64,000 nt of DNA from Paramarasmius palmivorus (taxonomy: Eukaryota; Basidiomycota; Agaricomycetes; Agaricales; Marasmiaceae): assembly GCA_037176845.1 (NCBI GenBank), contig JAYKXP010000089.1, positions 1-64,000 of the forward strand. The letters are read 5' to 3'. How positions within the stretch are numbered: the stretch's first letter is position 1; each line of letters starts with the position of its first letter. The position numbers and the translations under genes were made by a program. This document shows positions 1-64,000 of this stretch, piece by piece. The notes under the pieces were generated by a model. It worked only from the letters and a program-made list of their open reading frames with translations. It ran no database searches and had not been told where the DNA came from.

Positions 1-112
1 TACTTCGTTTGCCATTCTCTTTATCAGAAGACTTCGTTGCCCATGCCGGCTCTTGCTCCTCGACCTCAACTAAAGCAGGCATGGTTGGGGAAGGCGGATT
101 GGATGTTTGCAT
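1..112 (-). CDS. Possible 5' end of an orphan gene running off the window
   Basis: An ATG at 110-112 on the minus strand opens a frame that stays open to the window edge (about 37 codons, Pro/Ser-rich then Glu/Lys-rich). It would be divergently transcribed from gene A, with about 130 bp between the two starts. The stretch is short and unrecognised, so this could be a chance open frame. Confidence 0.25.
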   Translation of the reverse strand, partial: MQTSNPPSPTMPALVEVEEQEPAWATKSSDKENGKRS

Positions 113-239
113 GTTGTTGGTTGGGAAGAAGCGCGATTCCCGTGAGTTTTAATCTCGCTTTTCACAGAATCAGCCCATGCTGATTAGGTTCAATATCAGC
201 CTCGTTTCTCACATCAAGTATCTTCGGCCTATCACCATC

Positions 240-1258
240 ATGTCTATGGACGATTACTCAAAGATTTTCGAGCCACTCCAGAAGAACTGGGATATCAACA
301 CAGTTCTCGACGCAGTACAAAGCGTCAACTTCATCTCGGAGGTCAATTATACTTGGGAGAAACACGCGTGTGCACCAGTACTGCACATTACCAACCGCCA
401 GCCCAACAAACGGTTCTACGTGGTAATGGACTCGCTCGTACCTCCAAGATTTACTGAAGGGATTTATCGCTGCTTTGAGTAAGTATCTCCACATTAGCTT
501 AAGAATCGATTTGCTCACCCTAATTCAGAGACGTTCAAGCTGCGTTTCCAGCCAACGACCCGGAGCCCAGCCATATCGTGATGGAGCAGCTCGAGACACT
601 CGATGAAGCTATCAATTTCTTCAGGTCGAAGTGTCTGGAGGTGCATTCCACTGCTATCGGTATAGCTCAGCAGGAAAAGGAGTTCAACGAGTGTGAGGCA
701 TATGAGGAAGCCGAAGAACATTTGTCACAGCTTAAGGCACGCATCATTGCCTACGAGATGAAGAAACTGTATCCGAATGTCTTTAGCGGTGAGATCGGCA
801 TACCAGAATTATGGTTCCGTCACCGCACTCGAAGTGACCATGAAACCATGAGGGCCGCCGTACTCAGAAACCCTCGGGTCGTCCATGAAAAGTGCCATAT
901 GATGATTGGAGCTACAAGTCTACACAACAACAACGTATCACTCAACTTCCAGCGTGCTAATCCAAATCAGACATGGGGCTCAGTCAAAAATAACGACAAC
1001 GGTAACGCAGTTTCTCCACCTTGGGCTGAATGGAATTTTTTTGTGGTAACCCCCAATGAGGAAGTATCGTTTAAATGTCTGTGAGTCGATCCATTTTACT
1101 TGTTTTTTTTTTGCAAACACTGACTGGCCTCAAGGAAAAAGGTGTATTGGGATATGTGGGAGAAACGACGACTTCTCCAAGATGCAGATATGTTTTTGGC
1201 GAAATCAGCGAATGTAGCACGACGTGCTTATATTCGTCTACATACCAGCAACCATTAG
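240..1258 (+). CDS. Orphan gene A (lineage-expanded family), 304 aa
   Basis: Three exons read cleanly: 240-478, 529-1080 and 1135-1258, with introns of about 50 nt. I do not recognise a named domain. The same protein type recurs twice here. The copy at 38046-38748 matches exons 2-3, including a C-terminal motif of the form YWDxWxxRRxLxxADxFLA. The copy at 22511-22882 matches exon 1, including (V/A)(V/I)DAVQS(I/V)NF and PPRF(T/I)EGIY. The first intron sits at the same codon, splitting the Glu that precedes Asp-Val, in the 22.5-kb copy. Gene A is followed about 370 bp downstream by gene B, and the A-then-B order repeats at 38-42 kb. The start is the ATG giving MSMDDYS; an in-frame ATG 63 bp upstream is less likely. 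Function unknown. Confidence 0.6.
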
Positions 1259-2950
1259 CTATCTTGTCGAAAAGTTGTATGCCTGCCTTGAAATGAAATG
1301 AAAAATGTGACTTACATATATATTACAGGAAATGTTCCGTGGAACGAACGTCTCATTGGCAACATTGGCCACTGCAATCAGGGTCCTCAACTTCCTAATT
1401 CGACCTAGGAGACCTCTCCGCTGCAGTCAGGGCTACAGTTTCCAAATCCGACAAGGGAAAGTTCCGGTGAGCGTCTGTCTACTAATGGTGTCATCTTTCC
1501 CATTTATAACTATTTCACAGACCTCTGCTCGCTCCCCTTTTTTGGCATACTTCGCTCCTGGAAATCTCTTGTAAGCCACAACTGTCCTTTGTTTCTTGTT
1601 ATTTTCCTGATTATCCTCTAGTCGATATGGGTAGGACAAAGTCGGCTAAAGTCAAGACAACCCAGAAATCATGCAAAGTCAAGTCAGGCAAGGCGAGCAG
1701 CAAGGAGACCAGCAAGGAGACCAGCAAGGAGACACGTGGATGCAAGAGCTATTTCAAAGGCGCACGTCTCGCGTTCATGGAAACGTCTTTGGATACATTT
1801 CTGTCCCTCCCTAAACGTGGACGGGCGCGTAAAGCATTTTGGCCGAAGTTCATGGCCGAGCTTCTTGAGAAGTTTCCCTTGTCAGACTATCCTCTGCCAC
1901 CAGACACGTTAGAGCCGCTCCCTCCTCTCACTAAGGAAGAACGAAATGCCATGACTTCCAAACAGAAGAAGAACCGGCTCAAAGCAGAACAGCGAAGGAA
2001 GGACTGTACAGATGAAAACCGATTGTTGGTGGTAAGTCTTTGTTAATATATCTTCTACAATATGACTGAAATCATACAGATAGCTCAGAACTGGTTTCGC
2101 TATCAGGAGTCGGTTGTTGACAAGGACTCAAATAATTTGTTCGAGTCCTTTCTACGCGACCTAAATGAGGTACCTGACCGTCCTCGTTGGCCTCAACTTC
2201 GTCACCATGTTGCTACCCATCCGAAATACAAGAAGCAAGTCGAAGAGTGTTCAAAAGAGACATGTCGTACAGACCGTCTACCTAGTCGAATGCAAGCTGC
2301 GAAGGACATTATTGAGGATATGCCAGAGACAGAGGTTACCGAACTGGAGAAAGAAATCGACGATGCGCATGGACTTCTCCTCGAAGAATACCATGAAATC
2401 ATGGAGGCCCGTAAAGCAGGGGGATCTTGCACACTGGACGACCAAGCCACGTAAGTCATACAGTCTTTGCATTGCTGAATTATAAAACTAATGGACGTTA
2501 TAGCTGCCGTGCAAATCTGACTCGCGTCATTCATCCTTTCCTCCACCTTATACAGAAGTATACTGGGCTTAATGTGATGTTCACTGCTGGACGATTCAAA
2601 GGGTTAGATGGGAACCAAGAGAAGTACGATTTTCTTACGTGAGTTTAGTTATGTTTGCTGCTTTTTTACCTTTCTGACTATTGAACGAAGGCTCTTCTTG
2701 GTCCCAGAAGGTGCTCCTGAGTGGGATCAATATCGGGTCAACGAATATAAGGATTATGGCAGGAAATGGTGTGCATGGACCTGTGCCGTTCACCAGTTCG
2801 AAACCAACCAAGCAAATGACAAATTGGCCGGCACCAGTGCAACCGACGTTACTGATTTGGCGAATGTGGACTCAACCACTATCTTGAAGGATGGCTCGGA
2901 TGCAATGTCGTTAAAGAGTCTGCTAACTGTATCCCAAGTTGAAACAAGAG

Positions 2951-3023
2951 TGGCGCCATGGGGAGTCGAACCCCAGACCTCCTGATTGCATGTTAGGTGC
3001 TCTAACCACTGAGCTATAGTGCC
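2951..3023 (-). other. tRNA-like sequence inside the 3' LTR of the TRIM
   Basis: 73 nt that fold as a tRNA: 7-bp acceptor stem (GGCACTA / TGGCGCC, one mismatch), D arm GCTC/GAGC, anticodon stem CCTAA/TCAGG and T arm around GGTTCGACTCC. The A box (TAGCTCAGTGG) and B box (GGTTCGACTCC) fit the pol III internal-promoter consensus. The anticodon would read TGC (Ala) but position 33 is A, not T, so a working tRNA is unlikely. It lies in the sense direction of the LTR, near its 3' end. Confidence 0.65.
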
Positions 3024-3414
3024 TTGTCTACACAACAGAGCATGCTCACTATATACACATGCATATGCGACCCCACCAAAGGATACACCAACATATGGGA
3101 AGCCGATGACACTTAAGTCATACTATTTGGCGGTATATAGCTATCATGATTATTGTGCAACACTGAGACCTGGACGTGCTAATATTCCCTATTCCTATAA
3201 TCCTATCAATCCTATCTATACCAATGTAGCACTCCAATCCAGGCCCAGCATAACATCTCCCCCAAACTGAGAGATGTTGACCTCCTGGTCAACTGTTCAA
3301 CAGCAGCATATTATCACTTTTTACACGAGTTAGCAAGCCATAGAAATGACTTTTTCCCTCGCGGTGGGCTCCAGATAAAGAGTCTGCTAACTGTATCCCA
3401 AGTTGAAACAAGAG

Positions 3415-3484
3415 TGGCGCCATGGGGAGTCGAACCCCAGACCTCCTGATTGCATGTTAGGTGCTAACCACTGAGCTATATGCC
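3415..3484 (-). other. Second tRNA-like copy inside the 5' LTR of the TRIM
   Basis: The same tRNA-like segment as in the 3' LTR, shortened to about 70 nt by small deletions in the acceptor and D-arm region. The B box is unchanged and the A box nearly so. Its presence in both LTRs shows that the tRNA-like part is built into the element and is not a tRNA gene beside one insertion. Confidence 0.6.
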
Positions 3485-5735
3485 TTGTCTACACAACAGA
3501 GCATGCCTCACTATATACACATTGCATATGCGACCACCTAAGGATACACCAACATATGGGAAAGCCGATGACACTTAAGTCATACTATTTGGCGGTATAT
3601 AGCTATCATGATTATTGTGCAACACTGAGACCTGGACGTGCTAATATTCCCTATTCCTATAATCCTATCAATCCTATCTATACCAATGTAGCACTCCAAT
3701 CCAGGCCCAGCATAACATCGTCTTCCACTAAGACACTCCGAAAAGCATGTCCTGCCAAGGCCAGGTCTGACAAGGATTCTGAGGGCGAGACTTCGGACTC
3801 TGAGGAGACCTCGGATTCTGAGGATTCTGAGGAGGAAGGTGACGAGGAGAATCCGAATGAAGCAGGTGGCAGTGTAGCCAAGAGTCGACCAGGTGGAGCT
3901 ATTGTATGCTTACCTCGCCATTCGCCAACCTGTGACTACGAAGAGGAACGGGCTTCGAACATTACAAGAAACAGGGCTATATTGGAAGACCTTCTTGCAC
4001 AGATTCCTCCAGAAGAGTCGCCTTTCCAACTCTCAAAGCCGAAGCTCAAGAAAAAGAGCAAAGCCCAAGAGAAGTCGAATGGAAGGAGGATACCAGCTAC
4101 AAGGAAGTCAGCACGTCTCAATAAGGTATGTTTATATTGTATTTCTATTTAGTTTTATCCTGACTTGTATCATTCAGACTACCAGTAACAACAAGGAATC
4201 CCCAGCTCCTCAACTCGATGAAGCAGGGCCTTTTGTGACGGAAAATGCAGATGACGATAATAGCGGCATTCGCCCATCTACGTCAACAACTCCTGACAAC
4301 AGCTCAGATGGCTCGGTGGATGCACACAAGCCAGATCTTCCTTCCGCTGTCCCTTCCCAGAAATCTCCAGCACAGTCACAACCGTCTGAATCTCTGGAGC
4401 CTTCTCCAGAAGTTTCTCCAACACCAATGCCTTCTCAACCTCCCCCAGCATCTTCTCCCCCATCGGCACCCCCTTCTCCATCTTCACCTTCACCGTCTCC
4501 ATCTTCACCTTCTCTCGAATCCCCGTCAGCACCTCTGGAGATTCAAGACGAATTGCATGAGGACACGGTGGATGCAGAATTCCGTTCTGCCTGGTCTGAT
4601 GTTAATACAGGTGGAATTGGAGATGCAAACTATCCCATCGAGGCATGTTCTGTTGAATGGATCCAGCAATATGCCAGGTTCTTGCTAGAGCTTCCTGAAG
4701 GCTGCGAAGAGAGGCCAAAAGCCTTTGTCGACTGTGTCTATTTGTGGATTACAGTTGAGGAACGATGGAACGGGAACGTTGATCACAACCCACTGCCTTC
4801 AGAGCACCGCGTTGATGGACTGAGATATTGGTTCAAGGCACATCGAACCCGACTTGTGAAGACTCCAAACGAAGTCAAGTTGGAGAAGATACGAGACCAG
4901 TTTTGGACTTGGTTAGAAAATTGTGTACCGGAATGGATGCAGAAAGACGAAATGGGTCGAGTGCTTCCAGTTGGTGCTTCAGCAGAAGGCGATCTCAATT
5001 CCTTAGTCTGTCCAGGAACGTCAGGATTCGTACTCTTTTTGGTTGCTCTCCGTTGGTGGTGCGACGTCGTGGTCAGGAGATAGAGTTGGATTTTGGTTTG
5101 AGGCAGCGAAGTGTATTCACCTGCTTCTTGCTGGCCTTTTATCCACCCTGTAAGCGTCTATCTTCCTCTACCTTTTCTGAAGATCGCCTGATAATAAAAG
5201 TTTGTCAGGCTTCCTGAGGACTCGCCATCATCCTACCCCCTGATAATACATCTTCTGTATCAGACCTCTGTCCAAGCGAAAGCAGCATGTTGTACTCACA
5301 CCCTTCTGCTGCCCAGAATCCTCAAAACGATGACAAACAAAACCAAATGCAACCTCTACATCCAAGTGTTTCCCTGCAACATTTTAACCCTGTCAAGTCA
5401 TCAATAGGCAAAATCCCCGAGTATCGCAATCTTCTGGTCTATCGGGTTCTCGAAGGAGTAGGAAAACGATCTTGAGTTATTAGGTCTTCTACAAGTCTGT
5501 CTTGACAGGGATTGTTGGAGTGGGTACTTTGTGCTAATACTGGAAATTTGGATCTTGCGGCCCGGCAGTTCAAGATATTGGTTTATCCGGCACCAAGTTA
5601 GGTAAACATTTGAGTAACAATATATTTTCTGCTAATATAGCTTAAGCCTCATTTTTGAGTGTTTCGGCAGAGGTGCTGTTGGGAAGGGCCCCCCGGCATG
5701 TAATGCCCTTGAGTCAACCTAGAGTTAAACCCTGT

Positions 5736-5782
5736 CCTTTGTAAAGGACCTCTCGTTAAGAAAACGAGGTCCTTTACAAAGG
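5736..5782. repeat. Palindromic repeat, copy 1 of 3
   Basis: Near-perfect inverted repeat CCTTTGTAAAGGACCTC ... GAGGTCCTTTACAAAGG with an inner CGTT/AACG. Homology to the copies at 15335-15379 and 42357-42401 extends about 20 bp on each side (left CCTAG-GTTAAACC type, right ACACAGGCGGCTGG type). With copy 3 it also shares a more distant left motif (AGCCTCATTTT) about 90 bp upstream. It lies downstream of gene B in otherwise gene-free sequence (5153-5950). Confidence 0.7.
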
Positions 5783-5952
5783 TACTACACAGGCGGCTGG
5801 ACGAGCCGGTATAAATCGATCTCAAGAGGTTCGCAGGCTCCTTGGTCATCTAGTCTCTCTTTTCATCCACCCTGCCATTCTTTTGTGTTTATTTTCTTGA
5901 CCAAGAGGTGTATTTTAAGGTACGTTGTGTTTCTATTTGCCCTTCCTAGCTG

Positions 5953-7465
5953 ATGATTGATTCTTACAGAGGCGCTATGGACCAGTCTAACATGAACCCG
6001 GAAATGTTCATGCAAGGCTTGTGTGCGTGGCTGCAGAATTACCCTCAAATGATACCTTCATCTTTCCCAAACAGAAATATGTTTCCGAATACTTCCCAAC
6101 TTGCACCGACTCAACCTGCACCGACTCAACATCCACCAACTCAACCTCTGAGCGAACCTCCGAATCCGCTGTCGTTCTTCGCTCAACTCCACACTAGTGT
6201 TCCGACGTCGCAAACAACACAACTACTGCCGCCGCCGCCGTCACCATTTCCAAGCTTGCAGACGCTGCCTCTGGCTGGCAATATTCCAGTAGCACAGGCA
6301 TTGCTGCCCGCACAACCTAGTGTTCCACCAGCTCAGTCCATTGCTCGCCCAATTCAATCCCCATATAACAGCGTGAACATGCTGAGCTCCATTGCATCGA
6401 GCAGTGGCACATCATTCCCTAGTCTCAGCCTCATTCAAAGAGCAAACACAGATTAGATGGAGAGTGCAGAACGGCATGGTAGACAGAACAAGAAGAAGAG
6501 AGGCAAAGCCTTTGTTCTGCCCAGCCTGGCTTCCAAAGTCAAACCTCCTCAAATTGAGGATTGCATGGCGGTTGCGAAGGTGACATAAGGGTCATTAATG
6601 TCGAGGTCTGGATACACCCAGCTCAGCCTACAAATGCAGAGAGAAGGGTACGTCAAGTGAAACTTTTGGTGAATAGTTTGATTGTTGACCAATATGTTTA
6701 TCAGCGGTTGAATCTCCCGAAGAACATGTATCATTACCACTGGAACAAAGAGACCTACAAAATGGTTTTGAACTCTCTGAACCTTCTTCATCAATTCCTG
6801 AACCTTCCGATCACCACTAGACTTGTTGAACTGGTCCAACACCTTGCCTGTCTTTTAAACAGCAAGGGATACGGCTTTCCACCGATAGCAGAGATATTGT
6901 CTGGGTTTGCTTTGCATGAAGGACTCCCTCTGCAGCTTCTTTCCTACACCGACCTTGGAAGGCCAAACGGAAGCAACAAGACCCCTAGGATAGCTTTGGC
7001 TTCTTACCGATCCAAAACTACCATAGCAGATCTGCTCACAAACCCACGTGAGTTTGCTGTGGCAAGGTGGTCTATCTCTGACAAGAACTATTTCATTATT
7101 CATCTTTGTATGTCAATCCCTTTTCTCCAATGAGTTTCAGTGCTGACCATAGAGCAGGCATCTGATCCACTGTTACAGAGGTGTTGGTTAACCTAAAGGA
7201 GGTGTATCTGGGGAAGGACGACAGTACCCGCATTCATAGGTGTATCCATAAACGAGTGTATGCCATATTTCAAAGCGATGTTGATGCTCGAGTCCATGAA
7301 GGTTATGGTATCTTTGATGAGGACCTGATGGAAGCAGACTGTGATCCTGTCGATGGCGAGGAGGAAGTTGGAGAGGTACGCAAACTAAATTTAGAGAAAA
7401 ATTTGCCTCTGATTTTCTTAATAGGAATGCATAGTCGCTCAACTCTTGCGCCCTTCTGCGTCTAG
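5953..7465 (+). pseudogene. Decayed orphan gene with Pro/Gln-rich N-terminus
   Basis: A 167-codon frame (5953-6456; start may be the internal ATG of MDQSN) is Pro/Thr/Gln-rich with repeats of the form APTQPAPTQ. It ends at TAG, but the same frame continues for 43 more codons (Lys/Arg-rich, then PPQIEDCM). The next part continues in another frame at 6588-7103 (VEVWIHPAQPTN, LNLPKNMYHYHW, ISDKNYFIIHL), then 7181-7370 (EVLVNLKEVYLGKDD, acidic end). The pieces look like one multi-exon gene with a stop and a frameshift. I do not recognise the family. Downstream to 8290 I see no gene; around 8150 an imperfect GTTGTTCAATAACAAC motif may be an old LTR edge. Confidence 0.35.
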
Positions 7466-8289
7466 TTCAGCATGACATTCATCGCCGATCTCTTTGGCCT
7501 CTTCCAGAAGGTCAATCACTTCGCAGATTTCTCTGACTTCCTCTAGTAGACGACCTTCCTTCCGAATTTCGTCGGCATCTTCGACCTGAACCAACTCTTC
7601 TAGGATATCCTCTTTCACATCTGAATCATGGTTCAACGACGAAAACATAGTAAGTTCTTCATACAGGCCTGTTCAACACGCCCTAATCACCCTGCAGGAT
7701 ATCTCTAGTGAGACCTGTTTGGAACTATGGCAATTTCCTGAGGTATCAGGACAGATCGATGACTATCTTGGTATTCTTCTGAATTGATTGGACATACTTC
7801 AGCCATGGAGTCTCCACTGATATATCACACATGGCTCTTTCCATTCAGCTATGATATATCATGGATGGCATTAGCCATTGACCAGATAAGGCAATATCAA
7901 GGCCAGATGGCGCCAACTCACAAACAAAGCCTTTTAAAAAGGCTTTTCTCAGAGTTGAACAATTGCCCTTGGTGGCCATTAATCATGCAAATAGTGACCT
8001 GCAAACTAAACCACTGATCCATTGAACCATATTAAACATTGTTAATACACCTAATATCACCCCTTGATTGCGCTCACTTGAATAAAAGACAATATAAACT
8101 ATGCCCACCCGGGCTTGAACAATATACTTCGTGGTGGTAGCGCTGTAATACGTTGTTCAATAACAACACACACACAATTACCACTCCACCATCATATACC
8201 TGCATATGTTAGAGTATGATTGCACAAGACACCAAGTATTCTGAACCTTCCACTCTATTACAAAATACGCCAAATACACCTCCTACTTC

Positions 8290-8832
8290 TTACATCCATG
8301 GGTCATCTAATTGAAGATCCTCAGCAATAACTAAGTCATCTGAATGCCCAACTGTTCCATCCCTATCGACGTGACGGTCCGCGGAATCGTATCCAGTGTC
8401 CTGTTCCTCCTCCAACACATCTTTGTGGTCCCATGTGTCATCCAGTCCAATGTCTCGTTCATCATGGTCTAGAAAATCCGAGGCATCAGTGAAATTGTCC
8501 TCGTCACCATCAGACCACTCTGTCTCGTCTACTTGATGCTCCGAGAGCGATGTTTGCTCATGGAGATCTTCCTCGTCCTCTTCTTCCTCAGCCTCCTCAA
8601 AATCTTCTGCTTCTTTCCACTCCTCATCTTCAGCTTCCTCAGCAGCACGAGCAAAAGTGTCTCGATCTTTTACCCCATGTCCTCCAACGTCGTCAACCCT
8701 TTCCTTTTCCACTGCACATTCACGGTCTCTGTCCTCAAATGCCTTCTTCCAGAGCCCGGCAAATTTCTCTTTCAACTCACGCTGTATCGCCGCCTGCCCC
8801 AAAGCGAACGCTCGGCGTCCTTCGTACTCCAT
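8290..8832 (-). pseudogene. KDZ transposase C-terminal stub
   Basis: A 180-codon frame begins with EGRRAFALGQAAIQREL, matching the extreme C-terminal region of the KDZ copies here (for example TTAYALRQAAIQRGL in KDZ2). It then runs into a long Asp/Glu-rich tail typical of these proteins. Nothing of the transposase core lies upstream (8833-9150 is AT-rich). This is therefore the truncated 3' end of another KDZ gene, oriented like the three full copies. Confidence 0.6.
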
Positions 8833-8885
8833 GGCACCCGTGAGCGCTAGATTAATCTATTAAAGTCCGAAGATTGTCACCCCCC

Positions 8886-9018
8886 CTTTTACATTAATGG
8901 CCGATAATTTTCATGTGTAAAGTCTAATTCAAAAAGCTATACTAGTCCTCTGTGTCGCCCACAAACTCTTTTTAAAAACAAATTTCGTTAATATAAAAGA
9001 GTGTCATTAATGTAAAAG
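8886..9018. repeat. Short inverted repeat, MITE-like
   Basis: A perfect 14-bp inverted repeat (CTTTTACATTAATG at 8886-8899, CATTAATGTAAAAG at 9005-9018) bounds about 133 bp of AT-rich DNA. A third variant (AGTAATGTAAAAG) follows at 9064-9076. It lies between the KDZ stub and the 3' end of KDZ1 and may be an old MITE or part of a KDZ terminal region. Confidence 0.35.
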
Positions 9019-9154
9019 CTACAAAATGTCCATTTAGAATCGTTCAAAACTATTGTATAAGGCAGTAATGTAAAAGAACACTCCATCTTATACAAAAGTA
9101 GACTGTCTATTCAAAAACGAAGGTTTATTCTAAAAACATACAACTGTCAGTCAA

Positions 9155-12100
9155 TTACTCTTCGTCAAAATCACCATTGCCATCGTCATCAACGTCCGAT
9201 ATCTCGTCCCCAGTGTTAAGTGCCTCCTCAGGATCACCCCCTTCATCTTCGTCTACCTCATCCTCATCCTGGGGCATGCTGGAAACCGGCGGCTCTTCTT
9301 CATAGTCATCCGCTTCTTCGTCTCCTAGCTCGACTCCTTGAACTACTACCTTCTGTACATGGTGGAGAATTTCTGTCCTAGAGAGCTATAAACATCGGCC
9401 TGACGAAGAGCGTATGCATCTTTGGCCTCGTTGCCGGTAACTGCACGACCTTGCCAGACAGATGCCGTCCACTTGAATGCTTCGAGGACTCGACGCATCT
9501 CTTCGATAAGAAGAAACGACTCCTCTTTCCATCGGTTAAGTCGAGCGTATGTCTTGGCCCATTCAATACGAAGGCCTGAATAAACATGTAAACGAGGAAA
9601 AACACCAGAAACAAGTGAAAACATACTGTTATGCAAGACATCATCAGAGGCATAGCCGGCCCCATCTGCTGCTACCCATATCCATGATACTACCCGCTTG
9701 CCTTCACCCGTCTGCTTGACAATCTTGTCACGCTTCTGTTGCCATCGCTTCAGTGCTTCAGTGGGCGTCTCATCTTCATCTGTCCCTGGCTCGAAATCAT
9801 TGTCGCTACTGAGATCACGGTCCCCGGACTGATTCTCAGACCCCGTAACCACCTCAGCTCGTTCTTCTGTTGTCTGCGTGGTTCGGTTCTTCCTTGGATT
9901 ACCCACTGGCCCATCCTCAGGATCCTCCATGCACCGTATATCTGATCGTTTGAGCTCTCTCCAGTTCAAAGTCGTGCATGTCCGCAAAGACAAGACACGA
10001 AGCGCGGACCATGCATCCTGATACCGCTGAGAGTGAAGGTGGATCTTTGACTCGTTGAGATTGAGAAGTGTGTTGGAACGTCGTAGCTTTTCCTGGTGTC
10101 GAACATGTAGACCTTTGTATGTTCGTAGACGCCATTTGATAAGAAGCTGGTTTCTCATCTCGTCAAGGCTTTCGGAACACTGTGCATTTCGAAACCGGGC
10201 TTCTATGACTGATAGATCTGGGCCAGGACAAGACTTCACTTGAGCTTCTGAGAGCTGAGAGGGGAGATAGAGCGGTACGTTCTCGGGCTGGACAGGAATT
10301 TCGGCGGCGGAGACTCGAAGTGAAGAGACGATTGGCATGAATCGATTCTGCTTTCTCTCGAAGGCAGTAAGAAGCCGCCGGAGCTTGACTCGTTTATCCA
10401 GAAGGTCAGCCGCTTGCTTTGATGTTGGACGCAAAAGCTTCACTCGTGCGTCTTCTTTGAGCTGTCGTCTATTGAGATGGTTAGAAGACGAGCAAATACA
10501 AGTTTGAACTAGGCACATACTGCCGTTCTTCCATCTCGAGGGCTAGAAGAATGAATTCCCCAGGCCCATTTGAAGCCAGGTCCTGATCAGGGCCTCCAAG
10601 CGTCTTGAGGTTGCTTTCATACTCTCTTGCAAGCTCTTCCCGTACCATCTGTATGGTGATAGTAGATGTGGGCGGTGCATATGGATTTGGTTTGGAACCG
10701 TCTGCTTCAAAGTCCTCGACCATCTTCTTCCAGACAGGCACCTGCGAAGCCTGGTTTCGGTTGAGAATATCAAAAGCACACTGTTGCTTGGTGAGCCATG
10801 TCTTGGTGAGTTTCCATCTCCTCGTTAGCAGCGAACCTATTATAAGCTCAGTAAGTGTGAGCGCAAAGCAAAAAGACAGAACACAAACCAAGGCCGAGAA
10901 TCTTCCTCCAGTTCCAATTTGCCCAGTGGTCGTCTAAAGTGTCATGCCTGGATCCTGGTCCCATTTCCGTCGTACTAGTAGCTATTGGACCTTGTCCTGC
11001 CCAGTTTCTCTCGATGCCCTCTCCGTCGGTCCTACCAACTCCCGGTGTCAAATTCAAGGAGTATGCAAGCTGGCAGGATAGCTTGTGCCCGTATATGTGA
11101 AGTTTGGGTATTACAAAGAGGAAGCGATGGATTGCCGCAGGCCGGACATGAAGCGGTAAAGCACCTATGCGGTCAATAAACTTCCGACAGTACTGGCAAC
11201 AGATATCATAAGACAAGCAGATCTTGAGCTTGTGATCATGATATCGGAGGAGTGAGGCTACCACCCAGTCGACGTTGCAGTACCTATAAACAGGTTAGAA
11301 GGAAGTACAGTGAAAAAAGAACTGCGTACCTTTCTCCTTTTTGTAGATCTCCGACGCCATTTGGCTGTATCATCTCATGCCGAGCACAGCAGCCAAGTGC
11401 GACGCCAGATGTAGCGTAGTTACCCCTCGCGTTTCTTGAATTTGCATGATCCAAAGCGGCCAACCCTGAACAGCTAGACATCTATTACAGAGCCTGTGAA
11501 TATGCATGTCCTTGGTCAGGAATATAAAAGGCTCACCTCGGTTTCGCTAGTTCTGTCCTTGAGATATGAACGATAAGGTTCGTCCTCGACCATGTATGCC
11601 CATCCGGTCCCCAAACCTGGATCAGCCTCTTCGCTTGACACAAGCTTTCGTTTCAGACGAAAGCAGGCGTCAACTGCCAGAAACATTGTATATAGGAACC
11701 TATCCTGATGTAAATAACAGAGATTTGAGAGGGTTGTTTTACTTACTTCTTGTCCGTGCTAGTGTTTTCCCAGTTTTCCGGCAAATTGATGCCAACTTGG
11801 GGGCATGCTGGGCATAGGAGAGCTAACTCCCCAGCCTGTGTCTTGGATACGTCAATATTTGCATCATTCCCCTTTCCCCCTCGCTTCAGCATCTTGAGGT
11901 GGCGGTACTGCCTTGCTGCCCTTCGGAAAGAACGATAACGATTCTATGATAGCGAACGTTATATATTGCACAGGAATGATCAAAACAGAACCCCATACCT
12001 TGAACTGGAGCCTCCCACAATCGTCCGTAAGTTTCTCAAGTGCTCGATAATAGTCATACGCTGATATCTTCCCGAGAAGCGTCATTGCATGAAAGTTCTC

Positions 12101-13058
12101 CAGAAGCCTAAAGGTGAAGCAGGTTTGTGGTGCGGAGTGCGTCGCTGGATACCACTCATATCTGATTAGCTGCTGGCGCGGATGAGATTGATCCAAGGTC
12201 ATATAACAGCTGCAGTAGTTGACAGCAACGCGATGGAACCCATTTGTATGGATAACGGTGAAATTGGTCGGCGCAGGCCGTGGACTTTGGCACAGTGAAC
12301 CATCAATATGTCCCAGCTGAACGCTAAGCCCGAGGGTGTGTAGGGAGACTCGTTCAAAGAACTTGCCATTCCACTTCTAGACAACCAAGATTAGCCATTC
12401 AAAATAAGCAAGTGACAAAGAGAGAAACGTACCTCAATGATGTCCAGTGGCTTTCGTCTGTGTTGCTCCACGATACACTCGCGGCAAACTAGCTGCATTG
12501 AGCAACAATCTCGACATCGATATAGCGGAGCATGGCCAGCATGGTTGCATGAAAGACAGAGCTCGAGAGAGTTGTCGCCGCGGCCTTCCCTTGACATGAA
12601 TGCCTCCAAATACTCGTTTCGATAGGACATCCAGTCTCTCATTACGGTGTCCTAAGTTGAAGTGAGCACGAATCATCATATGCAGAATGTCGAATCACCT
12701 TTTTAACTTTCGGTCTTTCTCTCTGCTTGCCCTTTCTCTTGCTTGCACCCTGCAGTTCCTCAGCTAATAGATCGGCCGAGAAAGAGGCAAAGGCATCGAA
12801 GCCGTCTGAGGAGATGGGCTTCGACGACGATGACGCAACAGGAGCATTAACTTTCTTGGCTGGAGAATCGATAGACAAGTTGACAGGCTCGACAACAACG
12901 CGACGACGATCAGTCGAGAGACTAGATATGAACGCCGTAGGTTTAGAACGCTTGGTGTCATGGTCGGAATCGTCGGAGTCGTCAAAGTCTTGTGCCGTAA
13001 ATGTGCGTATAGGAGAGGATCGTTGGCTGCGTTTACGACTGCGTTTACGACTGCCCAT
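9155..13058 (-). CDS. KDZ1: KDZ transposase with CxC2 cysteine cluster
   Basis: Ten exons (minus): 12699-13058, 12433-12651, 11999-12376, 11747-11943, 11537-11699, 11330-11481, 10889-11283, 10521-10836, 9627-10468 and 9346-9575; about 1083 codons. Order: basic/Ser-rich N-terminus; CxC2-type zinc cluster (CLSCNHAGHAPLYRCRDCC, then CRECIVEQH); KWNGKFF; second Cys pair (CPACPQVGINLP); DACFRLKRK; GVALGCCARHE; the transposase core with YDICCQYC, PKLHIYGH and DGEGIERNW; and a helical C-terminal region. KDZ elements are a fungal DNA transposon class with an RNase H-like transposase. The exon-10 frame stops at 9346, but an acidic tail resumes in the next frame and runs to 9155, so one base change near 9350 probably truncated it. 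The start at 13058 was chosen by likeness to KDZ2 and KDZ3. Confidence 0.85.
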
Positions 13059-13859
13059 TAATGGAAGAGCTGGGATTCCTGCGCATTTGCCTTTAAAAGC
13101 TGAGTATCTTCTATATATTTGCTTTATGTATAGAAGAAACATCAGCACCAGCTTCCCAGATAAAGGGTTCTGAACATACCTGAACATGAGTTCCAGCGAC
13201 AATCAACCAGGGCTATCCAGGGCTCCATCACTATGCTGTTTTCGGACGAAAGTCGGGGAAGGAATATCGAAGGGAGAGAACGTTGACGAAACAGAGAAGG
13301 AGACTCGGGAGACTCGGAAAGAGAAGTTAACCCGGAGTTTTCCCAGCCTGTCCGAATTAGAGCAGGTGACACGCACATCATGTGCTACAGAAAATAAGCG
13401 CCCATTGCAATTTCTACGGAATAAAAAGCATCTACAAAGGTCATAGCAGAACGATGTGGCTCTATCGCACAAGTACTAGAGCGACAATCAGAGAATGTAA
13501 TTGTATAAACGACAAGGCGGAAGAAGATAACGAGACGCAATAACCGTGTAAAAGCACAAGATGGAGGACAATTATCGAGTCCGTTTGGTGCGGTCGAGAC
13601 ACGAGTCAAAGCAAATAAGACCTGCAAAAGGCCGTATGGTTAGCCATGTTTTAAGAATAGACTGTATCCAGCTCACTATCCAAATCGGAGTAACAAGATC
13701 ACTGAGAGGTGTATTTTGCGGTCCATATACTTTTTGGAGAGGCCGAGATTTATCCAGTGTCACGAGGGATAAGCTTTTTCCGCTGAGATGGTAGCGAGGA
13801 GAAGTAGATTTTGGGGGTTCTTGCTGTAACTGAACAGAGAACGTTCGATAGGGTTAATG

Positions 13860-15334
13860 AGGGGGTCGGCGGTGAGTAAGGAGGTCGGTAAGAAGAGCAG
13901 GTTGCTCTTGGAAGTAGAACGTCAAAGCTTTTTAATAGCTGCGGAGAAAGTGAGATACTACAGAAACGTGTAAGAAAGTGCTCATACATTTCAACGTTAG
14001 CAACCCGGACGATAACATCTTTGAATTGATTGTGCTCCCAAGCATCGGGTGAACGCTCGATCATAGCCAAAGCAGTGTTGTCCTACCTCACGTCAGTGAT
14101 AGTCGAAAATTAGTGGGCCAGAAGTAACTCACGAATTCGTCGTACTTGATGTACAAGAAAACGAGCTCCGGCCAGAGATGTGCTTTCTCGGTAGCTTTGA
14201 TTACCTATTCCCGCATGAATCAGTCCCCGTAGCATCCATAGATAGATATGCATACCTTGGGAATGTTGATACGGGCGACGAAGAGCTTGAGATGTTCCAT
14301 TACTGGTGGAAGAAGGTTAATATATACCCCCGGTCGAGTTGCACTTACGCTTCTGGGGCTTATATTTGCTGAGCAAGATGGCAAGCTCAGTGAAGATACC
14401 CATGCGAGCACGCTCTAGGCCGAGACCTGCTTCCAAAAGGTTTGTGACCTCTTAGAAGTACCCACGCCGCTCATACATTGATATCAAAGCAGCCAATTCT
14501 TCCTAAGTCACAATCAGTAGTGGACTTGAGATATAGATACGATTCAACTGACCGCATGAACAATGATATTGAGACCACAAATTTGCGCCTATATTCGAAA
14601 GTTAGTCGCCAGTAGTGCAAGTGACCCGCAGTACTTACCAAACGGAATTCTTGCTTTTCGATACATGCAGCGTGCACCTGCTTCCAAACCCTAAGAAATC
14701 GCATGAGCATTCGCCGGAGCGTAATGAATTCCAAGTGGAACACACTGTGTATTCCCGGCTTTCCGTGCACTTTCAACAGCAGCTTGATTCTCGCCCAAAT
14801 AAATCAATGTCGTAGCCAGACGAGCCCAATTTGAAATGCTTGTGAAGAGCAGTTTCGCGGCTTGGTACAGTTCGTCTTCGAAACACTTCTCTCCAACTTG
14901 CAAAATGTCTGCGACGTTGGTCATGGCCAAGAAGTCTTCCATGTCATGAAGACGATCTGTCTTGGCGTATGCATATGCCAACTCGGTATCAATCTTGGGT
15001 TCGCGGAGAGATTTACGAGCCATCTGCAGGAAGCGAACGAGGTCGTCGTGCTTGCCAGCACGACTCGAAATCTTGATAACCTCCACGAAATTGGAGGGGT
15101 CCTCGGCTTTGATATACGAATCTGAAAAGATTGAGGTCAGGGAAACCTGGGACGGCTGAAATGGCTAGTATGCGTACCTATCGAGTCCTTGATACGAAGA
15201 CCATCCAGCTGTGCTTTCGCAAGACAACTCCACACCTCTGGTTTATTCACGTTATTGGCATAATCAAGACCACGATCAATCGAGACGATGTGTTCAACAA
15301 GGACATTGATGGCCTCCACCCGGGCGTGTGCGGA
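13860..15334 (-). pseudogene. Clathrin heavy chain C-terminal fragment
   Basis: Spliced pieces match the clathrin heavy chain repeat region strongly: INVLVEHIVSIDRGLDYA, WSCLAKAQLDGLRI, QMARKSLREPKID, ELAYAYAKTDRLHDMEDF, LYQAAKLLFTSISNWARLA, QVHAACIEKQEFRL, LMEHLKLFVARINIPK, ERSPDAWEHNQFKDVI. The full protein is about 1,680 aa; only an internal-to-C-terminal part is present. Introns are retained, so this is a DNA-level copy and not a processed one. In-frame stops occur at 14452-14454 and 13932-13934, and homology is lost after about 13870. The 5' edge is cut at the palindromic repeat (15335). A functional copy is presumably elsewhere in the genome. Confidence 0.85.
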
Positions 15335-15379
15335 CTTTGTAAAGGCAATGGTTAGTTTAACCAGAGACCCTTTACAAAG
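15335..15379. repeat. Palindromic repeat, copy 2 of 3 (opposite orientation)
   Basis: CTTTGTAAAGG ... CCTTTACAAAG with inner GGTTA/TAACC. In reverse complement it matches copies 1 and 3, including flanks (CCTAGCATTGAACGGACG on one side, TCCGCACACG-GGTGG on the other). It lies exactly where clathrin homology ends, so it marks the breakpoint of that fragment or inserted there. Confidence 0.7.
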
Positions 15380-15582
15380 GCGTCCGTTCAATGCTAGGTC
15401 GATTATTCACCAGTATTCATCCAGCTCGGCTTCACCGGCAGCACTATGCCAGCCTCGGAATTGCCATATACGGCTACAGATTGTCAGATAGATATTTTAC
15501 ACAGAATTTCCTACATATTCCAAATACGGCGATACATTGAATGACGTCACCCAGGAGGAAAAAGAGCCTGCACAGGAAAACG

Positions 15583-18500
15583 CTACAAATCCCCTTCCTC
15601 GCTGTCGCTGTCGCTGCCATCGTTGGGAACCGCTGAACTTGTTTCCTTGCGCTTCTTCTCCGGTCGCTTCTTGTCCCATATGGCCTGGAATTTCGTCGAT
15701 AATCCTCTTTGAATAGCAGCCTGGCGCAGGGCGTATGCGGTGGTTCCCTCGGAAATGGCATTTCGTTCGGTATCGGCGGCGGCTCGTGACAACCATTCTT
15801 GTGCTTCATGCTCGAGAGAAACCTTCGTGCGACGCATCTCCTCCTTGAGAAGCAGCACCTCCTCCTTCCATCGCAAGCTCCGCGCACGGGCCTTCATCCA
15901 CTCCAATCGAATAGCGGCGTGCATCGAGCTGGAATCTCCTTCTGCATCGAATTGGTTCCATATCCAGGACGTCGTTTTCCTGGATTCCCCAGGCACCAGC
16001 AGCTTCCGTTGCTCCTCCTGGAACTGAGTACCCTTCATTTTCCGCACATTCCGTTTCACCTCTAGGTCTGGATCCTCGAGTGGTCGAACGTCATCATCTG
16101 TCAGATACGGATACCCGATCAAATCATCCCGGCCACCCAACAGTGCCTTGGCAGCATTCCATGCCTTCTGGAACCTTTGCTTCGATTCGTTGAGCATTTC
16201 GTCATTCCTTGCCAGTTGCTTTCGGGCCTTCGTTGATTCTCTCTGCCCTCGCACGTCCATGCTACGCTTCTGGTGCAATCCTCGACGAATAAAAACATGC
16301 GAGCGGACTTTGTGAAGGGAGCTTCGCAGCTGGCCCCGCCGGAATTTCAATTCCATTTCCACCCAGGACTTCATCTCAGGGTTCGAGAGAAGGGATTGTT
16401 CCAGGTCAGATGGAAGGAGGATGTTGATTAACTCCGGCTCCGAGCTTGAATTGGTAAGGTCGAGCGAAGTAGCTGTGAGGACAAGCGGCGTGTACACCTT
16501 TTGTAGGTTTCGAATACGCCCAATTGCACGGTGGAGCCGTGCACGACGAGATATAAGTTCCGTTTTTTGATGTACTGTCGAATAGCTTTGTGACCGAAGG
16601 TCGAGAAGTAATAGTTGCCTACATATGGTAGTTGAAAACTGGCGGTAATGGAATATAGAAAAAACTTACTGTTCTTCCTCGATCTCCAGCATCATCTCCA
16701 TGAAGGCACTTGGAGAAATCTCGTGCAAAGCGGAAACCCCCTTGCGTGCCTCTTCAGCTTCTGCCTGTGCATATGCAAGTCGTACGTCTTTTTCTGTGTC
16801 ACCCAAGTCAGGGACCACGTATGGGTTGTCTTTGGATACGCCATTCTCCCAGTCAGCAACTGATTTTGTCCATTCGGCAACATGCTCCTGCTGGGATTCA
16901 CAAAATCTTGTGAACTCCTCAGCATGCACTTTTTCCTGCTTCTCCGCTTCGTACAGACGCCTGCCAAGGAGATCTCCTAATCAAGGAATCAGTATAGTCA
17001 CAAATGAAGTACGAATACGATACTCACCAAGCCCAATCCTTTTCTGATGCGAATAACTTTGGAAATGATCATCGATTGTATCTCGCCGATGCCCTGGACC
17101 CATTTCCCGAGTGCTAGTGGCAACAGGTCCTTCATTACCCCAATGTCTTTCGCTGCCTTCACCGTCGCTTTGCCCCATGCCCTTTTGCAAGTGCAGTGAG
17201 AAGTTCTGTTGACAGTCTACACCATGCCCTCGTATATGAAGCTTTGGAACTGCGAATTCCCAGCGGTCTTCATAAACTGGCATTTGAACTGAGTCGGGTA
17301 GATTAGGAATGCGGCGGAAAAAGTTGCGGTGGTACTGGCAAGCGATGTCATAGCAGAGGACGCGGGTGAGACATTCGTCGGAGAGCGTTTGGGAAGCAGA
17401 TATTGCGTAGTCTGTCAATGCATATCTAGTTTGAAGTACGTCAGTCTTTACTCTCAAATGGCCGAATATGCACTTACTTTTCGCCTTTGTCAAGATCCAC
17501 AGCGCCGTTAGGTTCTACCACCTCGTGCCGAGCACATATACACAAAACTACGCCAGTTGTAGCATAGCCTTTGCTGTACTTTGTATTGGCCTGCGATATT
17601 GCTGCCAGGTCACTGAGACAGTGGCTAACCTAGAGAACGGTGAGCAATCCAAACGACCGGTTGATCACAAGAAACCAACCTCTTTCTGCTCCCCAGAATT
17701 TTTTTGAAACGGGCGATATTCGTCTTGCGGTACGAAGTAGGTGTAGCCTGTCCCAAGCCCTGGATCTTGTTCCTCGCTCGAGATGAGCCTTCGTTTCAAT
17801 CGAAAACATGCATCCACCGCAATGAATTTGCGATAAATGAAACTGGAAGTAACCTTTAGTGAGAAAGCGGTTACAAAGTCGAGGAGACACACCTTTGTGA
17901 AGACGCAGCCAGCTGCCAGTCATCAGGAAGATTCACAGCTGGATTTGGGCATGCTAAACAGCGTACTGCCAGCCCTCCTCGCTTGATGCTTTGCAGTGAA
18001 CTTTCCGCCATGTTACCCATTCCTCCCCTCTTCAAAATCTTGAGGTGCCTCCATAGTCGGATTACTCGAGTGAAGGCCTCATAACGATTCTAAGGCATGT
18101 CAGTACTATAGTAGACATTAAAAAAGAAGCTTCCCACCTTCAGGTCGCCGAGATCCACACCGTCCGTTCGTTTGTGTATCGCGTAGTAGAAGTCGTACGC
18201 GGTGACCTTGCCTTGCAGGGTGAGGGTGTGAAAGAAACGGAGGAGTCGAAAGGTGAAGGCAGTGTGCGGTTGATGCGTGGTTGCGGGAAAGAGCTCGTAT
18301 CGGATGAGCTGCTGCCAGTGTTCACCAACATGTTCAGGCTCCTGGCACATGCAAAACTGAACATCGACCTCTTGGATGGAATCGATGTCCACGACGACGA
18401 ACCCAGACCTGGAAGATTGAGGCATGAGGCACATGTGCCCCTGAGGGTGTCCGAGTTGAATTTTGAGACCGAGTTGCTTCAAGGTAGTCCTCTGGAAGAA

Positions 18501-19130
18501 GGCGCCGTTCCACATCTGAAAGAGATAGGTCAACATGATGAAAACTTCGAGAAAGATAGGAACGCACCTCAACATAGTGGAATGGCCGACAGCGGTGTTC
18601 CTTCAGCAGGCATGGCTTGCATGAGAGACGACCACTACTGCAGTCTCGACACCGGTAGACTGCTTCTTCCGTTTGTCCACACAGACAGGGCCGCAATTCA
18701 GAGCCTCGGCCTTCAAGCTGCATGAACTCCTTCAAGTAGTCGAAAATCTTTCCTTTGAACTCCGCTAGTGGATTGTCCTGGGTAGGTATATTAGCATGGT
18801 GTCTACAATAGCAATAGATATCATCCATACCGCGACGTTTGACCGACGAGCTGGAACATCTTCTGTATCGTCCAATTCGTCGTCAGAATTGTTGATTTCG
18901 TTTGCACCGGGCATGGCAATGTCATCCTGAAAGTTGGTGAATTGTTCTACTTGCAACCTGGATCCCCTATGCTTGACGGGAGAAGGCGGTGTGAAGTCAA
19001 TCCTTCGTTCCTTGACGCGGCGACCATCTGCGCTGAGGGATGCGACGCGGAGATGAGGGGTGTCTTCAATTGCGAAGGATAGTTCGGGAATAGACTTGAG
19101 GACTCGACCGCGTTTCCGAGGATTAGACAT
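15583..19130 (-). pseudogene. KDZ2: KDZ transposase with CxC2 cluster, one frameshift
   Basis: Nine exons (minus): 18831-19130, 18568-18777, 18138-18515, 17893-18089, 17680-17842, 17478-17630, 17028-17425, 16670-16976 and 15583-16618; about 1046 aa if the shift is ignored. CxC2 cluster CLCGQTEEAVYRCRDCSSG then CKPCLLKEH; second Cys pair CLACPNPAVNLP; core YDIACQYHRNFF, PKLHIRGHGVDC, DGEGSERHWG; C-terminal helices ending in a short acidic tail. Exons of 378, 197 and 163 nt are the same length as in KDZ1. In exon 17478-17630 an extra A in a run of four (17578-17581) shifts the frame between QANTK and YSKGYATTG, both of which match KDZ1. The gene is therefore broken there unless the base is an assembly error. 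It starts 292 bp from the TET/JBP-like gene, head to head. Confidence 0.8.
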
Positions 19131-19422
19131 GGAAGTAAAAGGAAAGAGTTATGAATAAACAAAGTAACGTGACTGTCGCGACACGCGCTCACCGTGACCT
19201 CAATGTCACCTGCTCTGAACTTCGTTGATTGCGCAACACGCAATCTCTTCTCCACCTCTGACCATCGCGACATCCACTCCAATGCTTGGTCTTGGTATCC
19301 CAGGTGGGTGATTTCACTCAATCTTTTCATTTTTGTTCCTACATATCTTCCTTTGTCCCCTTTCGGCCTGGAATGCCCATCGACGTTCATCGTGCAGTAC
19401 TCAAACCAGGGAACAGCGCGCT
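19131..19422. promoter_or_regulatory. Shared head-to-head region between KDZ2 and the TET/JBP-like gene
   Basis: 292 bp separate the KDZ2 start (19130, minus) from the chosen start of the dioxygenase gene (19423, plus). The distance fits a bidirectional promoter. No clear TATA box was found. The + start is uncertain, so the true intergenic length may differ. Confidence 0.35.
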
Positions 19423-21161
19423 ATGGTGAACAGGGCAGTCTTACCTACCAAGGGGACTAGTTTTTTGAACATTACAACCTTTTCTTCCCATTTACTGCAT
19501 TTACATGAGCTAATTTCAACTTCACGCGTCCAGATTCACTCCGCCATCTTTTCGGTAGCCGAAAGGTAGCCTTCCTCATACCTTAAGTACTCCAAATACT
19601 AACTACCACCAGACGCGGAGTGGATCCACGTTCTCGCCTTACATTGTCGAGACGGATGTTCACTTGGACAGCTTGATTTTCGACGCGATCTCTCGTGAAC
19701 ACCCAGACCCTCTTGGCTCTCCGCTGACAACACCACCATCAAGCCCGGTCCCCTCACGTCTACCATCTCCAGAACCCACCGACATCATAAACGAGTCCTC
19801 GTATCAACCCCCAGAACCATCCAAGGCCGAGAGTTCGACCAAGAGAAAGCGACGGCCAGAGAAGGACAAGAAGCACAGTCACGCTAATCGGGCCAAGAAA
19901 AGGCGCCTTGAATTGGCAGCAATTTGCAACAACGAGCGCAATGTCGAAGAACACCGGAAGCATCCAAAGGTTTTTGAATTAGCCGTTCCCACCAAGCAGC
20001 TCGACCCCTCCTCCCTGCCAACCTGCTCCACTGGCTATGTGGGCACCGCATCTACCTCACCGGCGACACGTATCTATCGACTGGAAGATCTCGTACATTC
20101 GGGAGAAGATAGCTTTCAATTAATCGAGTTCGTTCCTGGGTGAGTAGATAGCCAAGTCTCTTGTAAATCCGCCCAGCTGATTCCCGATTCCTGCATACCT
20201 TAGAGTTACTCGCTACGTACCATGCTGCGAATCAGGAAAGATCATGGTAGTCATGACACCTGGTCCTATCGGCGACAACAGTTGGACAGCTACATGCAAG
20301 GAGGCAGCGGACGTCATTCGAACTTTACGACCCAAGTGTCGTTTCAAGCCTCATGATAACAAGAAGGGTCGTTCTCGCGGGGACGTCAACGCATTACATT
20401 TTGGAATCTCCATTGGCAACGGACAGCAGGTACGCGGTTACCTTAACGAAATGTATTCGCAGATTGACATCCGTCTAGAAACCCCAGGTATTGAGGAATT
20501 TGGGTGTCGGCAATCGCAAAGTGATGGATACCGTTCGAGGCCATCGGGCCTTCAAACGGATCGTTGGATTCATGACCAGTAAGTACTCTAACTACCTCTT
20601 CATCATCTGCTGAGACCATTGTTAGGCATTTTTCTGACTTGGGCCCCCCAGCTTTTCCTTTACTATGTGCAAACCATGGCACTTCTTCTCGAATCCGACA
20701 ACCAGCTCTTCCGACCTTTCGATAACTCACCCTTTGCCGCGTTCACCGTCAACTTTGGCCCGGCTACTGTATGTCTTCCCCATCGAGACACAAAAAACCT
20801 TGCTTTTGGATGGTGCGCCGTTTGTGCGCTCGGAAATTTCGACTACAAGAAAGGCGGTCATTTGGTACTCTGGGACTGTAAGCTTGTAATCGAATTCCCC
20901 CCTGGTGCCGTCGTCTTCATTCCTTCCTCGGTCTGCTGTCACTTCAATACCGCAATCCAAGCGGGCGAGGAACGATTTTTGTTTACAACGTATTCGGCTG
21001 GCGGGTTGTTTAGATGGGTAGAACATGGGTTTCAACTCGAGGGCCCTTACCATCAGACGGAGCAAGTGGTAAAGGATGCGCAACTGAACAAGACACGCTG
21101 GCTTAGGGGATTGAATCTCTTCTCGACATTTGAGGAATTACAAACATCTGTAGAGTTGTAG
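19423..21161 (+). CDS. TET/JBP-like 2-oxoglutarate/Fe(II) dioxygenase, about 503 aa
   Basis: Five exons: 19423-19554, 19613-20139, 20204-20429, 20488-20578 and 20626-21161. The N-terminus is Pro/Ser-rich then basic (KRKRRPEKDKK). The catalytic double-stranded beta-helix is in the C-terminal 260 aa: GHRAFKRIVGFM; FAAFTVNFGPATVCLPHRD with the HxD iron ligands; CALGNFDYKKGGHLVLWD; EFPPGAVVFIPS; VCCHFN with the distal His; and an Arg in ERFLFTTYSAGG that fits 2OG binding. TET/JBP enzymes oxidise 5-methylcytosine or thymine in DNA, so a nuclear DNA-modifying role is expected. All ligands are present and the frame is open. It is head to head with KDZ2. Expansion of TET/JBP genes beside KDZ transposons is known in basidiomycetes. 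Exon 1 is the weakest call. Confidence 0.85.
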
Positions 21162-21407
21162 TTAGCTTATTTTGATTCAATGATAGTCATCCTTTGCAAA
21201 CTCTTTTGTTGTGAATCAAGTGAGCGCTTATGTGTAACGAAATTCTGGAATGTAAGTAAAGGGATTATCTCTCGAAATAGGTAGCTTCGTTTCAAATATT
21301 TCCGCTGAATTGTTTACTAGTATCCGATACATGAAATCTATGTACTCAAGCTAGCAGTAGAATTCTAAAATGTTGTGTTATTGAAGTCGACGACCAACCA
21401 ACGAACA

Positions 21408-21949
21408 ATGACGGAGTTTGTGCGAGAAGCGCCCAAACAAGCTTCTCCCTCTGACCATCAACATCACTCCTGCTCTATGTTTTCCTCTAACCTATCCCGA
21501 AAGCTAGACGAAGACCACCGTTTTGATCTTACCGGCCACGATGAAATACTCTTTCTCTGCCAGCGTATAGGCAAGAATCTCGAGGACGAAGATACAATGG
21601 AGCGTATAGAATCGTTGCAAAGAGCTCGAAAGATTGGACGAAAACGTTGGCAGAATCGTCTAAGTGCAGCTAGACACTACTCTCGGTACGTTATGGGATT
21701 CTACTCTACTGACACAAGCGACACTGACGACGACCGTTGGACAGAAACCAGGACAGCAAGAAAGCCTACTCCCGGAACCGTGGTGCTCAGAAGCGCGCTG
21801 AGTTCTCAACACTCACTCCGGACCTGCAGGAGGATATCAGGGAGAGGAAGCGAGAGCAGCAGAGACTTTGGCGTCAGGGAAACGCAGCGAAGTTGGCCAT
21901 GAAGCAGAGGGAGCGTCGAGCACGAAAAAGGTATATTGTCCCGACATAA
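21408..21949 (+). CDS. Small basic orphan protein, relative of the 30.3-kb gene
   Basis: Exons 21408-21685 and 21745-21949, about 160 aa. The first exon ends in LSAARHYSR, then continues NQDSKKAYSRNRGAQKRA and a very basic Gln/Arg/Lys helix (RKREQQRLWRQGNAAK) resembling a basic region or coiled coil. The gene at 30333-31164 has SARHYSK|N with the intron at the same place and phase, so the two are related. The stop at 21949 follows a possible further donor site (GTATATTG after RRARKR), so the C-terminus could extend. It lies just downstream of the TET/JBP-like gene. Function unknown; DNA or RNA binding is only a guess from the charge. Confidence 0.45.
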
Positions 21950-22510
21950 CATCTAGCAACCCGAGTTCACGTTGTTTCTTTCCAGCACTTGCACACCTAT
22001 TCCATCTCCTCTCGCTCCGGACTCCAATTGACCACCATCCTTTCCCCTCTCACTTCAATTTCGTTGGTCACAACGGCATGAGCAACCCACGTCGAATGAA
22101 ACGCCAACTTGAATTTCTGCCGATGAATTGAGGACGGAGCTTGATTCGATAGCTTTTTGGATAATGCTATGCCATTTTAGATGCTCTTCATCGTGTATAC
22201 ATACATTGAACTTACGCTTCAACCTGGTTTGCATAGTCCCTTCTGAGCGGCGTATTCTTTGGCAAGCTCAAGGATCCATTGTTCTCCAACAGGTCGGGCC
22301 CAATTTCTTCAAGTCTAGGCATACTGGGGGAAGCTGGTGGTGAGGACATATCTTTACGTCGTATTCGTTGAATTGAAGGGGCTTAGCGATTCATGCGTGA
22401 GTCGTCCTTTCTGGGTCATCGTAATCGTTCTCAGTATGGTTCCATTCCCACCAGGGTCCAGGCTATATTACGATCAAGGCGTTGCGTTTGACCGTTCCCA
22501 TATTCCAACA

Positions 22511-22882
22511 ATGCCCCCCAATCCCAATCCCATGCCTGCTATACCTGAAGACTCTACTACCGATTTCTCGAATCTTTTTCATCCTGAGAAGATTGTCTGG
22601 ACCTTCGACAAGGCGATAGATGCCGTACAGTCAATCAACTTTGTTGGAGTGGCTCACTATATCTGCAAGGCTCACTACTGCGAGCCGCGTGTCATTCCGA
22701 GTTCTCAACATGGATCCGACAACCCTAGCAATACATTTTTCGTCGTAATGGACTACGCATGGCCGCCGAGGTTTATTGAAGGAATCTATGAATCTATTGA
22801 GTAAGTGAAACGACGTTGCCGGCAGAACTTGTGCATTGACATCGCGTATAGAGACGTTCGGTCAGCGTTACCCACAGCCTAG
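22511..22882 (+). pseudogene. Gene A remnant (exon 1 plus stub)
   Basis: Exon 22511-22800 matches gene A exon 1 (KAIDAVQSINFVGVAHY, VVMDYAWPPRFIEGIYESI). The intron has the same position and phase, and the next exon gives EDVRSALPTA followed at once by a stop at 22880-22882. The rest of the protein is absent. From 22883 to 23290 I see nothing else convincing. Confidence 0.5.
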
Positions 22883-23290
22883 GCTGCTAGAACAACAGTT
22901 GATATATGGTAACAGCCAGGTGTATGAAACAGTACACCATGGCAACTCTCAGTTGGCTGGTAGTTGGTACTCATGACTGGAAACATCAACCACGGCAAGG
23001 AAAGCTGGGTTACCAGTCAAGGCAGTGGGACTTCCTAAAGAGGCAATCCATCTACAATGACTCCGGAGCTCCTTGTTCTTCCGTCCGGGCGGACGGCGGA
23101 GAAAGAATTCAGCATTGTAAATGACCAAAAACCACGCTGGCTTGAACGCCCGACCTTCATGCTTCACTGCATCCGCATACCAACTAGGCCATTAGGCCGA
23201 TATAAACCCTCAAGCAACAACTTCTGTTCTACTAACATTAAATTTGCGTAATAAAGCTCAAACAAGCGCCGAGAATACATTGCATGTGAT

Positions 23291-26200
23291 CTACTCCCAA
23301 TCATCCTGGCCGTCCTCATCGTCCTCTTCCTCTGAATAATTACCCAGCTCAAATTCCTGATATACTACCTCTCCCCCTTCCTCTGCATCTCCCTCTTCCG
23401 CCTCGTCGTCCATTGGTTCGTCGATTCCAATACTCTTGGCGGCGCTTTGGGATCTCATGTGCACCAGCTCCTCTTCCGCCAAGGGTTGTTGCCATTTCCC
23501 AATGAATTGCCGATACAGTTCCCGCTGAACCCATGCTTGCTTTCGAGCATACGCCACCATCCCCTCACGAGTGCTTCCGCGAACCGACTGTACATTTTGA
23601 ATCGCCTCTTCCCACTGCTTCGCCCGCCATTCCAGGAACACTGTAGTTCGCCTCATCTCCTCTCTGACCATGTCCACCTCCTCTGTAGCTCGCTGAACTC
23701 TAGCGTAACTTTTACACCACTCGGCTCGCAAGCATTCGTTGTCGTTTTCGTCGGCCCCGTCTTCGAGGTTGATTCGAGATGCAATCGTCCAAATCCACGA
23801 CATTTCTTTTCGCGTTTCGCCAGTACCATGAACAGTGCGGTGTTCCCATTCCATGCGATCGCAAGGAATCAAATCTAGTTCTCCTAGCTCGGGGGCAGTT
23901 TGGGGGCGGATAACAAGGTCGATCTCGGCAGCGGCAGAATCATCTTCCTCATTCGTGCCTTGACGTCCTTTGCCCACCTTCACCAGGGCCGGATCACGAA
24001 GACTACGAATGTCATCGTTGTGTAAGACCCGGAGGATCTTCTCCCACTCTCCACCGCCGTTCAGCGTCATGTACGCCGCCCTGGCAACCCTATAACGAGA
24101 CGCGAAGGCTCTTGCTCTTGCGACAACACGATTGATGACCTCTCGTGATCTTCCAGAATCCCTTTGGCCTCGCACATTTGTGTTCTTGAACAACATCATA
24201 CGACTCTTCACACGTAGCGTGTGCCGCAGCCCATCGAGAGAATCATAGCACCTAGCGGTCTGTAGCTTAGCTTCCGCATGCTTCATCTCTGGAACGCAGA
24301 TTTGTTCCACTTGGTCCTGAGGGAGCTCGGAAGGAAGCCAAAGTTTCGTCTTCTCGGGGGGTATATCGTCGGGGAAGTGGGTAAGATTCGCATCTTCGAG
24401 GTACTGGACCAATCCAGGCATGTAGATGGCTCTCAGCTTCTCGTAGGCGGAAATGCGGCGACATAGCGCGTTGCGACGTTCAGCAATCTTGGAAATTTGG
24501 CGCATGGTTTTCTCTCCTGTATCGACAATATCCTCCACCAGTTTCGCTCTGTGAAACCTAAATTAGCATGCTTCTATCACCACCGTGTACTTTGAGCGTA
24601 CTGGGTATCTTGAATGTCGAGTGCCATCTTCACCACTCCTGCTGCACTTGTCTCGTTATATTTCACTCCTCCTCCACGTATACGCTCCTCCTCCTCTTCC
24701 TCCAACTCTTTCAGAGCTTCCTCCTGGCTCATGACTACCGGCAATCGTAAATCAGTTCTTTGCGCACCATTCCAAACAAGCACCACTTACATTCCTCGTC
24801 GATAACGAACGGATTCTCGACCGTCTCCTTCGGAAAAGATGCATCCTGCCAGTCGTCAACCATTTTCTTCCACTTCGAAACCAGATCGCTGGGCAGGTTA
24901 CTCGTCAACCCTTCGTGTGCAGCCATTTGTTTATTACGGTCTGCCAGCGCGTCCTGATAACGAGTTCGCAGTGACGTCCCTGTGTCAATCCTGGTTAGAC
25001 GAGCTATACCACCAAAAATACCCCACTTACCCATCCCAATATATTTCAAGAAATTCCAGAAATCGAAGCTAGCTTCGAGACTATCTTGGCGAGCACCAGG
25101 ACCCATTGTTTTCGTAGAGTTGCTCAACGGATTATGAACTCCCCAGATACGTTCCATTCCTTCACCGTCGCAGAAGCCCGCACCCTTGACGAAGTTGAGA
25201 GAAAATTGTTTGTGGGTTCGATCCTGTTGATGGCTCGGTTCATGAAGCTTGCCTATCGCCGGAAAAACCGTCATCCAATCCTTGTTGATTTTCGTTTCTT
25301 CACCTCCAGGCCATGACTTCATGCGACTGAAGAGGTTGATAAACCATTGGCAGCATATATCATAGCATACCAAAAGGTACCTCAGCAAGAGGAAAGCCTG
25401 GATCGCCCGGGAGAAGACGGCATCCATATTGCAATATCTAGCCAAAAGGTTACGGTTTAGCAACGAGGACAACCTAAAATCAGCCGACATACACACCTTT
25501 CACCCTTGGTAAGGTTCCCCATTGCTAAAATCATATCTGTCCTCGCACAGCAAGCACCGCCGACACCCGTATATCGAAGACCTTTCGAAAATTTTGTATT
25601 TTGCTTCGCTAGAGCGTTCAATGTGACGCAAGAGCTAATCTACACCAAAGACATTAGTAAACAGTGTGTTATGAACAGAGTAAATGCCTACCTCATCTGC
25701 TTGATTCGGAGCAGTCCATGTGAGGTACTTTTGGCGCTCGATAAAGTATCCAGCACCATTAGTCAACGGCGGGTCACGAGAGTAAGAGGAAACTAGCTGC
25801 AACTTGAGGCGAAAATTTGCATCGAGGCAAATGCAGAGCATGTACAGAAACCTATGGAGGTATCCTGTTAGCTTTCTAACTATGCCTGACAAGATTAGAG
25901 GCTTACCTTCGCATATTGGCTTCCTGCTCCCAACCAGGCATAAGATTAATGCCTGGATGTGGACACGAAGGACACTTGATCGTCAAACATCCTTCATGAA
26001 GTGTCTCATCGGTGATCGGGTCAGGAGAATGGCCATAGCCCGAGCGAATGATAAGTTTAAGATGCTTCCACTGTCGCAGGATCATTCGCAGCGGGCGATA
26101 CCTCGACTCTATCTTCAGGATCCCTGCTCCATCCGTAAGCTTCTCCAGAGCACGGTAAAAGTCGTAGGTGCCGCTCTTAGTGGTGAGCGTTTGCAGGGAT

Positions 26201-27165
26201 AAAGCTTCGAGGTACTGGAAAGTCGCGCATGTCTTGATTCTTCCTTCGTGGACGGTTGCGGGGTAGAACCCTCGACGTAGGAGCTGCTGGTACTGAGGGA
26301 TTTGATTCCCACAGCCACAAAACTTGAGGGCAATGTCGTGGATGCCATTGGTGTGAAGTATACGGAGCTTGGTATGACAATCAAGGGGTTTGGGACAGAA
26401 TAGGCTTTGGTGGTTGAGTTGGAAGGAGAGGCCCAGTTCTTTTAGTGTGACATGTTCAAAGTATTCTCCATTCCATCGCTGAAATGTTGAGTGAGTAAGT
26501 ATACTTCGTAGTTGTAGTATGAACGTACCTCGATGACATGCAGCGGCGAACACTCATGGCGCTTGACGCAGCACTTCCGACAGACCATATCTCCCAGCAG
26601 GCAGTCCCGACAGCGGTACAGACTACTCTCCAGTTCGTCTCCCATGATGGTGTCAATCGAAGGCCCACGACACACCGAACAAGCTTCCTGCCCTCGCGCG
26701 TCTCCTCTGCCTGCTCCCCTCAACAGTTCCGTCACAAATGCCTGGCGATAATTTTCCTTCCAGTATATATTCGGGCGGCGCTAATCAACAGGTTAGTCAA
26801 TGAGGTACCAGGTTCAAAAAGTAACTCACCGAGCGTTTCGTCTTTGGACGTTTTTTTCCTTTTCTTTGCCCATCTCCCACTCCCAGAACACCATCTCCGT
26901 CGAAAATGCTTCCTTGAACAGCCAAATCGTACCATTCCGAAGTCGGATCTAACGCGAAGTCTTGTTTGTCCTCGACATGCCATTCTGTATCTCGTGTCCA
27001 AGTTGCGTTTCGCTTCCCAGGAGAGCTATGAATGACTCTTGAATGGCCCCGTCCATCGACTTCAAGTTCTCGTGATTTCACGATATCAAAGTCGTCTTCG
27101 ACCCCCGAGGTAACTCTTTGCCGAATGACTCCGGTTATGACTTTGCGAGGGCGTTTTCTTTGCAT
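23291..27165 (-). CDS. KDZ3: intact KDZ transposase with CxC2 cluster, 1152 aa
   Basis: Nine exons (minus): 26830-27165, 26529-26780, 25907-26478, 25692-25851, 25497-25639, 25031-25437, 24791-24979, 24602-24734 and 23291-24557. They sum to 3459 nt with no stop or phase error. Order: basic N-terminus (MQRKRPRKVITG); CxC2 cluster with CSVCRGPS, YRCRDCLLGDMVCRKCC; RWNGEYFEHVTL; KFCGCGN; CPSCPHPGINLMP; DANFRLKLQ; GACCAR; core YDICCQWFINLF, FPAIGKLHEPSHQ, DGEGMERIWG; C-terminal helices (RLRAEWCKSYARVQR type) and a Glu/Asp-rich tail. The exon 25907-26478 fuses two exons that are separate in KDZ1 and KDZ2. The conserved Asp and the Glu of DGEGMER are retained. It is the best candidate here for an active transposase. 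Confidence 0.88.
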
Positions 27166-27662
27166 GGTGGGTGTAAGAAAAATGAAGCGAGCTCGTGAGT
27201 CCGTCCATGTCGAGAGTCTATGACGGTCCTGTACAGATCAGCTTGATGGTTTCGCAGGTGTCTTTGGAGTAATGGTAAGGTCGCTCGCTGCGACATTGAG
27301 GTGTCGGTCCGATCACATGGAATCTGGTTCAATCCTCCAAGGGACCAAAACACATCTATTAACAAATCAGAATGTTTCCTAGCGAACCATCCAAGATCAA
27401 GGCCTACCTTTTACACCAATAGACCTGCCATGTAACTAGAGGTGGAAGTCGCGTCCAAACATTGTTTGGCGGCAATATTGCGGCTCTCAATGTGTCACGG
27501 GGCACAGTCGGCTGTAGTGCGCGCTTCATTTTTTTTAATTCAAGCCTCATTTTTTTTAATTCAAGCCTCGGGGATCGTTAGGATAGTTAAAATACATTAT
27601 GATTGCAGGTTCCGTGAGCTACGTATGAACATGGACAACACCCGGTCTCCAGCACGAGATCC

Positions 27663-28309
27663 TCATTGAAAGTTCGTGGTCATGTTAGTAAGGAGCTCTT
27701 CGACATCTCGGAGGGCATAGTTCGTGACAGGAAGATCATCGATCTCCTTTCGACAGGTCGGGCATTCCTGTTTCGTGCCGCACCATCGCTGGAGGCAAGT
27801 CTGGCAGAACGAATGTCCACAGATTTGTATGCTAAATAAGTCAAAGCGACGTAAGTATTCACTTGTTGATGATAAAGGTGAGAAGCCGTACACCACTGCA
27901 TCTGACATGGCCTCGTGGCAGATTTTACACATGATTGCTCCTTTCACCAGTTTTATTGGGATCTATGAACAACGTATAAGCACAAAAAGGTAGAGAAAGA
28001 GCATGTCACGCACCAGAATCTCCAACATCGATTTCAAAGAACCGTTTTCCTTCATGCTAGACAGCAAGATTTTGTTCACTGAGTCGCGTCTTCTATCTGC
28101 GCGCGCCAGGCCTCTCCTGAGCTCTGCGATCTGTCAATACACCATAAGTCAGTGCTCTTGATTTTGAAGATTAGTCTTACCGTACGCGTCATCTTTAGCT
28201 CCTTTTTCTCCATCTCGCGTCTTAAAGCCTTGATTTCGCATCTCAAGTCGTCTATGGATGATGAGGGTGAAGAAGCAACGGTCTGAGAGGCTGCAGATCC
28301 ATGTCGCAT
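27663..28309 (-). CDS. Small RING-finger protein with coiled coil, 161 aa
   Basis: Four exons (minus): 28181-28309, 28014-28130, 27892-27962 and 27663-27831, all in phase. The N-terminal part is a predicted coiled coil (IDDLRCEIKALRREMEKKEL, then IAELRRGLARADRRR). The C-terminal part is a RING finger: CKIC, CGHSFCQTC, then CPTC, which is C3HC4 spacing. RING proteins of this kind are usually E3 ubiquitin ligases. The partner and role are unknown. The third intron splits the RING. A 21-bp sequence with a T run is duplicated just downstream (27525-27567). Confidence 0.7.
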
Positions 28310-29100
28310 TTCTATACGCGTCTAAAGATGAAGGGTGATGACAGGAACCAAGGGCCGGAAACATACCCGGATCTGCCGCGTTTTTTTTTTCCTTCCTTTT
28401 TTCTCCCACGTGCTCCTTGTGTTCCGACCTTGAACTTCAGGACGTCAGCGCTTCAGCGACCAGCACAATTCCTTGCAGCTACTCGTGCGTTATCACCCAG
28501 CTATCTATACCTTTGAACTAGTTTCATTGACAGGAGACTCAGAAGCAGTCAACCAATCGCCTCGTTCTTTCCTTCAACCGCTCTTACCCCAGAAAATTGC
28601 ATGGAGCCGGAGGCGACTATTAATGCTGTCGAACGGCCTTTGGGGTGGATTTTCACCGACAAGGAGACCCCCTGGTGAGTGATAATAACACGAGTATATA
28701 CCAGCAAAACCTCAATGTTCCCAGGAACCATGCCTTAAGTTGCGATGGAAGATTCCTGCTTAACAATCGCTAGAAACCCGACCCTGGTGGATGATAGTGA
28801 CTTCTAGCACCCTTGGGCCGCAAGTTTACCTCGCAACAGTCCCCGGCAATTGAATTAAACAATGCGTGTTGGCCTTTTACCACCACCTTCAGGTACGTAG
28901 CCTGCTGATTATGCCCTCAACTTCCCCCTGCTGATGCCAGCCCTGCTCCAGCTGCTGAGAATTTGAGGATTTGGGCTGGGTATGGGAAGTAGGCGTGCAA
29001 TCTCCTCCGTTGAACCAAATTGAAACTGACGCCCAGCAGCACCACGTGTTACAATTGCATCAAAATTTTTATCTGCCTTTCCTCTTCCGCAACCACGACT

Positions 29101-29696
29101 ATGTCCCGTATGCGAGTAAGTCATACATCACAAAAGCGAGAAGACTGTCTTAACTCACCTCATGACTGTAGCGACGTCGACGACACTGTTGGTGTCGGCC
29201 ATCTGCGAGAAATGGGCTAGTAGTGGTAGGTGAAAAAATACCTTTCTTTCCATAGCTATACTCACGTCGTGTCTAGCCCTTACGAAACCGCTGCAGAAAT
29301 CGGAACCACAAGATCCAGAGGCGTTTACGTCGAAGGCGAAGAGTTCTAGTTACCGCACAGGCTGAATATTCGAGCAACATTCGTCAGGACTACGAAAGCG
29401 AAGAGTCGGAATCGGAATCTGAGCCGGAGATCTTGGTCATGGAACAATACAGCGATGAGGAGGACGTGCTGGGGTTTGAGGACTATGGTGATTCCTCATC
29501 AGATTCCTTGTCAGAGGCGGGCTCCTACTCTGGAGAGTTCCTCGTTTCTGATAATCCCAGTTCTGTGGATGACGACATGGAGTTCGACACTTCGGACATG
29601 GTCGAAACGGAGTCTTTCGACACGGACAGTGATTACGATGATGTCGAGCTTTGCCTCAATGTCATGAGCGACCGCAACTCGAATGCTGGTAACTGA
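29101..29696 (+). CDS. Arg-rich / acidic orphan protein, 162 aa
   Basis: Exons 29101-29115, 29172-29225 and 29277-29696 join in phase. The N-terminal 45 residues are extremely Arg-rich (MSRMRRRRRHC, RRLRRRRRVL). The rest is Ser/Asp/Glu-rich (ESEESESESEPE, DDVELC). No domain recognised. The tiny first exon and strong compositional bias lower confidence. 28310-29100 upstream holds nothing I can support. Confidence 0.4.
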
Positions 29697-30332
29697 AGGG
29701 CTGGATGTTTAGTTGCAGTGTAATGTACGTGTATACCTAGCCGTTCGCATCTGCAGGTCCACTCTATGTCGGCAATTAGAGTACCAATACATCTCATTTG
29801 CACTATTCATCCCATCTGTATTCATGAAAACTATCTGAGGTCACTATTCTATGCATATGGTATTTAAGTCGCACTGAAAGATAGTGCAAACAATGGAATC
29901 TTGGTTCCTGGCAGGGTGGCACAGATATTCATTTGCTCACTGTGCTCGAACAATTTGGTATTGGGTATAGTGGCTCTACATACGCTATACTGGCATGTAA
30001 ATATAGCTGTCATTATAATATGGTGATGATTGAAAAGGTGAGACCACACTGTTATATGAGTGGTACCCTACTCGAAAGTGATATAAGGAATCCAAATGTC
30101 ATGAACGAATCTTTCATGCAGTCTTACCGTAGAGGGGAATTGTCTTGGAACAAAATAATCAATACAATGGGCTTATATTTGGAGTTTATATTTGAATCAT
30201 TTGTCCCTCTATGTGTAGGTAGAGGTGTGTATTCAGTGGGGTGTTCTATGGGCGCCAAGCCATGTTGATACAGTGGGCGTTCTGCACGTATCAAGCGCCT
30301 ATTTCATTCTCAACTCGACCATCACCTTCGTC

Positions 30333-31164
30333 ATGCCTCGTGTTAAAAAATACTGCACTAAGCAAGCCAAACTCGAAGCTGAGCGTGCCAAATCAGCCAG
30401 ACATTACTCAAAGTAAGTTGTCCTCATCCATCGCTACTGGCAGCTTATCGTTCAGCAGAAATCGTACTCAAATCCTGGCTCGCAAGCGCTTGCGACGTAA
30501 AGAGGCTAAAGAAACGATATCTCGTAACGAGTATGTCTTATATTGTCTCTATTGAACAAGCCTGCTAAGGTAGATGTACAGGGCCGATATCCGTAAAGTT
30601 CGTAGGGGGGTATGCAAGTCGCAGGAGCAGACAAAACATGAGAAGCAGTTGAAGGAGGCACAGGAGATCCGCAACGAAGAGTGCGTTCTGGTTCCTTTTC
30701 TATCTGTTTATGCAACCTAACGAACTGAGACACTGCTCAGCTCGCCATTATGGAGACTCCGCAATGTGGAAAACGGCTTCAACCGGGAAATGCAAGGTCG
30801 AGTCTCAGCCTACTTGGACCGAATGTATGAACGGGTGGTAGCGTGGTATTCCTCCGACGACCGTACTGGGCGTTGTCCAGTGGGCTTTCCGCAAGACGTT
30901 CTCAGTACATATATCACGGCCATTGATCGTATCTCATCAGCTCTCCTCGAGAATGAAACTACAGAATTGCTCGCCGAATGGCCCAAGGCTGACAAGCTGC
31001 GGCAAAGGATCCGTCGAGTCATTGGATGCCTTGACGATCTGGAACTGGCCGTTCAAACCAGCGAACTCCTCAAACAGGGCAGCCGGTGCGAGCTATTGTT
31101 CCAAAAGGTATCCTTACGTCGTTGGTTAGACGGAGAAACGAACAATGAGCCGGATCTTTTCTAG
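30333..31164 (+). CDS. Basic-region orphan protein, 225 aa
   Basis: Exons 30333-30412, 30456-30530, 30582-30680 and 30741-31164, all in phase. The start MPRVKKYCTKQAK leads into a bZIP-like basic stretch (AERAKSARHYSK, then NRNRTQILARKRLRRKEAK) and a charged helix. A longer C-terminal part follows (SPLWRLRNVENGFNR, VAWYSSDDRTGRCPVGFP). A leucine zipper is not obvious. It shares the SARHYSK block and the intron position with the gene at 21408. I do not recognise the C-terminal part. 29697-30332 upstream shows no gene. Confidence 0.5.
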
Positions 31165-31657
31165 ATATCTACCTCGTCTATCTGCTTTCAGTTTTGTTTT
31201 GAGTTTGCTGTCGTGTAGTTCTAACCAATGTTGTACAAGCCACTTCCCTTGTACAAGCCCCTTCCCTTGTCAGCCCGGCTTGGTCGAACACCCGAAGGTG
31301 CGCCAATCCACTGGATCTCTCTGTAGCAACGGATCCAGAGTTCAGATTCCTGACCACGCAGCACATAGCATGAATTTCAAAATGCCGGAAAATGGGCGGA
31401 CTTGGGTGCGATTTGACTGTCCACTCGAAGTGTCGCAAGTGAATCAGGTCTGTATGGTCGATGCTGGAGCATTAATACAGGTGAGTGCTGCTATTACTAC
31501 AGGAGTAGGATCCTCACAAGATTCATAGTATCTACGAAGTATCGACATCTTTTCGGTTCATCCATAATCCTCGTCGGCCGAATCAGATATATTGCGCCCC
31601 CATCTTTATCGGCCATCGACACAAGAGATCCGCTGCGATCGCCTTTTCTTTGCTACA

Positions 31658-32096
31658 ATGATGCGCCAGAACTATTTCCCCAAGTGGTTGAGGGTAAGTC
31701 AAGTTCATAGTGCGCATACGAGGATATATTCTAACCGTATGACTTTAGGATAGAAGAGCACAGCTAAGGAAGCAAGTGCTGAATAAAGAACCATGGAGTC
31801 CTACAATCGTAAGTTTTATTGGTCTCCGTTGCTCTTTGTGCCATGTCTGAAGATCTGAGGATTGGCAGATTCCCGAGACTCACCCGCATTACCCTTTACG
31901 CGGGGCTGATCTACGAAGGTATTGCTGGAATAAGGCTTACCGATGCTTCCGTAGAATGGTCAGGGATGGATTATCTCTGGACGACGAGCGGGTCTACAGG
32001 CGAGCGCTCGAGAGAGGGACAATGCCTATCATTGTCTGCTGTGACGAGTACACTCATTCGACATCGTCAAAAAGTTGTTGGCATGGTAGGGATTGA
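31658..32096 (+). CDS. Small orphan gene, 107 aa
   Basis: Exons 31658-31693, 31749-31808 and 31869-32096 join in phase and give a Trp/Arg/Cys-rich protein (MMRQNYFPKW, LRRYCWNKAYRCFRRM, IIVCCDEYTHSTSSKSCWHG). Upstream (31371-31640) other coding-like pieces (PENGRTWVRFDCPLEV; FIHNPRRPNQIY, IFIGHRHKRSAA) may be earlier exons in another phase. The real gene may therefore be longer or already decayed. Family not recognised. Confidence 0.35.
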
Positions 32097-32151
32097 GTTT
32101 AGATGTTGTAAAAGTACATACAACATGGAAACTATGTACAATTCAATATCT

Positions 32152-33146
32152 TTATTTTGCGCTAACCTTCGCAACAAGCTCACCCGCGAACAAGCTATAC
32201 AGCATATCCCAAGCATCGCTCCCCTTCCCATGCATACTTTGCATCTCGGTAATGAAATGTTCCCGACTGTCGGACAACTCAAACCTGAGTTCGATAGACG
32301 AGTACCTGTCTTCTGGTACTTCAATGGCGGCCAAATATTTCTCCACCCAAGGATCACGAGCTTCCAGCGCCAGCGCGACGGCTATGAGCTCCTCATGCTC
32401 CAACCGACCCAAGTCCGACTGGCCGACGTCCGACTTTCCGACGTCCGACTTTGGAACAGAAACGTCGGGGCCTGGATTGGTGTCGAGGTCTGGAATGGTG
32501 TTAGGGTCTGGATTGTGCTCAGGATCTAGAACATGAGCCCTGATCCGAGCAGCAGACTCCGGGAATTCGTATGGATGAAAATCCCATCTGTAATCAGGGG
32601 GATTGTCGCCGCCGAGTATGTTGGAAATCAAGGCATCGCCGAAGTTGGTGAAAATAAACGCCCGCTGGAATCGAGGTTTCTCGCTGTCGAGAGTTTGGAA
32701 GGCCTCACGACTGTCAATAGAAGAGTCTTAGAAGCTGTTAGATACTTTGTATGTTATAATACACGCACGGATCGCAATAAACGCCTGATTTGGTCCCCAT
32801 TCTAACATCAACGACGAAGCGTACGTCGCGATTAATGTACTGGCAAATTTTGGGCCACAAGGGAAGCTTGCGTATTACAGACGCTATAGTGACGCTGTTG
32901 GATTGCTTGTTCTTCTCCACAGGTATTTGGAGATGGCTGAAAATCCATACGGCTTGATTTGTGTTGTTTAGTTGAATTGCAATGGGAAGCGGACGGGTGT
33001 GAAGGCCACCAACGCGAAACGGCCTTTTACGACGAATTAGCCATTGACCTAGATTTGCAGAGCTCGACTTACATCTCTTTAGTCACGCCGCTACGCTCTG
33101 TGTTGCTCAGCAGCACATACTTGCGATGAACTTTTACGGTAGCCAT
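32152..33146 (-). CDS. Orphan protein, 297 aa
   Basis: Exons (minus) 33073-33146, 32763-33023 and 32152-32710 join in phase. The protein starts MATVKVHRKYVLLSN, has a mixed alpha/beta-looking middle (PLPIAIQLNNTNQAVWIF, KLPLWPKICQYINRDVRFVV) and a segment RFQRAFIFTNFGDALISN. A short tandem repeat (KSDVGKSDVGQSDLG, from 15-bp DNA units near 32410-32455) follows, with a charged C-terminus. The donor of intron 2 is ambiguous; GT|GTATTA keeps the frame. No domain recognised. Confidence 0.45.
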
Positions 33147-33317
33147 GTCTAGATGAGGGAAGAGTGTTCTGTTTTCTTGGGCATGAAAGCCTGTATTTAT
33201 ATGAGGCGTCGGGACTCTGACCGGGGCAATTACAGGGCAAAAACCTTATCAGATTGAAGATATGAGGCGACTACATATGTTGGCTATACTACGTCTATCG
33301 CTACGTTTGGGTTCTAT

Positions 33318-34147
33318 CTATTTGCTGCCCTTGGACGACATGAATTTGAGGCCAGCAACAATGGCTGGGTCCTCATCTTCAATGCGAAGAGGTCCACTCA
33401 AGACCTGGAGCTCCCAGCCTGCTTTCTTGTGGTGATACGCGCGGGAGTATTCCAACAGAGCCTCGTTCCAGGTCTTGTAGCTGTGGTGCTTAGCACCACT
33501 AACGCCCTCAACGTAGCCCAGGGCTTCTTCGTTCCTAAAAAAAAATAAGCAAGGGTGATAAGATGATGTTCTGCTCGTACCGTCCAAAGATGCCAACTGT
33601 GGTACCTCGAAACACGACATAGTAGCGGTCGGCATTGAAAGGAATGAGGCTGTTTGGCGAGGGAATCTCGCCGAAGTCGGAATCCGAGTCTGAGTCGGAA
33701 TCGTCTACAGGTCCGGTGGTGGTGTTTCCGAGGGCTACGGCGTCGGGGTGCTTGCGTTGAACCTTGGTGATATTGGTTACGACTAGGCCTGATAATTTTT
33801 TTTTTAGCTGAGACGTAACATGAAAGACGACGATGCTACTACTTACCGTCATATTCTTCCATCGTCATTTTGACGGTAGTGATGCCTAAATAAAGGAAAT
33901 GTCAGTAGATGAAGGAACGAAGCAAGAACGTCCCGTACCTCGGCCAGGTTCATGCTCGGTGTAGGTGTAAGTGCGAGGGATTTGTTGGGGCTGTCCTTCT
34001 ACCAAGCTGCGTGAGTACAAGAGCAGAGATAAAAAAAAGTATCGTACCGCCAATCAGGAAAGAGCCTTCACGACGATCAATAGGGCTTGGTGGGCGAGTG
34101 TTTTGAGGGTGTTTGGAGGTGGCAGCAGATTTCTCGACGCCAGTCAT
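33318..34147 (-). CDS. RNase H1 N-terminal (viroplasmin-like) domain protein, 207 aa
   Basis: Five exons (minus): 34048-34147, 33939-33998, 33847-33885, 33581-33788 and 33318-33534. The C-terminal half carries RYYVVFRGTTVGIFGR followed by GYVEGVSGAKHHSYKTWNEA. This is the pattern of the RNase H1 N-terminal hybrid-binding domain (YVVxxGxxxGIY..W.......V.GF.GA.....). In RNase H1 it binds RNA/DNA hybrids; here no RNase H catalytic domain follows. A Ser/Asp run (DDSDSDSDSDFG) precedes it. Such stand-alone domains are common in basidiomycete genomes; the role here is unknown. Confidence 0.65.
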
Positions 34148-34776
34148 AGTGGGAGTAAGAAAGAAAGAAAGGATCGTGAGAGACCCTCTGTCCGTAGCGA
34201 CTAAATCGGGCGATGCAGAGATTTTGGGGTGATTGCATTATCGATGGCGCAGACGAAATCAAGAAATTCTAGAAGGTGGCGGCGCGCCTCGAAACGGTGT
34301 GGAAATTCGGGTTAAAAAGTGAGGACGGCAGGCATTTCGGTGAGACCACGCAGCTGAAAGGGTGAGGATAATTCCGAGAGGAGAAGGGTGAGGACACGGA
34401 TATATGGTGTCCAATGAGGGTGCGACATTGATTTGAAAGTGCAGAGATATGCGATTGAGCGACGACGACAACAAGATCTTAGCAGGGAAAAACCGTATGA
34501 CTGGCAGGATGGTAAGATAGTCGTCGTAACAGGCCTCTGAGGGAGTAGTACTTGCCATTGGTAAAGCAAACTCTTGGGGCACGTAACGCCCGGTTTAGCA
34601 ATTGAGGGCGTAAAAAAACTGTATTTGGAAATTGCCAGTGAATGTCTGTTAGACGCGACTGGCTGGTGGTAATTATGCTATAAAACACGGAAAGAAATCC
34701 CTCACTTACCTTGTCTTCGCTCCCACTTGCGATCCCGACTTCTCTTGCGACTTCTGCTTCTCTCCCATTCTATATC

Positions 34777-37555
34777 ATGTCTCCCAGCGCTTTCAAAGGT
34801 TCCCGCAAAGCCTTCCTCGAGGAGAATATCCCAGCATACGCGAAGGCACTGAAAGAAGGCCGTGGTACCGATTTCCTCATCGAGCTCACGCGTCGTTATT
34901 TCAAGCGTTATCCTGCGAACCTTCCCCACAGCGAGGAGCCCAGCAAGGAGCATCTGGAAAGCGTCAATGACGATGATCCGGATGAAGAAATCGTCCCACC
35001 TGAGCACCTGCCGGACCAGCCCGAGGAAGCCTTTCGGAAGGCGTTGCTGGCTCACAAAGCGATCTTGAAGGTTATAGACGGGCGGATTGCGGTATGTCAC
35101 AGATTATGTCATGGCACGTGTTGTGACTGACTGGTTCCTTGCAGCAAATTCGTCGTTGGATGAACTATCATGTCGCCAAAACGACCCCCAAGGATGCCGG
35201 AGAGTTCGATCCCTGGGCTGTCTATCTCGCCAAACTCTCTGGGGTTCCCGTCGACCGTCCTGGGCGCCAGCGTTCTGCAGCCAACGTTTGGATGAAACAC
35301 AAACAAGACGAAATTGGCCCACAAGTTCAAGAGAAGATTAAGGAGGCGTTAGCGAAAAAGGATACTGAGAAAGAGACGGAAACGGGGAAGGATAGCGCTC
35401 CAGGAAAAGGGAAGGGGAAGGGGAAGGGGAAGGCGACTCGTGCTGGTATGTAACCATCATCATTCTGACAGTTCCATCACTGACGCCTGTCTTTCCTAGG
35501 TGAAAATGCTTTCGTCAAGGTTCGACAAACCGTCGTCTCCGACGAGTTTAACAAACTTAACGACAAAGAGCGTGATCAATGGAGGCAGGTAGCGGAAGAA
35601 GAGCATAGAGAAAGGGTGCGCCAATGGCAGGATTCAGTGATAGCCCCGGTCTCCACAGCTCCTGCTGATCGTCAAGCGTGAGTTTGTCGTGGTTTTCTTG
35701 TAGCGTTCCGATACTGATGCATGATGACTTACAGATGCATCGAAACTTTGCCTTCATTTGTCACGCCCTTCCTCGAGGGTGTCGCAGAGCGTACCGGCTG
35801 GAAAGTAACATTCATCGCTGGAGGACCTGAGCCCGCTGATGGCGGACGTCTGAACGTTATCAGGTAAAGTCTTTGTCTCTGGTACTCAATTCAAACATAC
35901 AGCTGATCTTGATCCCTTACAGTGTGAATTGTGGAGTGACCACTGGTCCAGTTCCTCTCAATTTCGGCCAAGCATTGCGTGACGAGTATCAAGGGCATAT
36001 CGTGGCACCTTTTGGCCAGTTCCTCAAGCAATGTTATAGTGCGCTGCCTTTCTTCTAGTGTATTGATTGAGATTAACCTTTTTCACGGTCCTCAGGTGTC
36101 GCCAAATGTCAATCGCGTGCATTGAACACACCCACACCTTCTCTCGCACACTTGGACATCGCCGACAATACTACGCTTCATCGTGTCGACGCCCCAGTCC
36201 AACAATCACCCGCTCCCGCATCGATCACAGAACCGAACCAAGGTGCTTTTGCACCGTCTGCTATTCCATCGGGAACGCCAGCTCCATCTCCTGCCAATGC
36301 AGCTGACGCCCCCAAAGAAAAGGCAAGCGTGGTGGCGAAGCCTTCTACTCCGGCTACAGTATCCAATGTGCCCCAGATCTCCAAACCAGCACCAAGTCGT
36401 TCTCTACCAGCAACCAGCGCCAAAAAGACAACGCAAACTCGCGCTGTTCTTACTGGTCCCTTACGCCAATCATCGGTTCTAAAGGCCACCCCACCATCCA
36501 ATAATTCCACCTTGGGGTCGACTGACATGAATTCTCGCCGAAAATCGCCTCCTCGTATGTCACCTCGCATGTCGCCGCCGCCTCCATCCGACCGTTCTTC
36601 CCCTGGACCCATTCCCATAGTCGACCGCTCTTCACCAGAGCCAACGCTGGCTTCTGGTGCATCTTCACCCACTCTACCACCAGCGTCTGTTAGGTCAGGG
36701 ACTGCCACCCCGGATCTAGTAGAGCTGGGTTCATCAGAGGATGAACAACTGGCAGCTCCGAGTCGGAAGCGTGCCAAAGGGCAGGATTCAGCTGCTTCCA
36801 CTGTCAAGAAGGCCAAGAACGGATACCGCAGTACTCGTATGAAGCCTGGTCCGGCGCCTCGTCCAACTAACAAGACGAAGTTTGTGCCTTACGTCGAGGT
36901 ACCTATGCCTCACAACACGACCTCGACACCTCCACCTCCAGCTGCCTCTGCCTCATCGATTGGACTTTCTTCCGAGTACGACGACCTCGTCGACACATCC
37001 TTTACTGTCGAATGCCCTTCTGGTGCGGCAGATTATGCCCAGCGCACCGTACAGATGTGCAATGGGATTGGAATGGACCAGAAGCTCCATGACACGGTGG
37101 CGCTCTGGTTGTCCATTGATGGCAAGATGGGCTGGAAGAAGCTGCAAGGCGGTCCCTCGAAGCTTACGACTGTTCGCCGCCCAGATCCGGTCGCACAGTG
37201 GATTGGAACCGCAAGGCCTGCACAATTCCGTTCCTCTATCAACAACCTCGCCCTTTATGGCGAGTCTTACATGGATTGGCTTTCCGAATGTTCCCCTGAG
37301 TGGCGCCGTCGCGATCCTGAAACTGGAATGATGGCGAGGGATGGCACGGACTGGTCGGCTATTGCCGTTGGAGGGGTTAATGGTATCGTATCGCTTGTTG
37401 CTGCATTGGTATGGTGGAGAGAAGGTGTATCGTCTCTCACAGGAGACACATATCGGGAGAGACAGACGACGTCCCGTCATTTTGATATTTATCGGGAGGC
37501 ATTGAATGAGGTACATTACACTTTCCAGGAGCTCGATAAATTCGTTGAAAATTAA
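34777..37555 (+). CDS. Gene C: intact diverged member of the gene-B family, 832 aa
   Basis: Six exons: 34777-35091, 35145-35445, 35500-35677, 35735-35863, 35923-36038 and 36096-37555, all in phase to TAA. The order follows gene B: charged N-terminus; a region like a split HMG box (RRWMNYHVAK, RSAANVWMKHKQDE, FNKLNDKERDQWRQVAEEE); a block with ERTGWKVTFIAGGPEP and VTTGPVPLNFGQAL, comparable to YTGLNVMFTAGRF in B; a long Pro/Ser/Thr-rich linker; a basic patch; and the C-terminal domain (TVALWLSIDGKMGWKK, WLSECSPEWRRRDPETG, SLVAALVWWRE). Unlike B and its 39-kb copy it is open throughout. HMG-likeness suggests DNA binding but this is inference. The 34148-34776 gap to the divergent neighbour holds no other gene. 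Confidence 0.65.
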
Positions 37556-38045
37556 GCTATGTACACAGTCTTGTTCTGTGATGTGGTAGCTACTTGTCAT
37601 ATGTACAGAAGGTACAATATAAATTGAGAATAAAAGAAAGGGGCTAGCTGAACAGGCTAGCCGGGTTTTGCTTGTTGGAACCTTGTGTGAACGCTATGAG
37701 GGGTGTATATGTTCATGTATATTTATCGGATGCATGGCGTATTGGTTAGCGCGGTAGCATTTGTTAGGTATCCGTTAGGTTTACCCTTATGTTCCGTGTT
37801 CGACCACCCAAAGTGTCGAAAAATTTTGACTGTGGATGATGTCACTCCGGTCTGCCTCCTCCGTCCACCGGCATTGCCTACGTGACTGAGACATGGGCCG
37901 GCCTGACTGGCAGGAGTTGGGCTTGACTGTCAAAGTCCTGCCTGACATCTTACCACTGTAGGGCCTCCACTGTGAGTTACTACAGATGACTGTTCAAGTT
38001 GACTGGCTATTACCTTGAAACAACTAGTTGAGCTAGCAGATTCAG

Positions 38046-38748
38046 GTGTTACCCAATGGATCTGTCGACATGGAGGAACTGTTCATGATGGAGTTCTCCG
38101 ACTTGAATGAGGCAGTCGATAACTTCAAGGGGAGCTGCCCAACGGTACACGAGGACGCGATCAATGCTGTTCAGGAAGGGAACGACATACGCTTCGACCA
38201 GGCCAAGGAGAGCACCCTGCGTACGTTGAGAGAGTTGAAGGCTCGTATGTTCGGTATAGAGCTACAGAGTGCCTTCCCTCTTATCGTCCAACAAAAGCCT
38301 GGATACCCGAGGAGTTGGGTCAATCACAAAGGGCTTCAAGCGCCACGAGCCATGAATCCATGTGATCGGCAGGAGAAAGTTCTCGTCATTGTAAAGGCAA
38401 CCAGCTACCACAACAATCGAGTTTCGGAGGCTTACCAACTTGCCAACAACAAACCTCGCGTAGGAGATATCCCCCCTGGCATTACTGAAGATGTCGAGCC
38501 TATTCTTCCTTGGGAAGGGTGGAATTATTGGGTCGTAACACCGGAGAAAGAGGAAATGCATTGTGAAATGTAGGCTGTTTCCCCATAACAAGTTGCCTTA
38601 TCTCATACCGTTTCGTCGTTACAGGAAGCCGGCCTATCAGGCTCTATGGGATCTTCGTCGGCAGCTGAAGGAAGCAGATTTATTCCTCGCTAGATCCAAT
38701 ATCCAGGCTCGTTGCGCGTACATGATTACACATTCCAGAAATAGATAG
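38046..38748 (+). pseudogene. Gene A copy lacking exon 1
   Basis: 38046-38569 and 38625-38748 match exons 2 and 3 of gene A (FSDLNEAVDNFKGSCPTVHE, TSYHNNRVSEAYQLAN, LPWEGWNYWVVTPEKEE, YQALWDLRRQLKEADLFLA) with the intron at the same place. The first exon is missing: 37556-38045 upstream has no match to it. That gap has a GGCTAGC/GCTAGCC hairpin near 37645-37665 and nothing else notable. It precedes the gene-B copy as in the 0-5 kb cassette. Confidence 0.55.
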
Positions 38749-39208
38749 ACATATGTTTTACACCGCCTTCTTGTAACCGACGTCTTGACAATGTTTCTTG
38801 TGTATGTCAACATCATCCAATCCCAAGTCAAATCCAATGCTAATTTGCTGTACAGAATCCCAAGCACCTATACATCCAACCTATCTCACCAAACATGTGG
38901 CCATAGCTCGAGATGTAGAAGCCCCCAGTATGTGAAAGAGTTGCCTCACTATGCTCGCTTGACACTGACTTAGCCGCTGTTCTTGGTAGTCAGGGTGCCT
39001 CAATATGTGCCGTTCGAAATGGCCTACGATCTCCGTCTCTCCGATCTGCAGTCCTGGATCATGTCATGGGAAATTCGTTTGTCATGTCAGGCCATTGTCA
39101 GCTGCCTTTCTTGCTACATTATCAGACGCGTCTACTTTGCACAAACCATCTTGTGAGTACACTTACACTTTCTTTTTTGACTAGCTCGACTAATTGTTTC
39201 TGATAAGC

Positions 39209-42110
39209 ATGGCTCGGACTACCACCCAGAAGATCAAAGTCACTAAGAAGGCCGCGACGCCACATGGGAAGGCCAAAACGCCTCAGACCATGGAGGCACG
39301 CGGCAACAAAGGCCATTTTACCGGCGACCGTCTTCGAACTTTGAAAGACGCCCTGCCAACATTCTTGAAGTTGGGGAAACGAAGCAGGGAACGTTCAGCA
39401 TTCTTTGCTAGTTTCATGCCTAAATTCCTCGCACTGTATCCTCTTGCCGACTACCCCTTACCACCTGACACCATGAAGCCGCTTCAGCCGCTGACTCCCG
39501 AAGAACGTGCGGCTCTATCACCTAGCGAGAAAGAGAGACGACATAAACAGGAAGGACGAAGAAAGGACCGTAGTGACGAAAACCGTTTACTGGTGGTGGG
39601 TGTCGTTCATTTCCAGCTTTAGCCCTAGCCTGATGTCTTTCTCTAGTTTGTCAAACAGTGGTTCGTTTACCAAGAGCAATTAGGCGAAAAGGATAAGGCA
39701 AACCTTTTCGAGTGCTACCTCTCTGAATTGAACGAAAATGTTCAGCGACCCCGCCGACGACAACTTCGCCAATTCGTTGCCACCCATCCCTCATATATAA
39801 CACGCGTTACCGAGAAATCTCAAGAGACCGGAAAGCGAAATCGTTTGAATTGCCGAATGGATGCTGCCTTGAAGGTGATCCAAGAGCTATCGGAGGAGGA
39901 AAAAGCCAGTCTAGAGAACGAGCTTGAGGAGGAATACCAGGCGCTTCTGGAGGAGTACAACGAAGCGAAAGAAAACATGGAGGTGGAAGATGGCGACATC
40001 TCAGATGAACAGCAGGCAGTGTAAGTATTTTATTTGATTGTTCAACGTCAAATTCCTTTCTAACGCGCTCTCTTATAGCTGTCGAGCTAATCTACCTCGT
40101 GTCCTCCAACCGTTCCTACATCAGATTCGGAAATACACGGGCCTAAACGTCATGCTCACTGTTGGCCGTTTCAAAGGAGTAATGGACAATCAGGAGAAAT
40201 ATGACTTCGTCTCGTGAGTATGTTAATGATTACATACTACCCTTTCTAATAGCCGACCTTTAGCCTGTTCTCAGTACCAGAAGGTGCGCCCGAATGGGAT
40301 ATATATCGCACCGACGAGTACAGGGACTTTGGACGGAGATGGTGTTCATGGGTACGTGCCGTGCGCACGTTTCAGGACAACCAAAGTGCCGATAATCCTG
40401 AATCCTCGTCAACTCCAAATGCCGCCTCTACTTCTATTCCTGGCCCAAGTGATGTCTCCAGAAAGCATGCTAGAAAAGCTCGTCGCAAAAATGACGATTC
40501 GGATTCGGATTCGGATTCGGACGAGACCGAGGAAGAGTTGGACGAGTCGGATGAGATGGACGAAATGGACGAATTGGATGGCGAAGACCCGAACATTGAT
40601 ACCGGTGCTTCGAATGTCATAAACAAGCGACCACCCACATTCCAACTCCGAGTCCCTGACAACCCAACATCTGAATACGATGACCAACGAATCAGGAACA
40701 TCAAAGCCAACAATGCTGTACTCGCGAAACTCTTCGAATCTATCCCCCAGGAGGATTGGCCCTCCAGGCCTCAAACAAAGAAGGCTAGAAAGGTGAAGGT
40801 TAGGGAGAAACGGCCTGAGGTATTGAGAAGGTCGAAACGAATCTCTAATGTATGTCTTCAAGAATTTATCTCAATTTTGTCTTGCTCACATATGATTTAC
40901 ATCTAGGTACTGGTTCCGGATACAAGGCAGCTTGACGAAGAGAGCACGACTATCTCTACGTCTTCTTTGCCACCTAGAGCAACAGCCAATTCACCCCCTT
41001 CACAAACGGCAAATACATCTTCATGTACCTCGCCACCACCAACTGCACCTCATTCCACTGCAAATCCACCTTCTATTCCACCAGCAGTTGCTCCAGCAAA
41101 GGACTCGTCCCCTTCTCATCCTTTGCTGGAGTTGAACTCGCTCGCTACAGCACCAACTACTCCCGATGCCGGTGTGAACCATGACAATGTTCCACCAGCA
41201 GTTACGAATGATGGGTCGTTTTATCTCTTGCCAGAGTCAAACCTGCCGGCTACTGCATCGGCCTTCTCTAGATGTTAGTGTGAACGGTGAAGGTGATGAT
41301 GCCGAGATTGACAACACGTTTCGCAAGCTCTGGGCCGAAATTAAAACCGGAAATATTGCGGATGCGGGATATCCTTTCGAAGCATGCGAGATCTCTTGGG
41401 TTCAGGACTACGCTGAGTTCCTGATGGCTATACCGCCTGACTTCGACTTGGAGGAACGGCCGAAGGAGTTCGTTGATTGTATCTATCTTTGGATTTCAGT
41501 GGAGGAGAGGTGGGCTTGAAGCTCGAACACTGTGCGTTGCCCCACAGGTATAGAGTTGATGGGCTTGCCTATTGGTTCAAGGCACACAGGACAAAGATGG
41601 TTAAGCCACCACTGACGTTAACTTGGAGGGAATCCGTGGTCATTCTGGAGATGGCTGGCAGACTGTGCGCCTACGTGGATGGAGAAGGAATCAGAAGGGC
41701 CGGTTACTCCCAAGGGGCGCCATCTACCAATGGTAACGTTGAAGCTCTTATGTGCCCTGGAAATGTCCTGGCTTTGTCCTCCTTCTCATCGCTCTTCGAT
41801 GGTGGTGCGACTGCGGCGGTGCTACGGAGGACTCTGGATTCTGGATGGAAGCAGTGAAGTGTTGTTCATTCTTTGCTTTCCGGTCTTTTGGTAGCCCCGT
41901 AAGTGTTTTTTCTGATGTTTGGGTGCCTGTAACTTATTCGAACTTCTTAGTTTTCCTGATTCCTCGAGCGACGACTCTTCAGAGAGGTCACCGTTGCCGA
42001 AACGGAAGCTGGCAACACCTACGACGCCTGCAGCTAGGAAACGACCTGGACCAGCTTCTCAATCAAGCACTCGTGATTCTCGTCGTTCAAACAGGAGGAG
42101 CCGTAGATAG
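39209..42110 (+). pseudogene. Gene B copy with frameshifts
   Basis: Exons 39209-39595, 39647-40020, 40079-40213, 40264-40849 and 40907 onward mirror gene B. Exon 3 has the same 135-nt length and intron phases match. Conserved blocks: FPLAxYPLPPDT-type motif near 39440, VCRANLPRV, YTGLNVMLTVGRF, VPEGAPEWD, an Asp/Ser run, a Pro/Ser/Thr linker and the C-terminal CIYLWISVEER and RVDGLAYWFKAHRT. The frame is lost at about 41275 (SAFSRC then stop), about 41515 (VEERW then stop) and again near 41755, and homology resumes in another frame each time (CPGFVLLLIALRWWCD). The copy has no TRIM insertion. Confidence 0.6.
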
Positions 42111-42356
42111 GTGCTGGGATGTCTGGATGCCTTTCATTGGTTTTTGGTGCCTTCTTGATGATTTTCACTTGTGTAAGTCGATAGAGTACCTAATATTTCA
42201 CTCGTTTTTTGTCCTAAAAGGGATTAACCCCGGAAAAAAAGGTAAAAATGTCTGGAATGGGTTGGTAGCCTCATTTTGTAGTGCGCGGCATCAATGCCGC
42301 AGGTGCCGGGGTGCGGGAGGCTTTTAAGCATTTGTGAACCTAGCATTAGACCGCAG

Positions 42357-42401
42357 CCTTTGTAAAGGTGTCTTCGTTAAGTTAACGACCGCCTTTACAA
42401 A
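42357..42401. repeat. Palindromic repeat, copy 3 of 3
   Basis: CCTTTGTAAAGG ... GCCTTTACAAA with a central CGTTAAGTTAACG. Left flank CCTAGCATTAGACCGCAG and right flank TCCGTACAAGGTCGGCTG match the other copies. It forms the 3' boundary of the Zn2Cys6-like pseudogene, whose frame runs into the repeat and stops. Confidence 0.7.
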
Positions 42402-42409
42402 ATCCGTAC

Positions 42410-44640
42410 AAGGTCGGCTGAGCCAACCCACTTGAATGCGATGGGGCTGGGACTGTCTTCTCTGCACCGACTTTGACGGCAGGAGAGTCGACGACCATAG
42501 GCTCTGGAGTCGGGGGAACAACCTCGACGGTGATTTCACCACCTTTACTACCGCTGGCGGCAGTTGGAGGGTCCATCTCGTGGTCAGAATCGTGGTCGAC
42601 GAGAGCAGACCGCTTGGAGGGGCCAACAACCTTGTCCTCGACGTGTGGTGCCTGTTGGTGAAGTTAAATTAGTGCTAAGAGGACAAACGAAAGTAAAATC
42701 ACTTACTGGATTAACAGAAGGAAGTGACCACAGTGGTGTACTGATGGGGTTCTCGATGATCCTTTCAACGAACTTCTGCAGGACATGAGAGTTGGGAGGC
42801 ATGAACATGTCCAACCTGTCCAAATGATACTCCTTAGAGTTGAGTCCAGTAATGTCGATGGTGGTGTTCTTGACTAGTACCCGAAGATCATCCATGGAGC
42901 AAGTGAGTGGATCAGAGCTGAAAGGACGAACTAACTCTAATTCCTCCTTAGTAAGAGGACAGAGTTCATCAATGGTCTAACCAAATGTGGCACATACCTG
43001 GATTTCGAGTCGCTAGCGGTGAAGTTGTTTTCCCAGAACAAGTGCTTGAGAAGGATGCGAGGGTCGGCAGATCCACTTTCATGGAGGAGTTGTTGACGAT
43101 CTTTGAGACACACCTCGATCTCGTCGCGAAGACGGAGTAGGCTGCTAATCTGGTCATTCAACATGTCGAACTCTCGCATCGATTCCAAAATACTGTTTGC
43201 TTGGAAGAGGAGACCTAAATCACCGATAAAACAAGATATTAGAACCGAATAAGAAGTTGAATAACTAGTAAACTTACCCATGGGACTGGTCAACCCCTTG
43301 CCGAAGCCTTGGACCTTGCTCTTAATGTAATCCCACTACCAAGCAGAGAAAGAGCATCGTTCAAAGGTTTGACGACAAGGAGCACACTTGATGCTCGCAC
43401 CGGCTGCAGGCTTGCACCTCTGTCTGAGGTTGTCGCACTGAGTGCAGGGTGTTTTCTCGCTTTGGCGGACGTCCTGTGGGAAAGAAAGAAACAATTAGAA
43501 GCTATAACTTAAGTGAGATCACTAAGGAACCACTTACGAGGGGTTGAGCTGTCAAGGCAGTCAAGACCCTGACCAGAGACAAGTCTGCGTCGCTGTTGAC
43601 GTGCAGCATGTAGTTGAGCTCTAAGTGAGATCACTGGGTTGAGAAACAAAAGTATAGAAACGAAGAGAGTGAATTCACTTACTCTTGAGGGTTTTGACAT
43701 GTTCTCGACGCCCCAACATGTTGTTGAGACGGTCGATGATCAAAGGATCTTCACGAGGACCAACGCCACGTTTGCCGGCTTCGACCAGAACCTCCAAGTC
43801 CACGTTGTCGATTGAGACAGGATGCGCTGGATAGGGCTCTGCTTTGTCGTCGTCGTCGTCGTCCTCGATCTCCTAAGAAAGGAGGTGGTTATTAAAGTGA
43901 AATCACTTGAGAATGAACCTATATCACTTACGATGGTATCGCTCTCGACGGCCTTGGACTTGCCCTTGCTAACACTCTTGGTACGAGGACCAGAAGAGGT
44001 GGAAGGAGCCGACACCTAGTAAACGACCAGGTTAATAAACCTAGGAACAGGAAGGAAACAGACTAGTGATACCTCTGCCTTGGTCGGAGCATCACGAGAA
44101 GTCTTGGCCTTCTAAAAGAGACAGTTAGTAAAGCTACCCAGCTTCGAAATAGGGGAGAGTACACTTTACCTTGGAAGGTCGAACATCGTGATCAGACCCA
44201 TCCTTGTAGTCGTTGGATGAGGAATCCTCAAAATCGGCTTCAGAGAGAAGGTTTGACGCGAGAAGCGGGACCAACCTACATAAGGGTAAAAACACTCGGA
44301 TTAGTAACTGAAATAAAAGAGCAAGGTGAATTCACGCACCTTTGGCTGACCACATCGTCGGAAGATTCGTCAGTGTTGGAAGAGAAAGGCTTACCTGATC
44401 TGAACGACGACGCTAGAAAGGAAGCTATTAGGGAAGTGAAATCACTTAGAAGATAAATAGGATACACACCATAACAGTGACCGACTAGTGACACAGACGA
44501 GACCGGATCTACAGGCTTGGGACCGGTATCGGACCCGACAGTAGAGGTCGGCAGGCTTGTTTGGACTCAGCCACCATCTTCTCAGCACCGCGCCTCTTGA
44601 TAGGACGAGAGTCGGAAACGGTCTGATGATGAGAAGGCAA
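42410..44640 (-). pseudogene. Multi-exon gene with Zn2Cys6 cysteine spacing, decayed
   Basis: Read on the minus strand, many short exons separated by about 50-nt introns carry acidic and Ser/Lys-rich segments (FEDSSSNDYKDGSDHD, SAPSTSSGPRTKSVSKGKSK, AEPYPAHPVSIDNVDLEVL, REDPLIIDRLNNMLGRREHV). Exon 43278-43473 holds six cysteines spaced C-x2-C-x6-C-x9-C-x2-C-x6-C (CTQCDNLRQRC ... CAPCRQTFERC), the spacing of fungal Zn2Cys6 clusters. A TAG follows soon after (between Trp residues) and two later junctions are out of phase. Helical segments (ESMREFDMLNDQISSLLRLR) and a Pro-rich tail end at palindromic repeat copy 3. It is probably the antisense passenger gene of an old LTR retrotransposon. 44640-46110 upstream contains more decayed pieces I could not assemble. 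Confidence 0.4.
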
Positions 44641-46115
44641 ACTGTTAACGGTTATGAGCTAGAGGAAACAAAGAAAAACTAAGATGGAAACTTCAACGGT
44701 TGGCAAGCGTCAGCTTTGCGTTTGCGAAGCTCAGCGTTTTAACAGGGTACAGGTTGAGGGAACGCTCGCGAAGCGGAACGAGTGGTACGAGCAGAAATGG
44801 ACTTTTGGTGGAGGTACTAAGGCTGATAGCCTGAGCTTTCCTGATCGTCCTCGAGTTCATCGTTCTCAAGTCGCCACTGGCGTCCTCCTCGCGTCTCCTC
44901 GTTGTCGTCCTCGTCGTTGTCGTCGTCGTCGCTATCGTCCTGTGTGGAATGATTCTACGACCTTTGCTGTCCCTAATGACCTGCTTGTGCGCGGGTCCGG
45001 GCATAGCTGAAGTTTGCGTAGTAAGCACGGGGATTGGTGGTGTGACTGGAGTCGATTTACCGGCTGGCCTGGAAAAGTAGCGAATCGTCGTCTTGGTGAA
45101 CGTCTTTGCCGGCGTACTTGTTATTGAAGTAACCAGCCGAGGGAAGATGGAATCCGGAATGGCAGAACCTAATAGAAGATCGTCAATAAGGCCGTTAAAA
45201 GAAATAATAGAAAGAGATACGCACCTGGATGTCGTATTTTCTCTTCCACTGTTCGATCAGGTTTTGGCGTTAGGGAGGTAGCTTGTAAGGGCTGCGATGC
45301 CAGGGAGAGAGGATCCGACTGTAGACGCCAATGCGCCAGTGTCACGAGTAACTTCCATAGCCCTCCCTAGGGAAAGCTTTTGTAATTGTGAAATTGGTGG
45401 AGAGAACGCCTATAAACAGCCAAGGTTAGCAAAAAGAAAAGAAAGAAAGAAGCGCGTGGAGACTCACCACGGAGATTTCCGGCGTGCAAGAAATGCGTCT
45501 CCAGTGAAGACTTGTCTTTGGAGGCAGAAACTTGATAAATGTTGTTGATTAAATGGGTGGACCCGCTCTATCACTTGAAAGATGCGAGAGATTGAGAGAT
45601 CGTCCAGTCGTCGACTTTTTGAGTGCGTCCATAATTGAGAGTGGATGTGAAATAGACTATAAACACGAGTTAGCAGGTTGTAGGGGGAGCTGCACGAAAG
45701 AAACAGGGGATAGCATACCTGGATCGGATGTGTGGTGGGGGGAAAGAAAGAATGAAAATTCACTAAGTACCCGACCCAACGACTTATATGTCTCAACTCA
45801 TATCACATTTAGAGTTCGGCCTACTCTAGAAAGGCAATGGAGGACTTCTCCGCCCTTTGCGGTAGAAGCAACTGGTTGGGAACTAGACGCTCCTGATCGG
45901 TCACAAGCCGAAACGGCGATCTAAGCGGTTACGCAACCTTCGGAGATAACTTTGATGGATGAATCTGCGCGCCCCCAATGCCTGTCCCCTACGAGTGTGT
46001 AGTACCCATGGATCCCCTGGATTTACTCTTTACAACGGTGGTCGTCCACGTGTCGTAAAGCTCCTTAGTTCTTGAGATCCAAGGAATTCACTGATGAGGA
46101 CAATCCTTCATTTTG

Positions 46116-47750
46116 TTTGGGGGAGATGATACGCCTGACTTAATCACTTCTTTTTCGAACGCAAAAACGCTAGTTTTGCACTTTATTATTGTTGCATAAA
46201 ACACATAATGGTTATAGAAGGACTAGTATGAAGCCTGAATAGCTAGTACATTGACGGAAGGTGTTTAGGTGGTTATATTAGTGGATCCGGTACATGGTAC
46301 GCCCCACATGGGTATCTGGCCACCACTTTTACTTCTACCAGTGTTGTCGAAGTACAATCACCTCCTGAAAACTGTAGGGAGAAGGTCTTAAGTGAATTTC
46401 ACTACGGACTACACCTAGATCACCTACCGGACGCACAAGTGATTCTTACAAGTTAATTTTACCCCTTCATACACCCAGAACTGCTCTGCTCGAGTTATAC
46501 TGGCTCGGGCATCACTCGGGACTGATGGCAGAGGGGGAAACTGATCGGAAAATCACCGATGCCGGATACGGCAAGGGTCTAGAGACCTGTCGGCCGAAGT
46601 GGAACCTATTGATCGGAGCGGAGGCAAAAGCTGTTCAAACCGTTGTTACGGTGGCGTAAGCGGATTCCCTCTGATATACCTATATGTGGAACACGTCCAC
46701 ATGGAGTGGATAAGAAAATTTAGAGGCGGCGTTATGTGGAGGAACGGTGTTGAGCGATGAGGAGCTCGGGAGGACCCTGCCAGGCCTCCGATTGGTGGAA
46801 AAGCGTTTGGCGCATGGAAAAGAAAATTTTATAAAGGCTAAAACACCTAACCGTCGGCCAGGCTTCAACTCCTGTACCTTAAAACAGAGTGTTACTACTC
46901 GCTCGTCACGCTATTTGCGCCATATATGACGTTGTGACTAATAGATTTCCCTGATATGTATATTTTCTCGTTGTATCTCTCTCCCGACTCTGTTTCATCT
47001 CTTTTCCGTCTCGTTCCGCAGTTATCCGACTCAGAATTACCTATTATTCAGTTTAATTCACCTTGGACAGTATAAAAAGGACACCAAATGTACGGGGGAC
47101 CGCAGAGGATTCTGCCCCCACACATTGCACGTTACGCGTTGTAATGTGGTTATCGTACGAATAGATTACTATTGTCCGATCAGAACTCTTACCCAATCAG
47201 GCCAAGCCTTATTGAGAAGACTAGTTGAGATCTTACTGCAGACAAGAACTTGAGAGGTCGCGATAAAGACCAAGTTGTTGGCTTTGTGTATTGCTCTACA
47301 CTTCTCCTATTAGTGAAACTTTATTAGAGTTCAGGTCTTGGTGGCCGTTTCCTGGAAGTGTTTTAACCAGTTGGGTTACACTTTAGCATCGTAAGAAGGC
47401 TCGGTTTTGGTGGCTGAGCTTCTTGCTTGCGTGCTTTATAGAAGACAGTTTTGGTGGCTGTTTTTCGGCAGTTGTGCTGTAGTTTTACCTTAGAGAGAGT
47501 CAGATCACTGCGAGGCAGTTTAGATCGAACCAAGATCAGTTCACATAGCCCCTTGGCGCCTTATTTCCTAGCTTATAGAAGCAAGGACAACCCTATTTAC
47601 GCATCTATATAACAGGTGTACTTTTTCCTAGAACTTCGACGTTATAGAAGTGATTTACCCCTCTTGAGACAAGCTTGAGTGAATATCTCTAAGCGCGGCC
47701 AACTCTGATCTCACGCCGAACCCACACATGCTCAACTACGCCACAGTAGA
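46116..47750 (+). mobile_element. Large LTR of a Ty3/gypsy-type retrotransposon (end uncertain)
   Basis: A polypurine tract TTTGGGGGAGA at 46116-46126 is followed by TGATACGCC, a typical LTR start. The preceding bases resemble a 3' end of a decayed internal region. No ORF of note lies between 46127 and 47750. A TATA box (TATAAAAAGG, 47071-47080) fits the U3/R promoter. Three short TTTTGGTGGCTG/CTTGGTGGCCG motifs repeat at about 47337, 47405 and 47450. I could not find a second LTR copy in the window, so the right edge and the status (solo or 3' LTR) are inferred. Confidence 0.4.
47071..47080 (+). promoter_or_regulatory. TATA box in the large LTR
   Basis: TATAAAAAGG, preceded by CACCTTGGACAG, about 950 bp into the putative LTR. 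This is a plausible U3 promoter directing transcription to the right. Confidence 0.35.
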
Positions 47751-47901
47751 GTGCTTTGTACACTGAGAGCAGTCATAGTATTAGTTATTTCATCATTCAA
47801 CCGAAAACAAAGTGGTATTAACGAGCTGCCAATAGCCAGGTTCCATCCGTCCTTCTGGCTTCTCCTTCTGCGCTATTCGTTATGTCGAAAGACCATTATG
47901 T

Positions 47902-49990
47902 TCAGAAAGAATTGCGTAGAACACTGCACCCCTCTCCCTTGACCACAGGTAGAAACTTGCCAATCCACGGCTTCTTCTGTTCAGCGATTGAGGTATAGAG
48001 AGTACCAGGACTGACCTCTTCCTTGAGAAGCTCCTGAAATTGACGGATTGCAATTTGTCTGGCAGAATTGTCCGGTCGGAAACAGTGCATGGACTTGACG
48101 TGGAAGACATCAACAGGAAGACCCACTTTTGGAAGATGTCCCGTAAGACTTGTCCTTGTGATACGCACTTGAGCCGAGAGTATGCAGTTCGCGTCAAAGA
48201 CAAAAAGTTGGGAATGCGGCGTCCAAGAACTGAGGTAGAACAGGATCTGAGGAGGCAATGATTTGGTAATCAGTGTTCATAGCGGAAAAAAAAAACCAAG
48301 ACGTACTGCTACAAGAGAGATGCTTCTGAATGAAGAAACTTTGACGGGCATGGATCATGCCACATGCAACCAAAATGTATTGCTCAGTTGTGCGTTTCTG
48401 GCGAGCAAACTGAGCACAGAAGATTCTTGTCCGCGACTCCTGTGCTTGCCCCTTTCCATCGAAAAGCCCATAATTTTCCGAGAATGTCCAAGCTCAGCAT
48501 TTCAACCGAGCGCTATCTCTAGCCTCCGCGAGCCTCCTATCCTCGTTGATGCTCTCTGATAGCTGCTCCAACTGAAAGCAGCTTTTGGCCTTCCTGGGTA
48601 TACTTTCTCCTCCAATTACCGGTGTGTCGGCTCAGTGGCGGTTCGAAAGCCAGCTTCTTCACGGTTTTTTTGGGAAACCCAAAAAAACCCGACAAAGCTG
48701 CATTAGAATGGTTCCGTCTTCGGCGAGTCACAAAACCATGTTCCTAGGGCGCAAGGTTCTCTTGTGCAACCAGCTACGCCACAAGTGGGACAGTCCATAG
48801 GTTACCTACCATCACAGAACCACATATGTAACAAAACACCTTTTGACGAGTCCCGTCCCTTCTCCTCGTACTCGCGATACTCAACCCCAATGCAACGGTG
48901 GTTGATTTTCTGGCTGCCAATGCATTGAATAACTTGTTAACTCGGGCCATTGCGACAGTAAAACGTCAGCATGAATCGATCAGGAACAACCCAAGTAAGG
49001 AAGAGGGGCCCTAGTAGAACTCCAACAGTGAAAGGATCTTGAAAACCATCGTACACATGCTCGGCAGTGAGAAGCGGCTTTAAAAAATGGGCCAGACGGG
49101 GGGGAGCACAAAATTGTTGGTATAGGTCTGTGAGTAGATAGAGGCGATATTGGATCCAGATACACGTGTGTAGCAAGTGTCAGTGAGATGAATATGGTTG
49201 GGTTGAATGTAGTATTCTTACTTCGCCTTCATGGTTAATCTCCAGTGCCTCATGAGCTGTGTCTCGATGAATCGTTGCACTGAAACTTGAAATGAACTTC
49301 TGGGAATAGTGGTATAATAGAACGGTGGAATCGTCCTGCAAAGAAGGAAGGGACTGCGAGTTGTAGTAATAATAGCGGAGCCTGCGTCTTTGCTGCTAGG
49401 ACAAAGTAGTCTGGAAGATACGATGTCGCGGCATTCGGCATGCTGAAGAGGAATTTGAGGACAGGAGAAAGCCAAAGAGAGGAGAACGCACCTTCACATT
49501 TGAATGTGATGATAACGAATAGGTAGAGGTCCATGGCAATGGTGTAGATGTAGCCTTTTAGTTCCGATGCTCGTTTGCAGCTTGTATGGCTTGTTCTCTT
49601 TCACATATGGGCAGTCAGGGTTAATGCAAACCAAAGTGGGTGGCCATAGACTTGTGGGTGAGGCTAAAGTGATAGTTAGGAAAAAATAGAAACCAGAAAC
49701 AGTCTGAATACATACGGAATGAGGACTGGCCTGCATCTCTAAAGTTTGTATGTAGTGCGCGATCATCCATCCCCCCCAAACCCGCCTAACCATTTCATCT
49801 CATGCCAGATGACGTCTTTCAGCGCATCCCAGCAAGCTTCAATGTCTTCTACAGCTTCGAAATTGCATGTTCTCTGAAGGAAGGTACGCGCATTCTGATC
49901 CAGGATAACAGGCGGTTCGTCTAATGTTGGCTGAGGGGTAGACCATCAGGATGTTGGGACGGATTCGAGAACATATGGGAAATGAAAGCG
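47902..49990 (-). pseudogene. Relic of a CxC5/CxC6-type KDZ-associated gene
   Basis: Pieces in order on the minus strand resemble the second cysteine-cluster lineage tied to KDZ transposases. They are: a helical N-terminal part (NARTFLQRTCNFEAVEDIEA, CWDALKDVIWHEM); SPTSLWPPTLVCINPDCPY, like the PPT-C-x-N-P-x-C start of the cluster; FYYTTIPRSSFQVS then QRFIETQLMRHW; and near the 3' end LFVFDANCILSAQVR, GLPVDVFHVKSMH and LYTSIAEQKKPWIG, like the VDVxHF...SIAEQ signature. The middle (48260-49170) is scrambled with stops. Family assignment is from memory of motif patterns only. Confidence 0.4.
48663..48689. repeat. Perfect 12-bp hairpin with AAA loop
   Basis: GGTTTTTTTGGG, AAA, CCCAAAAAAACC, lying inside the KDZ-type relic. 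No gene boundary is associated with it; it may be a fold-back remnant of a small element. Confidence 0.5.
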
Positions 49991-50202
49991 GTGATTTGGG
50001 TTATGAAGAATATGTGAGGCTCTTTGTGCCAGGCTGGCGGCAAGTTCTGCGATGGTTGGTGTCATGTAGAAGATACAATGTTATCTTATCTTTCTTATCT
50101 TACTTTCAGTGCAACAATCAGAAAACACGTCGGTCACCATCTTGACGAAGCTTTTAACAGGCATTTCAAGTAGCAAAAAAAATTACAAAGAGTAAAATAT
50201 CT

Positions 50203-50325
50203 ATGCTCGGAATCCTACACTTATGTTCGGATTCCTACTGCATGCTCGGACTCCCAGACGATGCTCGGACTCCCAACCTGGGCTCGGAGCTCGGAGTTCG
50301 GAGTTCGGAGGGTCGGAGGCTCGGC
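50203..50325. repeat. Degenerate tandem repeat of a TGCTCGGACTCC-like unit
   Basis: Units such as ATGCTCGGAATCCTAC, ATGCTCGGACTCCCAG and ATGCTCGGACTCCCAA follow each other, then dissolve into shorter CTCGGAG/TTCGGAG units. No coding pattern. The surrounding 49990-51000 stretch shows no gene I can support. Confidence 0.5.
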
Positions 50326-51013
50326 CTCCCACCTATTCGGATAATCTGGAAGAAGCAGTTACTCTTTTCCGTGTTCCAAGGACCCTTGTCATGAAGCTCA
50401 AGTTCATGAAAGCCCGCAAAATCGGATGCTATTATAGAAATGACAGGTTGCCTGGAACTCCGGGGAAAGGTTGCCTTTCTGAACGGCGAAGAGAAGGAGG
50501 ACTCCATGATTCCAAAGCACGTTGGACCTACTATTCGGCACTGCCAACGAACTATCAATCATCGATCGGGGAAATTTGAACACCGGGTCTGGAGCTGTCA
50601 TTCGGATGAACTATCGACACTTGAAAACAACTTGGGATTCTGGGAACGCGACATAAGGTACTTCAGTAGCTGTATCCGAGGTATTTCGACATCGATTTGT
50701 ACAATATTCCGGCTGCCAGGCTTAGAGCTCATCAGAACGCAACGTCATAATACTGCGCTTTCGCAAGTTTCTATTGTCGAACGGTACCCATCTTGCGTTT
50801 TTCTGGAAAGGAGAGCCATTTCGGGTCCACTCTGACACCGCAACAACATCGTCAATTCCGAGTCGTGTCGGAATTTTGGGGCTACTTCGACATGCAGCAA
50901 AGGTGCACGTTTCGTGAAATTCAATACGTACTTCCTCTTTGTAAGGTTTGAGTGACTTTGATCGCCCAAACACACTACTCCAAGTCCCAACCAAACAAGG
51001 ATCATCTGAAAAC

Positions 51014-51020
51014 TATAAAA
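51014..51020 (+). promoter_or_regulatory. TATA box of the first Cyt-like gene
   Basis: TATAAAA about 90 bp upstream of the start codon. The second copy has the same arrangement (53260-53266), so the promoter was duplicated with the gene. Confidence 0.6.
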
Positions 51021-51108
51021 CCTGTTCCGTCTGGGTCTTGCATGCTCATCAACCCATCGTTGACTGCCACTCTCGAGTCATTCAAAGTACAGAATCATCA
51101 CTCTCAAC

Positions 51109-51838
51109 ATGTCCGGCGAAGGTATGCCGTCGCATTGACAAGACTTTCAGGTCGGCTGTACTCACGGCTCTACAGATACAGTCTACTTCGACCAATTTTC
51201 CAAGCTGCCTCCAAACCTCGTCATCACTGCCATAGAGGTCACCAAGTTTGCAGCGCACTTCGTCAACCTCGAGGAACCAAAGTCGTTCCAGTGGCAGAGG
51301 TTCTTAGATGAGGGCATAAACAAGTACCCAGGCAAGTTGATTGCACCACATTTTTCGAACAAATGTCCATAATAAACTTCAAATAGGCAGCGATTTGTCG
51401 ATGGACAAGTTCCAGAGTAACACCATCAATCAACAGACTGCGACGGTGCAGACTATGGTTGACAAAATCGTCGATTTTCTGAAAGTGGTCCTCAGTGTCG
51501 CGTTAGGTGAACAGGACATTGCGGCGCTGGCGAAGAACATCGAAACGACCTTTACCGACTTGAAGACAGCCAAGGACAATGGTTGGGCCGACTTTTCGAA
51601 GTCTAGCTCCTCGCACAACTCCTCCTGGCAATATCGAGTACAGTTTGCGTTCCCGAACCCAGACCTCCCGAACTTCTTTTACAGCCTGGTGACTACCATC
51701 AAGCTCGAGGCAGATATCCAGGAGGAGTCGTCTTGGTGGGGTTTGCAAAGCAGCACGAGGAAGAACTTCTCGGCGGCTATCGACGCCATGGAGCTCATTG
51801 TTCTTCAGGGTTTCAAGGACCCACTCAAACCTGTTTAA
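51109..51838 (+). CDS. Cyt-like (volvatoxin/CytB-type) pore-forming protein, 206 aa
   Basis: Exons 51109-51121, 51176-51331 and 51387-51838, in phase. The tiny first exon encodes only the start. The second intron has a GC donor. Length (about 200 aa) and the pattern of an N-terminal helical layer followed by a strand-rich C-terminal half (TTFTDLKTAKDNGW, WQYRVQFAFPNPDLPN, FYSLVTTIKLEAD) fit the delta-endotoxin CytB fold. In mushrooms this fold is known from Volvariella volvatoxin A2. No signal peptide is visible. Such proteins insert into membranes; a defensive role against animals or microbes is usually proposed. A related copy lies 2.2 kb downstream. Assignment is by pattern recognition, not alignment. 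Confidence 0.75.
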
Positions 51839-53259
51839 CCATCATGGTGTGTTGACGTCCCCTCCGACTTCTTTAGCAATAGATTGACAGTTGAAGTAGA
51901 CTTCGAAGGCAGTGGAAAGAAGTGAATGACTTTCAACAAGTCGTCGAAGAAGTCGAAGTGACGTCCAACAGGTCGCTTGGGAAAGAGATTCCACCGCTGT
52001 GCCGCAAAGTTCGAAACTACTTTGAAGATGAATTTGTAACACTGTACTTTATTGCGAAATCGAGTATTACTGTGCTGATCCTCGCGTGCTTGCACGAAGA
52101 AAAACAACAAAGTGCGGATCGCAGTGACTGCAGAGATTCTGGTTGCTGAGCGCTGATCAGCAGTGGAAATTATGGCGTACTGATAGAAGCATCGCTTGCA
52201 TATTTTCGCTAGTGTGCATAGGCCCAGGGCCCAAGCGCTTAAGAACTTAAAGAGCAATGATCAGCATAGGTACAAAACTGGGATTTGTCGAGGTCCGCTA
52301 AGTCATAGTGCCTGAAACAGAGATAGTAACCGAGTCGGAGTGAAATAGGAGACTGGCAGTTTGAGTTTGATTATGTACAGCTGCTTGCTGCGTGCCAGCT
52401 ATGGGGTGCGGCATCATGTTCATTGACAAGAGAGAATCATGTACTAGTAGGAGCCCAAAGTTTGAGTGATCAAGTAACAAAGACTCGGAGTAATGAGATT
52501 GGTACATACCATAAGTTTCCGGCGCCGCCGGAAAGGGTGCAGGGATTCAATATTCAGATGTCAATGAGACCAAACGCGAGTATTCTGATAGACATCACCG
52601 GCTTGCTACTAACCGCCGTCGTCGGTCCTCGTAACCTGGAAGGGACGGCACAGAATTGGCAGAGTGCGAGCATAGCCACGTGGCGGATCACGAGTCTAGT
52701 AAAGGGAAAAAGTTCTCATCTGCGCTTTTTGCTCATTGCTCCCGAAACCTTTGTACCCTTCAACTGTCATTTGAACTCAAGCCCATGAGATCCTGGAATT
52801 GGACGCGAGTATGCAAACGTCGCTGCAGAATACTATTCGGCACTATTATTTCACCGTTTGCGGAAATTTTGACGTATAAGGGTCTTATTTCAAACAGATT
52901 GCTAGGATAACTGAATCCAAGATGAGTGCCTTCTTTTTTGTTCTCCATTCGACGAGCTGCTTTTCTATTTTGATATCTCACTAGAACAATGCACAGAAAT
53001 TCCTTCAAGATTCCTATTAAATCCATGCCAGTTCGGTTCACAGCGTCCATGTTGTACCTCCTCAGTACTACTAGTACCTGCCGCAAAGAAAACAACGAAA
53101 AGATCGGGATTTGACATGGACACTGCAACGTCAATGCATGCATTTTGTTAATTTCGGAGGCCATTCAGACAACACGCAGCAAGGGTTACGCTGTAGCACC
53201 GTGACCCTGCTTGAATAAAATGTTACCAATTCAAACCCGAACAAGGCCCACACGTAAAC
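51839..53259. other. Gene-free spacer between the Cyt-like copies
   Basis: No convincing coding region on either strand; the open frames are short and lack composition or motif support. The spacer presumably derives from the duplication that produced the two Cyt-like copies, but I see no obvious long repeat in it. Confidence 0.4.
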
Positions 53260-53266
53260 TATAAAA
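53260..53266 (+). promoter_or_regulatory. TATA box of the second Cyt-like gene
   Basis: TATAAAA about 85 bp upstream of the ATG at 53349, matching the arrangement in the first copy. Confidence 0.55.
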
Positions 53267-53348
53267 GGCTAACCTGTCTAAGTTCTCTAGATCGGTACCA
53301 ACCACCACTCTCCTTCAAGTCGCACGAACTACGAATTACTTGTCAAAC

Positions 53349-54104
53349 ATGTCCGGCGAAGGTAGGTTATACATTCACATGTTGCAAAAGCAAAAGCACG
53401 CCAATTTCCTGTACTCGTTACTCCACAGAACCAGTCTATTTTGACCAATTCTCCAAGCTTCCGCCTAACCTCGTTAGGACCGCCTCGGAGGTCAACAGTT
53501 TCGCGGCGCACTTTGTCAAACTCGCCGACCCGAAATCGTTCGAGTGGCAGAAATTTCTGGACGAAGGCATCAACCAGTATCAAGGCAAGCTGATTGTATT
53601 ATCCACTCCTGGATATGTGCTAATCATGAACCCCATACAGGCGATGACCTGACACTGGAAAAGTTCCAGAGCAATACCATTAACTAACAAACTGCGACGT
53701 TGGAAATGATGGTTAACAAGATCGTCGATTTTCTGAGCGCCGTCCTGAGTATCCCCTTAAGTGCAGTGGACATTGCAGCACTCGCGAAAGTTATTATGAC
53801 AACCTTTACCGACTTGAAGACAGCCAAGGACAATGGTTGGGCCGACTATTCGTCCCTAGCCCCTACAATGAACCGCTCCTCCTGGCAGTATCGAGTGCAG
53901 TTTGCGTTCCCAAATCCTGACCTTCCGGAGTGCTTCTACAGCTTGGTGACTACCATCATGCTTGAAGCAGACATCGAGGGGGAATTCTCTTGGTGGGGCC
54001 TGACAGGTAGCACAAGGAGGAATTTCTCAGCAGAAATCGATGTTATGCAGCTCATCGTTATGGAAGGCTTCCGGGACCCACACAAGGGTACCGGATCTGC
54101 TTGA
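53349..54104 (+). pseudogene. Cyt-like pore-forming protein gene, broken by a stop
   Basis: It has the same three-exon plan as the first copy (53349-53361, 53429-53584, 53641-54104). The first two exons have identical lengths and there is again a GC-AG second intron. An in-frame TAA lies at 53685-53687, early in exon 3, so the protein would be cut to about a third. Downstream the frame stays open and similar to the first copy to 54104, implying a recent loss or a base error. 54105-54568 after it holds no gene. Confidence 0.7.
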
Positions 54105-54568
54105 GTAGGACACTCACTGTGAGTGTATCGATGACCGCTTCCATCAGGCGCCGGTAGTGACTTTCAAGGGGAACGAACGTGCCACTGCTACTTCAACGTG
54201 GGGAGATCTTTTTTTTTTGGTGGAGCGTAGGGCGTCGTCCCTAGCCAGACGTGGAGATCTCCAACAGGTCTCCATTGCTCGAAGCTATTTTGGATATCAA
54301 ATAAGCCTGTAATTTACCGTGAAAACCAATCTATGTATCTTGTTTGTCCTGTATCTTTGGTGCATGGTGACCGATTGAAAACTAACAACCCCATCCCTGC
54401 ACCGACTGACGGTAATTTACACCCAACATCGAGCCCAATATTCAAGTTGTGAGTCGTACTTATAGACTCCAGTAAGATATACTACAGCACGCTAGACATA
54501 TGATACACGTAGAGGTTACAGGTAAGTGAAAGACAGATAATATATGTGTGCGTGATCAGAAGTAGGAT

Positions 54569-57500
54569 CTATCCATCGTCCTCTTCCGCTTTCGCCGCCT
54601 TTTTCTTAGCGTCTGGGAAAAGGTTGAGACAAGACAAGAGAAATTTTATTCCACGACTCACTTCGCTTTGCACGTTTCTGTCGTGCAGCTTTCCGTTCTT
54701 GCACTCGCTTTTCCAGTGCCAAGTCATCTTCGCCCTGGCGCTTCTGGTCCTCAAGCACCTATCCAAGATGGACACTATTAGAATAATGCTTAAGGTATTC
54801 GATCAGGGAACGAACCTTCTCAAACTCTTGCAGCTCGCTATTAACATTTTCCTTGCCAATGAACTTTTGTTGTCTTGCCTGGGAAGGCGAATTTCAGTCA
54901 GGGGACCTCTGAGGTCGGAAAATGGAACAGCTACCTTGGTTAGAATCTCAGAGAACCTTTCATGGAGACCAGGGACGTGGAGCTTATCCTGGTAATGCGG
55001 TAAACTTTCCACGAGTTTCTTGATGGATCGTTCGGATTTGTATGGAATCAACGATAAACAGTAGGCAATATCCCGCCATTGGCGTTCGTCGTCAGTGAGA
55101 CGGAACCTCTGACATAGTTTCTCAACAATGTTTTCGGCTTGTTTGTCCTATTACAAGGGATGAGAAAGACGGCTTCCGAGCACAAACATTTTGCACCTTT
55201 TCCACATATTTGAAGATGTATTTCATCGTGTGTTGGAAAGTCTCTTCGCTAACAGCGTGCTCTCCAGTGGAAAGATGGCTGATAACTTGACACAAATGTT
55301 CAGTATAGAGTCAGCACAGTTATACGAAGACTTACTATCCGGTAAATTGTTGTAAATCGCGTTATCTTTGGTCGAGAGTTCGTCGAAGAATAATCTGGCA
55401 AGATCAACGATTCGAGGGTCTTCATCCTCGTCAAGGCATTTGGCCAATTCTCCCAGTTGGCCTTTGACCTTGACCATTCCGTTCAGGATAAGATGGGTGA
55501 GTACCATCAGAGTGTTCTTCTTCACTGTCAAGTCCTTGTCTTTGAGGCCCTTGTAAAGCTCGTTACTGTTCTCGTCGATGATATTGCTGAAGGAAACGGC
55601 GACGTCGCCTAAGGCGATAACGATGTTACTCCTAATACTCGCGTTCTTCGAAATCTCCAAAATCTTGAACAATAATCGATGGTTGCTATCACAGAACGTT
55701 GAGCTGACGCAAAGGAATTTGCTTAATGACAGAGTGGCGGCGGCGCGCAACGTGGGGTTCTGACCATGGGTATTGAGGCTGGAGCCCAAATGAAAAAGTA
55801 CCAGATACTCACTTTGAACTTCTGAGGACTTCCGCAGATGTGCACTAACATCGGTCCGTAGACTGCGAGTAGTGAATCTGGTCCAGACAACATCTCGTGC
55901 TCACGGATCTCTTGAACCCGTTCTCCGATTTCATCTTCAGCGCTACCCGCTACTTGATCTAGTTCTTCTCCATCCTTGTTCGACTGTTGAGCACCACCGC
56001 GAGCGGCTTTCTCGGCTGCAATCAATGAATGTTAGTGAGCTGTAAGGTTCAAGGAAGAGACTCAACTCACCGGCTTGCTTTTCCTCCTTTTGCCTTTTCC
56101 ATTCGCGCTCCACAAGCTCAAGGTACGCAATGTGCTTGATCGCCACATGTCCAACGACGAATAGAAGCTGACTCAATTCAAATGCGTCGCCAAGATGCTT
56201 CTGCTGCCCACCATCCTGTGAGTCTGCTTGGCTCGGAGGAACCATAGAACTCTGCGATGCATCTCCTGGCTGATCCTGATCCATGGCGTCAGGGTCATCT
56301 ACCGTCGGAGTTTCATCTGTCGCAGGCTTTGAACGGGGACCAAACACACGTTTGGTAAGGTTCTTGATTATTGTGTTGCAAAGGACGTCAGGCTGTCGGC
56401 CGAGAGCATAAATAGTGTTGATCGCTTGTTCAGCAAGACCAAACCACTCTTTTGACCTGAAAGGATGCTCTATGATTTTTTGGAGCTTGTCGAACACACC
56501 ACTGTCCATTTCGAAGCGCACCGTCTTATCGATTAGCGAACCTAATGCAAACGTTAATCTCGAAGGTAGATTTCAGAAGCATGTTAGGTTACCTTTGACT
56601 TTCTTCGCGCTACCGTTCAGGCGTTGTAATGCTACGCATGTATATCGCGCAAGAGTGAGATCTTTCTGACATAGGATGAGTATAGTGTCTACACCGCTAT
56701 GAAAACGCGATTACCTTGCCGAGGGCACCCAGTCCGACTAAGAGCATAGTTTCAACTTTATCCGTTAGAACGCTTCGCTTCGCCAACGCCAACATTCCTA
56801 AAACGATGATAGCTCCCCTTCGCTGGGGCTTCTCCATGTCCTTGTTTTGGCCTGATCACAGAGGTTAGAAAGTATGACCGCGAAAAAAAAACGGACTTAC
56901 TACTAAAGACTTGCCACAACTTGTTTATGATATCTGGATGGATTTGACCTTCGTCCATCAAGGTGCGCAGCATCTCCTCTAAGCTGGTAAGTTCAGCAAG
57001 TGTTGCATCATAGGTACGTCTGAACAGGGTCAGCATAAGGAGACGACATCAAATTACTAGTAGACTCACTCAATCATGTTTTTGGCGATTCGATTGACCT
57101 GAGCATGAGGCTCGAGACCTTCAATCGGCTCAAAATAGATGTTTCGATAACATTCGAGTAGTCGAACTCGAACTCCTTTCAGCTCTTTGCCATCTTCAGA
57201 CGTGGTACTGTGGTCTTTCCTCCAAATCAGGTGCAGCATTTTCCTTAAACCACGCTGAAAAGTAGGGAGCGTGAACTGACGTTACCTCCCGATTGAAGGA
57301 ACACACTCACATCTGCAGAAGGCATCTGATATTCATTCGCAACCTTGAAAAACTCCATGGCTTCTAGTACGTCTGTCTTCGTGGACGATCCCAGTAATTC
57401 CTCCATCTTCTTCATGGCTCCTTCGATTTGTTTAATGAAGTTGACGGCTTCGGAATAATATTTCCTCTGCAGACGAAGTTGCTCCATCTTTCTTCCCTCC

Positions 57501-59454
57501 AGCTGTGCGATCGCCGCTTCAGCGTCCAAGGCGGAGACATTGAGCTGCGACTTTCGAGGTTTAAGCTTGGATGGTTTCTTCTTCTTGGGCTTTGGACTGG
57601 CAGCGCCATCATCATCATCATCATCATCCATGATGCTATCTTGCTCTTGCTCCTCCTCTTCACCTTCGTCATCGGTCGGCTGTTCGTCGTCGTCGACCTC
57701 CATATCGTCTTCGGTACGAGCTCTACTCACGGGTTAACAAAACGCCGCCCTGCAATAATCAAAGTATGTCCATACCTTTTCCTCTTGGAGCCTTGCTGTT
57801 CTTCCTCTTCCTCTCCTCCGCCTTCGCCTTCACCTTGACCAATCTCCATTGCCTTTCCTACTAGAGCTTCGATCTTTTCAAGCTCACTCTTGACGGTTTC
57901 AAGCGCAGTTTCGAAGACCTCCAAATTGAGTATTCCTCCGTGTTCAAATCCATAGGGATGTGTTCGCATTAGCTGGATGAGTAGATTGATGGCACCTTTG
58001 CGGGGATTATAGCTTTTGTCGTCCAGCGCGACCACCGCGGCGTTTGTGGCCCGTAGTCGTTGCTTCGGGAATTTCCTCTTGATCGTACACAGACGAATGA
58101 GTACACCGAGTACTCGTTGACGAACGTACGGGGAGATATCTTGCATTCGCTCCAACAGTAAGTCATATAGTCCTTTGATCTGTTTCTGAATCTGCTTGGA
58201 ATCGTTCGCACTGTCTTCCAGAGAACCGTCCAGGTGTTGTATAATATCCCCTATCACTTCAACGATGGCCTGGCGGATTTGATAGACCTTGGAACATGTT
58301 GAGTGGATGATTACACCATATATCAAGAGGCTTACTTCGGAGTCCAGAAGATTCAACAAAAGACTGATCTGCTTGAGTAGCATACGAGGGTGTTGTTGCG
58401 ACAACTTGATTAGAAATGCAGCAAATGCTTTTGGCGTTTTACTATCCTGGCTGCTGAAGGTTTTGTGCGATATTTCACGAATAATTTCGTCGCCAAGTTG
58501 GTGGTGTTCGTACTCGTTTGCCAATAGTGAAATGCATTCCGCAAGGGGTATTGCAAAATGTTCGTAGTATTGAAGGCGCTGCATGAAGAGAATCTGGGCC
58601 GCTGGTGCATGGCCGTGATGCTTTACAGCATGACATATCACGAAGCAGAAAGCTCGCTTGATTTCGTTCGACTTCATGTATTGCTCGTTCTCTGCGACGT
58701 GATAGGCTGGCCGGGTGATGCAACTACACATTTTTAGTGTCTGCTGAATGAGATACCGTATCAAAGACGTACCTGATGAACTTCTCCCGCTCAGCAGATG
58801 TCGTCCACAGACGCTGAGAAGGTAGACGCCTCACCCTTTGCCGATCATCGTGAGCAAGGGTGATATATGGCTGACCCAACTCCACTCTTCCTGTTGCTTC
58901 TTCCCCGACCGTCCGCCACCTCTCCCGGAGCCAGCTGCCTTCCCTCCCCGTCCACGTCGTGCTTTCGGAGCAGGAGCTGCCGAGATTCCCTCATCCCCAT
59001 TCCCGCTCTTCACCTTCTCTGCAACAAATGCAGACCACTGCAATATCAACGCGTACATTTCCAGCGCCTTCTTGTGGTATTCGAACGTTTGTCGATTGTC
59101 GTTAGTGACATCGCTGAGTGTACTTTCGAACTCAGCCTGTAGGCCGGAAGAGACAGAATCCAGGAGTTTGCTCATCACGCCCCCTGCCACCGCATCCGCA
59201 TGTTTCAGCAAACTACAGTATGCTGCGAATACTTCAGGTCGTGTGATTGCATCGCTAGATTCGGCGACAGCTTCAACAGCGCCTGCAGCACAGATGGTGA
59301 TCAGCTTCAGGAAGATTCAGTTTAGACATGACGACGTACCTTCAAGGATTTGTTCAGGATCTTCGTCGTTCAGGTCTCGTTCGTGTTCCAAGTCAAATTC
59401 CGGAATATTGCTGAGTTTCTCTAGTGCCTCCGAGAAGTCGAAATTGGTGTCCAT
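54569..59454 (-). CDS. CND1: Condensin complex subunit 1 (non-SMC subunit), about 1350 aa
   Basis: Seventeen exons on the minus strand: 59340-59454, 58773-59282, 58336-58723, 57776-58287, 57311-57725, 57070-57254, 56901-57019, 56715-56851, 56593-56665, 56071-56541, 55813-56015, 55336-55759, 55197-55285, 54935-55147, 54816-54878, 54662-54758 and 54569-54612. Recognised by FVICHAVKHHG, EKPQRRGAIIVLGMLALAKR, KDLTLARYTCVALQRLNGS, NPTLRAAATLSLSKFLCVSS and the HEAT-type Cnd1 C-terminal domain (SNIVIALGDVAVSFSNIID, LMVLTHLILNGMVKVKG, RLFFDELSTKDNAIYNNLPD). Condensin drives mitotic chromosome compaction with SMC2/SMC4 in the nucleus. One anomaly: at the CCC run 58834-58836 the frame slips between LLTMIGK and RRLPSQRLW. 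No splice solution was found, and in an essential gene a sequence error is likely. Acidic and Lys-rich runs lie near 57590-57710. Confidence 0.88.
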
Positions 59455-60231
59455 ACTGGTGCTCCAACGCGCCTAGAGGACGGAGTGACTGGGTTGGCTT
59501 AAGGGAGCTTGTGGTACTTTGTAACCCCACACGAAGCGGCACTACTGATAAGATATGGAGTGGAATGGAGTTTCTTTGGGACATGGTGAGCACTTTAATC
59601 ATCTCGATACCACTTGACGACATGTTCTGACCCCGGATGTCAACTAGTGCTTCATCCGTGACCTCGTGAACAGCATTTCACGTATTCCCAGTCTTCAATC
59701 TGTTATGTGGACATCTACCATAGGAGAAGACTATCTTAATCTTGATCGTGGATGTGAGATCGTTTCGAACATAGCTGGACACATCATACATTGTCAACTA
59801 CCCGGTGAGCAAACTCGTAAACCGTAACTTACCAGAACATAGTACTAAGCAAAGGATCGTCAAGGGTGTGGCATCTGGGAGTGAATTACCTCAAAGAACA
59901 ACAGAGATGATGGACTCTGGATTGCAAAAGACCCGCTCTGGTCTGACGGAGATGTGGTAAATGACTGGATGTGCACCCAGCGGACGAACGATATGAATCA
60001 GAGGCTAAGACACATCCTAATAACCCATCTTGAAGATGAAATAGGACGGTAGAGGAGAGGTGTTGTTGGGGGATAGGACTGTTACGTGGTGGAGAGCGTG
60101 TCTCAACGACGAAGTCAATAATGGAGATTTGCTTTTTATATTGGAAAAGCTGCAGTATCTAAATAATTAAAACAATGTTTCGGTAATTATAATTTATGAT
60201 ATGAACTATAGAACAGAATAACAAAACTGAA
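59455..60231. other. Intergenic region upstream of condensin subunit 1
   Basis: About 780 bp between the condensin start and the 3' end of the next minus-strand gene. No coding signal; the part near 60140-60220 is AT-rich and may hold the 3' end signals of the neighbour. Confidence 0.4.
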
Positions 60232-61905
60232 TCATGTTTCCACCTTTACTAGGAAATTCATGAGTGCGAAATCCTCTGATTTGGCCATAGCCTTCGCCAT
60301 AACCTTGAGATCCTTTAAACGGATTTTCCCGGCTTTAACTGTGTCTTCATCGTAAATTGGTTGACCTTGTGCGAGACAGCCATTGTGACCCCAAATTGCT
60401 TGAATTCGGGACCACATCTTGTAATATGCTTCACCTGGCCAATTAGGCAACATTATTGCCTCTATTCAATTACGAATGAGCAACTGAGACGGTTGAGATA
60501 GCCCAACAACGTACCTATTGGATCCTCCGTATGATATTTTATATCATTCCACTGATATTCTTGTACCAAGTGGTACGCCCAGGTATGGATGTTCGTTTTG
60601 TCTTTCCAACTATCCTGGGACCATCCGAGTAGAGAATCACCGAAGAGAATTTCAGGGACAGGATACTCTTTACCATCTTTGAGGCGGATCCGAGCATTGC
60701 CGCGGTTCATTGACCCGTCTAGATGTAGCCACCCAAGTATGTGGCAAACACTAAGCGCCCAATAAAAATTAAGCCAAATTCTTTGGCTAGGACCCGATGG
60801 AGGGTGACGTATGCACCTCGCCTTTTCATAAAGTTCAGGCCCAACAATCGCTCTGACAGTAGCCTGAATGGACATGTGCTCGCTGCACACTAACGGATGA
60901 GGTACAATCTCGGAAAGGAGAGTCGTGCATGTGTGGGAAGATGGAATGATATGATTTGAAGAGCCAAGAAGACTAGCATTACCGTCCTGGTATTGGTTCC
61001 AATGGTCAGTCATTGGTAGTATAATAGTATTAAGGATGTGCTCACCACGGGAACTATGGGAAGGTAAAGTGGCGCCACTTCCTGACTGGAATTGCCTCCG
61101 GAATTGTACTCGGTTGGATTGTAGGTAATGTGAAAAGGAGGAGGTGGAAGTGAAGACAGCTCGTCATTTCCTAGACTTGGACAGGGCCAATGTGTCATAT
61201 TAGATCCCAACGCATGATAGCCCCCTTCGTCTGAGCGGCTCCACGCCAAATCATCCACCCATCTACTATTTGCATAGGAATCTTCAAAAGCCGTCCAAGG
61301 TCTGATCGCTGTCTGAGGAATTGAATCGACAGCGGTGGTGATAGGGAAGTTAGGTGAATACTGACTTGCCCAGTCAGTGTTGTTCAAAGAGGAGGTTCTC
61401 GAAATGGGAGGGGTGATTAATGAGGTGGAAGGGAAGTCGTTGCCGGGATAAATCATCAATTGTTGCCGTAGTTCGGACACACAGCCTGTGACCGATGATA
61501 ATGCAGAAGTGTCAAGTACACTCCGATTTGGAGCCTGAAACTTCTGGCCACCAAGAATAATGATATAATGCAAGGACTGCTCATTAGAGGAGTCTGAAAA
61601 TGAAGATAAAGAATGTCGGGCAAGATATTTCTTTGCAGTTGGATGTGAAAGAGGCATGGGAAGAAGTAGGGGATCTTCTTGAGGACTAGGATTGAAAATG
61701 GGAAAGGCAAAGGGATCCTCTGGGGGGACGAAATCTTGAGGAAGTAGAGTGTTGAGCAACCCAATGGGCCAAAAGCCTTCGAAGCGCGTGACAGGCTTTT
61801 CAGGATCAATGATCTCGTCGGGAAGAGAGACGGTAGCGACTTCAACCTCTCCTCCAGTTTTCCCCTGAATGACTTCATCCAGGAAACGGGTTATTGCCTG
61901 CTTTC
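60232..61905 (-). CDS. Orphan multi-exon gene, about 515+ aa
   Basis: Exons (minus) 61046-61905, 60515-60986 and 60232-60461 join in phase. The N-terminal part is Ser/Pro-rich (AITRFLDEVIQGK near its start, EGFWPIGLLNTLLPQDF). The C-terminal part is well-structured and Trp-rich (GPSQRIWLNFYWALSVCHIL, YPVPEILFGDSLLGWSQDSW, MLPNWPGEAYYKMWSRIQAI), ending KSEDFALMNFLVKVET. At least one 5' exon is missing from my model: coding-like sequence (LEHGLISQMSIPGPYFR) continues on the same strand at about 61980-62060, but I could not settle the junction. Not recognised. Confidence 0.45.
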
Positions 61906-62577
61906 CTAGCGTGTGGCTGCAATGTCAAGCGGCAAAGAGGGCCATTTGGATGGGGAGGCAGACTTCTTTAGACTCCCTGCTTTTCTTCACCCGAAAGTAT
62001 GGTCCTGGAATGGACATTTGGGAGATAAGACCATGCTCCAATACTGGCTCATGGAATGAGACAATAAATTATGTGAATGGTCGAACTGCGTGGTGTCACT
62101 ACGACAATAAGTGTTAGTGACAGCAGCGTAAGCTGGAACTTGATATAGGTTACATACGCTCATTCAAGCTATCCGTTCGCTGAGGGACTCTTGGATTGGA
62201 AAGCTGCGACATAACGCTTTGCTTCTTTGATGTCTTACTGACAGTCTCTGAAGCGCCGCCGTCACAGCAAGCAAGAAAGTAGTAAAAGAGTGTCGAGTGT
62301 CACCGAGTGTCTGTCGATAAATAGTAGCAATTAATGGGAGTTGAAGAAAGAGTCCAGAAATTTGTCGAAACCCGAAACCCTGCCATGATTTATAGTCCAT
62401 CGAATGGGGATTACAATGATGGTTCAAAAGAAGCAGTTTTTAAGCGGACCCAAACTGTCCAGAACCGGCGCATGCTCTTTAGCGCCTTGCCACGAGGTGA
62501 CGGAGATGATGTGTCGATCCTTTTATGTCCTATCTGAATCACCATCACTGTGGACAGTCCCCTTGCTTTGACGAGAC

Positions 62578-64000
62578 ATGAGCTCTGACTCGGATCATCA
62601 TATCCTCCTCAATGCATTTTGAACATATTATCATCAATTTAGTCATGCGATCCATGAGATATCTCGGATAGAAGTTGATGCTTTTCACATCCAAAAGCTT
62701 TGTGAAGAAGTCCAAGAATTTGGAAAGATTATCGAAAGGGTATGTGCAACACCACTACAACTGGATGATCTCTTAATCTTTTCTTCAGTTTTCGGATGTC
62801 TTTGACGACCCAAATGAACTCCAGCTGCTACACATGAATCTAGAAAAGATGATCATAGATCTAGGAGCAATGTATGAACGAGCTGTCACTGCTACTCAGC
62901 ATGGAGCACCTGCTATAGTTCAGCAACTTCACTCTGGTGGTAGAGGACGTCCAAAAACAATTATTAACCCCCATTTTTTGAGATGAGCTTGGTCGCATCG
63001 TAGCGTTTCAGGGATCAGCCGCTTCCTAGGCGTTGGACGGATGACAGTTCGGCAGGCTTTACTTGATTTGGGTATTGCTCAGCCAGGACACAATCCCTTT
63101 CCTGATCGGCATCATCATGATGAACCACCTGAAGAGATTGATGAAATGCTTGACCCCAATTTCCCTCCTCCAACACGACTGCCCAGTGATGTTGAGCATG
63201 CAGCTGCTCCATCTGTGCGGACTCGACCCGGCTATCTATCGGATATATCAGACAATGACCTTGATGGACTCAACTTCAGACTTCGGTCACACTTTCCTAG
63301 AGCAGGTATACGTGCATTGGACGGAATGCTGCGGCGCTTGGGCCTTATCGTGCCTTTGGAAAGGATCCGCCTGTCATTAATCAGGATTGATCCTGTTCAT
63401 CGAGCATTCGCTAGAATTACGATTCAAAGAAGGGGATACAGTGTGCCAGGACCTAACTTTCTCTGGCATCACAATGGGCATCACAGTAAGTCTTCGGAAG
63501 TTACATGAACTACAACAGAAGTGGGTGCTGATTTATGAGCTATTTGGACTAGGTCTCATTAGATGGGGCATAATAATTCACGCGTTCATCGACGGATACT
63601 CCAGGCTTATTACTGGGATCCGTGCCAGTGACAACAATCGAGCACAAACTGTGCTCTTGTTGTTCCTCACAGCAGCAAGTATTTATGGGATTCCCTCACG
63701 CATGCGAGGAGATCATGGTACCGAAAATATCTTTGTCGCTGCATTTATGGAGCTATGCAGAGGACAAGGGCGTGGATCTTACATATGGGGGCGGTGATTG
63801 GCTTCTTTTGCATACTTGACAGATATCTAAAATCAGCAAAAAGGTCCGTCCACAATACTCACATTGAGAGGCTATGGGTTGATGTCAAGGTGGGAGTTGG
63901 TGCGACATGGGACGAGATGTTCACACTACTAGAACTCTCATTTGGGCTAATCATATCAAATCGAAACCACATATGGCTTCTCCAATGGCTCTTTCTTCCC
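62578..64000 (+). pseudogene. Integrase-type transposase, decayed, runs off the window
   Basis: Exons 62578-62739, 62789-63485, 63553-63793 and 63844 to the edge are in phase. The N-terminal part has helices and a GRGRP motif followed by an HTH-like stretch (VSGISRFLGVGRMTVRQAL). The C-terminal part is a retroviral-like integrase core of a kind expanded in mushrooms: RRGYSVPGPNFLWHHNGHH, IIIHAFIDGYSRLITGIRA, RGDHGTENI, GRGSYIWGR, then HNTHIERLWVDV. In-frame TGA stops lie at 62620-62622 and 62984-62986. The usual first acidic residue (HHDG in relatives) reads Asn here. Probably inactive. Confidence 0.6.

Follow-up and report, generated by a model that had tools for sequence, protein, structure and literature searches.

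Background and architecture of the element

TRIMs that bear a tRNA-derived segment, fungal ones included, have been described as Helenus (TRIMp3; Kojima 2024, PMC10886601), and within the open-licence PMC literature we found such elements described in that paper only. That paper describes 113 rust-fungus families of Helenus, with others in Agaricomycetes, and element lengths of 311-1263 bp. Fungal Helenus have 5-bp target site duplications (TSDs), a primer-binding site (PBS) mostly on a tRNA anticodon loop and similarity to Copia; animal Helenus have 4-bp TSDs with similarity to Gypsy, and some are primed by tRNA-Lys (PMC10886601). Transcription by Pol III is expected by the author and unproven (PMC10886601). 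The plant TRIM Cassandra is described there as having a Pol III-type small-RNA promoter within its LTR (PMC10886601); the element reported here has a putative one of that type as well. Cassandra carries 5S rRNA in its LTR and belongs to plants, whereas the present element is tRNA-like and fungal. No 5S rRNA was found in the window (the whole 64,000-nt stretch of Paramarasmius palmivorus DNA analysed), where an Rfam scan yielded two matches, both to tRNA.

Positions 2912-3717 of the window hold an LTR element of 806 bp on the minus strand, in which paired direct repeats flank a short interior. It is a small non-coding LTR retrotransposon, a TRIM of Helenus type, with the following features.

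2908..2911, unstranded: left TSD, TCGT, with a central CG
2912..3255, minus strand: 3' LTR, 344 bp, minus-strand reading TGTTATGC...ACTCTTTA
2951..3023, minus strand: tRNA-like segment of the 3' LTR (Rfam tRNA, 55.3 bits; ARAGORN, tRNA-Ala TGC)
2962..2972, minus strand: B box of the 3' LTR, GGTTCGACTCC, a Pol III internal promoter motif, read from the sequence
3006..3016, minus strand: A box of the 3' LTR, TAGCTCAGTGG, read from the sequence
3050..3055, minus strand: TATATA box of the 3' LTR
3256..3375, minus strand: internal region, 120 bp
3256..3267, minus strand: polypurine tract (PPT), GTTTGGGGGAGA, 12 nt, abutting the 3' LTR
3356..3373, minus strand: PBS, TGGAGCCCACCGCGAGGG, 18 nt, separated from the 5' LTR by a 2-nt TC spacer
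3376..3717, minus strand: 5' LTR, 342 bp, with several small indels
3415..3484, minus strand: tRNA-like segment of the 5' LTR (Rfam tRNA, 30.2 bits), 3 bases shorter than other copies
3512..3517, minus strand: TATATA box of the 5' LTR
3718..3721, unstranded: right TSD, TCGT

The A and B boxes were named by the Pol III promoter consensus. The LTRs of about 343 bp, PBS, PPT, 4-bp TSD and 120-bp interior reported in the initial annotation were each located at 2912-3717, and its reading of the locus as a TRIM-type LTR retrotransposon is borne out by the LTRs, PBS, PPT, TSDs and recurring copies. The ORF list of the window contains no ORF of at least 150 aa lying wholly within this copy. An antisense ORF of 198 aa (3556-4152, plus strand) starts in the 5' LTR and extends into the flank. 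SINEs have no LTRs and are not bounded by short integrase-type TSDs; a SINE identity is ruled out by the LTRs, PBS, PPT and 4-bp TSD.

The supposition that a tRNA-bearing fungal version was undescribed proved wrong, as Helenus is of that kind (PMC10886601). Like Helenus as presented there, this TRIM carries A and B boxes within a tRNA-derived part of each LTR, along with a PBS, a PPT and TSDs, and is also represented by solo LTRs; its two whole copies (806 and 816 bp) fall within the Helenus length range, and the window copy is non-coding, as Helenus elements are. The LTRs of 342-347 bp compare with a longest stated Helenus LTR of 323 bp (PMC10886601). In contrast to the 5-bp TSDs of fungal Helenus, those found here are 4 bp long and CG-centred in 7/7 insertions; the PBS matches the 3' end of tRNA-Lys, whereas that of fungal Helenus lies mostly on the anticodon loop; and the ends are Gypsy-type, as judged against PBS-sharing loci, whereas the fungal Helenus PBS is Copia-like. 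Relative to fungal Helenus as described there, the new features are the 4-bp CG-centred TSDs and the Gypsy-type LTR tip, PBS and PPT. Neither a Gypsy-driven fungal tRNA-bearing TRIM nor CG-centred Gypsy target duplications in fungi were found described in the open-licence PMC literature.

Genome copies and target sites

When the LTR was searched against the whole genome (68.3 Mb), 10 matches were found, nine of them full-length at 97-100% identity. These represent two whole elements (one on the window contig, C89, and one on C10), five solo LTRs and a 59-bp fragment. LTR length ranges from 342 to 347 bp, and the LTR pair of the C10 element is identical across 347 bp. The solo LTRs presumably arose by LTR-LTR recombination. 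All seven insertions are flanked by a 4-bp TSD, exact in six and with one transition at the solo LTR on C275, and all seven have a central CG (at C275, one of the two TSD copies reads CA). The background frequency of NCGN in the window is 0.0505. CG at the centre of the 4-bp duplication shows a sharp integration preference, common to the TRIM and a Gypsy family considered below.

The empty site lies on the window contig itself, at C89:77284-77605, where a paralogous locus is uninterrupted and contains a single TCGT. The stretch that hosts the window TRIM has one open frame across its flanks when these are joined. The two direct repeats could in principle be a 464-bp segment simply duplicated in tandem beside a tRNA pseudogene, an outcome that the initial annotation had set in advance as counting against its reading. 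That explanation is refuted and retains a negligible probability, because a second whole element, five solo LTRs and one fragment lie elsewhere in the genome, the solo LTRs have TSDs of their own and the empty site is precise. The other outcome named in advance, absence of the tRNA-like part from most LTRs, is contradicted by its presence in 9/9 full LTRs; the genome-wide matches include whole elements with both LTRs, TSDs and the tRNA-like part.

The tRNA-like segment

Rfam (cut-off 29 bits) matches a tRNA in both window LTRs, at 55.3 bits (E-value: 3.5e-9) in the 3' LTR and 30.2 bits (E-value: 0.028) in the 5' LTR, while ARAGORN calls the segment in one of the two (2950-3023, minus strand). 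As annotated, both segments are oriented with the LTR, on the minus strand. A genome DNA search detected the tRNA-like part in all nine full LTRs and nowhere outside full LTR copies. The A and B boxes claimed for the LTRs recur among these copies, the A-box core TAGCTCAGTGG in 9/9 and the B box GGTTCGACTCC in 8/9. Variable positions listed inside and outside this part across the nine LTRs give no sign that it is under stronger conservation than the remaining LTR sequence.

The claim that the segment can form a cloverleaf holds only in part. Folded to minimum energy, the two window segments did no better than shuffled sequences (z -0.39 and -1.09), and across five of the nine LTR copies z lay between -1.09 and +1.12, which gives cloverleaf folding no support. 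By eye, the anticodon loop lacks U33, and there is one A.C mismatch in the acceptor stem and another in the anticodon stem. These features also bear on the idea that a functional tRNA gene is hitch-hiking in the LTRs and spreading with them, as might be proposed from the tRNA calls of both ARAGORN and Rfam. We consider this extremely improbable given the missing U33, the mismatches and the shuffle-like folds, an anticodon that varies among copies (TGC or TGT), the absence of a terminator, and a closest match among 51 tRNA predictions, a tRNA-Ile, that is only 80% identical.

Primer-binding site and relationship to Ty3/Gypsy

All 18 nt of the PBS can pair with the 3' end of a nuclear, intron-bearing tRNA-Lys. 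The 3' CCA of tRNAs is added after transcription, and the match comprises 15 nt from the tRNA genes plus CCA. Twenty such PBS sites were listed in the genome. Six were known before, and 12 of the remaining 14 were examined (601 bp each), the two excluded (C200 and C363) both matching the LTR of Ty3/Gypsy family A. No further tRNA-bearing TRIM scored above the Rfam cut-off among these 12 sites; the LTR ends at eight of them resemble those of L052, L056 or L057 and the other four share another end.

Larger LTR elements do have the PBS in common with the TRIM, as suggested initially: 23 nt, consisting of the LTR tip TTA, TC and the 18-nt PBS, are identical at four loci. At one of these (C19), RNase H precedes integrase in the pol frame. 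This locus (C19:77860 onward) is the reference for Ty3/Gypsy family A, which is high-copy in the same genome and has near-identical LTRs. Part of a truncated copy lies in the window:

46115..47824, plus strand: Ty3/Gypsy family A, with PPT GTTTGGGGGAGA at 46115-46126 and LTR at 46127-47820, followed by ACGA

Family A resembles the TRIM in its LTR tip, PBS, PPT, TG start and 4-bp NCGN duplications. By eye, the PPT of the window copy is identical to that of the TRIM and that of C19 has one extra G; exact 4-bp TSDs with a central CG were found at 9/10 family A LTRs. Unlike the TRIM, family A has LTRs of ~1.66 kb and a long Pol frame; its LTR has no Rfam tRNA match and its body no detectable similarity to the TRIM. 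Comparison of the TRIM with nine PBS-sharing loci (3 kb each) revealed likeness in the LTR tip, the PBS and chance-level words only. In a second PBS-sharing family, NCGN follows 18/20 LTR 3' ends. At least two families have the CG-centred target, so the driver cannot be reduced to one.

It is likely, from these shared ends and targets, that the TRIM is reverse-transcribed and integrated by Ty3/Gypsy proteins of the same genome, which suggests a Gypsy-driven fungal variant of Helenus. Mobilization by a Copia element, as fungal Helenus would lead one to expect (PMC10886601), appears very unlikely here: the TSD is 4 bp and not 5, the CG-centred target is identical to that of the Gypsy family, and the LTR tip, PBS and PPT are held in common with that family in a comparison made on the Gypsy side.

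Promoter: Pol III or Pol II

A TATA box lies upstream of the tRNA-like part in 9/9 LTRs, at 32 nt in the window 3' LTR and 33 nt in the others. Only 2/37 nuclear tRNA predictions have TATAW upstream, and none was seen by eye within 60 nt upstream of seven of the nine genome U6 matches. A U6-like promoter for the LTR is therefore unsupported, and these differences also set the LTR promoter apart from plain tRNA promoters. T4 occurs within 45 nt downstream of 35/37 nuclear tRNA predictions and of no LTR copy, and neither whole element has one on its sense strand. T4 was likewise missing from 38% of the dinucleotide shuffles when one LTR and the internal region were shuffled, from 16% when the whole element was, and from 5-7% of 805-bp stretches of the window. 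As shuffles are so often T4-free, the missing T4 was dropped as evidence for Pol III, with which it is compatible.

Because the LTR contains A and B boxes, we infer that the TRIM may be transcribed by Pol III. The TATA box would also fit a Pol II start, so that the same Gypsy-driven TRIM might be transcribed by Pol II from a U3 TATA, with the tRNA-like segment either captured as a passenger where R begins or else useful to the RNA, in packaging or priming, rather than to the promoter. The constant TATATA 32-33 nt upstream, the rarity of TATAW at nuclear tRNA predictions and its absence at the seven U6 genes, the LTRs without a T4 terminator and the lack of extra conservation in the tRNA-like part all favour this alternative, which we nevertheless think somewhat unlikely, given the retention of the A-box core in all LTRs and of the B box in nearly all. 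A TATA box ~33 nt upstream also lies at the usual position for TFIIIB.

Proposed life cycle

Our preferred reading, which we consider probable, is a Helenus-type TRIM with a predicted Pol III start from the tRNA-derived segment, likely copied and integrated by Ty3/Gypsy proteins. Transcription would begin close to where the tRNA-like segment has its 5' end, directed by the A and B boxes of the 5' LTR together with its TATA box, 33 nt upstream. Since the sense strand has no T4 run, the transcript could read through the internal region and 3' LTR and would stop at a T run in flanking DNA. To judge by the complementarity of the PBS, tRNA-Lys would prime minus-strand DNA, which would then jump to the same R-U5 stretch of the 3' LTR, and the PPT would prime the plus strand. 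Gypsy Gag, reverse transcriptase and integrase would work in trans, because the 23-nt LTR tip and PBS, the PPT, the 4-bp duplication and the CG-centred target are shared. Insertion with a 4-bp TSD is shown by the uninterrupted paralogue, and subsequent LTR-LTR recombination would leave solo LTRs. More tentatively, and with rather less confidence than in the general reading, we propose that a fungal TRIMp3 lineage may have joined the Gypsy machinery, combining a terminator-free TATA-plus-tRNA Pol III promoter and a read-through RNA that stops in the flanking DNA with a CpG-reading Gypsy integrase (NCGN, 4-bp stagger).

Implications

Because the TRIM and a likely driver family share one genome, Pol III transcription combined with copying by LTR machinery becomes testable. 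Alongside the CG-centred duplications of the TRIM and Gypsy family A, NCGN stands beside most LTR ends of the second PBS-sharing family. If the preferred reading is true, fungal tRNA-promoter TRIMs would not be bound to Copia. Under the more tentative proposal, fungal Helenus would be driven by Copia and Gypsy at the least, and the promoter module would not depend on the machinery used for retrotransposition.

Structure of the TRIM and its genome copies

The element consists of direct repeats at 2912-3255 and 3376-3717 with 120 bp between them, and TCGT is found at either side of it. The analysis confirms the LTR pair, 120-bp interior, primer-binding site (PBS), polypurine tract (PPT), 4-bp target site duplication (TSD) and tRNA-like LTR segment proposed in the initial annotation. 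The features are as follows:

LTRs: 2912-3255 (3') and 3376-3717 (5'), minus strand, 344 and 342 bp, reading TGTTATGC...ACTCTTTA
Spacer between LTR and PBS: minus strand, two bases, TC
PBS: minus strand, 18 nt, TGGAGCCCACCGCGAGGG
PPT: minus strand, GTTTGGGGGAGA, abutting the 3' LTR on its upstream side

Read in the orientation of the element, the tRNA-like part occupies the final third of the LTR. The two window LTRs score 55.3 and 30.2 bits against Rfam tRNA, and ARAGORN calls tRNA-Ala(TGC) in one of them. Elsewhere in the window, 51369-51828 and 53623-54085 form a diverged direct repeat (77-78%, ~460 bp, spaced 2.25 kb).

The element recurs in the genome. In this assembly (68.3 Mb, 393 contigs; all copy counts are lower bounds), at least 10 LTR matches were found, of which nine cover the full length (97-100%) and one is a fragment of 59 bp (90%). 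At least two LTR pairs form whole elements, in the window and at C10:273721-274536, and the internal region matches only at these two; at least five solo LTRs lie on contigs C158, C225, C275, C143 and C194. The fragment (C193:50101-50159) matches the LTR start and diverges beyond; it is preceded by ACAT rather than NCGN (a four-base word with central CG), and it has no far end at which a TSD could be read. The two LTRs of the C10 element are identical across 347 bp. Those of the window share 97% identity, with several small indels and substitutions between them; around LTR position 176, where the alignment is ambiguous, they have one or more changes in common that no other copy shows, as expected if one RNA was the template for both.

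With the element taken out and the flanks joined, the sequence aligns across the junction to C89:77284-77605 (91%), which has a single TCGT there and no insert. This stretch is a paralogue of the struck locus (window 2781-3890), separated from it by ~73 kb of the contig; farther downstream of the junction it has 24 additional bases. As one frame is open throughout the joined flanks, the TRIM is probably located in an exon. No Pfam family matches the downstream ORF (3893-5083); a single relative passes E <= 1e-20, in Paramarasmius palmivorus (54% identity across half of the ORF).

Primer and likely driver

A genome search for the motif CTCGCGGTGGGCT gives 73 occurrences, versus one for a reversed control. 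Thirty sites fetched as loci were sorted by eye into 20 tRNA-gene-like sites and 10 LTR-element PBSs, including that of the C10 TRIM copy. Of nine tRNA-like sites tested, ARAGORN called seven as tRNA-Lys (CTT or TTT, with introns) and left two uncalled. Based on these calls, the TRIM PBS fits the 3' end predicted for nuclear tRNA-Lys (15 nt within the genes plus CCA). The CCA of a tRNA 3' end is added post-transcriptionally.

Comparison with larger LTR elements showed that, besides the C10 copy, nine LTR loci of the 30 fetched carry the PBS (17 or 18 nt), with 23 nt (LTR tip TTA, spacer TC and 18-nt PBS) identical to the TRIM at four loci (L052, L064, L056 and L057). L052, on C19, represents family A, whose LTR is ~1.66 kb (start TGATACG, end GTATTA) and whose PPT is GTTTGGGGGGAGA. 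Its LTRs are plentiful (97-100% for the 40 of 150 candidates scored); at C19:76600-95174, LTRs and 3' internal ends recur at a spacing of 15.65 kb, resembling an LTR-internal-LTR-internal-LTR array. At C19, the sole locus where pol was read, the frame is 1357 aa and has RNase H-like followed by integrase zinc-binding Pfam domains, which, judged from these matches, is the Gypsy order. RVT_1 and rve are absent from the Pfam matches of this frame; PF00078 or PF00665 is present in some relatives. Relatives include a protein of Lentinula edodes (58%) and one in a record labelled archaeal MAG (60% over 73%), probably a contaminant. The window carries a truncated copy:

44870-47824: 3' internal end, PPT (46115-46126) and LTR of ~1.69 kb (46127-47820), then ACGA

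The 12-nt PPT of this copy is identical to that of the TRIM, and among the families seen, the LTR tip TTA is common only to the TRIM, family A and its nearest relatives. These shared sequences suggest that Gypsy elements are the likely drivers of the TRIM.

Target sites

TSDs are 4 bp long in all seven TRIM insertions (in sense orientation ACGA, ACGT, CCGG, GCGG, CCAC/CCGC, CCGT and GCGG). The C275 pair differs by one transition, and all seven have a central CG (at C275, in one of its two copies). NCGN makes up 5.05% of the window's four-base words, a background at which seven of seven has a binomial chance of ~8e-10; CpG is 3.5% in other fetched loci >5 kb. For family A, ten LTRs with both flanks fetched were taken from ~17 listed with both ends. 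Nine have an exact 4-bp TSD, in every case NCGN, while at the remaining LTR, C274, the two flanks differ (CCGG and ACAT); flanks of C136 and C274 were read by eye. A further family that has this PBS, the L065 group (LTR end CACA), served as a control. On the 3' side, the only side sampled, NCGN follows 18 of 20 LTR ends (L122-L141, from 22 PBS-less ends), and CCAC and TCAG follow the others; several copies of the group lie within 4 kb of a contig end. Because this group also lies next to NCGN, the CG-centred target does not single out one driver family.

Predicted promoter and tRNA-like part

The A-box core is intact in all nine LTRs, and the B box reads GGTTCGACTCC in eight and GGTTCAACTCC in that of C275. 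In every LTR, TATATA precedes the tRNA-like start by 32-33 nt. Among 37 distinct nuclear tRNA predictions from fetched loci (tRNA-Lys is frequent among them, some may be spurious, and those near locus ends were dropped), TATAW occurs within 60 nt upstream in two and T4 within 45 nt downstream in 35; the TRIM LTRs show the opposite on both counts. Past the seven insertions, the flank runs for 23 to 425 nt before its first T4. This pattern is compatible with a Pol III start and read-through into the flank, since such an RNA would still contain the 3' LTR. A Pol II start from the LTR TATA box is also compatible with the sequence, but Pol III is the likelier user of this promoter, since both internal boxes persist although the segment has ceased to be a tRNA. 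However, the nine LTR copies resemble one another too closely to reveal selection, and the tRNA-like part is at least as mutated as the rest of the LTR.

Read by eye, seven U6 genes (L115-L121) have no TATAW in the upstream 60 nt, and an upstream block resembling GTGTAACACAA is common to most of them. The tRNA-like part is unlikely to be a working tRNA: it lacks U33, by eye shows A.C mismatches in the acceptor and anticodon stems, and has anticodon TGC or TGT depending on the copy. Its nearest tRNA is tRNA-Ile (80%) among 51 distinct predictions, mitochondrial included, a subset of those in the genome; a DNA search of the assembly with the tRNA-like part found no parent tRNA gene.

Relation to known elements

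In the available portions of PMC3411680, PMC5689174, PMC12810828 and PMC3248453, no tRNA-bearing TRIM is mentioned; according to the second of these, three of five Boletales genomes contain TRIMs, and the third describes TCN3, a Gypsy element of Cryptococcus with 5-bp TSDs of variable sequence. Helenus elements ('TRIMp3') are TRIMs with a tRNA-derived segment in their LTRs (Kojima 2024, PMC10886601), and by that definition the present TRIM is one. It does not match the fungal group described there, which has 5-bp TSDs, PBSs mostly of the anticodon-loop type and Copia similarity; in animal Helenus elements, TSDs are 4 bp long and the similarity is to Gypsy. The initial annotation is thus upheld as to a recurring TRIM with a tRNA part and a PBS common to larger LTR elements, but not as to an undescribed kind. 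While Helenus itself is already known, the new parts are the likely Gypsy drive and the CG-centred target.
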